Of a DNA stretch of 53,663 nucleotides, positions 1 through 53,663 are shown in pieces. The notes beneath the pieces were generated by a model. That model saw nothing but the letters and a program-made list of their open reading frames with translations. It was not told the DNA's origin and did no database searches. Source of the DNA: Campylobacteraceae bacterium (GTDB lineage Bacteria; Campylobacterota; Campylobacteria; Campylobacterales; Sulfurovaceae); the NCBI GenBank assembly GCA_027014605.1, contig JALWDJ010000006.1, forward strand, positions 1 to 53,663, given 5' to 3'. The stretch's first letter is position 1, and each line of letters starts with the position of its first letter. Both the position numbers and the translations under genes were made by a program.

Positions 1-392
1 ATATGGAGAGCGTATTTGATTTAGTATATGAGGAGATACCTATAGTTGAGGCTAGTTTTGATGATAAATTTCTTCTACAAGCTAGAGATAGTTTCTCTGA
101 AATAGTTGATAGACTTAAAAAAGATAAAATTATAAAATCAACACTAGAGTTAGAGATTATTGGAGATATATCTAAATTCCCTATTAAAAATAGACAAGAT
201 TTAGAAGATTGGTTTGTAGTTAGTAGAATGGACGAAACTAAAACAGGTAAAGAGTTGGCTCAATTTAGCATAGATGACTCTAACTATACTATCTCATTAG
301 TAGCTAAAGAGAAGTGTCCAAGATGTTGGAGATATGCAAGTGAAGAGGAGAATGGCTTATGTGATAGATGTCAAAAGGTAATAGATGTTTAA
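1..392 (+). CDS. ileS: Isoleucyl-tRNA synthetase, C-terminal part
   Basis: This is the end of isoleucyl-tRNA synthetase, the cytoplasmic enzyme that charges tRNA-Ile; the catalytic part lies before the window. About 129 residues are visible. The last 25 residues form a zinc ribbon, with CPRC starting at visible residue 105 and CDRC at 120, the usual end of bacterial IleS. The frame is open to the edge of the window, so the first ATG at base 3 is internal rather than a start. The stop codon overlaps the start of the next small ORF by 8 bases. The identification rests on the zinc ribbon and the preceding helical domain; a related class I synthetase end is the only alternative. Confidence 0.88.
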   Translation, partial: MESVFDLVYEEIPIVEASFDDKFLLQARDSFSEIVDRLKKDKIIKSTLELEIIGDISKFPIKNRQDLEDWFVVSRMDETKTGKELAQFSIDDSNYTISLVAKEKCPRCWRYASEEENGLCDRCQKVIDV

Positions 393-504
393 TCTAAAAG
401 AGCCTATAGGTAATGAAGTTATTATAGGCTCTATAATCTTTATTTTAATATTGGTAGGAGTTGGTCTTTTAGTGGTTGAGTGGTTTAAGAGAAAAATAAA
501 ATAA
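385..504 (+). CDS. Small single-pass membrane protein
   Basis: This 39-codon ORF starts inside the ileS stop region and is too short for most ORF callers. A ribosome binding site, AAAAGG at 373-378, sits six bases before the ATG. The protein has a short polar start, one hydrophobic segment at about residues 12-32, and a basic tail (WFKRKIK), so it should be a single-pass inner membrane protein with its C terminus in the cytoplasm. Translational coupling to ileS is likely from the 8-base overlap. I do not recognise a family. The good ribosome binding site and the clear membrane topology argue that it is real, but the coding evidence is limited by its length. Confidence 0.55.
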   Translation: MFNLKEPIGNEVIIGSIIFILILVGVGLLVVEWFKRKIK

Positions 505-586
505 AAACTTATTATTTAAAATTTTTATATCTTATATTTAAATTGAATGTTGTAAAATATCCTTATTAATTAAAAAAAGGATAATT

Positions 587-1231
587 ATGAATATTACAGA
601 AGAGGAGATAGATAATAGAATAACACTCTACTCTCTCATATCAAGATTAATGATTATAGAGGTTGATATAGAGTTTTTAGAGTTTATTGAAAAAAATATA
701 GAGATATTAGAACTATTTCCAAACTATAAAGAGTGGGATAAAAGAAGAGAATTTAGCAATAAGATATTAAAAGAGAGATATTTAGATGTTGATTATGCTA
801 ACCTATTTTTACTACATCTAATACCCTATGAGAGTTTCTATAAGAGAGATGACCAGATGATAGAGAGTGGAGGGGATAACCCTATACTTGCTCTATATAA
901 TAATTTAGACTTTAGAGTAGAGTTAGATAAAGCAAGAGTTGTAAGTCCTGACCATATCGGTATTGAGTTAGAATTTATGTATATGTTAACAACAGCACTA
1001 AAAAAAGCTTTTAAAGCAGATGATAAACTAGGTATAAAAGAGATTTTACAAGTTCAAAAAGGGTTTTTGCAAGAGCATCTATTAGATTGGTCACCTATGT
1101 TTCTAATTAATATGAAGAGAGAAGCAAGAACTGCACTATACCATGATGGAGCAGAGTTAGCACTAGAGTTTCTACTTAGTGATTTTGAGTATATATGTAA
1201 TAAGTTAGAAAAGTTGAAAGAGTTAAAATAG
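587..1231 (+). CDS. TorD/DmsD-family molybdoenzyme chaperone
   Basis: A 214-residue all-helical protein of the TorD family, cytoplasmic chaperones that bind the twin-arginine signal of molybdenum enzymes and hold them until cofactor insertion. The family signature is seen in the middle (PDHIGIELEFMYML, about residues 125-138) and in the following segment FLQEHLLDWSPMF. The ATG has a good binding site (AAGGAT) just upstream, and a -10 like TAAAAT lies near 553. The stop codon directly touches the ATG of the polyferredoxin gene, so the two are translated together. In Campylobacterota this pairing usually belongs to formate dehydrogenase or a related molybdoenzyme; that enzyme itself is not in the window, so the client is inferred. 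Confidence 0.82.
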   Translation: MNITEEEIDNRITLYSLISRLMIIEVDIEFLEFIEKNIEILELFPNYKEWDKRREFSNKILKERYLDVDYANLFLLHLIPYESFYKRDDQMIESGGDNPILALYNNLDFRVELDKARVVSPDHIGIELEFMYMLTTALKKAFKADDKLGIKEILQVQKGFLQEHLLDWSPMFLINMKREARTALYHDGAELALEFLLSDFEYICNKLEKLKELK

Positions 1232-2320
1232 ATGCATTTAGAGTTTGATGTAGCATCTTGCATAAGAGCTAGTAGTAAATTTTCAGAGTGTAGCAAATGT
1301 GTTGATATATGTCCTGTTGATACTATTAAGATAGTAGATAATATTCCTGCTTTTACACCAGCAGAGTGTATTAACTGTGGTGGTTGTGTTGGAGTATGTC
1401 CAACAGAGGCCTTTTCTCTTTCAGGATTTTCATCTATAGAGTTCTTTTTTAAATTTTTAGAAGAAGACAACTCCTCATTAGTATGTCAAAAAGATTTATA
1501 CTCATGTCTATCTGTATTAAGTATAGAACATCTTATCTCTTTAGCTTTAGCAAAAGATAAACCTATTATTATAGATGCATACTCTTGTGAGTGTGGAGAT
1601 AATAAGTTACAAAAACATCTTATAGAAAATATAAAAGAGGCAAATTTTATCCTATCTAGTATATCAAATAAACAGATAGTTATTAAATCTATTCAAGATA
1701 TAGATAAGAAACTAGAGAATAATATATCAAATAGACGCTCATTTCTCTCTCTAAAGGGTGCAGTGAAGAGTAAAAGAGAGTTTGATGAGGCATTTGTTGC
1801 AGACGAGCTTAAAAAATTTGGTATAGATATTGATGTAATTGCAGGTATTAAAGAGAAGAAAATTCCAGATAAGAGAAAACTTCTATTTTCTCTCTTAAAA
1901 CGACAAGAAAAACCAAAAGAGTATGATATTATAACCCAAGAGGATATAAGCTTTATATCTCAAAAGTTTATTGATAAGAGTTGTACAAATTGTCAAATAT
2001 GTTATCGTATATGTCCTACAGGTGCTTTAAGTAGTAATAATAAATTCTCTGTTATAAATTTTGATGCTATGATGTGTCTAAAGTGTCATCTATGTCATGA
2101 TGTTTGTGAACCAAATGCTATCCAACTTCAGAGAGGTTTTGAGATAAAAGAGTTTTTTGAACCAACACAGAGAACCCTAGCCTCATTTAATATTAGAAGA
2201 TGTAATGAGTGTGGAAATTACTTTACATATAGAGGTGGATTAGTTGAGTGTGATAGATGTAAGATAGAAGAGGAAGAGGCTATGGAGTTACATCAGAATG
2301 CAAAAAAGATAAACTCATAA
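1232..2320 (+). CDS. Polyferredoxin with four 4Fe-4S motifs and a C-terminal zinc ribbon
   Basis: A 362-residue cytoplasmic iron-sulfur protein. Two ferredoxin-type cysteine clusters lie at the N terminus (CSKCVDICPVD and CINCGGCVGVCP, about residues 20-55) and two more in the C-terminal part (CTNCQICYRICP and CLKCHLCHDVCEP, about residues 247-295). The end of the protein has CNEC and CDRC, a rubredoxin-like zinc knuckle. The central region holds further cysteines (CECG) but no recognisable catalytic domain. It starts on the base after the TorD stop. Its likely role is electron transfer or maturation for the molybdoenzyme served by that chaperone; this is inferred from context. There is no signal peptide, so a periplasmic role is unlikely. 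Confidence 0.82.
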   Translation: MHLEFDVASCIRASSKFSECSKCVDICPVDTIKIVDNIPAFTPAECINCGGCVGVCPTEAFSLSGFSSIEFFFKFLEEDNSSLVCQKDLYSCLSVLSIEHLISLALAKDKPIIIDAYSCECGDNKLQKHLIENIKEANFILSSISNKQIVIKSIQDIDKKLENNISNRRSFLSLKGAVKSKREFDEAFVADELKKFGIDIDVIAGIKEKKIPDKRKLLFSLLKRQEKPKEYDIITQEDISFISQKFIDKSCTNCQICYRICPTGALSSNNKFSVINFDAMMCLKCHLCHDVCEPNAIQLQRGFEIKEFFEPTQRTLASFNIRRCNECGNYFTYRGGLVECDRCKIEEEEAMELHQNAKKINS

Positions 2321-2372
2321 CAATTTCTCTACAAAAAAGAGATAATATCTCGCACTAAAAAAGGAGATTAAA

Positions 2373-2837
2373 ATGAGACCAGAAGAGATAAAACCAGATA
2401 CAAAACTATGCACCATTATAGGATATAATGCTCAAACAGGAAAAAGAAGACGATATTTTAATAAAATATTGAAATTAAATGGTATAAATGCTACAGCAAT
2501 AGCACTAAATATTAAAGATGAGCATTTTAATTTTACTATGAAAAATCTAGCCAACTCAAAAGTTGATAGAATGATAATAGAGCCAGAGTTTCAAAAGAGT
2601 GCAATAGAGTATTGTGATATTTTAGATGAACGCTCAAAGGTTAGAGGATTAGTAGGATTTGTTGAAGTAGTTGATGGTAAGATTATGGGATATAATCTTG
2701 ATGTAGCCATAGATGATTTAGTTGAAAATCCAAAATTTTTTGATGAGAATATGATTTTAGCAATTAGAATGATGTTACTTGCAAACAGATGGTATGGAGT
2801 TAAAGTTGATTTAGATTTAATACCTAATATTATTTAA
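2373..2837 (+). CDS. Conserved hypothetical, possible AroE-like N-terminal fold
   Basis: A 154-residue soluble protein of unknown function. The first half (LCTIIGYNAQTG, then a helix and the strand NATAIALNI) resembles in layout the substrate-binding half of shikimate dehydrogenases, which begin with a strand, a glycine turn and a helix before the next strand. There is no NADP-binding half, and the catalytic lysine and aspartate of AroE are not evident, so enzyme activity of that type is not supported. It lies 52 bases after the polyferredoxin and 24 bases before the next unknown gene, each with an AAAGGAG-like binding site. Co-directionality suggests one operon for molybdoenzyme maturation. 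The fold assignment is a weak guess. Confidence 0.6.
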   Translation: MRPEEIKPDTKLCTIIGYNAQTGKRRRYFNKILKLNGINATAIALNIKDEHFNFTMKNLANSKVDRMIIEPEFQKSAIEYCDILDERSKVRGLVGFVEVVDGKIMGYNLDVAIDDLVENPKFFDENMILAIRMMLLANRWYGVKVDLDLIPNII

Positions 2838-2861
2838 ACTAAAAGTAAAAAAGGAGAATAT

Positions 2862-3320
2862 ATGTTAGATAAAGATTTATCTGATTTAAGAGCAGAGTTT
2901 GAAGCTATGAAAAATAGTAAAGAGTTCTGTAGTGATGGTAGCTGTTCTACTAGTGATGAGGTTGATTTAAAAGATTATCCAAGCTATACAGAAGCACTAT
3001 ATGCCAAGATTTTAGCACCAAGTGTAAGTGGGATATATCTATCAAGATGGGATATTAAAGATATTGCAAATACAGCAGGAGACTCAATGGCAATTCACCC
3101 ACGAAAGAGAATGTTTGAGCTTTTAATGAAATATGCTGTAAGCCAAGAGAGAATGCAAAAAGTATTAGATGCTATGGAAGAACATATAGAAGAGAAAATA
3201 GAGATATATGAGGAACTTCAAGAAACTTTTCCACACTCAAAAGTCATATTTGAAAATAAGATAAAAAAAGCTAGAAAAACAATTGATACCTTTCCACATA
3301 TTATAAAAGAGTATTTTTAA
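2862..3320 (+). CDS. Conserved hypothetical protein, helical
   Basis: A 152-residue soluble protein that I do not recognise. It is acidic and helical, with two nearby cysteines near residues 23 and 28 (EFCSDGSCS), a central segment reading SRWDIKDIANTAGDSM, and a charged helical C-terminal third rich in Glu and Lys that could form a coiled coil. It follows the preceding unknown gene closely, with the binding site AAAAAGGAG, and its stop overlaps the start of the NlpC/P60 lipoprotein by one base. The two cysteines could bind a metal but there is no second pair. Its place in the TorD/polyferredoxin run suggests a role in molybdoenzyme biogenesis; this is inference from position only. Confidence 0.6.
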   Translation: MLDKDLSDLRAEFEAMKNSKEFCSDGSCSTSDEVDLKDYPSYTEALYAKILAPSVSGIYLSRWDIKDIANTAGDSMAIHPRKRMFELLMKYAVSQERMQKVLDAMEEHIEEKIEIYEELQETFPHSKVIFENKIKKARKTIDTFPHIIKEYF

Positions 3321-3790
3321 TGAAAAGAGTCTTCTCTTTAGTACTTCTATACTCTATCTTTACAGGATGTATAAAGAGACCACATAAGATAACGAATTAT
3401 CATATTAAGAGTAGAGATAAAATAGTTAATATTGCTAAAAAGTATTTAGGAAAACCATATAGATATGGAGCAATAGGCCCAAATAGTTTTGATTGTTCAG
3501 GATTTGTATATCGTGTTACAAGAGAAGCAGGAATTAATGTTCCTAGAACAGCTATTGCACAATCTCAAATAAGAGGCAAAAAACTCTCTGTAAATGAGTT
3601 AAGAGATGGAGATTTACTATTTTTTGATACTGCTAAAAGAGGACATGTAAACCACTCTGGTATATATATTGGAAATTATAGATTTATCCATGCAAGTAGC
3701 GGAAACGCTCATTCAGTAACAGTATCAAACCTAAATGGTTGGTATAGAAATAAATTTAAATGGGGGAAAAGAGTAGAAAAAAGTTATTAA
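3320..3790 (+). CDS. NlpC/P60 family lipoprotein, peptidoglycan endopeptidase
   Basis: A 156-residue lipoprotein with an NlpC/P60 cysteine peptidase domain, a family that cuts peptide stems of peptidoglycan (typically the D-Glu to diaminopimelate bond). The N terminus is a lipoprotein signal with the cysteine at residue 17 (SIFTGC). The catalytic triad is visible: Cys in FDCSGFVY (about residue 54), His in HVNHSGIYIG and His in FIHASSG. The length is close to the minimal Spr/NlpC type with no extra binding domain. The start codon overlaps the previous stop by one base. It is the last gene before the tRNA cluster, which is transcribed towards it from the other strand. Confidence 0.88.
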   Translation: MKRVFSLVLLYSIFTGCIKRPHKITNYHIKSRDKIVNIAKKYLGKPYRYGAIGPNSFDCSGFVYRVTREAGINVPRTAIAQSQIRGKKLSVNELRDGDLLFFDTAKRGHVNHSGIYIGNYRFIHASSGNAHSVTVSNLNGWYRNKFKWGKRVEKSY

Positions 3791-3810
3791 TAAACCTATT
3801 TCTTAATTAA

Positions 3811-3895
3811 TGGTGCGGATGAGAGGACTCGAACCTCCACGCCGTGAAGCACTAGATCCTAAGTCTAGCGTGTATACCAATTTCACCACATCCGC
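3811..3895 (-). tRNA. tRNA-Leu (anticodon UAG)
   Basis: An 85-base tRNA read on the minus strand, with the 7-base acceptor stem starting GCGGATG, a long variable arm as expected for a class II leucine tRNA, the T loop GGTTCGAGTCC and an encoded CCA end. The anticodon loop is CTTAGGA, giving anticodon UAG, which reads CUA. It is the last of five tRNAs in the operon. Confidence 0.96.
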
Positions 3896-3910
3896 ATAAA
3901 ATATAATAAG

Positions 3911-3987
3911 TGGCACACCCGTCAGGATTCGAACCTGAGACCGCCCGCTTAGAAGGCGGGTGCTCTATCCAGCTGAGCTACGAGTGC
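3911..3987 (-). tRNA. tRNA-Arg (anticodon UCU)
   Basis: A 77-base tRNA on the minus strand with acceptor stem GCACTCG, T loop GGTTCGAATCC and encoded CCA. The anticodon stem-loop CCCGC-CTTCTAA-GCGGG gives anticodon UCU, which reads AGA and AGG. AGA is the dominant arginine codon in the neighbouring genes, so this is probably the main arginine tRNA. Confidence 0.96.
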
Positions 3988-4010
3988 AACAATAAAATAA
4001 TTAAATCAAA

Positions 4011-4087
4011 TGGCACGCTAGAGAGGACTTGAACCCCTAACCCTCAGATCCGAAGTCTGATGCTCTATCCAATTGAGCCACTAGCGC
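4011..4087 (-). tRNA. tRNA-Arg (anticodon UCG)
   Basis: A 77-base tRNA on the minus strand with acceptor stem GCGCTAG and encoded CCA. The anticodon loop CTTCGGA between TCAGA and TCTGA gives anticodon UCG, reading CGA and CGG. It sits 23 bases upstream (in transcription sense) of the other arginine tRNA. Confidence 0.95.
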
Positions 4088-4113
4088 TTCTTCATCTCAG
4101 GTTATCCTACCAA

Positions 4114-4190
4114 TGGGGTAGGCGACGGGACTCGAACCCGCGACACTCTGTGCCACAAACAGATGCTCTACCAACTGAACTACGCCTACC
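4114..4190 (-). tRNA. tRNA-His (anticodon GUG)
   Basis: A 77-base tRNA on the minus strand with encoded CCA. The anticodon loop TTGTGGC gives GUG. The 5' end has the extra G (position -1) facing a C discriminator base, the identity element used by histidyl-tRNA synthetase, which supports both the call and the 5' boundary. Confidence 0.96.
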
Positions 4191-4231
4191 ATTAAATCTT
4201 TGATTTAACTATCATATTTTTTAAATATCAA

Positions 4232-4308
4232 TGGTCGGAGTGAAAGGACTCGAACCTTCGACCCCCTGGTCCCAAACCAGGTGCGCTACCAGACTGCGCT
4301 ACACTCCG
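4232..4308 (-). tRNA. tRNA-Pro (anticodon UGG)
   Basis: A 77-base tRNA on the minus strand with acceptor stem CGGAGTG and encoded CCA. The anticodon loop TTTGGGA between CCTGG and CCAGG gives UGG. It is the first tRNA after the promoter at 4349-4377. Confidence 0.96.
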
Positions 4309-4348
4309 TTAACTCTCTAAAAGAGACTATCTCTTAAAAAGGAGTGCA

Positions 4349-4377
4349 ATTATAGTAAAAATAAAATATTTTGTCAA
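4349..4377 (-). promoter_or_regulatory. Perfect sigma-70 promoter of the tRNA operon
   Basis: Read on the minus strand, TTGACA (4377-4372) and TATAAT (4354-4349) are both exact consensus and are separated by exactly 17 bases. Transcription would start near 4342, about 34 bases before tRNA-Pro. A conserved -35 box is unusual in this group, where most promoters rely on the -10 and upstream T tracts, and fits a stable-RNA promoter that must be strong. Confidence 0.9.
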
Positions 4378-4414
4378 GAGATTTTGTAATTTTTTTTAAA
4401 AATAAACATATGTT

Positions 4415-5983
4415 TTAATTTTCATCTCTTCTTCTATATGATAGTGCCTCTAATAGATGTTTTTTCTCTATATCTTTAGAGTTATCTAAATCTGCAATAG
4501 TCCTAGATACCTTTTTAATACTCTCTATTGCTCTATGGGACAATGCAAATCGCTCTACTGCTATATTTAGAGTATTATTTGCATCTTTAGATAATTTACA
4601 AAATTTCTCTACATCTTTAGTCTCTAGTTTACCATTAAGCCTACTCTGTCCTCTACTCTTTTGTAGCTTAAATGCTAAGTTTATCATATTTTTTATCTCT
4701 TTTGAACTAATATCTCCTCTATCTGTAGGGCTAATCTCTTGCATTACAACAAAAATATCAATACGGTCTAAAAATGGGTCAGAGAGTCTATTTTTATATC
4801 TTTTTATCTCTCTCTTACTACATCTACATACTTTTCTTTTAGATAGTAAATTTCCACAAGGACATGGGTTCATAGCTCCAACAAACATAATATCAGCATC
4901 ATATTTAACTTTTGAATTAACCCTAGAGATATTTACTACTCTATCTTGAAGAGGCTCTCTTAATGCCTCTAATACATTTTTGGAAAAATGTGGTAACTCA
5001 TCAAAAAATAGAACTCCATTATGAGCTAAAGCTACCTCTCCAATTTTAGCTCTATGTGAACCTCCTCCAAAGATTGAGGCTAATGTGGCTGTATGATGTG
5101 GTGAACGAACAGGTCTTTTAGCTATAAAATCTGGAGTAGTTCCATCTAAAAATTGATGTTTTGCAATAGATAACATCTCATTTTCCATAAGAGGTGGTAA
5201 AATATCTTTTAATCTTTTTGCTATCATACTTTTTCCACACCCTGGATTTCCTTCCATTAAGAAGTTGTGCATACCAGCAGATGCAACTATTGAAGCTCTC
5301 TTTGCAATACTCTGCCCTTTTATATCTATAAAATCACTCTCAATACTATTATCATAAAAGTATCTCTGATTATCAATAATAAAACTTTTTGCTTTATAGT
5401 TAAATCTTTTAGTTGTAGAGGTAAAAGAGTTAGTTTTAAAAATATTAATGGTTTCATCTAGTGAGCTAACAGGTATAAATTCAACCCCTGCAATATAGGA
5501 GAGATACTCCATTGCCTCTTTTGGAACTACAGCTCTTTTTAATAAACCCTGCTCTTTAAGAGAAAGAATAATAGGAAAAAGAGTTGAACTCGATTTTACC
5601 CTACCATCTAATCCCAATTCACCAAATATAAATATATCTCTTCTCTCTATTCTATTTTTATATAATCCAATAAGAAGAGCCATAACCAAATCAAAATGTG
5701 TTCCACTCTTTCTAATATCACTAGGACTTAAGTTGATAGTCACTTTTAATGGAGGAAACTTAAACCCATTTGTAAGAAGTGCAGATTTTGCTCTCTCTTT
5801 TGCCTCTTGAATATCACTACTCACTAGTCCAACTATTAAGAAATTGGGTAAACCTTTTGTAAATGTTGCTTCAACTTCAATAGGTTTTGCACTCAATCCA
5901 TCTAATGTTGCACAACTTAAACTATTTAGAATATTTTTTTTATCTAAGATACTATTATTATATTTCATATAGTATTTTAACAT
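4415..5983 (-). CDS. comM: ComM/YifB family Mg-chelatase-like AAA ATPase
   Basis: A 522-residue cytoplasmic ATPase of the YifB/ComM family. In transforming bacteria ComM is a hexameric helicase that extends heteroduplex during recombination of imported DNA. The N-terminal domain begins with the signature SCATLDGLSAKPIEVEA; the AAA part has Walker A (GNPGCGKSM, about residue 245), the motif SPHHTAT, Walker B (VLFFDELPHF) and four cysteines in a CPCGN...CRC zinc-like insert. The C-terminal helical lid closes with SHRAIESIKKVSRTIADL. The N terminus has roughly 20 residues before the conserved start, so the true start may be the internal ATG at 5968. It lies 17 bases after the YkuD gene, in one run with coaE. 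Confidence 0.88.
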   Translation of the reverse strand: MLKYYMKYNNSILDKKNILNSLSCATLDGLSAKPIEVEATFTKGLPNFLIVGLVSSDIQEAKERAKSALLTNGFKFPPLKVTINLSPSDIRKSGTHFDLVMALLIGLYKNRIERRDIFIFGELGLDGRVKSSSTLFPIILSLKEQGLLKRAVVPKEAMEYLSYIAGVEFIPVSSLDETINIFKTNSFTSTTKRFNYKAKSFIIDNQRYFYDNSIESDFIDIKGQSIAKRASIVASAGMHNFLMEGNPGCGKSMIAKRLKDILPPLMENEMLSIAKHQFLDGTTPDFIAKRPVRSPHHTATLASIFGGGSHRAKIGEVALAHNGVLFFDELPHFSKNVLEALREPLQDRVVNISRVNSKVKYDADIMFVGAMNPCPCGNLLSKRKVCRCSKREIKRYKNRLSDPFLDRIDIFVVMQEISPTDRGDISSKEIKNMINLAFKLQKSRGQSRLNGKLETKDVEKFCKLSKDANNTLNIAVERFALSHRAIESIKKVSRTIADLDNSKDIEKKHLLEALSYRRRDEN

Positions 5984-6000
5984 AAAAAATTAAAATTTTA

Positions 6001-6501
6001 TTAAGGAATTATATATACAGGTATCCCATCTCTAGTTTGTTTCCAAACCTCCTCCATATCATCATTACTTAAAGCTATACAACCTTCTGTCCAATCTAAA
6101 AGCATAGGAAGCCAATCTCCAATAGGAGAAAGTGACCAATTAGATGGAGTTCCATGTATCATTATCATACCCCCAGCACTAACATTTAACTTTTTTGCTC
6201 TAGCTCTATCTTTTTTATTTGGATATGAAATATGAAGAGATTTATTATATAGTTTACTCTTTTGTCTCCAATCTAAAACATAAACTCCCTCTGGAGTCTT
6301 CATATCTCCCTCTCTCTCTTTAGCACCTTTTGGATTAGCTCCTAAAGAGATATGATACTTAGCAAATATCTGTTTATTTGCTGATAGATATAACATTCTT
6401 GTTGATTTTTTAATAATAATCTTATCTGCTATAATAGTATATGGCTCAATAGCTCCTATTAAAGTATAAGAAAGTATTAAAAAAATTACCCATCTAAACA
6501 T
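6001..6501 (-). CDS. Small L,D-transpeptidase (YkuD domain), exported
   Basis: A 166-residue exported enzyme with a YkuD catalytic domain, a family that forms 3-3 crosslinks in peptidoglycan or attaches or removes proteins and D-amino acids. A signal peptide covers about residues 1-17. The catalytic region shows MIHGTPSNW (His) followed by TEGCIALSNDDME with the nucleophilic cysteine, matching the HGT and SxGC-type motif of the family. No peptidoglycan-binding domain is present, so it is a minimal version. It follows coaE closely, with the binding site AAGGGG overlapping the coaE end. A helper role in cell shape, as for related enzymes in helical Campylobacterota, is possible but not shown. 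Confidence 0.85.
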   Translation of the reverse strand: MFRWVIFLILSYTLIGAIEPYTIIADKIIIKKSTRMLYLSANKQIFAKYHISLGANPKGAKEREGDMKTPEGVYVLDWRQKSKLYNKSLHISYPNKKDRARAKKLNVSAGGMIMIHGTPSNWSLSPIGDWLPMLLDWTEGCIALSNDDMEEVWKQTRDGIPVYIIP

Positions 6502-6506
6502 AACTC

Positions 6507-7106
6507 TTATCCCCTTTTAAAATCTAATAAAATCTGTCTCTTAACTTTATCACACTCATACTGAAGAGATTTTAAATCTCTACTATTATCTATTAAATAT
6601 GATGCTTTTAATCTTTTATCCTCTATATCTAACTGTGCATTAAGCCTTTTTTTAGCATCTTCTAATGAGATACTATCTCTCTTTATCAACCTTTTTAACT
6701 CTATCTTTTTTGGTGTATATACAACTATTACTCTTTTTATTGGGTAACGATTTGTCTCAAAAAATAGAGGAATATCAATTAAATATGGTCTTTTTAGATT
6801 ATCTTGTTCTATAGATATTCTACTAATCTCATCATATATCCTAGGGTGTAATAACTCTTCAAGAGCCTCTTTAGCCTCTCTATCTGAAAATATTAAACCT
6901 CCTAATAATTTTCTATCTACTCTATTATCTATAATATATCTATCTCCAAATAATTTAGCAATCTTTAAATAGTTTTTATCTAAAATCATATGAGATATCT
7001 TATCTGCATCTATAATATTAAATCCAAAACTTATAAATATATTAGCTACTGTACTTTTACCTGTAGCAATTCCACCTGTTAAGGCAATAGCATACTTAAA
7101 AGACAT
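6507..7106 (-). CDS. coaE: Dephospho-CoA kinase
   Basis: A cytoplasmic P-loop kinase of about 199 residues that carries out the last step of coenzyme A synthesis, phosphorylating the 3' hydroxyl of dephospho-CoA. Walker A is LTGGIATGKST at the N terminus, followed by the family motif DADKISHMIL and the lid region with HPRIYDEI. The frame is open to an ATG at 7133, but I chose the ATG at 7106: it has AAAGGAG seven bases upstream and gives the usual N terminus just before the P loop, while the earlier one adds nine residues with no binding site. The gene is the first of a coaE-ykuD-comM run. Confidence 0.92.
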   Translation of the reverse strand: MSFKYAIALTGGIATGKSTVANIFISFGFNIIDADKISHMILDKNYLKIAKLFGDRYIIDNRVDRKLLGGLIFSDREAKEALEELLHPRIYDEISRISIEQDNLKRPYLIDIPLFFETNRYPIKRVIVVYTPKKIELKRLIKRDSISLEDAKKRLNAQLDIEDKRLKASYLIDNSRDLKSLQYECDKVKRQILLDFKRG

Positions 7107-7191
7107 TTTTGCTCCTTTTAATAAATGAAACATATTAAAAAAAAGTTATTAATAAAATTAATTTATATACTCTTTTTAAATATAAAAATAA

Positions 7192-7197
7192 TATAAT
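7192..7197 (+). promoter_or_regulatory. Likely -10 box of the YeiH-family gene
   Basis: An exact TATAAT lies 33 bases before the start codon at 7230, in an AT-rich stretch with T runs upstream (7172-7177). No -35 box is evident, as is usual in this group. Confidence 0.5.
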
Positions 7198-7229
7198 TTT
7201 ATCAAATATTTTAATATAAAAGGAACTTT

Positions 7230-8297
7230 ATGGCATTTTCACCAGAAAATCGTTCAGGTACTATGAGTGGTATCCTATTTGTCGCTATATTTTCAGCAGC
7301 AGCTACATATATTGCAGGATTAGCTCCAATTCATGCGTTAGGATTATCTCCACTTGTTATTGGTATTGTTATGGGGATTTTTTATGCAAATACACTACAT
7401 AACCATATTCCAGATGCGTGGGATACAGGTATTACTTTTTCAGGAAAAAAAATACTCCGTTTTGCCATTGTAATATATGGATTTAGAATTACATTTCAAC
7501 AGATAATGGATGTTGGATTAGAGGGATTTTTAGTATCTCTAATTATGTTATCAACTACATTTGTATTTGGAAGTTGGCTTGGAAATAAAGTCTTTGGTAT
7601 GGAAAAAGATACATCAATGTTAACAGCTTCAGGTGCATCTGTATGTGGAGCTGCTGCTGTTTTAGCAACAGAACCTGTACTTAAAGCAGAAGGACACAAA
7701 ACTGCTATTGCTGTATCTATGGTTGTTCTATTTGGAACTATTTCTATGTTTCTATATCCTGTTTTATACTCTGCAATTATAGAACCAGCTGCTAAAGGGT
7801 TTCTTCATATGACTCCATCACAATTTGGTATATATGTTGGAGGAACAATCCATGAGGTTGCACAAGTTGTTGCAGTTCCATTTTCTATCCCAAATGCTCC
7901 AATAGAGATGGCTAATAATGCAGTTATTGTAAAAATGACTAGAGTTATTATGATTGCACCTATGTTGATTATATTAGGAATTTATCTAAGTTATAGTGCT
8001 AAAAAAGAGGGTGAAAATAGTAATGCTGTTAAACTTGTTATACCTTGGTTCGCTGTTTATTTTATTGGTGTAGCAGGATTTAACTCATTTCATTTAATTC
8101 CTCAAAACATTGTAAATATTATTAATAGTATAGATACATTTCTTTTAACTATGGCAATGACAGCTCTTGGTATGGGTACTAGATTTTCTAAATTTAAAGG
8201 TTTAGGCTTAGCACCTCTATATACAGCTTTAGGTATGTTTATATGGCTTGTAATTGGTGGATTTATTGTTACAAAAATAGTTTGTGGATTAATCTAA
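7230..8297 (+). CDS. YeiH/UPF0324 family putative sulfate/anion exporter
   Basis: A 355-residue inner membrane protein with about ten hydrophobic segments, belonging to the UPF0324 (YeiH) family, listed as putative sulfate exporters although direct transport data are scarce. Family features include LGLSPLVIGIVMGI near residue 38, the glycine-rich SGASVCGAAAVLATEP at about residue 137, and GGTIHEVAQVVA at about residue 204. A C-terminal LTMAMTALGMGTR segment is also typical. It is a single-gene transcription unit with its own -10 box and a terminator shared with the convergent transpeptidase gene. In a sulfur-metabolising organism sulfate or sulfite export would make sense; that is inference. 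Confidence 0.85.
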   Translation: MAFSPENRSGTMSGILFVAIFSAAATYIAGLAPIHALGLSPLVIGIVMGIFYANTLHNHIPDAWDTGITFSGKKILRFAIVIYGFRITFQQIMDVGLEGFLVSLIMLSTTFVFGSWLGNKVFGMEKDTSMLTASGASVCGAAAVLATEPVLKAEGHKTAIAVSMVVLFGTISMFLYPVLYSAIIEPAAKGFLHMTPSQFGIYVGGTIHEVAQVVAVPFSIPNAPIEMANNAVIVKMTRVIMIAPMLIILGIYLSYSAKKEGENSNAVKLVIPWFAVYFIGVAGFNSFHLIPQNIVNIINSIDTFLLTMAMTALGMGTRFSKFKGLGLAPLYTALGMFIWLVIGGFIVTKIVCGLI

Positions 8298-8304
8298 TAA
8301 CTAT

Positions 8305-8327
8305 CTTCACTATTTAAAATAGTGGAG
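8305..8327. terminator. Bidirectional hairpin between convergent genes
   Basis: CTTCACTAT and ATAGTGGAG pair around a five-base TTAAA loop (nine pairs, one of them G-T) in the 16-base gap between two convergent genes. It is symmetric and lies eight bases after one stop and overlaps the last codons of the other, so it can serve both strands. Confidence 0.55.
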
Positions 8328-9975
8328 TCTCTATCTCATCTTCTATAAAAGTACTTTGCCCATCATCTTTAACTGAATTTTCTATCATATTATCGTAGCC
8401 ATATATATCTTTTCTAAAATATATCTGTCCATCTTTTTTATATACAGTAAAATATGCAGTCTGTACAACTACAGGAGAAGTAAATCTAAAAGTTACATTT
8501 TTAAGGTTATTTCTATATTTATCTATCTGTGCTATATCTCTCTTCTTAAGATGAGGTTTAAGTGCTTCTAGGAGTTCAAAAGGTTTAGAGATACGCATAC
8601 AACCAGAACTATATACACGATATCTCCTCTGAAATAGTGATTTATTATCTGTATCATGAAGATATACAGAATATTTATTTGGAAACATAAATTTAATTCT
8701 ACCTAGAGCATTATCATCTCCAGGAAACTGTACAAATCTATATGGGATATGCCCTTTTGATTCATCTTGATATGGAAGAAGTTTTTCTATATCTAAATGT
8801 TTAATCTCCTTTTTATCTTTCCAACCATAAAATACATGAATATTATGTTTTTCCATATAATCAGGCTCTTTTATAAGCGTTGGAATTAAATCTTTTCTAA
8901 CTAAATTTTCAGGTATATTCCAATTTGGATTTAACTCCAAATATGTCATTTTACTCTGAAATATAGGTGTAGGTCTCTCATCTCGTCCTATAACTGCACT
9001 CATACTTAAAATAACTTGACCATTTTTATAATACTCCATCATAAATGCTGGAATATTAACCAATATATACTCATTAGGAAATCTATTTGGAAATACTCTT
9101 AATTTATCTAAATTGGTAATAATACTATTAACTAAAAGAGATATAGGTCTATTCATATAATATATAGTAACCTTATCTATAATACCATTTTGTTCTAAAT
9201 TAAATCTATCTTTATAACTATATATAGCAGATTTTAATTTATCACCATATATATTACTATAGTTATCTTGTTTAGGAAAATCCCTAGATATGACAAGTCT
9301 CTTTTTTATCTCAATAATCCTATTATCTATATCACCATATTTTAACCCTTGAAAGTTCCTAGTATATGGTATCTTATGAAATTGGGGCATACTTCTATAT
9401 ATATTTAATGCTTCAATTAAAGATGCATATCTATCTGGTAGAGGAATTAAAGATTTTAAAAAACTATCTATATGCTCCTTTTTAAGAGCATTATATAATC
9501 TCTTAGTTGAAGGAAGACTCTTTTTTACCATCTCCCAATTTGCTTTTATACCTTTTGTATCCTTTAACTCTTTTATCTTTAAAGAGACACTATCCCAATC
9601 TATATCACTTTTTACCAAAAAATCAGCTAAAGCTATATAACTCTTTGTAAGTAAAATATCAAGTAGTGCTAAATCATTACTATTTTTATCTATATCCATA
9701 TTATCTTGTAAAAGATATGAATATTGTGCTATCTCCTCTTGATAAAAATTTTTATATTTATAATTAAAATATGGATTTCTAAGAGCATCCATTAATGTAT
9801 GAAAATTTTTAGCATGTCCTATCCATAAAGGATGGTTAGAGTTCAACTTATAAATAGATTTTACTCTATCTGTCTCATTTTGTAAATTTGAATATAAGTT
9901 ACTCTCTAATCTATTTGCCCATATAGAAGAGTATAATATTATCAGTAGAAGTATAACTCGCAAGGTAATCCCCAT
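8314..9975 (-). CDS. Large L,D-transpeptidase, YcbB/LdtD type
   Basis: A 553-residue exported enzyme that should form 3-3 (diaminopimelate to diaminopimelate) crosslinks in periplasmic peptidoglycan. It has a signal peptide (about residues 1-20), a long helical N-terminal scaffold, a peptidoglycan-binding-like segment (residues about 250-275, FNLEQNGIIDKVT), and a YkuD domain from about residue 300. The catalytic region reads YLHDTDNKSLF, then RVYSSGCMRI with the nucleophilic cysteine, the classical LdtD pattern. The ATG at 9975 has no ribosome binding site; a TTG at 9963 does (GGGGA six bases upstream), so the real start may be four codons later. No neighbouring partner gene is visible. Confidence 0.87.
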   Translation of the reverse strand: MGITLRVILLLIILYSSIWANRLESNLYSNLQNETDRVKSIYKLNSNHPLWIGHAKNFHTLMDALRNPYFNYKYKNFYQEEIAQYSYLLQDNMDIDKNSNDLALLDILLTKSYIALADFLVKSDIDWDSVSLKIKELKDTKGIKANWEMVKKSLPSTKRLYNALKKEHIDSFLKSLIPLPDRYASLIEALNIYRSMPQFHKIPYTRNFQGLKYGDIDNRIIEIKKRLVISRDFPKQDNYSNIYGDKLKSAIYSYKDRFNLEQNGIIDKVTIYYMNRPISLLVNSIITNLDKLRVFPNRFPNEYILVNIPAFMMEYYKNGQVILSMSAVIGRDERPTPIFQSKMTYLELNPNWNIPENLVRKDLIPTLIKEPDYMEKHNIHVFYGWKDKKEIKHLDIEKLLPYQDESKGHIPYRFVQFPGDDNALGRIKFMFPNKYSVYLHDTDNKSLFQRRYRVYSSGCMRISKPFELLEALKPHLKKRDIAQIDKYRNNLKNVTFRFTSPVVVQTAYFTVYKKDGQIYFRKDIYGYDNMIENSVKDDGQSTFIEDEIETPLF

Positions 9976-10052
9976 TTATTAGTTTTAAAATATGTTTAAA
10001 AACTTTAATATGTTAAATTTTTAGAGATATTTTAAACTCATATCAATAGAGA

Positions 10053-10073
10053 AAAAGCTAAAACTTAGCTTTT
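10053..10073 (-). terminator. Terminator after the porin-like gene
   Basis: A perfect nine-base stem AAAAGCTAA / TTAGCTTTT with a three-base loop lies 23 bases beyond the stop of the minus-strand porin-like gene. The stem ends in A/T tracts, so transcripts end in U-rich RNA. Confidence 0.6.
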
Positions 10074-10095
10074 AGCTCTATTTAAATCAACGCTC

Positions 10096-10872
10096 TTAGA
10101 AGTTATATCTAACACCAAGATTTGCACCCCAAGTTGAGTTTGTACCACCAAAATTTCTTAAGTAGTTAACTACATCTGTAAATACAGAAATATTAGAAGT
10201 TACACCATAATTAAGACCTCCACCAAATGAGAACCCAGAGTTATCTCCATCAAATGGATTATCATTATAGCTTGTTTTTGAAGCAGGATCTGACATATTA
10301 ATAGCTGAGTATCCTAAGAGACCATAAATATTAAGATTATCTAATATAGGGTATTGAGGTTTAAGATATATACCATATTCAGTTAAATTATCTTGTCCCT
10401 TTCCTTCACCTGCTAGAGATAGTGCTACTCTAAGTTCAGCACCTAAATATTTCATAAAATCATAACCACCAACGAAGGTAAGTCCTTTTTGTAAATCTTG
10501 ATGAGCTTCGCTATCTAATAAATTTACTCTATCATCTGCTCTAACTCCCATATCAGATACGGCTATACCAACATAATAACCACCTACTCCTGAAGATAAT
10601 TTTTCTTCTACAACTTTTGGTGTTGGAGTTACTACTGGTCTAGTAGTTGGTGCTATAGTTGGTACTGGAGTTGGCATTGGAGTTGGTACTACTTCTTCTA
10701 CTGTTGCTGTTGGTACTACCTCTGGTATAGCTGTTGGTTCATAAGGTACTACCTCTTCATTAGCTCTCTGATAATCATCATTTTCAAAAGAGGTAACACC
10801 TCCAATATCTCCACCTGCAAAACTCATACTGCTCAATAGAGCTATTGCGATAATTGAATTTCTCAATCTCAT
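10096..10872 (-). CDS. Outer membrane beta-barrel protein with Pro/Thr-rich linker
   Basis: A 258-residue exported protein. The signal peptide ends at SMSFA (residue 19). Residues about 43-88 form a low-complexity linker rich in Pro, Thr and Val (repeats such as PTPMPTPVPT). From about residue 95 there are alternating amphipathic strands (YYVGIAVSDMG, FVGGYDFMKYLGAELR, NIYGLLGYSAIN) ending in LGVRYNF, with the final phenylalanine recognised by the Bam machinery. This is the small OmpA/OmpW-like eight-strand barrel type. The linker before the barrel may cross or bind the cell wall; a C-terminal OmpA peptidoglycan domain is absent. Function beyond an outer membrane structural or porin role cannot be told. 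Confidence 0.82.
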   Translation of the reverse strand: MRLRNSIIAIALLSSMSFAGGDIGGVTSFENDDYQRANEEVVPYEPTAIPEVVPTATVEEVVPTPMPTPVPTIAPTTRPVVTPTPKVVEEKLSSGVGGYYVGIAVSDMGVRADDRVNLLDSEAHQDLQKGLTFVGGYDFMKYLGAELRVALSLAGEGKGQDNLTEYGIYLKPQYPILDNLNIYGLLGYSAINMSDPASKTSYNDNPFDGDNSGFSFGGGLNYGVTSNISVFTDVVNYLRNFGGTNSTWGANLGVRYNF

Positions 10873-11037
10873 AATTTAATCTCCTTGTATTTTAAATTTA
10901 TACAAGTATAACATATTTTATTTATAAAAATATAATAAATAGTACAAAATATTATTATTAAGTTAAAAAATTTCTCATAATATGTTTTTTATAGTTATTA
11001 CATGTTAGATATATTTTGATAACTTATCTTAAATAAT

Positions 11038-11826
11038 TTAACTTTTCTCCTCTAATATCTTTACCTCTTCAACCAGTTTAATATTAAACTTTTCAAAAAC
11101 TCTCTCTTTGGCTAAATCTATGAGATATTTAGCATCAGTGAATTTACCACTCCCTCTATTTATTAAAAAATTAGCATGAATATTACTCCACTCCATATCA
11201 CCTCTTCTAAATCCTTTAAGTCCAACCTCCTCTATCAATCGTCCTGCATAATCTCCTTGTGGATTTTTAAAAAGAGAACCTGCACTCGGAGTTTTTGGTT
11301 GATTTAGACGAAGTCTTATTAATTTATTTAATAAATTATTATCAAATCCTTTTTTTACAATAAATCTAACCTCTGTAACAACACCCTTTAATTTTGTAAA
11401 ACGGTAACCATATTCTATCTTATCCTTTTCTATCCACTTCCCATCTATTTTTATAGCATCTATAATATTAAAAATCTCATAACCCTTAACTCCTGCATTC
11501 ATAGCAACCATTCCACCTAAACTCCCAGGTAGTTTTGATATAAATTCAAAATTAGCTAGATTATTTTTTTTTGCAAAAGATAAAAGCTTTCCAATAGGTG
11601 TAGCAGAACCAACTCTTAATATATTATTTTCCAACTCTATAAATGAAAAATCTTTAGATAACATCATAATAGGTGGGGGATTAGATGAGACTAATATATT
11701 ATTTCCATGCCCTATTATAACTCTATCTTTAGGAATAGTATCACTCTTTTCTATCATTAAAACATCTATATTCTGTCCTATTTTTATGCTTGAGAATCTA
11801 CTAAAATCTATACTTTTAAAAAACAA
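11038..11826 (-). CDS. murB: UDP-N-acetylenolpyruvoylglucosamine reductase
   Basis: A 262-residue cytoplasmic FAD enzyme that reduces UDP-GlcNAc-enolpyruvate to UDP-MurNAc, the second committed step of peptidoglycan synthesis. Family motifs are clear: the FAD-binding GHGNNILVS (about residue 40), KLPGSLGGMVAMNAG with the flavin loop (about 105-120), the proton-donor region PKTPSAGSLFKNP (about 180) and the C-terminal ANFLINRGSGKFTDA. The short length and lack of an extra insert fit the compact form seen in Campylobacterota. It stands alone, with a divergent unknown gene starting 56 bases away on the other strand. Confidence 0.93.
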   Translation of the reverse strand: MFFKSIDFSRFSSIKIGQNIDVLMIEKSDTIPKDRVIIGHGNNILVSSNPPPIMMLSKDFSFIELENNILRVGSATPIGKLLSFAKKNNLANFEFISKLPGSLGGMVAMNAGVKGYEIFNIIDAIKIDGKWIEKDKIEYGYRFTKLKGVVTEVRFIVKKGFDNNLLNKLIRLRLNQPKTPSAGSLFKNPQGDYAGRLIEEVGLKGFRRGDMEWSNIHANFLINRGSGKFTDAKYLIDLAKERVFEKFNIKLVEEVKILEEKS

Positions 11827-11882
11827 AATTTACCTTTATATATTTATTATATAATTATAGCTTTTATTTATAAAGGATTTTT

Positions 11883-12812
11883 GTGTATAAACAAATATTT
11901 ATTATATTAGTTCTAATATCTTTATCTATAGGTATATATATATTAATAGAGAAAGATAAAAATAGATATAGAGATAGAATTGAGACTATTAAAATACCAG
12001 AGATTACTATTCCTAAAAAATCCATAAGATTTAAGATTATTAAAAATCAAAATAATCAAATTAATTTTAGAGGTATCTTTTCAGATAAAAATACACCTAT
12101 AGAGATTATAAATTTTTTAAATCAATATAGTATAATAGATAATATTAAAATAGATAAAAGTAGAAAAACTAATAGAAATATTCTTATATTTATAAAAAAA
12201 ATTTTAAAAAAATTAGATAATAGTTTTCTTCAATGGACTATTGTATACAAAGATAAAAAACTTTTAATTAGTGGGAAAACTACAGATATTAAAAGCAAAA
12301 ATAGTATAGATAATTTAATAAAATTATCTACTTTAGATTGCTTTAGTGACATTGAAATTATACAAATAGAAGATAATCCTTTAGAGATTATATCAAACCT
12401 AAAATCAATTATAGAAGATGAAGAGATAGAGAGTGTAAATAGTATAACACCAACAGATGATGAGATTGAAGATATTATCTTAGCATTAAAAAAGATAAAA
12501 CCAAAAAGATTTATAAAAAATAAAGAGATAAAAAAAGAGATACAAAAGAGTAAAAAGGAGATGAAAAGAAAAATAAGAGAGAGAACTAAAATAAAAAAGA
12601 AAAATCTTTTTTTAAGGAGAAATAAAAAAATAATAGAAAAAAAGAAACAAAAGATAGAACCTGCAACAATAATACCAATATCCTATAGTGAATATAAATC
12701 TCTACCAGATATTCAACCTATTGATAATATAAAAGAGTTTGATAAAAAATTAAAAGGTAAAAATATGAAGATAATAGATGAAGGAACTATCTACATAGAT
12801 AGTCCTCCTTAA
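11883..12812 (+). CDS. Membrane-anchored hypothetical protein, possible BON-like domain
   Basis: A 309-residue protein I cannot assign. The start is a GTG with AAAGGA five bases upstream. A single hydrophobic helix at about residues 4-22 anchors or exports it. Residues about 50-160 look like two short alpha/beta units, with KKLLISGKTTDIKSKNSID recalling the strand-glycine-strand pattern of BON or OmpA-associated domains, but this is weak. Residues about 205-260 are extremely lysine-rich (runs of KK, KR and EK) and should form a basic helix. Its last four bases overlap the end of the convergent Bax-like gene. The extreme lysine content partly reflects AT bias, so it should not be over-read. 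Confidence 0.6.
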   Translation: MYKQIFIILVLISLSIGIYILIEKDKNRYRDRIETIKIPEITIPKKSIRFKIIKNQNNQINFRGIFSDKNTPIEIINFLNQYSIIDNIKIDKSRKTNRNILIFIKKILKKLDNSFLQWTIVYKDKKLLISGKTTDIKSKNSIDNLIKLSTLDCFSDIEIIQIEDNPLEIISNLKSIIEDEEIESVNSITPTDDEIEDIILALKKIKPKRFIKNKEIKKEIQKSKKEMKRKIRERTKIKKKNLFLRRNKKIIEKKKQKIEPATIIPISYSEYKSLPDIQPIDNIKEFDKKLKGKNMKIIDEGTIYIDSPP

Positions 12813-13714
12813 ATATATTTTTTATCAATTCTAAACTTATCAAACTTTGTAAGTCTATTTTTTATGATAAATCTTCTAAGTTTTTTGGTATATTTCTCTT
12901 TTAATTCACAATAATTAACAAGATATTGTACTAATTGAAGAGGATTATTAGTCATATTTCTATGCTTTCTAAAACTTTTATAAGCACCTCTTCCAATAAT
13001 TATAAAATAGTCATCAATTGCATCACTAAGAGATTTATATTTTCTTAGATAAACATGTTTATTACCTCTTTTTTCCTTTGCTCTTATTCTTGGTTCATTT
13101 TTATTATATGACCAAACACCAAAAATATTATTTCCTTTCTTAAAAAATCTAGATTCACCCCAAGCTGACTCAATTGCAGCTTGTGCTAAAACTATACTAA
13201 CAGGATGAGTTTTCATTCGTATTAAAAGCTCTTTGTTATCTGTAGTATCAAACTTTTTATACATTTTTTTGAGAAACGCTAAATCAGAAGATGAAGGATT
13301 AACACTATTTATAATCCTTTTTGCTCTATTTCTGAGAACCTTAAACTTATGCTTACTGATTAAAATAGCAGGAAGTATCATATTGAAAAACTTTTTTTTC
13401 TTTTCAGATACCTCTAATTTATTTAAAGATATGGTATTAACATAATTAATAGGTTTAATATCTCTATCTTTAAAAATAGTAATATCTTCTGGAGAATTAA
13501 TTCTCTTATTTAAAGGTTTTACAAACTTCGTACAAGACTCCTTTTTGACCTCCTTATGTAATTTCACATCTACTACTTTAGAGTTGCTATTTATAGTTCC
13601 CTTTCCCCCACTATAGATGTAGTTCTCTAGAGAGTTATTAAAATCAAAATAGCTCTCTTCACTAGAGAATACTGCAACAGTCATGGTAATAAATATTGTT
13701 AAATATTTAATCAT
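12809..13714 (-). CDS. Bax-like glucosaminidase (exported)
   Basis: A 301-residue exported protein of the Bax/FlgJ-type glucosaminidase family, which cuts the glycan strands of peptidoglycan. The domain lies in the C-terminal half: KKKFFNMILPAILISKHK begins the Bax signature, and VSIVLAQAAIESAWGESRFF (about residues 185-204) contains the catalytic glutamate, followed by GNNIFGVWSY. I chose the ATG at 13714, not the frame-open ATG at 13759, because it begins a signal peptide (MIKYLTIFITMTVAVF), has AAAGGTG upstream, and a TATAAT promoter at 13751-13746 lies inside the longer version. The middle (residues 20-110) is unassigned. Confidence 0.85.
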   Translation of the reverse strand: MIKYLTIFITMTVAVFSSEESYFDFNNSLENYIYSGGKGTINSNSKVVDVKLHKEVKKESCTKFVKPLNKRINSPEDITIFKDRDIKPINYVNTISLNKLEVSEKKKKFFNMILPAILISKHKFKVLRNRAKRIINSVNPSSSDLAFLKKMYKKFDTTDNKELLIRMKTHPVSIVLAQAAIESAWGESRFFKKGNNIFGVWSYNKNEPRIRAKEKRGNKHVYLRKYKSLSDAIDDYFIIIGRGAYKSFRKHRNMTNNPLQLVQYLVNYCELKEKYTKKLRRFIIKNRLTKFDKFRIDKKYI

Positions 13715-13745
13715 GTTATACACCTTTTTTTGAAAAAATTTTAGA

Positions 13746-13751
13746 ATTATA
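13746..13751 (-). promoter_or_regulatory. -10 box of the Bax-like gene
   Basis: TATAAT read on the minus strand, preceded by a T-rich stretch. Transcription would begin near 13739, downstream of the alternative start at 13759, which supports the shorter reading of the gene. Confidence 0.55.
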
Positions 13752-13996
13752 CCTTGCAAACCTTAAAACAAAATAATTTTAACTAAATTTATAGAAAATT
13801 TACAATTAGAAAAAATAAATATAAAAAAGTGATAAAAGACTATTTTTCAATGTTTTATAAGAGTTTTTAACTCCATTTTTAGAATATCTTTTATAATTAA
13901 TGTAAGGGATAAATAGTTAAAAAATAATTTTTTATCTTATTATTAATATAATTAAATTATATTTTTACAAATAGTAATTAGCTTTTATATTTTTTT

Positions 13997-14005
13997 TGCT
14001 ATACT
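13997..14005 (+). promoter_or_regulatory. Extended -10 promoter of acpP
   Basis: TG-C-TATACT at 13997-14005, preceded by a run of T residues (13989-13997), matches the extended -10 plus T-tract type that is typical of Campylobacterota housekeeping promoters. The predicted start near 14012 gives a leader of about 29 bases with GGAGAG before the acpP ATG. Confidence 0.7.
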
Positions 14006-14040
14006 TACGAGCATAAATTTAAACGATATAGGAGAGTGTC

Positions 14041-14274
14041 ATGGCACTATTTGATGATGTAAAAGAGGTAGTTGTAGAGCAACTAAATGTTAATCCAGAT
14101 GAGGTAAAAGAGGAATCTAAATTTGTAGAAGATTTGGGGGCTGATAGTCTTGATGTAGTTGAACTTGTAATGGCACTTGAAGAGAAATTTGATATTGAAA
14201 TTCCTGATGAGGCTGCAGAAAAAATCACAAATGTAAGTGATGCTATCAAGTTTATTGAAAATATTAAAGCTTAA
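14041..14274 (+). CDS. acpP: Acyl carrier protein
   Basis: A 77-residue acidic four-helix protein that carries growing fatty acid chains on a phosphopantetheine arm. The attachment serine is residue 36 in [10 protein letters not shown], the invariant motif of the family. Length and charge are typical. It heads the run acpP-fabF-accA, the standard Campylobacterota order. The promoter lies directly upstream and two strong hairpins separate it from fabF, which may let acpP, normally one of the most abundant proteins, be made at a higher level than the genes behind it. Confidence 0.97.
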
Positions 14275-14280
14275 TATATT

Positions 14281-14309
14281 AGAGAAGAGGGATTTAAATA
14301 ATCTTCTCT
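14281..14309 (+). terminator. First acpP-fabF intergenic hairpin
   Basis: AGAGAAGA (14281-14288) and TCTTCTCT (14302-14309) form a perfect eight-base stem with a 13-base loop, starting six bases after the acpP stop. There is no strong T run behind it, so it may work as an RNA processing or stabilising element instead of a full terminator. Confidence 0.5.
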
Positions 14310-14315
14310 ACAGCT

Positions 14316-14357
14316 AAGATATATATCAATATTTTTAGGAATATTGATATATATCTT
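14316..14357 (+). terminator. Second acpP-fabF hairpin, 18-base perfect stem
   Basis: A perfect inverted repeat: 14316-14333 pairs with 14340-14357 over 18 bases around the loop TTTAGG. It is followed by ATAATCC, not by a T run. It sits 23 bases before the fabF start, inside what is otherwise a continuous operon. Likely roles are partial termination or protection of the upstream acpP message from 3' decay. Confidence 0.6.
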
Positions 14358-14379
14358 ATAATCCAACACAGGAGATAGA

Positions 14380-15597
14380 GTGAAAAGAGTAGTAGTTACT
14401 GGTTTAGGCATGATTAATAGTCTAGGAAAGGATAAAGAGACATCATTTTCTGCTATTTTAGACGGAAAATGTGGTATTAAAACAATTGAACTATTTGATA
14501 TTAGTAAATTTTCTGTAAAAATTGCAGGAGAGATTGTTGGATTTGACCCAAAAGAGGTTATGGATGCAAAAGAGGTTAAAAAAGCAGATAGATTTATTCA
14601 ATTAGGAATTAAAGCAGCAAAAGAGGCTATGAGCGATGCTAACTTTAATGATAATATTGATAAAGAGAGATTTGGTATCTCTTCAGCTTCTGGAATTGGT
14701 GGATTACCAAATATAGAAAAAAACTCTATTATCTGTGAAACTAGAGGACCTAGAAAAATATCTCCATTTTTTATCCCATCATCTTTAGCTAATATGTTAG
14801 GTGGATTTATCTCTATTGAACATGGATTAAAAGGACCAAATCTATCTACTGTAACAGCATGTGCAGCTGGAACTCATGCAATATCTGAAGCTACTAAAAC
14901 TATTATGTTAGGTGGAGCTGAGCAAATGTTAGTTATTGGAGCAGAATCTGCTATATGTGGTGCTGGGATAGGTGGATTTGCATCAATGAAAGCACTTAGT
15001 ACAAATAATGATAATCCTAAAGAAGCCTCAAGACCATTTGATGCAAATAGAGATGGATTTGTAATGGGAGAGGGAGCTGGTGCTTTAGTATTAGAGGAGT
15101 ATGAAAGTGCTAAAGCTAGAGGTGCTAGAATATATGCAGAGATAATTGGATTTGGAGAGAGTGGGGATGCTAATCACATTACAACTCCTATTGTAGATGG
15201 TCCATTAAGAGCCATGAAATCTGCTATTAAGATGGCTAATAATATAAAAATAGATTATATTAATGCTCATGGAACTAGCACACCTGCAAATGATAAAAAT
15301 GAGACTTTAGCTATAAAAGAGCTATTTGGTGGAAAAGAGAACTGTCCTCCTGTTAGCTCTATTAAAGGACAAATTGGCCACTGTTTAGGTGCAGCTGGAA
15401 CTATTGAAGCAATTGCATCTATTATGGCTATGCGTGATGGAAAAATTCCACCAACAATTAACTATACAACTCCAGATAAAAATTGTGATTTAGATTATGT
15501 CCCAAATGTAGCAAGAGATGCTGAACTTAATGTTGTTATGAGTAACTCATTTGGTTTTGGTGGAACAAATGGAGTTGTAATTTTTAAAAAAATATAA
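14380..15597 (+). CDS. fabF: 3-oxoacyl-ACP synthase II
   Basis: A 405-residue cytoplasmic condensing enzyme that extends acyl-ACP with malonyl-ACP in fatty acid synthesis. The catalytic Cys is in VTACAAGTHA (about residue 163), and the two histidines are in INAHGTSTPAND and GQIGHCLGAAG, giving the Cys-His-His triad of KAS II. The C-terminal NSFGFGGTNG motif is also present. The start is GTG at 14380 with AGGAGA upstream. It lies 105 bases after acpP, behind two hairpins, and ten bases before accA. The length is normal. Confidence 0.96.
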   Translation: MKRVVVTGLGMINSLGKDKETSFSAILDGKCGIKTIELFDISKFSVKIAGEIVGFDPKEVMDAKEVKKADRFIQLGIKAAKEAMSDANFNDNIDKERFGISSASGIGGLPNIEKNSIICETRGPRKISPFFIPSSLANMLGGFISIEHGLKGPNLSTVTACAAGTHAISEATKTIMLGGAEQMLVIGAESAICGAGIGGFASMKALSTNNDNPKEASRPFDANRDGFVMGEGAGALVLEEYESAKARGARIYAEIIGFGESGDANHITTPIVDGPLRAMKSAIKMANNIKIDYINAHGTSTPANDKNETLAIKELFGGKENCPPVSSIKGQIGHCLGAAGTIEAIASIMAMRDGKIPPTINYTTPDKNCDLDYVPNVARDAELNVVMSNSFGFGGTNGVVIFKKI

Positions 15598-15606
15598 GGT
15601 AAATAT

Positions 15607-16551
15607 ATGGCAACATACCTAGAGTTTGAAAAAAAGATTGAGCAGATACAACAAGATATTGATTCTGCTCGTGCAAGAGATGATAAGTTTGCTCTGGAAT
15701 CTTTTCAAAAGGATTTAGATAAAGAGATAACAAAAACATTTAAATCTCTAAGTGATTATCAAAAGCTTCAACTAGCAAGACACCCTGATAGACCTTATGC
15801 ACTAGACTATATTCGTCTTATATTAAAAGATAGTTATGAGATACATGGAGATAGAGCTTTTCGTGATGACCCTGCAATATTGTGCTATATTGGATATATT
15901 GATGGACAAAAGAGCATGATTATAGGTGAACAGAAGGGAAGAGGCACTAAACATAAATTAAAAAGAAATTTTGGTATGCCAAATCCAGAGGGATATAGAA
16001 AGGCTTTAAGAGGTGTAAAATTAGCAGAAAAATTTAATATTCCTGTTCTATTTCTTATAGATACACCAGGTGCATATCCTGGTCTTGGAGCAGAAGAGAG
16101 AGGACAGAGTGAAGCTATTGCTAGAAATCTTTTTGAGTTTACAAATATTAAAGTCCCTATGATATCAATTGTAATTGGAGAAGGAGGAAGTGGAGGAGCT
16201 TTAGCTATTGGTGTATCTGATAAATTAGCTATGATGAGATACTCTGTATTTTCTGTTATCTCTCCAGAAGGGTGTGCTGCTATTTTATGGAACGACCCTA
16301 AAAAAGTAGAACAGGCAAGTAATGCACTTAAAATTACTCCTGATGACCTACTAGCTCATGGTTTAATAGATGATATTTTAGATGAACCACTAATTGGAGC
16401 ACATAGAGATAAAAAACGCTCTGCAGAGGTTATAAAAGAGTATTTTTTAAAAAATATTCAAGAGCTGAAAAAATTATCAATAGATGAGATGTTGGATAAA
16501 AGATATGAACATTTAACATCTGTTGGTGCATTTACTGAAGAAGAGAAGTAG
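15607..16551 (+). CDS. accA: Acetyl-CoA carboxylase carboxyltransferase, alpha subunit
   Basis: A 314-residue cytoplasmic subunit that, with AccD, transfers the carboxyl group from biotin on AccB to acetyl-CoA, making malonyl-CoA. The crotonase-like fold shows [10 protein letters not shown] (about residue 103), [20 protein letters not shown] (about 150-170) and [13 protein letters not shown], all family signatures. The N-terminal helical hairpin and length are standard. It is the last gene of the acpP-fabF-accA run, ending in a hairpin that overlaps its stop codon and that of convergent moeA. AccD and the biotin subunits are not in the window. Confidence 0.96.
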
Positions 16552-16567
16552 TTGATAAACTACTTCT
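16544..16567. terminator. Shared terminator of accA and moeA
   Basis: AGAAGTAGTT (16544-16553) and AACTACTTCT (16558-16567) form a perfect ten-base stem with the loop GATA. The hairpin covers both stop codons of the two convergent genes, so each gene encodes half of it. Confidence 0.7.
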
Positions 16568-17777
16568 GCATAAAATCTATATTTTTACTACTACCAATAT
16601 TTATCTTAATTGGTATCATTTTTACTATCTGATTTTTAATAAAAGTATTAATATTAGGTGTAGTTACAACCATTCCATCAGCTCTATCTAATGGAGATAC
16701 CATACCTGATTTTTGATTTTCTATAGGCATAAAACTATTCCCATTCCACTCCCCTAAAATAACACTATATCTGCCCCCTTTAAAATTATAATTTTCTCTC
16801 ATTTTAGTAGTTATAGTTTTATGATAAAACTCTAAACTTCCAGATAATTTCAATATTATTGGTTTTACAAACATCTCAAAATTTACCATAGAGGCTAATG
16901 GATTACCAGGAAGATTTACAATAAAAGAGTTAGCAATTCTACCAAATGTTGTTGGTTTGCCTGGTTTAATATCAACTCTAGAAAATAGTATCTCCATTCC
17001 AAGTTCTTTAAAAGCTTCTATTGTAAAATCTTTATCTCCAACACTAACTCCACCTGAAGTCAAAATTAAATCAGCATCTAATGCCTCTTTGATAGATTTT
17101 TTAAGATCATCTAAACTATCACCTGAACTAGAGATATAGCTAACATCACACCCAAGCTCTTTTGCTCTGGCATAAAACATTAGTGAATTTGAGTTATAGA
17201 GTTGATGTTTTTCTATCTTCTCATAGTGAGCTTTTAATTCTTCACCTGTGCTAAAAATAACCACTTTAGGTTTTCTAAAAACTTCTATATGGCTAATACC
17301 TTGTGATGCAAGAAGAGCTAAAGTATAGCCTGTTACTTTTCTATTAGCTTTTAAAAAAACTCTACCACTCTCTATATCTTCACCTCTCCATCTAATCATT
17401 GCATCTTTTTTTATGCTTAGAGGTAATATAATATTATTTTCAGTTTTAGATTTAATATTTTCAATAGGTATAATAGCCTCACAACCTTTTGGAGTTGGAG
17501 CACCTGTCATAATCTTTATAGCCTCACCATCTCTTAATTCTCTTTGTGGTATATCTCCTGCATAGATAGTATCTACAATTTTAACAACTCTATTAGCATC
17601 AACTATTTTTACAGCATATCCATCCATTGCAGAGTTATCAAATCTTGGTAAATCAAAAGATGCTTTATACTCTTTTGCTACAATTTTTCCTACACTATCT
17701 TCTATTGGTACTATATGTCTGCTTTTATGTTTGATTGTTCTATATATAATATCTAATGCTTCATTTATCTTTACCAT
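16560..17777 (-). CDS. moeA: Molybdopterin molybdenumtransferase
   Basis: A 405-residue cytoplasmic enzyme that inserts molybdate into adenylated molybdopterin, giving active molybdenum cofactor. Visible motifs are the N-terminal DSVGKIVAKE and DLPRFDNSAMDGYAV (about residues 38-55), GDIPQRELRDGEAIKIMTGA (about 95-112), the MogA-like domain with STGEEL and SGGVSVGDKDF (about 240-252), and PGNPLASMVNFEMFV near 293. The C-terminal domain IV is present. It is a single gene here, convergent with accA. It matches the TorD and polyferredoxin genes at the start of the window in implying molybdoenzymes, and it may also serve nitrate or formate enzymes encoded elsewhere. Confidence 0.93.
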   Translation of the reverse strand: MVKINEALDIIYRTIKHKSRHIVPIEDSVGKIVAKEYKASFDLPRFDNSAMDGYAVKIVDANRVVKIVDTIYAGDIPQRELRDGEAIKIMTGAPTPKGCEAIIPIENIKSKTENNIILPLSIKKDAMIRWRGEDIESGRVFLKANRKVTGYTLALLASQGISHIEVFRKPKVVIFSTGEELKAHYEKIEKHQLYNSNSLMFYARAKELGCDVSYISSSGDSLDDLKKSIKEALDADLILTSGGVSVGDKDFTIEAFKELGMEILFSRVDIKPGKPTTFGRIANSFIVNLPGNPLASMVNFEMFVKPIILKLSGSLEFYHKTITTKMRENYNFKGGRYSVILGEWNGNSFMPIENQKSGMVSPLDRADGMVVTTPNINTFIKNQIVKMIPIKINIGSSKNIDFMQK

Positions 17778-17847
17778 ATATTAACCTTTTGTGAAATTTA
17801 GATGATTATAGCAAATTAGGGTATAATTTTACTAAAAAAGGTTCTGA

Positions 17848-18237
17848 ATGTTTAATGAGATGGTTTTCTACCACTCCATATTGGTATATACTCTACTATT
17901 AGTAGTTATTATAGGATTTGCAATCCCTATTTTAAATAAAAATTGTAATTTAACTATTAAAAGATTACGAATTTATATATTTATATTTCATGGAATAATC
18001 GCTACAGTAGCATTTAGTGGATTAGTAGCATTTACCTTTGCAAAAATGGCATTTAATATAAATATATTTCTAATGGTATTAACATATCTAATAATTAGTA
18101 TTATAGAGAGTATAAAATATCTAAAGTTTAAAAAGAGTTGTAGAAAAAATATAAATATCAAATATAGTCTAATTAATATTTTAATATTAATAGCAGTAAT
18201 TTGTTGGGTACATGCTCATGCAGTATCTATATCATAA
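17848..18237 (+). CDS. Small four-helix membrane protein
   Basis: A 129-residue hydrophobic protein with four predicted membrane helices (about residues 10-28, 43-65, 70-88 and 105-122) separated by short basic loops. No family motif is recognised; a C-terminal VHAHAVSIS with two histidines could bind metal or haem, which is speculative. It starts at an ATG with AAAAAGGTT upstream and its end overlaps the start of rsmE by about 20 bases, so the two are probably translationally coupled. A related membrane protein upstream of rsmE would fit a conserved neighbour in Campylobacterota, but I cannot verify that. Confidence 0.68.
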   Translation: MFNEMVFYHSILVYTLLLVVIIGFAIPILNKNCNLTIKRLRIYIFIFHGIIATVAFSGLVAFTFAKMAFNINIFLMVLTYLIISIIESIKYLKFKKSCRKNINIKYSLINILILIAVICWVHAHAVSIS

Positions 18238-18883
18238 AAATTCAGGTAGAGAGAGTATAACTCTAAAAGATAGTGACTATAAATATATAGTTAGAGTTCG
18301 TCGCCATAAAATAAATGAGATAATTCATCTTCGTAATTTAAAAGATAATATACTATATAGCTATAAAATAATAGATATAACAAAAAAAGAAGCACTATTA
18401 ACTCTAATAGATAGTAGATATTTAAAGATAAAAGCAAAAAAGAAGCTTCATATTGGCTGGTGTGTAATTGAACCTAAAAATATTGAGAAGGTTCTTCCTA
18501 TATTAAATGAAATTGGAGTTAGCTCTATCTCTTTTATATATTGTAAAAGGTCACAAAAGAGCTTTAGAGTAGATTTAAAAAGATTAGAAAAAATCTTACT
18601 AAACTCATCTCAACAGTCTGGTAGAAGTAGTCTAATGAGATTAGAGATTATAGATAGTTTAGAGGAGTTTTTAAAACTCTATCCAAATACAAATCTACTA
18701 AACTTTTCAAATAATTATATATTATCAAAAGATATAGAGTCCATTGTTATTGGTTGTGAAGGTGGATTTACTCAAAAAGAAATATCTCTTTTTAACTCTA
18801 AAAATATAATAGGACTCAATACGCCTATGATTTTAAAAAGTGAGAGTGCTATTTGTGCTGTGACATCTAATATATTATTGTAA
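18218..18883 (+). CDS. rsmE: 16S rRNA m3U1498 methyltransferase
   Basis: A cytoplasmic SPOUT-class methyltransferase of about 221 residues that methylates N3 of U1498 in 16S rRNA. The N-terminal PUA-like part includes YKYIVRVRRH (the usual HxxxVLR motif is degenerate), and the knot domain has NSSQQSGRSSLMRLE (about residue 130), IGCEGGFTQKE and the C-terminal LKSESAICAV that binds S-adenosylmethionine. The frame opens at ATG 18212, but I prefer ATG 18218 (MQYLYH), which matches the family's usual beginning and has a GGG at better spacing. It overlaps the preceding membrane protein gene. Confidence 0.92.
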   Translation: MQYLYHKNSGRESITLKDSDYKYIVRVRRHKINEIIHLRNLKDNILYSYKIIDITKKEALLTLIDSRYLKIKAKKKLHIGWCVIEPKNIEKVLPILNEIGVSSISFIYCKRSQKSFRVDLKRLEKILLNSSQQSGRSSLMRLEIIDSLEEFLKLYPNTNLLNFSNNYILSKDIESIVIGCEGGFTQKEISLFNSKNIIGLNTPMILKSESAICAVTSNILL

Positions 18884-18915
18884 CTAATTTTTTTACTTTT
18901 TAAGTTTAACAATGA

Positions 18916-18921
18916 TATAGT
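18916..18921 (+). promoter_or_regulatory. Likely -10 box for the leu leader transcript
   Basis: TATAGT preceded by TG at 18913-18914 makes an extended -10 type sequence, with T runs further upstream (18886-18900). Transcription would start near 18928, giving about 22 bases before the leader peptide ATG. Confidence 0.45.
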
Positions 18922-18949
18922 TATAAAAACTAATTATAGGAGAGATACT

Positions 18950-19018
18950 ATGCAAAATATTATTAAAAAAAATAGATACATTCAGGTTAAATCTCTCCTG
19001 CTACTTCTAACACTCTAA
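18950..19018 (+). CDS. leuL: Leucine-rich leader peptide upstream of leuA
   Basis: A 22-codon ORF with a strong binding site (AGGAGAG, 18938-18944), ending 118 bases before leuA. The peptide ends in S-L-L-L-L-L-T-L: five consecutive leucines encoded by CTC, CTG, CTA, CTT and CTA, then Thr and a sixth leucine (CTC). CTC and CTG are rare in this AT-rich genome, so the run looks selected for leucyl-tRNA sensing. The binding site AGGAGAGAT can pair perfectly over nine bases with ATCTCTCCT (18991-18999), which spans the Ser and first Leu codons, so translation of the leader and its RNA folding are linked. No clear intrinsic terminator follows, so the mechanism is open. The name follows the E. coli convention by function. 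Confidence 0.75.
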   Translation: MQNIIKKNRYIQVKSLLLLLTL

Positions 19019-19136
19019 TACCACAATTTTACACTACAATTAGCAAATAATACTTTCTAATATATCTACTTTTAGATAAAATTAGATACTAAATTTACAT
19101 AAATAATTTTATGTTTATATATAACAAGGGAAATTT

Positions 19137-20696
19137 ATGAATATAGATACAATTAAAATATTTGATACAACTTTAAGAGATGGAGAGCAGAGTCCAGGTG
19201 CTTCCATGAATACAGAAGAAAAAATCCAAATTGCTATTCAGTTAGAAAAACTAGGAGTCGATATTATAGAAGCAGGATTTGCTGCAGCTAGTCCAGGTGA
19301 TTTTGATGCAATTTCAAAGATAGCTAGTAGAGTAAGAAATTCAACAATCTGTTCTCTAGCTAGAGCAGTTGAAAATGATATAAAATTAGCAGGTGAAGCG
19401 ATTGCTAAAGCTAAAAATAGAAGGATACATACATTTATTGCAACTAGTCCAATACATATGAAGTATAAGTTAAAAATGAGTCCAGATGAGGTAATTAAAA
19501 GAGCAGTTAGCTCAGTAGAGTATGCCAAAAGTTTTACTGATGATATTGAGTTTAGTTGTGAAGATGCAGGAAGAAGTGATATTGAGTTTTTAAAAGAGAT
19601 AAGTGATGCAGTTATAGAGGTAGGTGCAACAACTATTAATCTACCAGATACAGTTGGATTTAGAATGCCAAGTGAAATTGGAGAGATGATTAGAAAAATG
19701 TACCAACATATAGGTAATAGAGCTATTATATCGGTACATAACCATAATGATTTAGGTTTAGGTGTAGCTAACTCTTTAGAGGCTATTATTAATGGAGCTA
19801 GACAGATTGAGTGTACTATTAATGGATTGGGAGAGAGAGCAGGAAATGCCTCTTTAGAGGAGATTGTGATGATATTAAAGACTAGAAGAGATATATTTTC
19901 TAATTTTAAAACAAATATCAATACAAAAGAGATATATCCAACTAGCAGACTAATAGCAAATATTACAGGAATTGAGCCTCAACCAAATAAGGCTATTGTT
20001 GGAAAGAATGCTTTTGCTCATGAGAGTGGAATACATCAAGATGGAATGTTAAAAAATAGAGAGACTTATGAGATTATAACTCCTGCTGATATAGGTTTAG
20101 ATATAAATGATACTTTAGTATTAGGTAAACACTCTGGTAGAGCAGCATTTAAAGATAAACTTATTAAATTAGGATTTAATTTAGAAGATAGAGCATTAAA
20201 TAGTTCATTTGAGAGATTTAAGATATTAGCAGATAAGAAAAAAGATATATATGATGATGATTTAAGAGCCATTGTTACTAATGAAATGACAAAAGCTACT
20301 CAAATCTTTGAGTTAATATCACTTCAGATAATGAACTGTAGTAGTGGAGTTGCAAGTTCAACTATTGCTATTAAAAAAGATAATCATGAGATGATAGATG
20401 CTAATATTGGAGAGGGAAGTGTTGATGCCATATTTAAGACTATTGATAGAATTTCAGGTTATGAGGGAAGACTTATGGATTATAAAGTAACCTCTGTTAG
20501 CAAGGGAAAAGATGCTTTAGCAAATGTAACAGTAAAGGTTAAATTTAATGAAAATGAACCTGCTATTATTGGACATGGATTAAATATAGATACTATGTTA
20601 GCTAGTGCTAGAGCATATATAAGTGCTTTAAATAGCTATTTAAGCATGGAGGGAATGCTTAAAATTAGAGATATATCTAATAAAGAGACGGTATAG
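19137..20696 (+). CDS. leuA: 2-isopropylmalate synthase
   Basis: A 519-residue cytoplasmic enzyme that condenses acetyl-CoA with 2-oxoisovalerate, the first step of leucine synthesis. The catalytic barrel shows [12 protein letters not shown] at the N terminus (metal-binding Asp), [15 protein letters not shown] (about residue 200, metal histidines) and [12 protein letters not shown] (about 290). The C-terminal regulatory domain from about residue 390 includes [12 protein letters not shown] and [13 protein letters not shown], where leucine binds in feedback inhibition. It is preceded by the leucine-rich leader peptide and followed after two bases by namZ. Full length and typical. Its regulation is probably double: allosteric and through the leader. 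Confidence 0.96.
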
Positions 20697-20698
20697 AG

Positions 20699-21844
20699 AT
20701 GAAGAGAATAATTATATTTTTTATACTTCTATTAGGGTTGCTTAATGCAGATATAGAGGTTGGTGCAGAAAATTTTAGTGAATATATACCTCTACTTAAA
20801 TCAAAGAGAGTAGGAGTTGTAGTAAATCAATCATCTTTAGTAAAAGGGGAACATCTAATAGATGTTCTTCTTAGAAAAAAGATAAATATTATTAAGATAT
20901 TTGCTCCAGAGCATGGATTTAGAGGTAGTGCTGATGCAGGAGAGAGAGTTAAAAATGGAAAAGATAGTGCTACAGGACTACCAATCATATCTCTTTATGG
21001 AAAACATAAAAAGCCAACTTCTAATGATTTAAAAGATATTGATATAATGGTATTTGATATTCAAGATGTAGGAGTAAGATTTTATACATATCTCTCAACT
21101 CTTCACTATATTATGGAAGCAACTGCTAAAGCTCATATCCCATTAATTCTATTAGATAGACCAAATCCAAATGGAGCAAGAGTTGATGGAGAGATACTAA
21201 ATTTTAAATATAAATCTTTTGTAGGATTGCACCCTGTACCAATACTATATGGTATGACAATAGGAGAGTATGCTATGATGATAAATGGAGAGGGGTGGCT
21301 TGATGGAAATTTAAAGGCTGATTTAAAAGTTATTCCAATAAAAAACTATTCTCACAACTCTTTTTACTATCTACCTATTAAACCCTCACCAAATCTACCA
21401 AATGAGCTATCTATATATCTATATCCATCATTAGCTCTATTTGAAGGGACTAGATTTTCAGTTGGAAGAGGAACTAATATGCAGTTTCAAGTATATGGAA
21501 ATCCTCTATATAAAAAGAGAAATTTTAGTTTTAGACCAGTCTCAATGGAGGGGGCAAAACACCCTAAATTTGAGGGAAAACTCTGCTATGGTGTGGACTT
21601 AAGAGATACATATATAAATTTAAATAGAGGTATAAATTTAAATTATTTAATAGATGCCTATAAAAACTATCCATATAAAAATAAATTCTTTTTAAAAAAT
21701 AGATTTTTTGATAAATTGGCAGGAAGTAATCGACTGCGTAAGCAGATACGAGCAGGAATGACTCCTAAAGAGATTAAAAAGAGTTGGGAGAGAGGATTAA
21801 ATGAGTTTAAAAAGATAAGAAAAAACTATCTTATATACAATTAG
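20699..21844 (+). CDS. namZ: Exo-beta-N-acetylmuramidase NamZ-like (DUF1343)
   Basis: A 381-residue exported protein of the DUF1343 family. NamZ of Bacillus subtilis, a family member, removes N-acetylmuramic acid from the non-reducing end of peptidoglycan fragments. A signal peptide covers about residues 1-18. Family motifs are RVGVVVNQSS, IFAPEHGFRG (about residue 70), DIQDVGVRFYTYLST (about 121-135), DRPNPNGARVDGEI and FEGTRFSVGRGT (about 250). It begins two bases after leuA and ends ten bases before an amidase gene, so it is transcribed with leuA. Its role with the amidase is likely turnover or salvage of cell wall; the substrate specificity is taken from the family. Confidence 0.87.
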   Translation: MKRIIIFFILLLGLLNADIEVGAENFSEYIPLLKSKRVGVVVNQSSLVKGEHLIDVLLRKKINIIKIFAPEHGFRGSADAGERVKNGKDSATGLPIISLYGKHKKPTSNDLKDIDIMVFDIQDVGVRFYTYLSTLHYIMEATAKAHIPLILLDRPNPNGARVDGEILNFKYKSFVGLHPVPILYGMTIGEYAMMINGEGWLDGNLKADLKVIPIKNYSHNSFYYLPIKPSPNLPNELSIYLYPSLALFEGTRFSVGRGTNMQFQVYGNPLYKKRNFSFRPVSMEGAKHPKFEGKLCYGVDLRDTYINLNRGINLNYLIDAYKNYPYKNKFFLKNRFFDKLAGSNRLRKQIRAGMTPKEIKKSWERGLNEFKKIRKNYLIYN

Positions 21845-21853
21845 GGGGGATAT

Positions 21854-22456
21854 ATGAGTGTTAGAAAACTATTTGCTTTTTTAATTGGTTCACTATTTAT
21901 AATATTAATAGTGAGTCTTATATTAAATAGACCCATAAATACAACTGTATTAATTCAGGCAGGACATGATGGTAGAACTTTTGGAAATACGGGTTCAGTT
22001 AATGGAAAATATAGAGAAGTTGATTGGAATGTATTAATAGCTAAAGAGGTGGAAAAAGAGTTAAAAAAACACCATATTGATGTTACTAGAGTAGGAGCTT
22101 CTATTCCAATATCAAACTGTAGAATAGGAGTAGCAATACATTTTGATGGTTCTAGTAAACCATGTTCTACAGGTGCTTCTATAGGGTATGATAGAAATCA
22201 ACCCCAAGCTAGACGATTAGCACTAAGATGGAGAAGTATATATCACAACTATTTTCCATTTAAATGGCATAAGAGTAATTATACTAAGAATTTAGCACAC
22301 TATTATGGTTTTAATAGAGTAAATAGTGAAAAAGGATTTCTAGTATTAGAGTTAGGTGAAATAACTTGTAATAAACAAGTAGAGTGGTTAGAGCCAAGAT
22401 TAGATTTAATTGCTACGAAGATAGCTGATTTTATTATGGAGGAATTAGATAGATAA
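21854..22456 (+). CDS. Membrane-anchored Amidase_3-like protein
   Basis: A 200-residue protein with an N-terminal anchor or signal (residues 6-24) and a compact domain resembling N-acetylmuramoyl-L-alanine amidases of the Amidase_3 family, zinc enzymes that cut between MurNAc and the peptide. Matching elements are LIQAGHDG (first zinc His), the Glu in REVDWN, the alpha helix ending in VTRVG, VAIHFDGSS (second zinc His) and the late ELGEIT glutamate. It is shorter than typical AmiC proteins and lacks an AMIN domain. It lies directly after namZ with a very strong AGGGGGGA binding site. A pair of muramidase and amidase would strip glycan and peptide from wall fragments; that pairing is inferred. 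Confidence 0.75.
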   Translation: MSVRKLFAFLIGSLFIILIVSLILNRPINTTVLIQAGHDGRTFGNTGSVNGKYREVDWNVLIAKEVEKELKKHHIDVTRVGASIPISNCRIGVAIHFDGSSKPCSTGASIGYDRNQPQARRLALRWRSIYHNYFPFKWHKSNYTKNLAHYYGFNRVNSEKGFLVLELGEITCNKQVEWLEPRLDLIATKIADFIMEELDR

Positions 22457-22533
22457 TTTAATTTATAAAATAATGGATTTTATATCTTTAATATGTTATA
22501 TTAAGATTAATTTTAAAGATAAAGGAAATAGTA

Positions 22534-23244
22534 ATGATAAAAATTATATCAATAGCAGGTACAATTTTATTATATCTAGGAGTAACTTCTGTAGCTATAG
22601 CTTCAGATGATTTAGATATTAAATTAGTAGTAGATAAACCAAATAATACTCTACTTAAGCAGACTAAAATTATAGGTTGTAATGACCATGCCAAAAAAAA
22701 AGAGATGAGTTGTTCTAAAGAACCAGAAGAGATTATCTTAAGTAAACTTCCAACAAGTTCTCAACTAGATAATACAGACTTTAATACAGATAAAGATATA
22801 GAAAATCTTAAAAAGAAACTTAATGAGGTTATGAAAGAACTTGCTAGACTTAAAAAAGATAGAGAACATGATAAAAAAATCATAGAAAAACTTAGTAAAT
22901 TAATAGAGGTTATATCTAAAGAGAAATCTAGTCAAAAGAAGAAATTAACTCTTAAAAGAGGTATAGAAAATATTGTTAAAAAAAATATAAAAAAGAGAAA
23001 AACAAAATATATTCCTAGAAAAATTAAAATATTAGAAAAATATGATGACCACTTAGTAATTGAAGTACAATCAGGAGAGAGTCTATCAAGTTATGCAGAG
23101 GCATTTTATAATAATAGAAACCTATACTATAGAATATATAAAGCAAATAAAAATAGAATTAATAAAAATTTAGATGTTATGATAGGTGACCATCTAATAA
23201 TTCCTTTGGATAAACCATTAAAAACAGATGAGGAGCAATATTAA
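22534..23244 (+). CDS. Exported coiled-coil protein with LysM domain
   Basis: A 236-residue exported protein. A signal peptide ends near SVAIAS (residue 24). Residues about 85-135 form a lysine- and glutamate-rich coiled coil, followed by a basic linker. The C-terminal segment (about 170-225) is a single LysM-like repeat with VEVQSGESLSSYAEAFYNN and IGDHLIIPL, which in the family binds glycan strands of peptidoglycan. There is no catalytic domain, so it may be a scaffold or adaptor for hydrolases. It is 77 bases downstream of the amidase gene with a possible own promoter, and ends in a shared terminator with convergent ftsH. Confidence 0.78.
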   Translation: MIKIISIAGTILLYLGVTSVAIASDDLDIKLVVDKPNNTLLKQTKIIGCNDHAKKKEMSCSKEPEEIILSKLPTSSQLDNTDFNTDKDIENLKKKLNEVMKELARLKKDREHDKKIIEKLSKLIEVISKEKSSQKKKLTLKRGIENIVKKNIKKRKTKYIPRKIKILEKYDDHLVIEVQSGESLSSYAEAFYNNRNLYYRIYKANKNRINKNLDVMIGDHLIIPLDKPLKTDEEQY

Positions 23245-23258
23245 TATTGCATCTCATC
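23227..23258. terminator. Shared terminator of LysM gene and ftsH
   Basis: A 32-base near-perfect palindrome: 23227-23242 pairs with 23243-23258 over sixteen positions with one mismatch and one G-T pair. It overlaps both stop codons of the two convergent genes and can terminate in both directions. Confidence 0.7.
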
Positions 23259-25168
23259 TAAATATGAGCCATTCTTGAACTCATATTATTTTCTTCCTCA
23301 TACTCTTTAATAATTTTTTGAACTAAATTACCTTCTATAACCTCTACATCTAATAAAACTTGAGCCATCTTCTCAATAGCTCCACGATACTCTTTTAGAG
23401 TATCTTTTACAAATGTATATCTCTCATTAAGAGTATTTTTAATATGTGCATCTATCTCCTCAGCCATCTTTTCACTATAGTCATTAGATACCATTCCACC
23501 ACCTAAAAATGAGCTTTGAGTTCGCGATAGTACCATAAGTCCTGCCACATCACTCATTCCATATACAGAAATCATATCTTTTAATATTGCTGTTGCTCTA
23601 TCAAGATCATTTCCTGCACCTGTCGATATTTCACCTAAAAATACCTCTTCGGCAGCTCTTCCACCTAGAAGTACATCAATTTCAGCTAACAACTCATGTT
23701 TCTGTTTTAAAAATCTATCCTCATCATCTGGTAGATGTAGTGTATATCCTAATGCACCTAAACCTCTTGGAATAATAGATACTTTAGTAACTCTTGTAGC
23801 TCCTTTAGTAAGCTCTGCCATAAGTGCATGTCCACTCTCATGATAAGCTACAATTCTCTTCTCTACATCAGATACTTTTCTATTTTTCTTCTCTAATCCA
23901 ACAAATGCTCTCTCAATGGCCTCTAATAAATCAGACTGCTCTATACTTTTCTTATTTGCCCTTCCTGCAAGTAGTGCTGATTCATTTATAATATTAGCTA
24001 AGTCTGCTCCTGCAAGTCCTGCTGTCTGTTTTGCAACAACTTCTAAATCAACAGACTCATCTAGTTTAACATCTTTTGAGTGAACCTTTAATATTGCAAG
24101 TCGTCCTGCATAGTCTGGTTTATCAACCAAAACTTGTCTATCAAATCGTCCTGCTCTAAGTAGTGCAGCATCAAGAGTTTCTGGTCTATTTGTTGCAGCT
24201 AAAACAATAACTGGTGTATCTGTTCCAAAACCATCCATCTCTGCTAAGAGTTGATTTAATGTCTGTTCTCTCTCATCATTTCCACCCATCTGTCCACCAC
24301 TAGCACGAGATTTACCAATAGCATCAATCTCATCAATAAATACAATAGATGGAGCGTTTCTCTTTGCCTGTTCAAATAGATCTCTTACACGACTAGCACC
24401 AACTCCAACAAACATTTCAATAAAACCAGAACCACTTACAGAAAAAAATGGAACTTCTGCTTCTCCTGCTACAGCTTTTGCTAAGAGAGTTTTACCTGTT
24501 CCTGGAGGGCCTACTAGAAGTAATCCTTTTGGTATTTTTGCACCAAGTTCAATATATCTCTCTGGATACTTAAGAAAATCAACTATCTCAACAACCTCAT
24601 CTTTTGCCTCTTTTACACCTTGAACATCATCAAATTTTACATTTGGTCTCTCTGAGTTTATAAGTTTATCTGATTTTCCAGCACCAAGTATTCCACCCAT
24701 TCCTTTACTCATTTTCTTAGCAATAAATAGCCAAATAGCAAAAAAGATAAATATTGGTAAAAGCATACTAATAAGTTGAGATACTATACCCTCTCCAATT
24801 CTACCCTCATAGGTAATATTATTATCTTCAAGTAGAGGAATAAGCTTATCATCAAATGCTGGTACATTCCCTGCTACATATCTAACTGTTCCACTCTTAT
24901 CTATAGCTTCAATGGTACTACTTGTAATTTTAACAGAACTTACTCTATTCTCTTTGATATATCTTTTTATATCTGAATATTTTACATGTTCTGTTCTCTT
25001 AATTTTAGGATTTCCCATAAAATTACTAAAATCTCTATCTCCCTCTGCTACAAATGATTTAAAAATTATAATAACAACTATTGAAAATATTGCAAATGCT
25101 AATAGTGGATTATCATTAAAAAAGTTATTATTATTGTTATTACCTTTGTTACTATTTTGATTACTCAT
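23258..25168 (-). CDS. ftsH: ATP-dependent zinc metalloprotease FtsH
   Basis: A 636-residue inner membrane AAA protease that degrades membrane proteins and selected cytosolic regulators. After an Asn-rich start there is a membrane helix (about residues 22-40), a periplasmic domain (about 45-130), and a second helix (about 133-152). The AAA domain has Walker A GPPGTGKT, Walker [10 protein letters not shown] and the second region of homology [19 protein letters not shown]. The zinc site is HESGH at about residue 441. Family length is standard. It ends the minus-strand run that starts at hisH, 18 bases after prmA. The asparagine-rich N terminus is a low-complexity extension that is probably not functional. 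Confidence 0.97.
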
Positions 25169-25186
25169 TACTCTTTTTTATCTTCC

Positions 25187-26005
25187 TTATACTTTTTTAT
25201 ATATGAGTGTTACCCACTCATCTTTTACTCTTCTCTCTATTAACTCTAAGTCATTATAGACTTCAGTTACATCTTTCTCTTTTTTATCTAAAATGCCTGA
25301 AAGTATTAAAATACCATTTTTCTTCAGAACGCTTTTTAAATCTCTATCTATCATCTTAAGTACATCAGCAATAATATTGGCAATAATAGTGTTATACTCA
25401 CCTTTTGCCATATTAGCTGAACCCTCCCACAACTCGTCATACTCTACATTATTTAACTCAAAATTCTTTGCACAACTGTCAATAGATATTGGGTCAGTAT
25501 CACAAAGTTCAACTATAGCACCTAACTTTTTACATGCTAAACCTAAAATTCCTGAGCCACAACCAACATCTAATACCCTATCACTACTCTTAACAAATTT
25601 AGATATAGCCTCTAAACAAGAGAAAGTCGTAGCATGATGTCCTGAGCCAAATGCTAATGCTGGGTCTATTTTAATATTTATTTTACCCTCTTTTTTCTCA
25701 TACCAACTTGGATAGATATAAAACTTACTAACTTCAATTGGTTTGATAGAATTTTGATACCTTAATATCCAATCCTCGTTACTCTTTTTCTCTATTTTAT
25801 AATCAACTTCTATAGGTTTTCCTAAAGAGTTGATAAGAGACGCTATTGCATCTTTTATATATTCAACACTAGTTTCACTTCTAACAATAATTTTCCCTTT
25901 TCCTATCTCAACCCCATCACCTGCAATATTAGCAATAAAATCAGCAAGAAACTCTACAAAATTATCTTTTAGTGTAACTGTTAACTCATAATATTTATCT
26001 CTCAT
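25187..26005 (-). CDS. prmA: Ribosomal protein L11 methyltransferase
   Basis: A 272-residue cytoplasmic enzyme that trimethylates lysines of ribosomal protein L11. The N-terminal recognition domain is followed by the conserved linker [12 protein letters not shown] (about residue 118) and the SAM-binding motif [14 protein letters not shown] (about 141). Motif [10 protein letters not shown] (about 206) matches the NPPY-like position in the family. The ATG shares one base with the hisA stop, so translation is coupled. The prmA-ftsH order is widely kept in Campylobacterota. Confidence 0.92.
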
Positions 26006-26718
26006 TATCTCTCCTCAGCCAATCTAAAAGCCTCCTCAAGATTAAGTGTTCCCTCATAAAAAGCCTTTCCTACAATAGTACCATCAATATTAGCATCAAT
26101 TAATCTCTTAATATCTTCTATATCCTTTAATCCACCACTAGCAATAGTCTCTACGCCTGAAGCCTCTTTTATCTCTAATGTAAAGTCAATATTAATTCCA
26201 CTAAGCATTCCATCTCTACTAACATCTGTGCAGATTATAGCTTGAACTCCTGCATTGGCAAACTCTCTCGCTAAATCGGTAGCTCTCATACTACTAACTT
26301 CACCCCAACCCTCAACTGCTACCATTCCATCAATAGCATCAATACCTACAACAATAGGATACTTTTTTGCCATATCTTTTACAAATTGTGAATTTCTAAG
26401 AGCAATTGAACCTAAGATTACTCTATCAATTCCAAGCTTAAGATACATCTTAATTATCTCTTCATCTCTAATTCCACCACCTAATTCTAACTTTAAGTTA
26501 CAATTCTCTCTAATTTTTTTAATCTGTTCTAAATTTTTTGGCTCTCCTGCAAATGCTCCATTTAAATCAACTAGATGTAGCCACTCACTTCCAAGCTCTT
26601 CAAATCTCTTAGCAACCTGCCATGGTTCACTACTATATATCTTAGCACTATTCATTAATCCTTTACTAAGTCTTACAGCTTTTCCATCTTTTAAATCTAT
26701 TGCTGGTAGTATTGTCAT
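26005..26718 (-). CDS. hisA: ProFAR isomerase, histidine biosynthesis
   Basis: A 237-residue cytoplasmic TIM-barrel enzyme that isomerises ProFAR to PRFAR, the fourth step of histidine synthesis. The catalytic aspartates are in [12 protein letters not shown] (residue 7-8) and [10 protein letters not shown] (about residue 167). The phosphate-binding glycines are in LGGGIRD and ASGGLKD. It starts two bases after the end of the TOPRIM-like gene and overlaps prmA by one base. HisH lies upstream beyond the two-gene ATPase/TOPRIM insert, so expression of hisA depends on transcription through that insert or on an internal start. Confidence 0.95.
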
Positions 26719-26720
26719 TT

Positions 26721-27290
26721 TTATATTCCTTTAAATAAGTCTATTAATTTATCTTTTAGTGGTTGAAATCTATCATCTTTAAAATCAAATTGAGGGTAAG
26801 GGTATAAATCTCTATATAAATTAGCTATAGGTTTTTTATTAGGTTTTACTTTTTCTACTTCTAAACACATTACTAATTTATCAAAATACTTATAGCACTC
26901 TTTTTTGTTAATAGTCTCTAGTAAAAAATAGTCTAAATTTTTATTAAATATATAAACATCTATTTCAATTTTCCAATCTAACTCTTTTATTAGGTTATTA
27001 AAACAGTTTTTAGATTTTTCCATTCCATTACAATTTTTATCATCTTTTTCAAAGTCACAATCAAAAATAAAAAGAGCCTTTTTTATCTCAAAACCTATTT
27101 TTTGAGAGAGTCTATTATACTTTATATGGTTTTTATTTAATAGTTTAGATTTACTGCCCATTATCTCAATATAGTTATTAAAATTTATACTATCTTGAAT
27201 ATCTAATTTTTTATCTTTTTTTAGGTGATTTAAGAAAGAAACAATAAAATTTTTATCATCATTGCCTTCAACAAAAATTCTTAGAGACAT
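26721..27290 (-). CDS. TOPRIM-like protein (DUF3226 type), defence-like partner
   Basis: A 189-residue cytoplasmic protein resembling the DUF3226 group of TOPRIM-like proteins. The N-terminal [12 protein letters not shown] places the metal-binding Glu at residue 8 and Asp at 11-12; the second acidic motif [11 protein letters not shown] has Asp77 and Asp79. This E...DxD layout is what OLD nucleases and the AriB effector of PARIS use to bind metal. The end ([19 protein letters not shown]) fits the family's usual C terminus. The start overlaps the ATPase gene by ten bases, so the two are made together. A nuclease or regulatory role is inferred from this pairing; DNA or RNA cleavage has not been shown for this family to my knowledge. 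Confidence 0.75.
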
Positions 27291-28243
27291 CCTCTTACCT
27301 CATGCTCTTGTTCTATCTCATCTATAAACCAATCATAAGGATAAATAAAAGCTTTTATCTCCTCTTCTCTTTTACAGAGTTCTATAAATGCTATCTCTTT
27401 ATCTTCTAATTTTTTAGCTACTCTTGCATAAGACTCTATACACTCTTTTGAATGGGTTGTTGCAAAGACTTGGACATTTTGTTCTTTTGATATTTTTAGG
27501 ATTATTTCCCAGAGTTTATCTAAGTTTGTATAGTGGATTCCATTTCCAACTTCATCAATAAATAGATAACCATTTTCACAAGCGTATAGAGAACTAATTA
27601 TAGAAATATATTCTTTTAATCCATCACCAAAATCGTTTATATCTTTATAATCTCCATTTTTTACTTTACATTTTGCCTGATTTTGAATGATTTTGAATTT
27701 TTCAATATTTTCATCAAAAATATTAATATATTTATTCAACAATTCTTCTTTATCTTTTAATTGAACTGCTTTATATGATAATTCTAATTCATAATTTGTA
27801 AAACCTACATTATCAATAAAAGAGATATTTTCAATATAATCATAATCTTCAAAATCTTGAGAAAAATCATTTTTATCTAATTTACTTCCTAAAATATAAT
27901 ATTTTTTTTTAGAATTTTTAATTTCAATATGAAAATTAGTATCTCGAAGATTAGATTTTACTTCATAATTTTTTATTTTATTTAATATTTTATATATTTT
28001 AGGTTCATTATTGTCAATATATTCAATATAGTTTCTAGTATGTTCTATTGCATATAAAGCATAAATTATATAATTTATATCTTTTGCATGAACATTCACA
28101 TAAACAGCCTCCATAAAAGCCGTTTTCCCTACATTATTTTTTCCACCAATAAGATTAACTCTTCCAAACCCCTCTGCTCTAAAATCTTTAAAACATTTAA
28201 AATTTTTAATCTCTATATTTTTAATAAAATGCTCTCTACTCAT
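27281..28243 (-). CDS. ABC-type AAA ATPase, OLD/AriA-like
   Basis: A 320-residue cytoplasmic ATPase of the AAA_15/AAA_21 type found in OLD, Gabija-like and PARIS defence systems. Walker A is GKNNVGKT at residues 34-41, a degenerate signature FGDGLKEYISI lies at about 205, Walker B is LFIDEVGNGIH with Asp230 and Glu231, and the switch histidine is His264 in ATTHSKE. The central residues 50-200 are charged and divergent, as usual for the partner-binding coiled region. It starts 18 bases after hisH and overlaps the TOPRIM gene by ten bases. There is no fused TOPRIM domain; that function is in the next gene, giving a split OLD-type arrangement. Confidence 0.8.
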   Translation of the reverse strand: MSREHFIKNIEIKNFKCFKDFRAEGFGRVNLIGGKNNVGKTAFMEAVYVNVHAKDINYIIYALYAIEHTRNYIEYIDNNEPKIYKILNKIKNYEVKSNLRDTNFHIEIKNSKKKYYILGSKLDKNDFSQDFEDYDYIENISFIDNVGFTNYELELSYKAVQLKDKEELLNKYINIFDENIEKFKIIQNQAKCKVKNGDYKDINDFGDGLKEYISIISSLYACENGYLFIDEVGNGIHYTNLDKLWEIILKISKEQNVQVFATTHSKECIESYARVAKKLEDKEIAFIELCKREEEIKAFIYPYDWFIDEIEQEHEVRGCL

Positions 28244-28261
28244 TAGTTTTCCTTGTAGTAA

Positions 28262-28882
28262 TTATAGATTTACAAAATTCTCTATAATTTTAAGTCCATT
28301 CTTATGGCTCTTTTCTGGGTGTGGTTGTATTCCATATATATTATCTCTATTAACAGCACTAACAAACTCATATCCATAGTAGCTTTTTCCAATAACATAT
28401 TTTTCATTACACTTAACATGATATGAGTGAACAAAATAGAGATAGAAATCATTTTTTAATCCTGCAAATAGAGGGCAACCACGAGGGTTTGCCCCTACAA
28501 ATATTTCATTCCAACCCATGTGGGGAACTTTCAGTTTATGGTCAAATTCTTCTCTATTAAATGGGACAACCTCTCCATCTATTAATCCTAATCCTTTATG
28601 TTCTCCAAACTCTTTTGAGCTATTAAATAGTAATTGCATTCCAAGACATATACCAAGAAGTGGTCTATTAGTAGATACAAAGTCTATAATAGCACTATCC
28701 ATACTATTTTCTCTTAAGTGTTGCATAGCATCACCAAATGCTCCAACACCAGGTAAGATTAGCTTATCATACTCTTTAAGTTTTAAAGGGTTACTCTCTA
28801 CTCTAATAGAAGCACCAATTTTATTAAAGGCATTTATAACTGACGCTAAATTCCCCATATTATAATCTACAATTCCTATCAT
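28262..28882 (-). CDS. hisH: Imidazole glycerol phosphate synthase, glutaminase subunit
   Basis: A 206-residue cytoplasmic glutamine amidotransferase that supplies ammonia to HisF in histidine synthesis. The nucleophilic Cys is in LGICLGMQLL (about residue 79), and the His and Glu are in IQPHPEKSH. The N terminus IVDYNMGNL and the oxyanion loop LPGVGAFGDAM are also standard. An unusual insert VGANPRGCP replaces the normal short loop before PLFAGL; it is encoded by a GC-rich palindromic repeat (28472-28498) that fits in frame as nine codons. The catalytic residues are intact, so the protein should still work. It heads the minus-strand run leading to ftsH. Confidence 0.94.
   Translation of the reverse strand: MIGIVDYNMGNLASVINAFNKIGASIRVESNPLKLKEYDKLILPGVGAFGDAMQHLRENSMDSAIIDFVSTNRPLLGICLGMQLLFNSSKEFGEHKGLGLIDGEVVPFNREEFDHKLKVPHMGWNEIFVGANPRGCPLFAGLKNDFYLYFVHSYHVKCNEKYVIGKSYYGYEFVSAVNRDNIYGIQPHPEKSHKNGLKIIENFVNL
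28472..28498. repeat. REP-like GC-rich palindromic element in hisH
   Basis: A 27-base GC-rich segment whose ends pair (GGGCAACC at 28473-28480 with GGTTTGCCC at 28486-28494, one bulged base) around the centre ACGAG. It is much richer in G and C than all neighbouring DNA and adds nine codons in frame (VGANPRGCP) to hisH. The pattern (gtaggggc...gtggttgccc) resembles short palindromic repeats dispersed in many bacterial genomes and linked to RAYT transposases. Confidence 0.6.
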
Positions 28883-28989
28883 AGTAACTCCGTATAATTT
28901 AATGAGATTATATCAAAATAAGTTAAACTCTTAAGTAAAAATTACAGATAGTCTCTGTAAAATGGGTATCTAACTTTTAAGGATTTTAT

Positions 28990-29871
28990 ATGCTTGACTA
29001 TTTTACACATAAGCCAAATCTAAACAGTATTAAATTAGTTATGACTATTTTGGTTAAAAATGAGGCTGATATTATAGAGGCTAATATTAGAACTCACTCC
29101 AATTTAGGAGTTGATGCTTTTACGGTTATGGATAATAACTCAACTGATGGGACTAGAGAGATTTTATCTAAATTATCTAAAAAGTTTGATATTACTATTA
29201 TTGATGAAAAGGGCTATTATCAACAGAAAAAGTTTATGACAAAACTTGCATTTTTAGCTAAAAAAAAATATAAGCCAGATTGGATTATAAATAGTGATGC
29301 GGATGAGTTTTGGATACCAATAGATAGTAAAAATTTAAAAGAGCATTTGGCATTTAAGGGTGGAGTAGTCAGAGTAGATAGATTTAATATGTTACCTCTA
29401 GTTAAGTCAATAGAGAAAGATAATATATTTTTTAACTCAATCTATGAGGTTACTAATCAGATAAATTATAGATTTTTAAAGAGAGAAGATATATCCATAC
29501 TACTTGGTCAAGCTAGTAGAAAGGTAATAACCAATCCTCATGGATTAATAAAGATAAATTCAGGTAACCATAGTGCAGAGCATATTGCATTTTGGGATAA
29601 AAAGTCTATTAAAGGTATTAGAAACTATCACTATCCTATTAGGAGCTATAAGCAGTTTGAAAAGAGAGTAGTTACAAGAAAAGAGGTGTTAGAGAATTTT
29701 CCTAATGTGAAGATGGGAGACCACTATAGAGATTTAGTTAAGAAATATAATAGTGGAGATTTAAAAGAGGAGTATATGAGATATATATTTAACAAAAATG
29801 AGATAGAGTTTTTAGAGAAGATAGGTATAGTATCTAAAAATAGTTTACCATCAGAGGTTATAATTAGATAA
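28990..29871 (+). CDS. Glycosyltransferase family 2-like protein
   Basis: A 293-residue cytoplasmic glycosyltransferase with a GT-A fold of the Glyco_tranf_2_4 type. The nucleotide-sugar binding start is MTILVKNEADIIEANI (about residues 18-33), the second motif DNNSTDGTRE is at about residue 52, and the metal-binding NSDADEFWIP at about residue 102. Such enzymes add sugars to lipopolysaccharide, capsule or proteins; donor and acceptor cannot be read here. Its stop shares one base with the start of the following glycan gene, so they act together. Both are separated from the larger glycan locus at 37.6-42.7 kb. Confidence 0.8.
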   Translation: MLDYFTHKPNLNSIKLVMTILVKNEADIIEANIRTHSNLGVDAFTVMDNNSTDGTREILSKLSKKFDITIIDEKGYYQQKKFMTKLAFLAKKKYKPDWIINSDADEFWIPIDSKNLKEHLAFKGGVVRVDRFNMLPLVKSIEKDNIFFNSIYEVTNQINYRFLKREDISILLGQASRKVITNPHGLIKINSGNHSAEHIAFWDKKSIKGIRNYHYPIRSYKQFEKRVVTRKEVLENFPNVKMGDHYRDLVKKYNSGDLKEEYMRYIFNKNEIEFLEKIGIVSKNSLPSEVIIR

Positions 29872-31196
29872 TGATAAATACACTTATATATGGAATGCAC
29901 TGGAAGAGTCAAACTAAAGCTATTAGAGAGCTTGAGGCAAATGGGCTTATAGATGTTAAAGTGTGGATAGGTAAAAATAGAGATAATAGTATAAATATTG
30001 GAAAGCTTAGACGAGTTAGAGTAGAAAAAGAACCATATAGTGGAGTTAATAGTAATATTTATGATGAGGTTTACAAAGAAGCATTTACAACTTTTTTAGA
30101 CATGTTTGCAAGAAATCCATCTCAATATGCTATTACACACCAAGAGGCAATTAATCTATATAACTACTTTTTTGACTATTTTTCTAAACTTCTATATGAT
30201 AATAAGATAAAGCTAATGATTTTCTATATGTTTCCACATTTTGGAAGTGACTATTTATTAACGGTTATAGCTAAGAAGTTAGATATAAAGATGATATTAA
30301 TGTATCAATCTCTTATCCCAAATAGATTTCAATTTGTAACTAATTTAGATGATTATGGAGATTTTAAAACATCACTCCCTAAGTTTGACTATCCATACCA
30401 AAAGATAGAGTTTGGAGCTAAAAAAGTTCAATTCTATATGAAAAATATTAAACTTAAATATAGAAGTTGTAACTATACTCTATTACAGAAGCTTAGAAGA
30501 TATATATTTAGAAGTGTTGGAAGAATGACTCTTTTAGGATTAATTAAGAGCTATATAGATTGTCTAAAATTTAAATATTACTACAATAAGATGAAGCATA
30601 ACTCTATAGATACTACAAAAAAATATGTCTATTTCCCTCTTCAGATGCAACCAGAGATGACAACATCTACTCTTGGTGGAGTATATAGTGACCAGATTTT
30701 AGCTATTGAGAAAATATCAAATATTATCCCTAAAGATTGGATTATATATGTAAAGGAGAACCCAAAACAGCTAGAGGGGCATAGAGGAGAGTATTTTTTT
30801 AAGAGATTATCGCTTATTAAAAGTGTTAAATATCTCTCAAAAGAGGTAAATAGTTTTGATTTAATTGATGGTTGTGCGTTTATTGCTAATGTTTCAGGTA
30901 CAGTTGGTTGGGAGGGGCTACTTGCAAATAGGGTTACAGTTCTATTTGGTAAGAGTTGGTATCAAAATTTTAGTGGAATTATAAAATATCATAAAGATTT
31001 AACTCTAAAAGAGATATTGGATACTAAGATAGATAAATCAAAATTAGAAAAAGATTACAATAACTATATATTACATACAGCCAATGGTATAGTTGATAGA
31101 GGATATATTGCAAACTTTAAAGAGTATAGTGATGAAGATAATGCAAAATATCTAAAAGAGTCATTAGAAAAAATTATAAGATATATGATTATATAA
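29871..31196 (+). CDS. Capsule polysaccharide biosynthesis-like protein
   Basis: A 441-residue cytoplasmic protein resembling the capsule polysaccharide export and modification family that includes KpsS-like Kdo transferases. The C-terminal half has the best match: YVYFPLQMQPEMTTS (about residue 248), WIIYVKENPKQ (about 291), and NVSGTVGWEGLLANRV (about 344), a typical GT-B-like glycine and glutamate motif of this family. The N-terminal half (residues 1-230) is divergent. It overlaps the GT2-like gene by one base, and 39 bases later a YfaZ-like gene begins. The exact sugar transferred is not known. Confidence 0.68.
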   Translation: MINTLIYGMHWKSQTKAIRELEANGLIDVKVWIGKNRDNSINIGKLRRVRVEKEPYSGVNSNIYDEVYKEAFTTFLDMFARNPSQYAITHQEAINLYNYFFDYFSKLLYDNKIKLMIFYMFPHFGSDYLLTVIAKKLDIKMILMYQSLIPNRFQFVTNLDDYGDFKTSLPKFDYPYQKIEFGAKKVQFYMKNIKLKYRSCNYTLLQKLRRYIFRSVGRMTLLGLIKSYIDCLKFKYYYNKMKHNSIDTTKKYVYFPLQMQPEMTTSTLGGVYSDQILAIEKISNIIPKDWIIYVKENPKQLEGHRGEYFFKRLSLIKSVKYLSKEVNSFDLIDGCAFIANVSGTVGWEGLLANRVTVLFGKSWYQNFSGIIKYHKDLTLKEILDTKIDKSKLEKDYNNYILHTANGIVDRGYIANFKEYSDEDNAKYLKESLEKIIRYMII

Positions 31197-31241
31197 TTTA
31201 TGATATAATAAATAAGATAAACAACAAAGAGAGGTATGGAA

Positions 31242-31853
31242 ATGTTAAAAAAAATAGTAATAACTCTATTAATTTTATATGGAGTTCTATATGCAGATAG
31301 TGGTGTAGGTGTAAATGTAAACAGAGATGATTTAGAGATAGAGGGAACACTTGATTCAAGAAATTTAGCTATGTTACAGACTAGCAGTACAATATTTTTA
31401 GGTGATTTTAATTTTATTAATATTGATAATGATATAAAAAATTCAAAATTAGCTGGTGTTGGAATTGGTGCTACAAATAGACTTGAAGGAGTTGATGGAG
31501 TAGAGCTTACTTTTGGTGCAAAACTTATTTTAAGTAAAGCAGAAGATAATAGAAAAGGTATTGATAAATGGTTTTCAGCAGTTCCTCTTATGGGTATGGT
31601 ACACTATAAATTTCCTCCATTAATGTTTAATATCCCTCCTATATCATTAGAAGGTAAAATATTATATGCCCCTGGTGCATTAGCATTTGGTGATTCTAAT
31701 AGTTATAGTGAATTTAGAGTATCTGGAGATATTGAGATGATAGAAAATATCAAAATATACGCTGGATATAGAAATATTATTACAGGTTACTCTTTTGATA
31801 AAAACTATGTGTTTAACAATGGATTTTATGGAGGTTTAAAATTTATATATTAA
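31242..31853 (+). CDS. YfaZ-like outer membrane protein
   Basis: A 203-residue exported beta-barrel protein similar to YfaZ, a small outer membrane protein of unknown role. A signal peptide ends near LYADS (residue 18-20). The rest has alternating strands (ELTFGAKLILSK, GMVHYKFPP, IKIYAGYRNI) ending in GGLKFIY, with an aromatic last residue typical of outer membrane barrels. I chose the ATG at 31242, since GAGG sits seven bases upstream of it; the ATG at 31236 would overlap that binding site. It follows two glycan genes with its own binding site. A link to capsule export is possible only from position. Confidence 0.72.
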   Translation: MLKKIVITLLILYGVLYADSGVGVNVNRDDLEIEGTLDSRNLAMLQTSSTIFLGDFNFINIDNDIKNSKLAGVGIGATNRLEGVDGVELTFGAKLILSKAEDNRKGIDKWFSAVPLMGMVHYKFPPLMFNIPPISLEGKILYAPGALAFGDSNSYSEFRVSGDIEMIENIKIYAGYRNIITGYSFDKNYVFNNGFYGGLKFIY

Positions 31854-32062
31854 TTATATTTATAAGTAGAATTTAATAATTTCTACCTATAAAACATATT
31901 TTATCTATTTTAAATATTTTTAAATAATCTTTCTAAAAGTCCAAATAATAGCTGTTTTAAAAGTATCTTTTTTCCTCCTAAACTAATATTTTCTATATAC
32001 AAATTTTATATTTTTGATTATAATTAAGAAAAAAAAATAGTTAATTATAAAAAGGAAATATA

Positions 32063-33382
32063 GTGAAAAAAATTATATTACTAATTGCTATAATAGTTAA
32101 CTCTATTGTAGCTAATACAATCTTAATTAAAGGAGAAAGAGAGAAAAGTAATATTGATTATATGCCATCAAATGATGTAAAAGATACAATTGAAATTCCT
32201 CAAAACCTAACAGAGTTTTCAAAACAAGCAGAGTATATGTCAAGAGAAGAACAACTTAATTATGATAGAGAGTATAATGAGAAGTTTTTTAAACCTTGGA
32301 ATATATCTAGTATGGGGCTAAGTGAGGGAGAAAAAACTTGGCAGTTTATGTATGCTAAAAAACAGATGTATAGAATAGATGGTACAAAAATATCTAAAAA
32401 ATGGTTTAAAAGAGAAATTGAAAACTCAAATTTCAAAGCTTATGAGTCTATAAATAGGGATGCCATTATAATAAAACACTCTGACTTAAAATTATATCCT
32501 ACAGATGAAGAGTTCTATTATAATATACATCAAACAGGAGAGGGATTTCCATTTGATTATAATCAAAATAGCTCTGTTTATATAAATACACCTATATTTA
32601 TATCTCACTACTCAAAAGATAAAAAGTGGGTATTCGTAAAGACTCCATTTGCTTTTGGTTGGATAAAAGTAGAAAATATAGCCTTTGTAACACCACAATT
32701 TAAAGAGAAGTTTCAAACAGAAAGATTTGCAATTACAACAACAGATAATCTTAAACTTATAGATGATGGTATAGAGATTTCACTTATTAAACTTGGTACA
32801 ATTTTTCCTATGCATGTAGATACAAATGAGTATTTCGTAGCACTTAAAGATGAGAAAGGTTATGCTTATATGAAAAAGGTTGAACCTCAAGATATTAATA
32901 TTCTTGTAAAAAAACCAATAAAGTTTAATCAATTCAATATTGCATATATAGGCAAACAATTAATAGGAGAGCCTTATGGGTGGGGTGGAAAACTAAAAAC
33001 TAGAGACTGCTCTACATTTACAAGAGATTTTTTTGCTCCATTTGGTATATATTTACCTAGAAACTCAAAACAACAGGCAAAAAGTGGGGATTATTTATCA
33101 CTAAAAGGTATGAGCAAAGAGGAGAAAAAAGAGACAATATTAACCTATGGAAAACCTTGTCGCTCTCTTTTAGTACTCCCTGGACATGTTACAATATATT
33201 TAGGACAAAAAGATGGACAACCAATTATTATGCACAACTATTGGGGTGTTAGATTAAAAGATGGAACTAAGAGAGTTTTAGGTCGCTCAGTAATTACGAC
33301 TACTGAAATTGGAAAAGAATTACCTAATGTTAAAGAAAAGAGTATGTTAATTAATACAATTAAAGGATTAGTTAATTTTTAG
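32063..33382 (+). CDS. Exported SH3/NlpC-P60 peptidoglycan endopeptidase
   Basis: A 439-residue exported enzyme. It starts with GTG (AAAGGAAA upstream) and a signal peptide (residues 1-17). Residues about 70-280 match the paired SH3 domains that precede the catalytic domain in the larger NlpC/P60 enzymes (NHxxFxxPW-like start FFKPWN, then HYSKDKKWVFV and GWIKVENIAFV). The C-terminal NlpC/P60 domain has the catalytic Cys in KTRDCSTFTRDFF (about residue 316), His in LPGHVTIYLG and a late His in IIMHNYWG. It should cut peptide stems in the periplasm. A TATAAT at 32019-32024 is a likely promoter. The following 600 bases hold no gene. Confidence 0.85.
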   Translation: MKKIILLIAIIVNSIVANTILIKGEREKSNIDYMPSNDVKDTIEIPQNLTEFSKQAEYMSREEQLNYDREYNEKFFKPWNISSMGLSEGEKTWQFMYAKKQMYRIDGTKISKKWFKREIENSNFKAYESINRDAIIIKHSDLKLYPTDEEFYYNIHQTGEGFPFDYNQNSSVYINTPIFISHYSKDKKWVFVKTPFAFGWIKVENIAFVTPQFKEKFQTERFAITTTDNLKLIDDGIEISLIKLGTIFPMHVDTNEYFVALKDEKGYAYMKKVEPQDINILVKKPIKFNQFNIAYIGKQLIGEPYGWGGKLKTRDCSTFTRDFFAPFGIYLPRNSKQQAKSGDYLSLKGMSKEEKKETILTYGKPCRSLLVLPGHVTIYLGQKDGQPIIMHNYWGVRLKDGTKRVLGRSVITTTEIGKELPNVKEKSMLINTIKGLVNF

Positions 33383-33550
33383 GTGAACTACCTTTAGCTA
33401 AAAAGCTAGAGGCTTCCTAATTAGGAGATTCCAACAAATCTGAATTTGAAAGGCTTTCTGATTTATAGTTTTGAACAAAATATAATTCGCAATCCTCTTC
33501 CATAATCTATGATTTGGGAGAGTGAAGTTCAGGCTCTACAATAAACTCAC
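33383..33550 (-). mobile_element. Possible IS200/IS605-type right end remnant
   Basis: Directly after the P60 stop, CCTTTAGCT and AGCTAGAGG form a nine-base hairpin (33391-33412, one G-T pair), followed by the exact palindrome TCCTAATTAGGA (33415-33426). A hairpin of this form near GAAGCCTCTAGC on the minus strand recalls the right ends of IS200/IS605-type elements and the tail of TnpB genes. No transposase motif such as the TnpB zinc finger or HUH site is found, and the minus-strand frames have stops, so at most a decayed end remains. Confidence 0.3.
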
Positions 33551-33706
33551 TCCGACAAGAAAAACATACAAAAATTTCCAAAATAGTATTAAGAAATCTG
33601 TAAATCTCTGCTTTATCGTTTGAGTAGCACTTGATAGCCACTCTTTACCTGCATCACTATTCCACTTCAAACAGAGACACTATTAATCTCATATTGAAGA
33701 TTTCTA
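33551..33706 (-). repeat. Dispersed 156-base repeat, copy 1
   Basis: This segment matches 53508-53663 over its full length in the same orientation: the first 120 or so bases have about nine differences by eye, with a small gap near the end. Six of the nine changes fall in a hairpin whose two arms (minus strand GAGTGGC and GCTACTC here; GAGTAGT and ACTACTC in copy 2) stay complementary. Coding is doubtful. The strand is set arbitrarily to minus. Confidence 0.75.
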
Positions 33707-33984
33707 TTTAATAGAAGGAACTCGTTAGCACTTTTTTAATCTACAAGACATAATCCACCCAAAATTTTAATGTAATTTTGTCAAATATTTAAATTACCTC
33801 GAACACCTTTAAGTTCATTAGGTAAAAAAGAGATAAAATATCATTTTAAATTACATTTTTAGAGAGTTTCATAACTCTCTAAGTAGAATTATATATATAA
33901 GTATCTTAAAAAATGTTAAAATATATTAGATTTTTTTAGAAAATATAAGATTTTCTGTAACAGTTACTTAACCTTTTTTTTCTA

Positions 33985-34407
33985 TTATGGACGAACTAAT
34001 TTTACAATAAATGCACTAGATGTTACAAAATCTTTTGCACTTCCCAATATCTCATTTGCTTTATTATAAGATACATATGGTCCAACTAATGCATACTCTC
34101 CTGTCCCTTTTTTTAATAAAATATATGGCAATTGAGAAAACTTCATACGATTAAGAAACTCATTTGTTGGTTTTCTCTCTTTAAAATATCCTACTTGAAT
34201 ATAGTACCCTGGAGTTCCAGAGTTTGAAAAAATCTTTTTAATTTCAGAATTTTTAGGTATATATGGTTTATAACTTCTCTTATTATCTACTACAATACCA
34301 GATTTTCCACTATCTTCTATCTTTTTATCTGTAGTTTTTTTATTTTGTACCCCTGTTTCACAACCCATAAATATAAGAGCTGTTGTTAAAAATATAATTT
34401 TCTTCAT
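33985..34407 (-). CDS. SPOR-domain lipoprotein
   Basis: A 140-residue lipoprotein. The signal ends in LIFMGC, putting the lipidated cysteine at residue 15. A flexible Lys/Ser-rich linker follows to about residue 65. The C-terminal 70 residues are a SPOR domain (YYIQVGYFKERKPTNEFL, then EYALVGPYVSYNKANEIL), the fold that binds glycan strands lacking stem peptides, generally at division sites. It should sit in the outer or inner membrane facing the periplasm and localise to septal wall. No catalytic domain is present. It lies 74 bases downstream of cobQ in the same direction. Confidence 0.82.
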   Translation of the reverse strand: MKKIIFLTTALIFMGCETGVQNKKTTDKKIEDSGKSGIVVDNKRSYKPYIPKNSEIKKIFSNSGTPGYYIQVGYFKERKPTNEFLNRMKFSQLPYILLKKGTGEYALVGPYVSYNKANEILGSAKDFVTSSAFIVKLVRP

Positions 34408-34481
34408 TTTTATCCCTTTTTATATCAAATTCTATAAGTTTATCTTAGCTTTACTTGTTTTTTTATTAATATCTATTTAGA

Positions 34482-35819
34482 TTAGATAATTTTTTCTATG
34501 ATTTTTTTCACATTTAATCTACTCTCTATATTAGATATAAAACTATCTATAGTTTGCTTTTTGTACTCCATAAATTTTTTACTATTAAATATTCCATGCA
34601 CAAAAGTACCTCTAATATTATCTCTCTCATAATATATTGGATATTTTCTACTAACTCCATGGTGTATCTCAAATCCATTAATAACTTTGCCAAATATATT
34701 ATAGACTGTTCTTTTTACTATTTTTTCTTTTTGAAATATAATATCATCATCAATAAACCCTAACCCATCTACTATCTCCTTATCTCCTTCAATATGGTTT
34801 TTATCTATAAGCCTATTAAACATCATCTCATATCCACCACAAATTCCTAAAATATCAACTCTACTCTTCTTTAATCTTCCAAATAGTCCAACCTCTTTTA
34901 ACCACTCTAAATCTCTTACTACAAGCTTTGAACCTGCCAATATAATTAAATCAAAACTATCTAAATTAATATTGCTCTTTATAAACTCTAAAGATATATT
35001 CTCATCAGCTATTAATGGCTCAAAATCATTATAGTTACTCATTGTAGGGTATGCAATAACTCCTACTCGCTTAGCTCCTTTTCTACTCTTTTGAGTATAA
35101 TTTATTAGAGATTGAGAGTCCTCAAATCCTAAATTAAAAGGGGTATATGGCAATACTCCTAAAACAGGTATCTTAAACTCTTTTTCTATAATCTCTACGC
35201 CTCTATCAAATAGGCTTAAATCACCTCTAAATTTATTAATAATCACACCTATTACATTATCTCTTAACTTAGATGGTAATAGATTATATACTCCCCAGAT
35301 AGATGCAAATACTCCACCTTTCTCTATATCTGCTACTAAAATAATCTTAGTATTGAACTCATTAGCTATATATATATTGGATAAATCCTTATCCATTAGA
35401 TTAAGCTCTACAGGACTACCAGCACCTTCAGCAATAATACAATCATATCTACTATCTAAATAACTAAATGCCTCTTTTACAATAGGTTTTAACTCATCTA
35501 AATCTCTATAGTACTCTCTTACATCTTTGTCTATTACACTCCTTCCATTAATAATTAGTGAAGCAGAGCTTTTTCTACCAGACTTTAGTAATATAGGATT
35601 TAGATGATATGATGTTGAAACTCCCAAAATCTCTGCTTGAAAATATTGAGCTACTGCTATTTCACTATTATCATCTGCAACGACTGCATTATTAGATACA
35701 TTTTGAGCCTTAAATGGAGCTATACTATATCCTAATTTCTGTATTATTTTTCCTATTGTAAATGTTAGAGTAGATTTTCCAGCATCACTACTTGTTCCAA
35801 ATATAGATATATTTTTCAA
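34482..35819 (-). CDS. cobQ: Cobyric acid synthase
   Basis: A 445-residue cytoplasmic enzyme that amidates four side chains of adenosylcobyrinic acid a,c-diamide in cobalamin synthesis, using glutamine and ATP. The N-terminal dethiobiotin-synthetase-like domain has the P loop GTSSDAGKST and PFKAQNVSNNA (about residue 37), IIAEGAGSPVELNL (about 127), and ADIEKGGVFAS. The C-terminal glutaminase has the Cys in ILGICGGYEMM (about residue 325) and the His in TFVHGIF near 405. No other cobalamin genes are in the window; the neighbour on one side is a lipoprotein, on the other divergent sppA. Length is slightly below the usual 480-500. Confidence 0.92.
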   Translation of the reverse strand: MKNISIFGTSSDAGKSTLTFTIGKIIQKLGYSIAPFKAQNVSNNAVVADDNSEIAVAQYFQAEILGVSTSYHLNPILLKSGRKSSASLIINGRSVIDKDVREYYRDLDELKPIVKEAFSYLDSRYDCIIAEGAGSPVELNLMDKDLSNIYIANEFNTKIILVADIEKGGVFASIWGVYNLLPSKLRDNVIGVIINKFRGDLSLFDRGVEIIEKEFKIPVLGVLPYTPFNLGFEDSQSLINYTQKSRKGAKRVGVIAYPTMSNYNDFEPLIADENISLEFIKSNINLDSFDLIILAGSKLVVRDLEWLKEVGLFGRLKKSRVDILGICGGYEMMFNRLIDKNHIEGDKEIVDGLGFIDDDIIFQKEKIVKRTVYNIFGKVINGFEIHHGVSRKYPIYYERDNIRGTFVHGIFNSKKFMEYKKQTIDSFISNIESRLNVKKIIEKII

Positions 35820-35877
35820 AAAGTACCTTTATAAAGATTTTTTTGATATTATACTATTTTATTAGAAAGGGTATTGA

Positions 35878-36786
35878 TTGAGAGATATTAAAGATTATGA
35901 AATTAAGGTTTTAAAACAGAAGATATTTATTGGCAGACTAAAGGCTTGGATAGTTGGAGTTATCTTAATAGCTGAAATTTTATTTGTTGCATTATATTTT
36001 GCAAAAATGGGACTATTTGATAGTGTAGATACATCTAAAAATAGAGTAGCTGTTATTAGATATGATAAACCTGTAACTGAAGAGTTTACAACAAAAGTTA
36101 TGGAAGAGATGGATAAAATCCGTAAAGATAAATCCTATAAGGCAGTTTTATTTATTATGGGTTCTCCAGGGGGGTCCCCAACTGCTAGTGAAGAGCTTAG
36201 TGAGTATCTAAAAGATTATCAAAAAGATAAAAATATAACTATGTATGTTGACTCAATGGCAGCAAGTGGAGGATACTATATAGCTTCAGCTATAAAACCT
36301 TTAATTGCAAATAAAAATGCTATAGTTGGCTCTATTGGTGTTATTATGCCTCACTACAATTTAGAGGAGTTAGCAAAAAAAGTTGGAATTGAAGAGGACT
36401 ATCTAGCCCAAGGAAAATTTAAAAAACCAATCTCAATGTTAGCTAAAATAGATGATGAGAATAGAGAGTATATTATAAAAAATCTTCTAAAACCAACCTA
36501 TGAAAACTTTATAAATGCAGTAGCAACCAATAGAGGATTAAAGGTAGAAGAGTTAAAACCATTTACCGAGGGGAAAATTTTTATTGCTAATATGCCGGAG
36601 ATAAAGGGTATATTAGTCGATAAAATATCATCTCTCTATAGAGTGAAAAAAATGATAAAAGATAGTTTAAAAGACTATAAGATAGTATTTAAAAATATAA
36701 AATTAGATAAAGAGACACCATTTTTTCCAGAGGTAAAAGTTGATTTAAATCTAAAAGAGCTTAGTGATAAAATATATTTAAAATAG
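35878..36786 (+). CDS. sppA: Signal peptide peptidase SppA, short form
   Basis: A 302-residue inner membrane serine protease that degrades cleaved signal peptides. The start is a TTG with GAAAGGG six bases upstream; there is no in-frame ATG near. A membrane helix spans about residues 22-43. The catalytic serine is in MAASGGYYIAS (about residue 129) and the catalytic lysine in GKFKKPIS (about residue 182), the Ser-Lys dyad of the family. The substrate-binding GSPGGSPTAS is at about residue 97. It is the single-domain form, half the length of E. coli SppA. It shares an operon with the next SurA-like gene, 15 bases away. Confidence 0.93.
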   Translation: MRDIKDYEIKVLKQKIFIGRLKAWIVGVILIAEILFVALYFAKMGLFDSVDTSKNRVAVIRYDKPVTEEFTTKVMEEMDKIRKDKSYKAVLFIMGSPGGSPTASEELSEYLKDYQKDKNITMYVDSMAASGGYYIASAIKPLIANKNAIVGSIGVIMPHYNLEELAKKVGIEEDYLAQGKFKKPISMLAKIDDENREYIIKNLLKPTYENFINAVATNRGLKVEELKPFTEGKIFIANMPEIKGILVDKISSLYRVKKMIKDSLKDYKIVFKNIKLDKETPFFPEVKVDLNLKELSDKIYLK

Positions 36787-36801
36787 AAAGGATAATAATA
36801 T

Positions 36802-37638
36802 ATGAAAAGATTTATAATAGTAGTACTATTTAGTATTGTAAATATTAATGCACAAATTATTGATGCTATTGCAATTGATGTTAATGGTGAACCAATTACA
36901 ACACTAGAGATAAAGGCAGTTCAAGCAAAATTAAATATGTCAAAAAAGGCATCTGTTGAAGCTCTAATTAAAGACAGATTAGAAAAAAGTGCTATAGAAA
37001 AAGCAAATATTACTGTATTTCCTGAAGAGATTGATGCTAAGATAGAGCAGATTGCACAAGCTAGACGATTAACACGAGAGCAGATGAGAGAGATGTTAGC
37101 AAAAAGAGGATTGAGTTGGGATAGTTATAAAAAACAGTTAGAGATAGAAATTAAAAAAGAGAAATTTTTTACTCTAAATATAGCTTCTAAAATACAAAGA
37201 CCAACAGATAATGATTTAAGACTCTACTATGAAACTCATAAAGATAAATTTTCTTCAGATACTCCAACATCTCAACTTAGTCTTATTGTATACTCTAGTA
37301 ACTCATCAAGAAAACTTCGAGAAGCGATACAAAATCCTATGAGAGTTATAGATGGAGTTAAACAGGAGAGTATATTAGTAAGTAGTAGTGATATAAATCC
37401 AAAACTATTTAATATAATAAACTCTACACCAGAAGGGAGTTTTACTAAACCAATTAATACAGGTAGAGGATTTGTAGCATATTTTGTAAAATCTAAATCA
37501 ACTCAAAGAGTTGAAGGATTTGAAAGTGTTAAAAATAGAGTTGCTATGGCATGGTTAGCAGAAGAGAGAGTAAAAGCAGTTAAGAACTTCGTAGATAAAC
37601 TTAAAAATAGTGCTGATATTAGAATAATCAGATTATAA
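36802..37638 (+). CDS. SurA-like periplasmic chaperone
   Basis: A 278-residue exported protein. After a signal peptide (about residues 1-17, ending NINA) there is a SurA N-terminal chaperone domain: IAIDVNGEPITTLEIKA, a helix pair, and REQMREMLAKRGLSWDSYK. The later part (about residues 140-255) is arranged like a PpiC parvulin domain, but its core is poorly conserved and it may lack proline isomerase activity. The role is likely chaperoning of outer membrane proteins in the periplasm. It follows sppA with the binding site AAAGGATAAT and overlaps the convergent GT4 gene by 11 bases. Confidence 0.82.
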   Translation: MKRFIIVVLFSIVNINAQIIDAIAIDVNGEPITTLEIKAVQAKLNMSKKASVEALIKDRLEKSAIEKANITVFPEEIDAKIEQIAQARRLTREQMREMLAKRGLSWDSYKKQLEIEIKKEKFFTLNIASKIQRPTDNDLRLYYETHKDKFSSDTPTSQLSLIVYSSNSSRKLREAIQNPMRVIDGVKQESILVSSSDINPKLFNIINSTPEGSFTKPINTGRGFVAYFVKSKSTQRVEGFESVKNRVAMAWLAEERVKAVKNFVDKLKNSADIRIIRL

Positions 37639-38731
37639 AACTATCTAAATGAGCTTTAGCTGACTTCTCCCAACTAAATAGTTTAGATTGAGCTAATCCC
37701 CTTTTAGATAAATCTTCTCTTAAATCTGCACTATTTAATAGTAGTTCTATCTTATCTTTAATATCCTCTACACTATTGGGGTTAGCATAGATTACGGCAT
37801 CACCTCCAATTTCAGGAAGTGAGGAGTTATTAGAAGATATTACAGGAGTTCCACAAGCCATAGCTTCAACAATAGGTAATCCAAAGCCCTCATAGAAAGA
37901 GGGATATATAAAACATGAGGCTAAATTATAAACTTTTGCTAAATCCTCTGTTGAGATAAATCCTAAGTAGTCTATATTTTTACTATTTTGCTCTATTAAT
38001 TCCATAATCTCTCTATTTTCCCAACCTCTAAAACCAACCAATATTAACTTATATTCATCTTTTAATCTCTTATCTAATAGATTATATGCTTTAAGTAGTC
38101 CTAATAGATTTTTTCTAGGCTCTATACTTCCAACAGATAAGATAAACTTTTTAGACAGTTTAAAATCTATATCTTTATAGACTCTAAATATATTATGGTC
38201 AACTCCATGATATATAACTCTTATATTCTCCTCTCTGAAATCTAATCTATCTAATATTTCACCCTTTGTATAATATGAGCCTGTAATAATTGTATCACTT
38301 CTATATATATTTTTAAAAAAGTTATTATCAAAATATCTTAGAGTCTCTTTAGGGTGATACTTTCTATATAATAGAAATGAGAAGTCATGAACAGTTGTTA
38401 CTATCTTTTTAGCTTTAACTCCTCTATGTGGTATAAAATTTGGTTGCCAATATATATCATAATTTTTTGCAAATAGTCTGCTAGATATAAAAAGTGCCTC
38501 TCTTGCCAGACTCTTAATAGCAGGAAATCTATTTATAGTAGCCTTTAAATTTTTAATATTTTGATTTGTTGTGGGTCTAATTAGCTCTTTGGAGTAGTAT
38601 CCATAAAAGTAATCTATATCGAAACCACTCTCTATCTTAGATATAGCATTAGATACCTCATAAACATATTTCCCAATCCCTGTAAGTGGTGAGAGTAGGG
38701 GGATAGTATCTATTAGAAGTTTAGGCTTCAA
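37628..38731 (-). CDS. Glycosyltransferase family 4
   Basis: A 367-residue cytoplasmic GT-B glycosyltransferase of family GT4, the type that uses GDP-mannose or GDP-rhamnose in surface glycan assembly. The N-terminal acceptor domain has SPLTGIGKYVYEV; the donor domain has SVGSIEPRKNLLGLLKAY (about residue 193) and the EX7E motif in FYEGFGLPIVEAMACGTPV (about 275-295). It is the last gene of a minus-strand run, with an 11-base overlap with the epimerase upstream. Since that run makes GDP-rhamnose, a rhamnosyl or mannosyl transfer is the natural guess. Confidence 0.88.
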   Translation of the reverse strand: MKPKLLIDTIPLLSPLTGIGKYVYEVSNAISKIESGFDIDYFYGYYSKELIRPTTNQNIKNLKATINRFPAIKSLAREALFISSRLFAKNYDIYWQPNFIPHRGVKAKKIVTTVHDFSFLLYRKYHPKETLRYFDNNFFKNIYRSDTIITGSYYTKGEILDRLDFREENIRVIYHGVDHNIFRVYKDIDFKLSKKFILSVGSIEPRKNLLGLLKAYNLLDKRLKDEYKLILVGFRGWENREIMELIEQNSKNIDYLGFISTEDLAKVYNLASCFIYPSFYEGFGLPIVEAMACGTPVISSNNSSLPEIGGDAVIYANPNSVEDIKDKIELLLNSADLREDLSKRGLAQSKLFSWEKSAKAHLDSFII

Positions 38732-39590
38732 ACATATCCTTTAGAGTCTCTTTTAAATCTCTCTGTTTAACTCTACCTATAAGGGAGTATAGCTTTTTAG
38801 GTGAACCCTTTAGAGTCTTTATCTCATCTTTTCTAATAAATTTTGGATTAACTCTTATCTCTATCTTATATTTTGCTATATCACTCATTATATTTAAAAT
38901 ATCTAAAAGTTTAATCTCCCTACCTGAACAGATATTTACAATCTCTGAATTAAAATTACTCTCTAATAGCCTCTTATAGACTTCACAGACAAAATATATA
39001 TCATTAAATTCACGACTAACATCGAGATTGCCCAACTCTATAGTCTCTCTCGTCTCTTTAAAGTGATATACAATTTTTGGTATTAAGAACTCTAAACTCT
39101 GCCCTATACCTGTATAGTTAAATGGTCTTGTAATAATTATATTTAATCTATTAAAATAGTTAGAGGCCATAGATTCCATAGAGTATTTACTAGCTCCATA
39201 GTGATTAGCAGGTTTTGGACATAGAGACTCATCAAGTATTTCTACGCCTAAGTTTCCATATACAGTAGCACTACTAGCTAGTATTATCTTTTTAGGTTGC
39301 ATATTTAGCTCAACTAGAGACTCTAAGAGATTTATAGCTCCAATAGTATTTATATTATAAAAGGCACTAATATCTCCATAAGCAGGAGAGGCAACTCCTG
39401 CTAAAAGAATAATATACTCTGCTCTTATATCTATTAATATCTTTTTTATATTCTCTTTTTCCCTAATATTACAACTCTTTCTATTTGTTCCATATAGACT
39501 ATATCCACTATCTTTAAGATATTTTGAGAGGTATCTACCTGTAAAGCTATCTATGCCTATAATAAGAACTCTATTAGAAACTAAATCCAA
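38721..39590 (-). CDS. rmd: NAD(P)-dependent sugar reductase, GDP-4-keto-6-deoxymannose reductase-like
   Basis: A 289-residue cytoplasmic short-chain dehydrogenase/reductase. The Rossmann start is [15 protein letters not shown] (glycine-rich, degenerate), and the catalytic triad shows Ser in LASSATVYG and Tyr-Lys in [10 protein letters not shown] (about residue 137). Substrate-binding [10 protein letters not shown] is typical of Rmd. Paired with gmd, it should reduce GDP-4-keto-6-deoxymannose to GDP-D-rhamnose. A 17-base overlap with gmd supports joint function. A GDP-6-deoxy-talose product is an alternative, since the two reductases are hard to tell apart by eye. Confidence 0.78.
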
Positions 39591-40608
39591 TTCTGTTCCT
39601 TTTTAAATCAGCATCTACCATCATACTACATAGCTCCTCTAAGCTCGTTTTAGCCTCCCAACCAAGTTCATCTTTAGCCTTTTGTGGGTCTCCTATAAGT
39701 AAATCTACCTCTGTTGGTCTATAGAATTTGGGATTAACCTTCACTAAGGTTTTACCTGTTGCACTATCTACTCCAACCTCATTTTCTCCTCTGCCTCTAA
39801 ACTCTATATCTATATCAATAGCTTTAAATGACATCTTTACAAAATCTCTAACAGTTGTAGTTCTATTTGTAGCTAAAACATAACTCTTTGGAGTTTTGGC
39901 TTGAAGCATTAGATACATACCCTCTACATAATCTTTAGCATATCCCCAATCTCTTTTTGCGTCCATATTTCCAAGCTCAATATGGTCTAATTTTCCAAGT
40001 TTTATCTTAGCTACACTATCTGTTATCTTTCTTGTAACAAACTCTCTACCTCTTAGTGGACTCTCATGATTAAATAAAATTCCACTACACCCAAATATAT
40101 TATACGCCTCCATATAGTTAATAACCATCCAGTGGGCATATAGTTTTGCTACTCCATAGGGACTTCTAGGATAGAATGGAGTCTTTTCGCTCTGTGGTAT
40201 CTCTTGAACCAGTCCAAACATCTCTGATGTACTTGCTTGATATAGTTTTATCTTTGGATTTACTATTCGTATTGCTTCAAGTAGATGAACCACTCCAAGA
40301 GCTGTAATATTGGCAGTTGCTATAGGTTGAGCAAATGATACACCCACAAAACTCTGTGCAGCTAGATTATATATCTCATCAGGATTAATATCAGATACCA
40401 TTCTAATAGTATTTGATTGGTCAATTAAATCATACTCAACTAGATGTAAATTTGGGTGGTCTCTAACTCCTAACTCCTCTATTCTCCAAAAATTAACAGA
40501 TGCACTTCTTCTATATGTACCATAAACTATATAATCTTTATCTAAAAGTAACTCTGCTAAATATGCACCATCTTGTCCTGTAATACCTGTAACTATTGCT
40601 TTTTTCAA
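39574..40608 (-). CDS. gmd: GDP-mannose 4,6-dehydratase
   Basis: A 344-residue cytoplasmic enzyme that converts GDP-mannose to GDP-4-keto-6-deoxymannose. The NADP-binding start is [16 protein letters not shown]; the active site is [20 protein letters not shown] (about residues 125-146) and the Tyr-Lys pair in [27 protein letters not shown] near residue 217 is a strong family signature. It is upstream of rmd in the same run. The genes for GDP-mannose itself are not here. Length is slightly below the usual 370, which is normal for Campylobacterota forms. Confidence 0.95.
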
Positions 40609-40645
40609 ATCTTACCTCTATAAATATTTTAGAATGGATTATACC

Positions 40646-41959
40646 TTAATCAATCTTTTTTCCTAACCATTGAGGGTGGATATATTTACTATACTCATAT
40701 AGTATAGTTGTAAACTTACTATTAAATCTCCACTCATAGAATGCTAATTTATCATCTTCTCTCTTAAATCTTTTATTAATAGAGTAGAAGTAGCCTCCTA
40801 CCTTTAGAGTTCTATCTATATGCTCTAAGTAGTATTTGGCATAGCTTTTTGACATCTCACTTAGAGAGTATGTATCTATAACTAAATCTATACTACTATT
40901 TGGAATATATCTGCTAACCCAAGGTGGAATAACTATAAAGTCATACTCATCTATTAACTCATTAAAGCTATCTAATCTATCTATAATATCACTAAGATAT
41001 GCAATCTTCTTATCTGGAAAATTATAAGCAATAAAATATGAGGCATAGACTAGAGTCTCAGGTAAATCTAATATAATATGACAACTATTAGGAATATAGT
41101 TTTTTAAAATTCTAGCTAATCCCCCATAACCTGAACCTATCTCCCATATAGTAACTCTACTATTAAAATTGGTATTGGTTAATATATTATCTACCATAAT
41201 AGAATGAAATAAAACTCTAATGCTTAATCTAATACCTCTATAGTGAACTGCTAAATTATTTCCTGCATAACTCTCTGATAAAGAAAATAGTATCTCTTTT
41301 TTTACAACTTTTGCGTGTCTATGATACTCTAAAACTAAATCTATAGCTTTTAAGTATGAGATATAGTATCCAAAGTCTCTATTTACTACTAAAAATTGAT
41401 CTTTTACAATATTTGCAGGTAACTCTTTTATACCTCTAAAGTTAATTAGATACTCTCTATTTATCTCTCCATTACTATTAAATAGCTCATCTCTAAATCT
41501 TCTACTCATCTCTTCCCACCAAGATGCTCTATCAAATCTATCTGGGTCTTTGGTATCTGCTAGGGAATATGACTTCTCAATAGTTAAAAATATACTATTA
41601 TCTATCTCTTTAGTTTTTTCTAACTCTACTAGAGGGGGTTTAGGGTGTGGAGTATTATCTTTGCCTATATATATCTCTTTTAAATCTATATTATCAAATC
41701 CATCTAATAGGATACTCTTTTTAAAAAAAATCCCATTAGATATTAGTGCTATAAACTCTTTAGATGCAAATCCAACTCTTCCAATAAAGCTATAAAATTT
41801 AATTGGCTCTAATGGGCATATTAATGGGTCATAACTACTTAATAGAAATTGTGATTGTGGTTGATAGAGTATCTTTTGATATAGATTTTTAAACTCTTTA
41901 TGTAGAAAAAGTGGTCGTTTAATTAACCACTTTACTGTATATATTAGATTTTTCATCAC
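40646..41959 (-). CDS. Putative sugar O-methyltransferase (NanM-like)
   Basis: A 437-residue cytoplasmic protein with a C-terminal SAM-dependent methyltransferase fold and a long N-terminal region. It looks like the group annotated as putative sugar O-methyltransferases in O-antigen and capsule loci. The SAM motif is IWEIGSGYGGLARIL (about residue 273), followed by ILDLPETLVYASYF and DLVIDTYSLSEMS. The N-terminal 200 residues include DRASWWEEMSRRFRDEL, typical of this group. It is 37 bases upstream of gmd and overlaps the CmoA-like gene by four bases. Methylation of a deoxyhexose of the surface glycan is the natural guess. Confidence 0.75.
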   Translation of the reverse strand: MMKNLIYTVKWLIKRPLFLHKEFKNLYQKILYQPQSQFLLSSYDPLICPLEPIKFYSFIGRVGFASKEFIALISNGIFFKKSILLDGFDNIDLKEIYIGKDNTPHPKPPLVELEKTKEIDNSIFLTIEKSYSLADTKDPDRFDRASWWEEMSRRFRDELFNSNGEINREYLINFRGIKELPANIVKDQFLVVNRDFGYYISYLKAIDLVLEYHRHAKVVKKEILFSLSESYAGNNLAVHYRGIRLSIRVLFHSIMVDNILTNTNFNSRVTIWEIGSGYGGLARILKNYIPNSCHIILDLPETLVYASYFIAYNFPDKKIAYLSDIIDRLDSFNELIDEYDFIVIPPWVSRYIPNSSIDLVIDTYSLSEMSKSYAKYYLEHIDRTLKVGGYFYSINKRFKREDDKLAFYEWRFNSKFTTILYEYSKYIHPQWLGKKID

Positions 41960-42669
41960 TTAATTGCTAAAATGCCCTCAAAAGGCCCAAACTTTGCAAC
42001 AGTCATAATATCTATAAAACCTGCTCTCTTTAACATATCAATATTACCTTGAGTTGAAAATGGCTCTAATACACCTTTTAGGCTTCTTGATTTCTGTATA
42101 ATCTCATCGGGAGTATAACCCTGCTCTAGTTTATACTCATTATAGACTCCTGTCATAATATCTTGAAATCTAGCATCAGGAGCTCTAACCTTTTCAAAAT
42201 ATAAAAATGCACCACCCCAATTTAGACTACTATAGATTTTATCTATAAGAAGTTGTCTATGACTTGGACGGATAAATTGAACTACATAGTATGAGGTTAT
42301 AAAGTCAGATGGCTCAAAGTGAAAATCTAATATGTCATTACATATAAATTTCAGATTATTTAGTTTATATCTTTCTTTAGCAATCTTTATCATATCCTCT
42401 TCTATATCTATACCGATAAATTTTGCATCTCTATCTCTAAATCTATCTGCCAACTTATAAGATAAAATACCTGTTGATGTTCCAATCTCATAACATACAG
42501 AGTCATCTTTTACAAAGTAGTCACTTATCTTTAAGATAATATCATGCCCTTCATCATAGAGAGGGACAGATTTTGCTACATGCTCCTCAAAATCCTCTAC
42601 CATTTTACCTGAAAACTTCCAACCTGCATTTTTTGTAACTATATTATCACCGACCAGATTTTCACTCAT
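41956..42669 (-). CDS. CmoA-like SAM-binding protein in a glycan locus
   Basis: A 237-residue cytoplasmic protein with strong resemblance to CmoA, which makes carboxy-S-adenosylmethionine from SAM and prephenate for modifying tRNA. The SAM site is YEIGTSTGILSYKLA (about residue 60), with the later segments QFIRPSHRQLLIDKIY, then FEKVRAPDARFQD and YKLEQGYTPDEII, all aligning with CmoA. Its four-base overlap with a sugar O-methyltransferase and its place among surface genes argue against a simple tRNA role. It may supply a carboxymethyl donor for glycans, or may be an ordinary methyltransferase of the same family; the sequence alone does not decide. Confidence 0.7.
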   Translation of the reverse strand: MSENLVGDNIVTKNAGWKFSGKMVEDFEEHVAKSVPLYDEGHDIILKISDYFVKDDSVCYEIGTSTGILSYKLADRFRDRDAKFIGIDIEEDMIKIAKERYKLNNLKFICNDILDFHFEPSDFITSYYVVQFIRPSHRQLLIDKIYSSLNWGGAFLYFEKVRAPDARFQDIMTGVYNEYKLEQGYTPDEIIQKSRSLKGVLEPFSTQGNIDMLKRAGFIDIMTVAKFGPFEGILAIK

Positions 42670-42671
42670 AA

Positions 42672-43865
42672 TTAGCCTTTCTTAAAATATTTTTCTCTAT
42701 TAAGAAATAGAAGAGTTAATAGGAGATATAAAAATAGATATTGAATTTTAAAACCTACATTGTTTATCTCTTTTTCAGATGGTAAGTTATCAGAAGAGTT
42801 AGAGGTGCTATTAGATTTTTTTATTTTAGACAGATTTGTATCTACGCTAGATAGTAGTTTAATATATCCAACTCTACCACTACCTTTAACCTCAAAAGAG
42901 TCAATTTTTAATAGATGATTATTTGGCTCAAAGTCTCTTATATCCTCATCTAAATCTCTAGTAATAGCTTGAGGCATACCAAGAGAGTTTGCAGGATAGT
43001 TCTCTACCCATACAGAACCGATTACCCTATCATCACCTAAAGCATGATGTATTGTTCTATTATTCTCTATTAATCCTAAATTATCCTCTCCTAAAGTATA
43101 GATTAAATCTCTTTTACCATTAGTTGTAGTTGTGTGAATTTTAAACTCAAAAATATCTCTATCTCTAATAATTCCTCTTCTATCTAATATCTCTGGAGTT
43201 CCAAAATCTTTAAATCTCCACTGTAATATCTTAAAGTATTCACTATTAATATTTAGTTTATATGAGTTATTAACCTCTATATAGTTATTTATATATATCT
43301 TCTCTTCAGGAGTATATATAGTAATATCATCAACTCTTATTCCATTTCCACCATTAATAATAATTCCATTTATGGAGATAATTCTATTATCTGGTTCTGC
43401 ATCATGTAAATCTGAGCTTAAATCTCTTGTAATAGTTTTCCACCTTCCATTAAGTGTAGCTTTACCTAAACCATGATGAATACCATTTAAAAAACCATGT
43501 TTTAATCCACGACTTGGAGTACTAACATAAAATATATATCTAAGTCCTTCTGTGGTTTGAGTTAAAATATATATTGTATATGGTATAGTTACTTTCATTT
43601 TCCAAGAGATAGTTGTCTCACCTTTAATATTTAAAGCCTTACTTCCACCTGTTGCACCAAGCTTATATGAACCTCCTCCATTAAACTCAACTACTCTACT
43701 CTTAAGTTCACTATCATACATATTTAATATATCATCTGAACTACCCTCAACTACTCTCCATTTGGTAGTTGAGTTATCCTCTCCATTTTCTATAACAGTT
43801 TTACTATTTAAATTAGAGATTAGCACTATTAAGAGAGCTATAAATCTAAAATGCTTCAATATCAT
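42672..43865 (-). CDS. Exported two-repeat surface protein with C-terminal anchor
   Basis: A 397-residue exported protein. After a signal peptide (about residues 1-21) come two divergent copies of a ~165-residue beta-rich domain, the same as in the larger gene upstream: starts like VIENGEDN, a TIYILTQTTEG strand, and ends like TRDLSSDLHDAEPDN. After a Ser/Asn-rich linker (about 340-360) comes a hydrophobic helix (about 373-388) with a basic end (REKYFKKG), a layout like exosortase-recognised sorting signals. An exosortase-like gene is at 51.3 kb. The gene overlaps the larger repeat gene by 20 bases. No enzyme motif is seen; a carbohydrate-binding or structural role is possible. Confidence 0.7.
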   Translation of the reverse strand: MILKHFRFIALLIVLISNLNSKTVIENGEDNSTTKWRVVEGSSDDILNMYDSELKSRVVEFNGGGSYKLGATGGSKALNIKGETTISWKMKVTIPYTIYILTQTTEGLRYIFYVSTPSRGLKHGFLNGIHHGLGKATLNGRWKTITRDLSSDLHDAEPDNRIISINGIIINGGNGIRVDDITIYTPEEKIYINNYIEVNNSYKLNINSEYFKILQWRFKDFGTPEILDRRGIIRDRDIFEFKIHTTTTNGKRDLIYTLGEDNLGLIENNRTIHHALGDDRVIGSVWVENYPANSLGMPQAITRDLDEDIRDFEPNNHLLKIDSFEVKGSGRVGYIKLLSSVDTNLSKIKKSNSTSNSSDNLPSEKEINNVGFKIQYLFLYLLLTLLFLNREKYFKKG

Positions 43866-45945
43866 CTATAAGTCCTGTTCCTCTAATTATAAAACTATCA
43901 ATTGCAATAAGCTCATTATCAGGCTCTGTACTTTTAATATCAGCATTTAAATCTCTCGTAAATGTATGCCATGAGTTGTCTATAATATTTGAACCCAATC
44001 CTATAAGGATATATGAACCTACTAATCCTCGATTATTATCTATTGGAGTATATGTTAAATATCTTCTTCCATTTTTTGTCTGAACAGATATATATATTGT
44101 AAAGCTCTCTCCATATCTCATACTCCACTTTAAACTTTTATTTATGTGATTATCCCATGGAGTTGAACCTAATATATATCCATCTGCTTTACCTAAACCA
44201 TGAAGAGATATAACTCTACTACTTCTATTTTCATCAAATATATTTGTTATAGTAGCACCATGTGAAGCATGTTCAAAAAAACTCCATCTATCTATCTTTC
44301 CATCTTCTGCATCTTCATATATAATAGTTTTATAGGTTAACATAGTTTTTATATCATCAATTTTTCCACTTCCTCTAACTAAGAGTGCATTAATAGCTAA
44401 AATATCACTATCTGGTTCAAATTTATGCAAATCATCTTCAAGATTTCTATTTATAGTTCTCCAAGTTCCATCCATTGTATTAGCTCCAATTCCAAATCTA
44501 ATATAACTATTTATAACTCCTCTATTACTATCTCTTGGCTCATAAGTTAAATATCTTACTCCATTAGTTGTATCAACTGCTATATATATAGTATAATATT
44601 CATTAAAATTTATGGTAAAACTAATCGCTTTATGGTTTATATTATTCCATTTACCGCTACCTCTTCTAGCACCAATTTCATATCCATTCTCAAAACCATT
44701 ACCATTAAAAGCAATGACTCTCCCTTTTGAATTATCTATAATATTGGATATAGTTGCACCTGCTGGAGTATTATCATAAATATGCCATTTTGATATACCA
44801 TCTTCTCCATTTTCATAAATAATATCTTTTTTAGGGTCAATAATTATTGGTCTTGATATCATTTTTATATCATCAATTAAACCACTTCCTCTAACCTCAA
44901 ATGAGCTTATAGAGATAAACTCATTATCTCTCTCAAAATCTTTTATATCTTGATTTAAATCTCTTGTAACAGTTTGCCAAAAATCATTTACAGCTCCAAA
45001 ATCTCTTCTTTGCTCCCAACCATTTTGTCCAATTAATGAACGACCACCCATCTCATGCCATATTGTATAACCATTATTTTTTAATCCACCACTTGGTCTA
45101 TAGTTATTACTATTTGTATATAATAACTCTCTCTCTCCTTTTTGTGTTTGAACTATTAAAGATACTGAGTAGGTTTCATAAAATCTACTCTTCCACTGAA
45201 TAATACTATCTTTAGAGTTACTAAAGTTTAATCTATAAGCATTATCTAATCCTGAACCATCCAATTTTATAACTTTTCCTTGGACATGCTCTCCTTGTGG
45301 GTCATCAATAGAGCTAATAGTAGCTCCACTAGGAATGTTATCTGAAATTATCCATCTATTAGGAGTTGTACCATCTTCATAAACACTCTCCTCTGGATTA
45401 TATAGCAAAATATTATCTAAAGATACATCAGCACCACTATATATAAATCCATTAACTGAAATAAGCTCATTATTTGGTTCAGAATCTTTTAAATCTGTCT
45501 CTAAATCTCTTGTATATGTACGCCATACATTTTTATATTCACTATGTCCATATCCACCTAAACCGTGTAAAATTCCCCCTTTTACTCCATGTCTTAAAAT
45601 CCTTTTTGGTAAATCATTATAGAATAGATATCTAGTCCCATTTTTAGTTGTAACTGGAATATAGACAGTATATCTACTACCCATAACCATTTTCCAAGAT
45701 ATATATTTCTCTTTTCTATTATTCCAAGCTAAATGTCCAGAGACTGCACCAAGTATCCAAGGTCCTCCATTACCCTTTAACCTAATAACTCTACTATCTA
45801 AAGAGGGGCTATATATATTTTTAGCCTCTTCTCCATCTCCTTGAACTCTCCAATCATTAGCTTTTCCATCTTCGCCATCTTCATAGACTGTTGAGCTATT
45901 TAATATATTTAAAATTAATAGTAATAATATATATATTTTTTTCAT
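43846..45945 (-). CDS. Exported four-repeat surface protein
   Basis: A 699-residue exported protein made of four tandem copies of a ~165-185-residue domain after a signal peptide (about residues 1-18). Each copy starts with a Y-E-D/N-G/A-E-D-G motif and a nearby Trp, has a central strand with NGxRYLTY, and ends with TRDL..D....EPDNELI..I..F..RGSG.IDDI. The acidic, Asp/Asn-rich ends suggest metal (calcium) binding in a beta sandwich, as in carbohydrate-binding or lectin-like modules; that is inference. There is no membrane anchor at the C terminus, so it may be secreted or may bind the anchored two-repeat protein. It leads the minus-strand run that continues into the glycan genes. Confidence 0.72.
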   Translation of the reverse strand: MKKIYILLLLILNILNSSTVYEDGEDGKANDWRVQGDGEEAKNIYSPSLDSRVIRLKGNGGPWILGAVSGHLAWNNRKEKYISWKMVMGSRYTVYIPVTTKNGTRYLFYNDLPKRILRHGVKGGILHGLGGYGHSEYKNVWRTYTRDLETDLKDSEPNNELISVNGFIYSGADVSLDNILLYNPEESVYEDGTTPNRWIISDNIPSGATISSIDDPQGEHVQGKVIKLDGSGLDNAYRLNFSNSKDSIIQWKSRFYETYSVSLIVQTQKGERELLYTNSNNYRPSGGLKNNGYTIWHEMGGRSLIGQNGWEQRRDFGAVNDFWQTVTRDLNQDIKDFERDNEFISISSFEVRGSGLIDDIKMISRPIIIDPKKDIIYENGEDGISKWHIYDNTPAGATISNIIDNSKGRVIAFNGNGFENGYEIGARRGSGKWNNINHKAISFTINFNEYYTIYIAVDTTNGVRYLTYEPRDSNRGVINSYIRFGIGANTMDGTWRTINRNLEDDLHKFEPDSDILAINALLVRGSGKIDDIKTMLTYKTIIYEDAEDGKIDRWSFFEHASHGATITNIFDENRSSRVISLHGLGKADGYILGSTPWDNHINKSLKWSMRYGESFTIYISVQTKNGRRYLTYTPIDNNRGLVGSYILIGLGSNIIDNSWHTFTRDLNADIKSTEPDNELIAIDSFIIRGTGLIDDIEAF

Positions 45946-46085
45946 TTTTTCTTCCTAAATTAATATAATTATAATATTTTATATTATTATAAGCTTTCCC
46001 CTCTATATTTAAGCTTAAAATATTAAATTGCCAATGTCTAATATTATACAACCAATCATATTAAAATAGGTTAAAAAGTATTTTT

Positions 46086-47051
46086 TTATATTATACCAAC
46101 AGCATCTCTTACTATATTAATTTTTCTATTAGCTATCTTTTGTACTCTTTTAGCTCCATCATTTAAAATATCTTTTACCTCATCAATATGATTATAGTAG
46201 TATTCTCTTTTCTCTCTAGCTTCTCTAAATTCATTCCATATTAAATCTTTAAGATATTTTTTAAAGTGTCCATATCCCTCTTTTCCAGATTTATATCTTG
46301 CTTGAAGCTCCTTTTTCCCCTCTTCATCTAAAAATAGTGAAGCTAAATTATATATATTGCACCCTTTATACTCTAGAGGCTCTCCCATTGGAGTTGATGA
46401 GCTTATAATCTTATTACATCTCTTTTGAAGTTTTTTCTCACTCTCCATAAATATATCTATAGCATTATCATAGCTTTTACTCATCTTCTGTCCATCAATC
46501 CCAGAGATAATAGCAACCTCATCATTTACCACATATTCAGGAAGTGTGAAAATCTCACCATACTCATTGTTAAATTTAATTGCAATATCTCTTGTTATCT
46601 CTATATGTTGAATTTGGTCTTTTCCAACAGGAACTCTATTTGTATCTAATAGTAATATATCTGCACTCATAAGTACAGGATAAGAAAATAGTGCATGGTT
46701 AGCAGATATACCTTTTGATATTTTATCTTTATAGCTATGTGCTCTTTCTAATAGTCCCATTGGTGTAAATTTGGATAGTATCCAGTATAGCTCTAATACT
46801 TGTGGAACATCACTCTGTACCCAAAAATTTGTTTTGTTTGGGTCAATCCCCAATGATAGATAATCAATTACAGCCTCTAGTGTAAGCTTTTTAAGAAGCT
46901 TTGCATCTTTTGATGTTGTAAGTGAGTGGTAATTTGCAATAAATGTAAAAAGTTCTCCACTCTCTTGAAGCTCTATCATTGGTTTCATTGCTCCAAAATA
47001 GTTCCCTATATGAAGTCTACCTGAAGCTTGTATTCCTGTTAATATTCTCAT
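46086..47051 (-). CDS. trpS: Tryptophanyl-tRNA synthetase
   Basis: A 321-residue cytoplasmic class I synthetase that charges tRNA-Trp. The first signature is SGRLHIGNYFGAM (residues 10-22) and the second is GQKMSKSYDNAI (about residue 191). MGLLERAHSYKDKI and LMSADILL are typical of the bacterial enzyme. Length is normal. It is 13 bases downstream of an M20 peptidase gene and probably co-transcribed with it. No leader peptide or T-box is seen before it. Confidence 0.96.
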   Translation of the reverse strand: MRILTGIQASGRLHIGNYFGAMKPMIELQESGELFTFIANYHSLTTSKDAKLLKKLTLEAVIDYLSLGIDPNKTNFWVQSDVPQVLELYWILSKFTPMGLLERAHSYKDKISKGISANHALFSYPVLMSADILLLDTNRVPVGKDQIQHIEITRDIAIKFNNEYGEIFTLPEYVVNDEVAIISGIDGQKMSKSYDNAIDIFMESEKKLQKRCNKIISSSTPMGEPLEYKGCNIYNLASLFLDEEGKKELQARYKSGKEGYGHFKKYLKDLIWNEFREAREKREYYYNHIDEVKDILNDGAKRVQKIANRKINIVRDAVGII

Positions 47052-47064
47052 AATTCTCTCCTTT

Positions 47065-48168
47065 TTATACTATTGTTTTATGTTTCTGATGATAATCTAA
47101 TATCTTACTCATTAAATCTATTCTACTCTTAAAGCTACTCTTTAACGCTCTTTCTCTTACAGTGTGGTCACCATCTCCAAATGGTCCAAATCCATCAAGA
47201 GTAACCACTCCACAAGAGGCTACTACATTAGCATCACTAACTCCACCTCTCTCCTCTGTTAAAATTTTACTATTTATAATCTCTTCAAGTTTTTTAATAA
47301 GCTCTATCTGTCTATCTGTTGTCTCCATTACATCTCTTTGGATTAATCCATCTAATTTAGATTTAGTTCCTTCTACAAAAGATTTATCTGTAACTCTATT
47401 TAACTCATCTAAAAGTCTATCTCTTTCACTATTACTCTTATATCTAATCTCAACCTTTAGCTCACAACTAGGGCTAATAGTATTTGCACCAATTCCTCCA
47501 TTAATCATACCAACATTAACAGTAGTTCCAACCTTTAGATTTGTTAGTTTTGTAAGCTCTATTAACTTATAACTTGCCTCTAAATTTGCATTTATACCTT
47601 TTGTATAACTCGTTCCCGCATGTGATGCTCTACCCTTTATGCGAATAGTAAAAGTTCCAACCCCTTTTCTGCCTGTTACAAGTTCCAAGTTTTTTCCACC
47701 TGCTTCAAATACAAAACAGTAGTCATAATTTTTTGCAATTTTTACTGTAAGGTATTTAGAGTCATCACTTCCACTCTCTTCATCACTTACTAGAAGAAAA
47801 TCAATATTTTCTATTTTTCCATTTTTTTTATATATATTTCTTAGAGCCTCAAGTGCAACAATATTACCACCTTTCATATCACATACTCCAGCTCCATATA
47901 CCCAATTACTATCTTGAGTAAACTCTTCAAATGTTCCTTCAGGAAATACAGTATCATTGTGTCCTAATAGAAGTATCTTTTTTCCTTCGGTTTTAGGTGA
48001 TAAAAAAAGAAGATGGTTACCAATTAAGGCTCTTTCATGAACCTCAGTTATAAATCCAATATTCTCTAGCCACTCTCTCATCTGTTTACCAACTCTATCA
48101 ACACCTTTTTTATTTTGTGTAAATGAATTTATCCTGCAAATTTTCTCTAAATCCTCTAAATATTTCAT
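47065..48168 (-). CDS. M20 family metallopeptidase, carboxypeptidase G2-like
   Basis: A 367-residue cytoplasmic zinc peptidase of the M20 family. Metal-site and catalytic motifs are seen in order: LLLGHNDTVFPEG (His, Asp), GAGVCDMKGGNIVAL (Asp), LLVSDEESGSDDS (Glu-Glu), and a late GPFGDGDHTVRE (His). The dimerisation insert spans about residues 180-285. There is no signal peptide, unlike Pseudomonas carboxypeptidase G2, so it acts inside the cell, probably removing C-terminal glutamate or splitting small peptides. A minus-strand TATAAT at 48203-48198 is a likely promoter for this gene and trpS. Confidence 0.85.
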   Translation of the reverse strand: MKYLEDLEKICRINSFTQNKKGVDRVGKQMREWLENIGFITEVHERALIGNHLLFLSPKTEGKKILLLGHNDTVFPEGTFEEFTQDSNWVYGAGVCDMKGGNIVALEALRNIYKKNGKIENIDFLLVSDEESGSDDSKYLTVKIAKNYDYCFVFEAGGKNLELVTGRKGVGTFTIRIKGRASHAGTSYTKGINANLEASYKLIELTKLTNLKVGTTVNVGMINGGIGANTISPSCELKVEIRYKSNSERDRLLDELNRVTDKSFVEGTKSKLDGLIQRDVMETTDRQIELIKKLEEIINSKILTEERGGVSDANVVASCGVVTLDGFGPFGDGDHTVRERALKSSFKSRIDLMSKILDYHQKHKTIV

Positions 48169-48502
48169 TTTATCCTCATATTAAATAAAAGTTCAGAATT
48201 ATATAGAAAAACTTTCAAATTCATATAAAAATAGATATTTTAAAGATGATAGCTATTTAAACTTATGATATATATAAATATAATTGTTTCAAAAAAAATT
48301 AATAAATTTAAACATTTCAACAATTAAAAATTTTAACATAAAATAGTATAAACATTTATTGTTAAATAAAATTGTTGATTGTCACTTAATAGTGCATGAT
48401 AGTAAAATTATTGCTTTTAAAACTAAAAATAACTTATTTTTATAGTAAAACTTAAACTTTCTTCTGTAATAATTGGAAGTAAATTAATGTAAAAGGAAAG
48501 GT
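48169..48502. other. Divergent promoter region of M20 gene and petABC
   Basis: These 334 bases hold no gene I can support. TATAAT on the minus strand at 48198-48203 should drive the M20-trpS pair. For petABC the best candidate is an extended -10-like TGTAATAAT at about 48466-48474, with the binding site AAAAGGAAAGG before the petA ATG. The AT-rich centre has short inverted repeats, none strong enough to name as an operator. Confidence 0.5.
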
Positions 48503-49030
48503 ATGAGCAATAGAAGAGATTTTATGGGTATGGCTCTAGGTGGTTTTACTGCTTTGGGTGGTATCGGTGCTTTATATGCTATGAAAAAGACTTGGGACCC
48601 ACTTCCAAGTGTTAAAGCTGCTGGTTTTACAACCATAGATTTAAAAGATGCTCCAGAGAATGTTCTTGTAACAGAGAAATGGAGGGGTAAACCTATATTC
48701 GTTTTAAAACAGTCTAAAGAGATGGTAGCTAAAGCTAAAAAATCCAAAGAGATAGATAGACTTATTAAAATTGGAAATGATTACTATATGGTAGCAGTTG
48801 GGCTATGTACACATCTTGGTTGTATCCCTGGTTATGACCCATCTAAAGAGGGTTTTTTATGTGCTTGTCATGGAGGACAATATGACTCTACTGCAATGGT
48901 AACAAAAGCTCCACCACCAAGAGGATTAGATATTCCCCCATTTAAAATTGATGGAACAAAATTAGTTCTTGGTGAGCAAGGACCTGAATATAAAAAGATG
49001 TTAGCCAATGGCATAACACTACCAGTATAA
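48503..49030 (+). CDS. petA: Rieske iron-sulfur protein of the cytochrome bc1 complex
   Basis: A 175-residue membrane-anchored protein carrying the 2Fe-2S cluster that takes electrons from quinol in the bc1 complex. The N terminus has a twin-arginine-type signal (NRRDFMGMALGG) with an uncleaved helix (about residues 8-25). The cluster ligands are in VGLCTHLGCIP (about residue 97) and CACHGGQYDS (about 116), the usual Cys-His pairs with a disulfide. The following Pro loop (APPPRGLDIPP) is typical. It starts an operon with petB (10-base gap) and petC. Confidence 0.96.
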   Translation: MSNRRDFMGMALGGFTALGGIGALYAMKKTWDPLPSVKAAGFTTIDLKDAPENVLVTEKWRGKPIFVLKQSKEMVAKAKKSKEIDRLIKIGNDYYMVAVGLCTHLGCIPGYDPSKEGFLCACHGGQYDSTAMVTKAPPPRGLDIPPFKIDGTKLVLGEQGPEYKKMLANGITLPV

Positions 49031-49040
49031 GGAGAGTTGA

Positions 49041-50261
49041 ATGGCACATTTTGATGAAAATGCAAAACCGTTTAGCCATCAATGGTTAAATGATAGATTA
49101 GCAATTGATACTCTTAAACGGGTATTATCAACTGAGTATTGGATACCAAAAAATATAAATTTTCTATGGGCAATGGGTATGGTTCTTGCTGCTACGTTTG
49201 GAATTCTTTTAATTTCTGGTATCTTTTTATTAATGTATTATCAACCAAATACAAAGTTGGCATTTGATAGTGTAAACTATACAATTATGACAGAGGTTGG
49301 GTATGGTTGGTTGTGGAGACATATTCATGGTGTTGGTGCATCTGTTGTCTTTTTAATTATCTATATTCATATGTTTACAGGTATCTATTATGGTTCATAT
49401 AAGAGAGGAAGAGAACTTATTTGGTTATCTGGTATGTTACTTTTCGTTCTCTTTTCAGCTGAAGCATTCTCTGGATATATGTTACCATGGGGTCAGATGA
49501 GTTATTGGGCTGGTATGGTTATTACAAATCTATTCTCTGGTGGTTCACTACATGCTGATGGTTTAGTTGAGTGGATTAGAGGAGATTATGTTCCAGGACA
49601 AGCATTCCTTGGTCGTTTCTTTATGCTTCATGTACTTCTTATGCCATTAGTAATTATTGGTGCAATTGTTTTCCACTTTGGAACACTGAGACTTCCACAT
49701 GTAAATAATCAAGATGGTGAAGAGATAGATTTTGAAGAGTCTGCTAGACTATATAAAGAAGGTAAAAAAGCTGAATCTAAAGTTATACCATTTAATCCAG
49801 TATTTTTAAGTAAAGATGTATTTGTTATGGGTATTTACTTTATATTCTTCTTCTATTTAGTATTTTACCACTTTGAGTTTGCAATGGACCCTGTTAACTT
49901 TGATCCAGCAAATGGATTAAAAACTCCAACACACATCTATCCTGAATGGTACTTCTTATGGTCTTATGAAATTCTTCGACCATTCCCAACTGACCCAGGT
50001 CTCATTGCATTTGGATTTGCACAAGTAATTTTCTTCCTACTTCCATTTTTAGATAGAAGTCCAAATGTTGCACCTGCGAGTAGAAGAGGAGCATTTAAAG
50101 TTTGGTTCTGGTTACTATTAATTGATATGATTGTATTAACATTTATGGGTAAACTACCTCCTCAAGGTATTTGGAGTACAATTGGTTTAGTTGCAGCATT
50201 ACTCTTCTTTGCACTATGGATTGCACTACCAATTATTACTAAATTAGAGAAAAAGCTGTAA
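49041..50261 (+). CDS. petB: Cytochrome b of the bc1 complex
   Basis: A 406-residue inner membrane protein with about eight to nine helices, the quinol-oxidising core. Heme-ligand histidines lie in the second helix (WRHIHGVGASVVF, about residue 95) and in the fourth (FFMLHVLLMP, about residue 198, with a further His in FHFGTL). The quinone-site PEWYFLWSYEILR motif is at about residue 300. The subunit is single-chain, fusing the b6 and IV parts, as is usual in proteobacteria. It lies between petA and petC with a ten-base gap on each side. Epsilonproteobacterial origin fits the loop sequence between helices. Confidence 0.96.
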   Translation: MAHFDENAKPFSHQWLNDRLAIDTLKRVLSTEYWIPKNINFLWAMGMVLAATFGILLISGIFLLMYYQPNTKLAFDSVNYTIMTEVGYGWLWRHIHGVGASVVFLIIYIHMFTGIYYGSYKRGRELIWLSGMLLFVLFSAEAFSGYMLPWGQMSYWAGMVITNLFSGGSLHADGLVEWIRGDYVPGQAFLGRFFMLHVLLMPLVIIGAIVFHFGTLRLPHVNNQDGEEIDFEESARLYKEGKKAESKVIPFNPVFLSKDVFVMGIYFIFFFYLVFYHFEFAMDPVNFDPANGLKTPTHIYPEWYFLWSYEILRPFPTDPGLIAFGFAQVIFFLLPFLDRSPNVAPASRRGAFKVWFWLLLIDMIVLTFMGKLPPQGIWSTIGLVAALLFFALWIALPIITKLEKKL

Positions 50262-50271
50262 GGGGTATAGA

Positions 50272-51243
50272 ATGAATAAAGAGTTAAAAATATTAGGAAT
50301 TGTTGTTATCTTTACCCTTATCTTATATTGGGGTGTTGAACCATTTGCTCATTCTCAAATGCATAAACATGTTGAGGGACATGGGTTAATATATGATGGT
50401 AAAGCTGATATAGAGGAGGCTTCTAAAGATAAAAAAGAGGTCAAAAAGAAATTTTGGGCAGATGTTAAAAAAATTGCATCTCTAAAAGGAGATGTAGCAA
50501 GTGGTGAAACTATTTTCAACTCCACATGTGCAAGTTGTCATATGAAAGGTGCATCTAATATGGGTGGAGTTACACCACCTAGTCTTGACCATGCAGGAGC
50601 AATTTATGATAAAAACTTCTTAATTGCACTTATTAAAAATCCTGCAATGGCTACTAATGTTGATCATAAATATAAAGATACTGCAACTCACCCAATGGGT
50701 GCAGTAATGAGTATGGTATCTTCTGACCAAGATATTGCAAATGTAGTAGCATATATAAAAGCTAAAAAAGCTGGTGAAGTTACTCCAAAAGAGGCATTTA
50801 TTGAAGCTTGTAGTAGATGTCATGCAAATAGATATGGTAAGTTAACACAACTTGGTGAAATACCTAAAACTAAATCAAATATTAAAACAGGGCAAGATAT
50901 AGATAAAATGAAGTATGACCAAAAGGTAGCAGAAGAGCAAAATGCTTTAGCTGACTATCTTGGTAAACTTCCACCAGATTTATCTATTATCTATAGAGCT
51001 AGAAGTGAACACTTCTTAGAAACATTTATTGAAAATCCTCAATCTCAACTTCCAGGTACTGCAATGCCTCGAACAGGACTAGATAAAGAGGGATTAGAGA
51101 AAGTTATGGCATATCTTGAGGAGACAGGTGACCCTAGTAAACCAGCTAGAGATGCACTTGGACCTTGGGTACTTGCTTTCTTTGTAATATTTACAATTCT
51201 AGCATATCTTTGGAAACAGTCTCAATGGAGAGATTTACACTAA
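50272..51243 (+). CDS. petC: Di-heme cytochrome c1 of the bc1 complex
   Basis: A 323-residue membrane-bound c-type cytochrome with two heme-binding sites: TCASCHMKGAS (about residues 86-90) and ACSRCHANRYG (about residue 181). This two-heme form is characteristic of epsilonproteobacterial bc1 complexes, which combine c1 and a second cytochrome c. An N-terminal helix (about residues 7-22) and a C-terminal helix (LAFFVIFTILAYLW, about 300-315) anchor it. Methionine ligands are probable in GTAMPRTG and GAVMSMV. It ends petABC, followed by a strong terminator hairpin. Confidence 0.93.
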   Translation: MNKELKILGIVVIFTLILYWGVEPFAHSQMHKHVEGHGLIYDGKADIEEASKDKKEVKKKFWADVKKIASLKGDVASGETIFNSTCASCHMKGASNMGGVTPPSLDHAGAIYDKNFLIALIKNPAMATNVDHKYKDTATHPMGAVMSMVSSDQDIANVVAYIKAKKAGEVTPKEAFIEACSRCHANRYGKLTQLGEIPKTKSNIKTGQDIDKMKYDQKVAEEQNALADYLGKLPPDLSIIYRARSEHFLETFIENPQSQLPGTAMPRTGLDKEGLEKVMAYLEETGDPSKPARDALGPWVLAFFVIFTILAYLWKQSQWRDLH

Positions 51244-51252
51244 TCTCTTCTT

Positions 51253-51279
51253 TTAGATAAGACATTCTGTCTTATCTAA
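51253..51279 (+). terminator. petABC terminator hairpin
   Basis: A perfect 12-base stem, TTAGATAAGACA with TGTCTTATCTAA, around the loop TTC, lies nine bases after the petC stop and is followed by CTTATTTTA. It is a good intrinsic terminator. The start codon of the exosortase-like gene follows eight bases later, with no binding site between them. Confidence 0.75.
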
Positions 51280-51287
51280 CTTATTTT

Positions 51288-51764
51288 ATGAAAAAATTTC
51301 TCTCTCTATATCTGTTTAATAGTGCTATTTTATTTACTATATACTATTTTAATATACTATATATTTCATCTATACAGACAGATTTAACTGCATATCTTCT
51401 ATCTATAATCTTACCAGATAATTTAATAAAATCTCATGAGATTTTTATAGATAGTAGATATAGTTTAATAATAGAGAGAGCATGTAATGGATTAATTGCC
51501 TATTTTATGTTACTTGCATCAATTATTTCATTTTCATCACCTATTAAAAATAAAATAGTATGGATAACTTTAGGATATATTATAATTAATATAATTAATA
51601 CTTTTAGAATATGGTTAATAATTAAATTTGTACTTAAGGATAAAAACTATTTCTATTTAGCTCATGATATTATTGGAAATATACTACTAATTCTTACATC
51701 TCTTTTAATTTTTATACTATTTATTAAAAATAGATATAATTCTATTAAAAAAGGAAAACTATGA
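51288..51764 (+). CDS. Exosortase/archaeosortase-like membrane protease
   Basis: A 158-residue polytopic membrane protein with the conserved residues of exosortases, cysteine proteases or transpeptidases that process C-terminal sorting signals of surface proteins. The Cys is residue 66 in ERACNGLIAY, the Arg 107 in NTFRIWL and the His 126 in AHDIIGN, all at the expected membrane boundaries. About five helices are predicted. The size fits the minimal XrtH-like class. It overlaps dapF by four bases and follows the petABC terminator so closely that no ribosome binding site fits; translation may start weakly or from an unseen start. Possible substrates are discussed under findings. Confidence 0.75.
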   Translation: MKKFLSLYLFNSAILFTIYYFNILYISSIQTDLTAYLLSIILPDNLIKSHEIFIDSRYSLIIERACNGLIAYFMLLASIISFSSPIKNKIVWITLGYIIINIINTFRIWLIIKFVLKDKNYFYLAHDIIGNILLILTSLLIFILFIKNRYNSIKKGKL

Positions 51765-52507
51765 GAGTTACAAAATACTCTGCAAATGGAAATGATTTTA
51801 TACTATTTATAGATAAAGTAAAGAGAGATAGAAGAGAGTTAGCAAAAAAGCTATGTCATAGACAAAATGGTATTGGTGCTGATGGTTTAGTTGTGCTTGT
51901 GCCACATAGAGATTATGATTTTGAGTGGGAGTTTTATAACTCTGATGGGAGTTTAGCAAATATGTGTGGAAATGCCTCTCGTGCTGTAGCCCATTTTGCA
52001 CATGAGAAGGGTATCTCAAGAGATGGAAAGGCTGAATTTCTAACAGGTGCAGGAGTTATTAGAGCTACTATTAATGGGTTATATGTAGTTAGCGATATGA
52101 TACCACCAAGAGTTATTGAGACTAAGATAGATGAGTATGGAGAGAACTGGTGGCTAATAGATACAGGTGTACCTCATCTAGTAGCAGTTAGAGATGATAT
52201 AAGTAGTTTTGATATAGAGATAGCTAGAGAGTTAAGAGAAAAATATGATTGTAATGTAAATATCTGTAAACCAAAAAAAAATACTCTATTTGTAAGAACC
52301 TATGAGAGAGGTGTAGAAGATGAGACTCTAGCATGTGGTACAGGAATGGTTGCCTCTTTTGTTAGATGCCATAAAGAGGGGCTTTTAGATGATATGGTAA
52401 AGGTATTTCCTCGTTCTGGAGATGAGCTGTATATTAGTTTAGAAGATGGAGTTTATAGATTTGGAGGAAAAGTTACAAAAACATTTGTAGCTGAAACAGT
52501 CGATTAA
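51761..52507 (+). CDS. dapF: Diaminopimelate epimerase
   Basis: A 248-residue cytoplasmic enzyme that converts LL- to meso-diaminopimelate for lysine and peptidoglycan. The two catalytic cysteines lie in NMCGNASRAVAHF (about residue 68) and ETLACGTGMVAS (about residue 191). KYSANGNDFILF at the start and GIGADGLV are family motifs. The ATG overlaps the exosortase stop (ATGA) and has AAGGAAAACT before it. Length is typical. Its coupling to an exosortase gene is unusual in function, though not necessarily meaningful. Confidence 0.95.
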   Translation: MRVTKYSANGNDFILFIDKVKRDRRELAKKLCHRQNGIGADGLVVLVPHRDYDFEWEFYNSDGSLANMCGNASRAVAHFAHEKGISRDGKAEFLTGAGVIRATINGLYVVSDMIPPRVIETKIDEYGENWWLIDTGVPHLVAVRDDISSFDIEIARELREKYDCNVNICKPKKNTLFVRTYERGVEDETLACGTGMVASFVRCHKEGLLDDMVKVFPRSGDELYISLEDGVYRFGGKVTKTFVAETVD

Positions 52508-52549
52508 TATGATAAAATTACAAAATATATTAAATTAAAAGGGAAAAAT

Positions 52550-53374
52550 ATGCGAAAAAGTATATTTGTAATTATACTAATTAGTTCTCTACTTTTTAGT
52601 AAAACACTAGTAACAGTTAATGGACATAAAATTGATGACTCAATTATCCCAAGAGGGTATGAGAAGCTTGACGATACCACAAGAGCAAATCTTATGGAAC
52701 ATCTTATTAAAGAGGAATTAATTCAAGCAGAGCTTTTAAAGAGTCCTTTAGTTAATAATACAGAGTTTAAAAGAGCTTTTGAAAAACAGAAAAGAATTGC
52801 TCAAAAGGAGTATAAAAGAGTATCTGGTAAAAACTTGACAAAAGCACAGATTAGAAATATTAAAGGCTCTATTGCACTTATGCTATATCAACAAAAAGAG
52901 TTTCAAAAAGCAAGAGTTACTAACCAAGAAGTAAAAGATTTCTATTATAACAACCAAGAAAAATTTCAATATCCAAATTCAATAGAGATAGCGAATATTA
53001 TAGTTAAAACAAAACAGGAAGCAAGAAATATCATAGCTAAATTAAAACGAGCTCATAATTTAGATAAAGAGTTTATTAAAATAGCAAGAGAGCATAGACA
53101 AAATGGATATATGGGTTGGTTTGGAGAGGGAATGGCACCTGCTAATCTATTTAATATAGCATATAGAGCAAAACCTAAAACATTAATTACAAAACCTATT
53201 AAGACTAAATATGGTTATCATATTGTATATCTCCTCAATAAAAAACATGCTGGAAAAATCTCTTATAAAGATGCAAAAGAGAAAATAAAATTTATGTTAA
53301 AAAGAAAAAAGGTACTTGAAGCTCTACAAAATAAAATAGATAATCTATATGCAAATGCAGAGATTGTATATTGA
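52550..53374 (+). CDS. Exported PpiC-type peptidyl-prolyl isomerase
   Basis: A 274-residue exported protein. A signal peptide spans about residues 1-18. The N-terminal helical arm (about 20-130) has a SurA/PEB4-like chaperone layout. The parvulin domain (about 135-250) includes EIANIIVKTKQEAR, GYMGWFGEGMAPANLF and TKYGYHIVYLL, with the typical histidine. It resembles the Campylobacter PEB4/CBF2 group, periplasmic chaperones for outer membrane proteins. It is 42 bases after dapF with its own binding site AAAGGGAAAA. It could be co-transcribed with dapF. Confidence 0.88.
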   Translation: MRKSIFVIILISSLLFSKTLVTVNGHKIDDSIIPRGYEKLDDTTRANLMEHLIKEELIQAELLKSPLVNNTEFKRAFEKQKRIAQKEYKRVSGKNLTKAQIRNIKGSIALMLYQQKEFQKARVTNQEVKDFYYNNQEKFQYPNSIEIANIIVKTKQEARNIIAKLKRAHNLDKEFIKIAREHRQNGYMGWFGEGMAPANLFNIAYRAKPKTLITKPIKTKYGYHIVYLLNKKHAGKISYKDAKEKIKFMLKRKKVLEALQNKIDNLYANAEIVY

Positions 53375-53414
53375 TAGATTAACAATAATCCACCCATAAA
53401 AAATTTTTTTTAAA

Positions 53415-53420
53415 TATAAT
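53415..53420 (+). promoter_or_regulatory. Possible -10 box before repeat copy 2
   Basis: An exact TATAAT preceded by a run of eight T residues (53404-53411) and then AAA fits the T-tract type of promoter of this group. A transcript starting near 53427 would read through the hairpin at 53461 and into the repeat. No ORF follows, so it might belong to a short RNA or be coincidental. Confidence 0.3.
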
Positions 53421-53460
53421 ATGATTTATAGTTCTAACAAGAAAAGAATATATAAAAGTA

Positions 53461-53485
53461 TAGATAGATTTTAAAAATCTATCTA
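53461..53485 (-). terminator. 25-base palindromic hairpin after ppiC
   Basis: A perfect palindrome, TAGATAGATTTT and AAAATCTATCTA around one A. On the minus strand it is followed by a T-rich stretch (ACTTTTATA), so it can terminate a transcript arriving from beyond the window; on the plus strand it lies 87 bases past the ppiC stop and lacks a T run. Confidence 0.5.
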
Positions 53486-53507
53486 AATCTATAAAGCCTC
53501 TACTTTA

Positions 53508-53663
53508 TCCGACAAGAAAAACCTACAAAAATCTCCAAAATAGTATTAAGAAATCTGTAAATCTCTACTTTATCGTTTGAGTAGTATTTAACAACTACTC
53601 TTTACCTGCATCACTATTCCACTTCAAAAAAGTCACTATTAAACTATATTTTGAAGCTTTCTA
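53508..53663 (-). repeat. Dispersed 156-base repeat, copy 2 (runs to window edge)
   Basis: Second copy of the repeat at 33551-33706, same orientation, running to the last base of the window, so its far end is unknown. Its conserved core includes the near-identical stretches around 53533-53580 and 53600-53628. The minus-strand hairpin arms are GAGTAGT and ACTACTC here (GAGTGGC and GCTACTC in copy 1). The frame that is open in copy 1 has stops here, which argues against a protein. The strand is arbitrary. Confidence 0.75.

Follow-up and report, generated by a model that had tools for sequence, protein, structure and literature searches.

Leucine codons of the leuL leader upstream of leuA as a predicted lock on the leader's own Shine-Dalgarno sequence in Campylobacterales

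What does a short leader ORF accomplish when the very leucine codons by which it could sense leucine are also able to pair with the Shine-Dalgarno (SD) sequence that recruits its own ribosomes? This question is raised by contig JALWDJ010000006.1 of a Campylobacteraceae bacterium, whose first 53,663 nucleotides (the whole stretch of DNA that was analysed, hereafter the window) carry such an ORF, leuL, upstream of leuA. Leaders of this type, known as LeuL, have so far been regarded as ordinary attenuators.

The gene downstream, leuA (19137-20696, plus strand), was assigned by homology and by its conserved LeuA columns and encodes a 2-isopropylmalate synthase of 519 aa. Among the matches listed, its best named relatives belong to Sulfurovum sp. 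and to a Campylobacterales MAG (77-78% identity), which would suggest a Sulfurovum-like organism, and a contig search for LeuA relatives returned at least five loci from Campylobacterota, with Sulfurovum sp. at 78%. No leuBCD genes lie behind leuA in the window; the ORF that begins 3 nt past its stop codon (20699-21844, same strand) is unrelated. The known RNA families found in the window were confined to five tRNAs, their genes clustered on the minus strand at 3814-4308, with no match above chance at the leader; the same search at the leaders of ten relatives found no match other than one tRNA in a flank.

The leader ORF and its distribution

The leuL ORF (18950-19018, plus strand) comprises 22 codons, is preceded by the SD sequence AGGAG and lies 118 nt before leuA. 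Its 22-aa peptide, MQNIIKKNRYIQVKSLLLLLTL, ends in SLLLLLTL exactly where and as the initial annotation had described it, with codons 16-20 reading CTC, CTG, CTA, CTT and CTA and codon 22, past a threonine, reading CTC. The same annotation had called attention to rare leucine codons, which is true of CTC (3.2% of leucine codons in window genes) and CTG (1.1%), whereas CTA (21%) and CTT (20%) are ordinary here, TTA accounting for 50% and TTG for 4%. The window leader thus has the attributes by which LeuL-type leaders are recognized, namely an ORF of 20-35 aa that is located ahead of leuA and equipped with an SD, and several C-terminal leucine codons, rare ones among them. A consensus scan places a probable -10 box, TATAGT, at 18916-18921 (plus strand), from which transcription of leuL would be expected to start near 18928; in relatives from the same genus TATACT, TATAAT or TATAGT occupies the same spot ahead of the leader SD.

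Regions upstream of leuA were taken from 60 relatives and from 219 Campylobacterales genomes, and they yielded 125 candidate leaders, or 118 once chance ORFs had been removed. These 118 leuL leaders, which precede leuA in about 15 Campylobacterales families, establish that the ORF and its leucine run are conserved in relatives; the proposal of a leucine leader peptide has therefore withstood the comparison that could have overturned it, and the type itself was already known as LeuL. In most of the 118, the leucine codons are predicted to sequester the leader's own SD. The leader is retained in families f13 and f18 as well, though its SD pairing is weak there, and no leader was found in the members examined of f14, f15 and f17, the sole candidate in f15 being a chance ORF. 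Within the genus of the window, seven members (L008, L016, L018, L020, L021, L025 and L047) possess leuA without leuL, a case of the control region being lost or replaced inside one genus. At several loci from different families (L028, L029, L038, L046 and similar ones) a phosphatidyltransferase-like gene, pssA-like as judged by eye, runs straight into leuA, and this arrangement occurs with or without leuL in between.

Pairing of the leucine codons with the leader's own SD

The SD region of leuL, AGGAGAGAT (18938-18946, plus strand), forms the 5' arm of a predicted helix whose 3' arm, the anti-SD ATCTCTCCT (18991-18999, plus strand), spans the last base of Lys14, the codons Ser15 and Leu16, and the first two bases of Leu17. 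As noted initially, the two arms are exactly complementary over all nine bases. It had also been suggested that folding onto the leucine codons would hide the SD, and this idea has gained weight, since the helix belongs to the predicted minimum free energy (MFE) fold and covaries between genera. In the leader transcript 18926-19021 the MFE fold, in which AGGAGAGAU pairs with AUCUCUCCU, has -13.4 kcal/mol (z -2.38; 3 of 200 shuffles were equally good). The pairing energy between SD and ORF amounts to -15.5 kcal/mol for leuL versus -5.3 +- 2.2 kcal/mol for 45 other window genes (the best of them reaching -12.8), and the pattern of SD, loop and leucine codons occurs a single time in the 1.98 Mb genome.

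How much of this pairing comes free? Pairs of CTY-CTN codons complement AGGAG by nature, so that an SD match as such carries little weight. For the window leader, synonymous versions average -9.9 kcal/mol and 3% of them match the observed value; those of the leaders at large average about -10 kcal/mol, and in f1 synonymous shuffles still reach a pairing probability of 0.84. The nine-base length of the helix is moreover peculiar to this genome; what relatives conserve is AGGAG(A/T/G) opposite (T/A/C)CTYCT, with variable extensions. It could be argued, then, that the pairing is a by-product of adjacent CTN codons resembling an anti-SD while all SDs are alike, the leucine codons alone doing the work. 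The lack of a significant SD:Leu covariation signal inside the window's genus and the leaders of f13 and f18 would fit such an account as well.

Comparisons between genera speak against it. When SD and leucine regions were mismatched between genera, pairing lost 1.2 kcal/mol; the advantage of cognate pairs, with relatedness controlled only partly by taking one leader per genus or per family, had a p of about 0.001 per genus and of 0.04-0.08 per family. In a fixed register, pairing past the AGGAG core extended further than in mismatched sets (p about 0.001 by genus and 0.04-0.05 by family), and a simple count over four positions past the core gave p 0.02 and 0.11-0.13, respectively, so that the family-level tests are marginal throughout (p about 0.04-0.13). 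Just beyond the SD core, the first base pair is A-U in 73 of 116 leaders, U-A in 8 and G-C in 4; with one leader per genus, 26 of 35 are Watson-Crick pairs as opposed to 17 expected. A covariation score computed from 43 hand-picked rows (all leaders having been used for the register and first-pair tests) was 0.155 versus 0.111 +- 0.013 in shuffles, and was best at slide 0. The predicted probability that the SD pairs with the last 13 codons is 0.96 in the window's family, 0.99 in f20 and 0.92 in f8, and over 35 genera SD sequestration exceeds that of synonymous shuffles (Wilcoxon p 0.0002). Finally, long helices of differing sequence recur, with 11 pairs in L141 and L144, 10 in L022 and 9 in L027, the last with its register displaced by one codon. 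Because covariation extends past the SD core and past the leucine codons, because cognate pairing beats mismatched pairing and because these long helices differ in sequence, we regard the by-product account as unlikely. These comparisons support the view that selection has kept the helix of SD and leucine codons across genera, although the leaders of f13 and f18, in which pairing is slight, imply that the lock is not essential everywhere.

The spacer between leuL and leuA

If the leader can close its own SD, by what route might its state be conveyed to leuA? The spacer holds a terminator-like hairpin (19097-19122, plus strand) of the form ACATAAA-TAAT-TTTATGT with the T-rich tail TTATATAT, 22 nt before the leuA start. 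Hairpins of the window's genus sit 20-35 nt before leuA, and their arms vary by species while staying complementary (ACATAAA, ACATGAG, AGTATAG, ATATATCTA, ACGTAC and ACACC). Over 29 leader-bearing relatives, whose members are not fully independent, the hairpin beats shuffles with a Fisher p of 2e-9; the anchor was misplaced for L015 and L023 when the hairpins were compiled. Of six leaderless genomes five lack it, the hairpin of the sixth, L008, being unrelated and its tail poor, and this co-occurrence suggests that hairpin and leader function jointly. The initial annotation had seen no good terminator here; it overlooked a conserved hairpin with a T-rich tail, but its judgement is understandable, as the window's own version is AT-rich and its tail poor.

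A hairpin before leuA in this genus, together with leucine codons at the leader's end, some of them rare, naturally brings to mind classical attenuation, in which stalling at these codons would favour an antiterminator over the hairpin and SD pairing would be incidental; precisely this kind of control was proposed for Campylobacter jejuni by Porcelli et al. (PMC3847290). The antiterminator that it calls for does not emerge from the comparison, however. Pairing of the leader or early spacer with the hairpin region is as good in mismatched as in cognate combinations (-17.48 and -17.46 kcal/mol; p 0.51), and in the window an antiterminator would reach -7.7 kcal/mol versus -11.8 kcal/mol for the hairpins. 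A ribosome on the leucine codons would, besides, cover the anti-SD arm and not the competitor of an antiterminator, and in most other families the spacer, about 55-110 nt long, has no terminator-like hairpin. With no covarying antiterminator found, the anatomy of the leader is unlike that of a classical attenuator, and attenuation of this kind does not strike us as a likely explanation.

Could the leucine codons act instead on translation of leuA, as in erm-type systems? Here they would alternatively pair with the SD of leuA (AAGGG, 19126-19130, plus strand), and a stalled ribosome would set this SD free. A pairing of 4-5 bases between the AAGG within it and CCUU/UCCU of the leader is indeed feasible and amounts to -6.5 kcal/mol in the window. 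Across the leaders, by contrast, the leuA SD does not covary with the leucine codons, which show no cognate preference for it (p about 0.75), and the mean energy is only about -5.4 kcal/mol. Masking of the leuA SD by the leader was rejected on these grounds, which makes translational attenuation highly improbable and leaves the suggestion of translational control, made initially, unsupported as far as the SD of leuA is concerned.

The other option raised at the outset, termination by Rho, fares better. The first 50 nt after the leuL stop codon contain 10 C and 1 G, and the stretch 19019-19055 (plus strand) is a C-rich, G-poor candidate for Rho loading. The C/G ratio of the spacer is 10:1 in the window and mostly 2-11 in the families, against 1.05 for the window's remaining intergenic regions; past the stop codon, C abounds and G is scarce in almost every family. 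A C-rich, G-poor, unstructured stretch downstream of the uORF and a rho gene in the same genome, both present here, are compatible with Rho control without proving it; judged from spacer composition and the rho gene, Rho control of leuA is plausible.

Between this stretch and the hairpin lies a dyad, UCUAAU..AUUAGA with an inner stem (19056-19086, plus strand), recognized by folding and by alignment of relatives. Its 3' half includes TAAAAT (19077-19082, plus strand), which could be the -10 box of a second promoter for leuA. This half (TAnAAT) is better kept than the 5' half and occurs in leaderless genomes too, and may therefore be leuA's own -10 box, so that there may be a second promoter directly before leuA, one that could let leuA bypass the leader. 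Is leuA then expressed mainly from its own promoter, leuL being a separate short RNA ended by hairpins and of little effect in the genus? The retention of TAnAAT in leader-bearing and leaderless members alike, and its enrichment in the spacers of several families, would agree with this, as would the finding that in C. jejuni the leuL RNA terminates soon past the leuL stop codon (PMC3847290). Spacers of f20 and f4, however, show no TAnAAT enrichment although their leuL is well kept, and the hairpin beside leuA accompanies the leader. An expression of leuA so largely independent of the leader appears quite unlikely to us.

A conserved peptide motif in other families

Directly before the leucine run, the LeuL peptides of f4, f9, f10, f18, f20 and f22 carry the motif LPKIE[IT][KR]N. 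The 51 leaders concerned (L029, L033, L030, L040, L037, L210 and 45 other leuL loci) encode it with 44 DNA spellings, and between families pS is 0.94 and pN 0.04. Elsewhere in the genomes searched, LPKIEIKN gave two chance-level hits only, being otherwise always located upstream of leuA. The window's family is without this motif and lacks any visible constraint at the peptide level over the ten codons before the leucine run (pN 0.60, pS 0.65). In those other families the LeuL peptide itself is thus under strong selection, which suggests, as far as substitution patterns can tell, a function of the nascent peptide. Since a pure codon sensor needs no fixed peptide, an arrest peptide is possible there, and these families may use one.

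A self-locking leader

The pattern that emerges, with no antiterminator, no switch at the leuA SD and a hairpin that accompanies the leader, leads us to lean slightly towards LeuL as a leucine-responsive leader whose control codons double as the anti-SD of the same leader. The short leuL RNA of C. jejuni, which stops soon past the leuL stop codon (PMC3847290), and the translation of leuL there (PMC11955535) also speak for this reading. Sequence comparison supports the ORF, the leucine run, and the helix that buries the SD together with its covariation; the subsequent steps are inferred. During transcription, the SD would leave RNA polymerase ahead of the leucine codons, so that a first ribosome could load. 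With charged tRNA-Leu plentiful, this ribosome would finish and depart, whereupon the leucine codons would re-pair with the SD; the locked leader would then stay free of ribosomes, and transcription would stop before leuA, either through Rho acting on the C-rich, G-poor spacer or, in the window's genus, also or alternatively at the hairpin before leuA. When leucine runs short, a ribosome parked on the leucine codons would mask the anti-SD and thereby keep the SD accessible to more ribosomes; by occupying the stretch beside the stop codon, it would allow more RNA polymerases to reach leuA. Basal expression of leuA might come from the second promoter directly before it.

A more far-reaching version is conceivable, in which self-locking leuL operates throughout Campylobacterales with leucine codons as both sensor and lock, control of leuA proceeds via Rho rather than an antiterminator, and LPKIE[IT][KR]N serves six families as a leucine-dependent arrest peptide. 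Taken as a whole, this version is tentative and rather doubtful.

Relationship to known systems

Like the enterobacterial leuL and trpL attenuators, the leader carries control codons for the amino acid of the pathway in a peptide encoded before the operon. It differs from them in that no covarying antiterminator is found and that the control codons themselves pair with the leader SD. The distal trp leader RNA reportedly pairs with the trpL ribosome binding site and so limits leader synthesis. As for the presumed output, TnaC exemplifies how Rho-dependent termination downstream may be decided by where a ribosome stands on a short ORF ahead of it. The toiL uORF of E. coli toiL-topAI can do likewise (PMC12121999). 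The C-rich, G-poor spacer resembles both systems and gives Rho a putative role at leuA, but what toiL masks is the SD belonging to the gene downstream (PMC12121999), whereas the window leader would mask its own.

The closest relative is epsilonproteobacterial LeuL, which has been described ahead of leuA in C. jejuni and in the majority of Epsilonproteobacteria that possess leucine genes (PMC3847290); in C. jejuni it is translated (PMC11955535). The C. jejuni leuL-leuABCD locus shares with the window the short ORF with an SD of its own and C-terminal leucine codons, some of them rare; its own promoter has a probable counterpart in the window. What sets the two apart? Main-text passages of the C. 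jejuni papers (PMC3847290, PMC11955535) mention neither a helix between SD and leucine codons nor a conserved peptide, the proposed antitermination is presented there without its parts being displayed (PMC3847290), and the window peptide is devoid of the LPKIEIKN motif of several other leuL families. The leader itself is therefore known, while an SD that locks itself, and the conservation of this feature, appear to be undescribed in the main texts that could be searched. What is widely kept in the RNA is the helix in which the control codons pair with the SD of their own leader, and the comparison opens the mechanism of leucine control to direct tests in laboratory strains of Campylobacterota.
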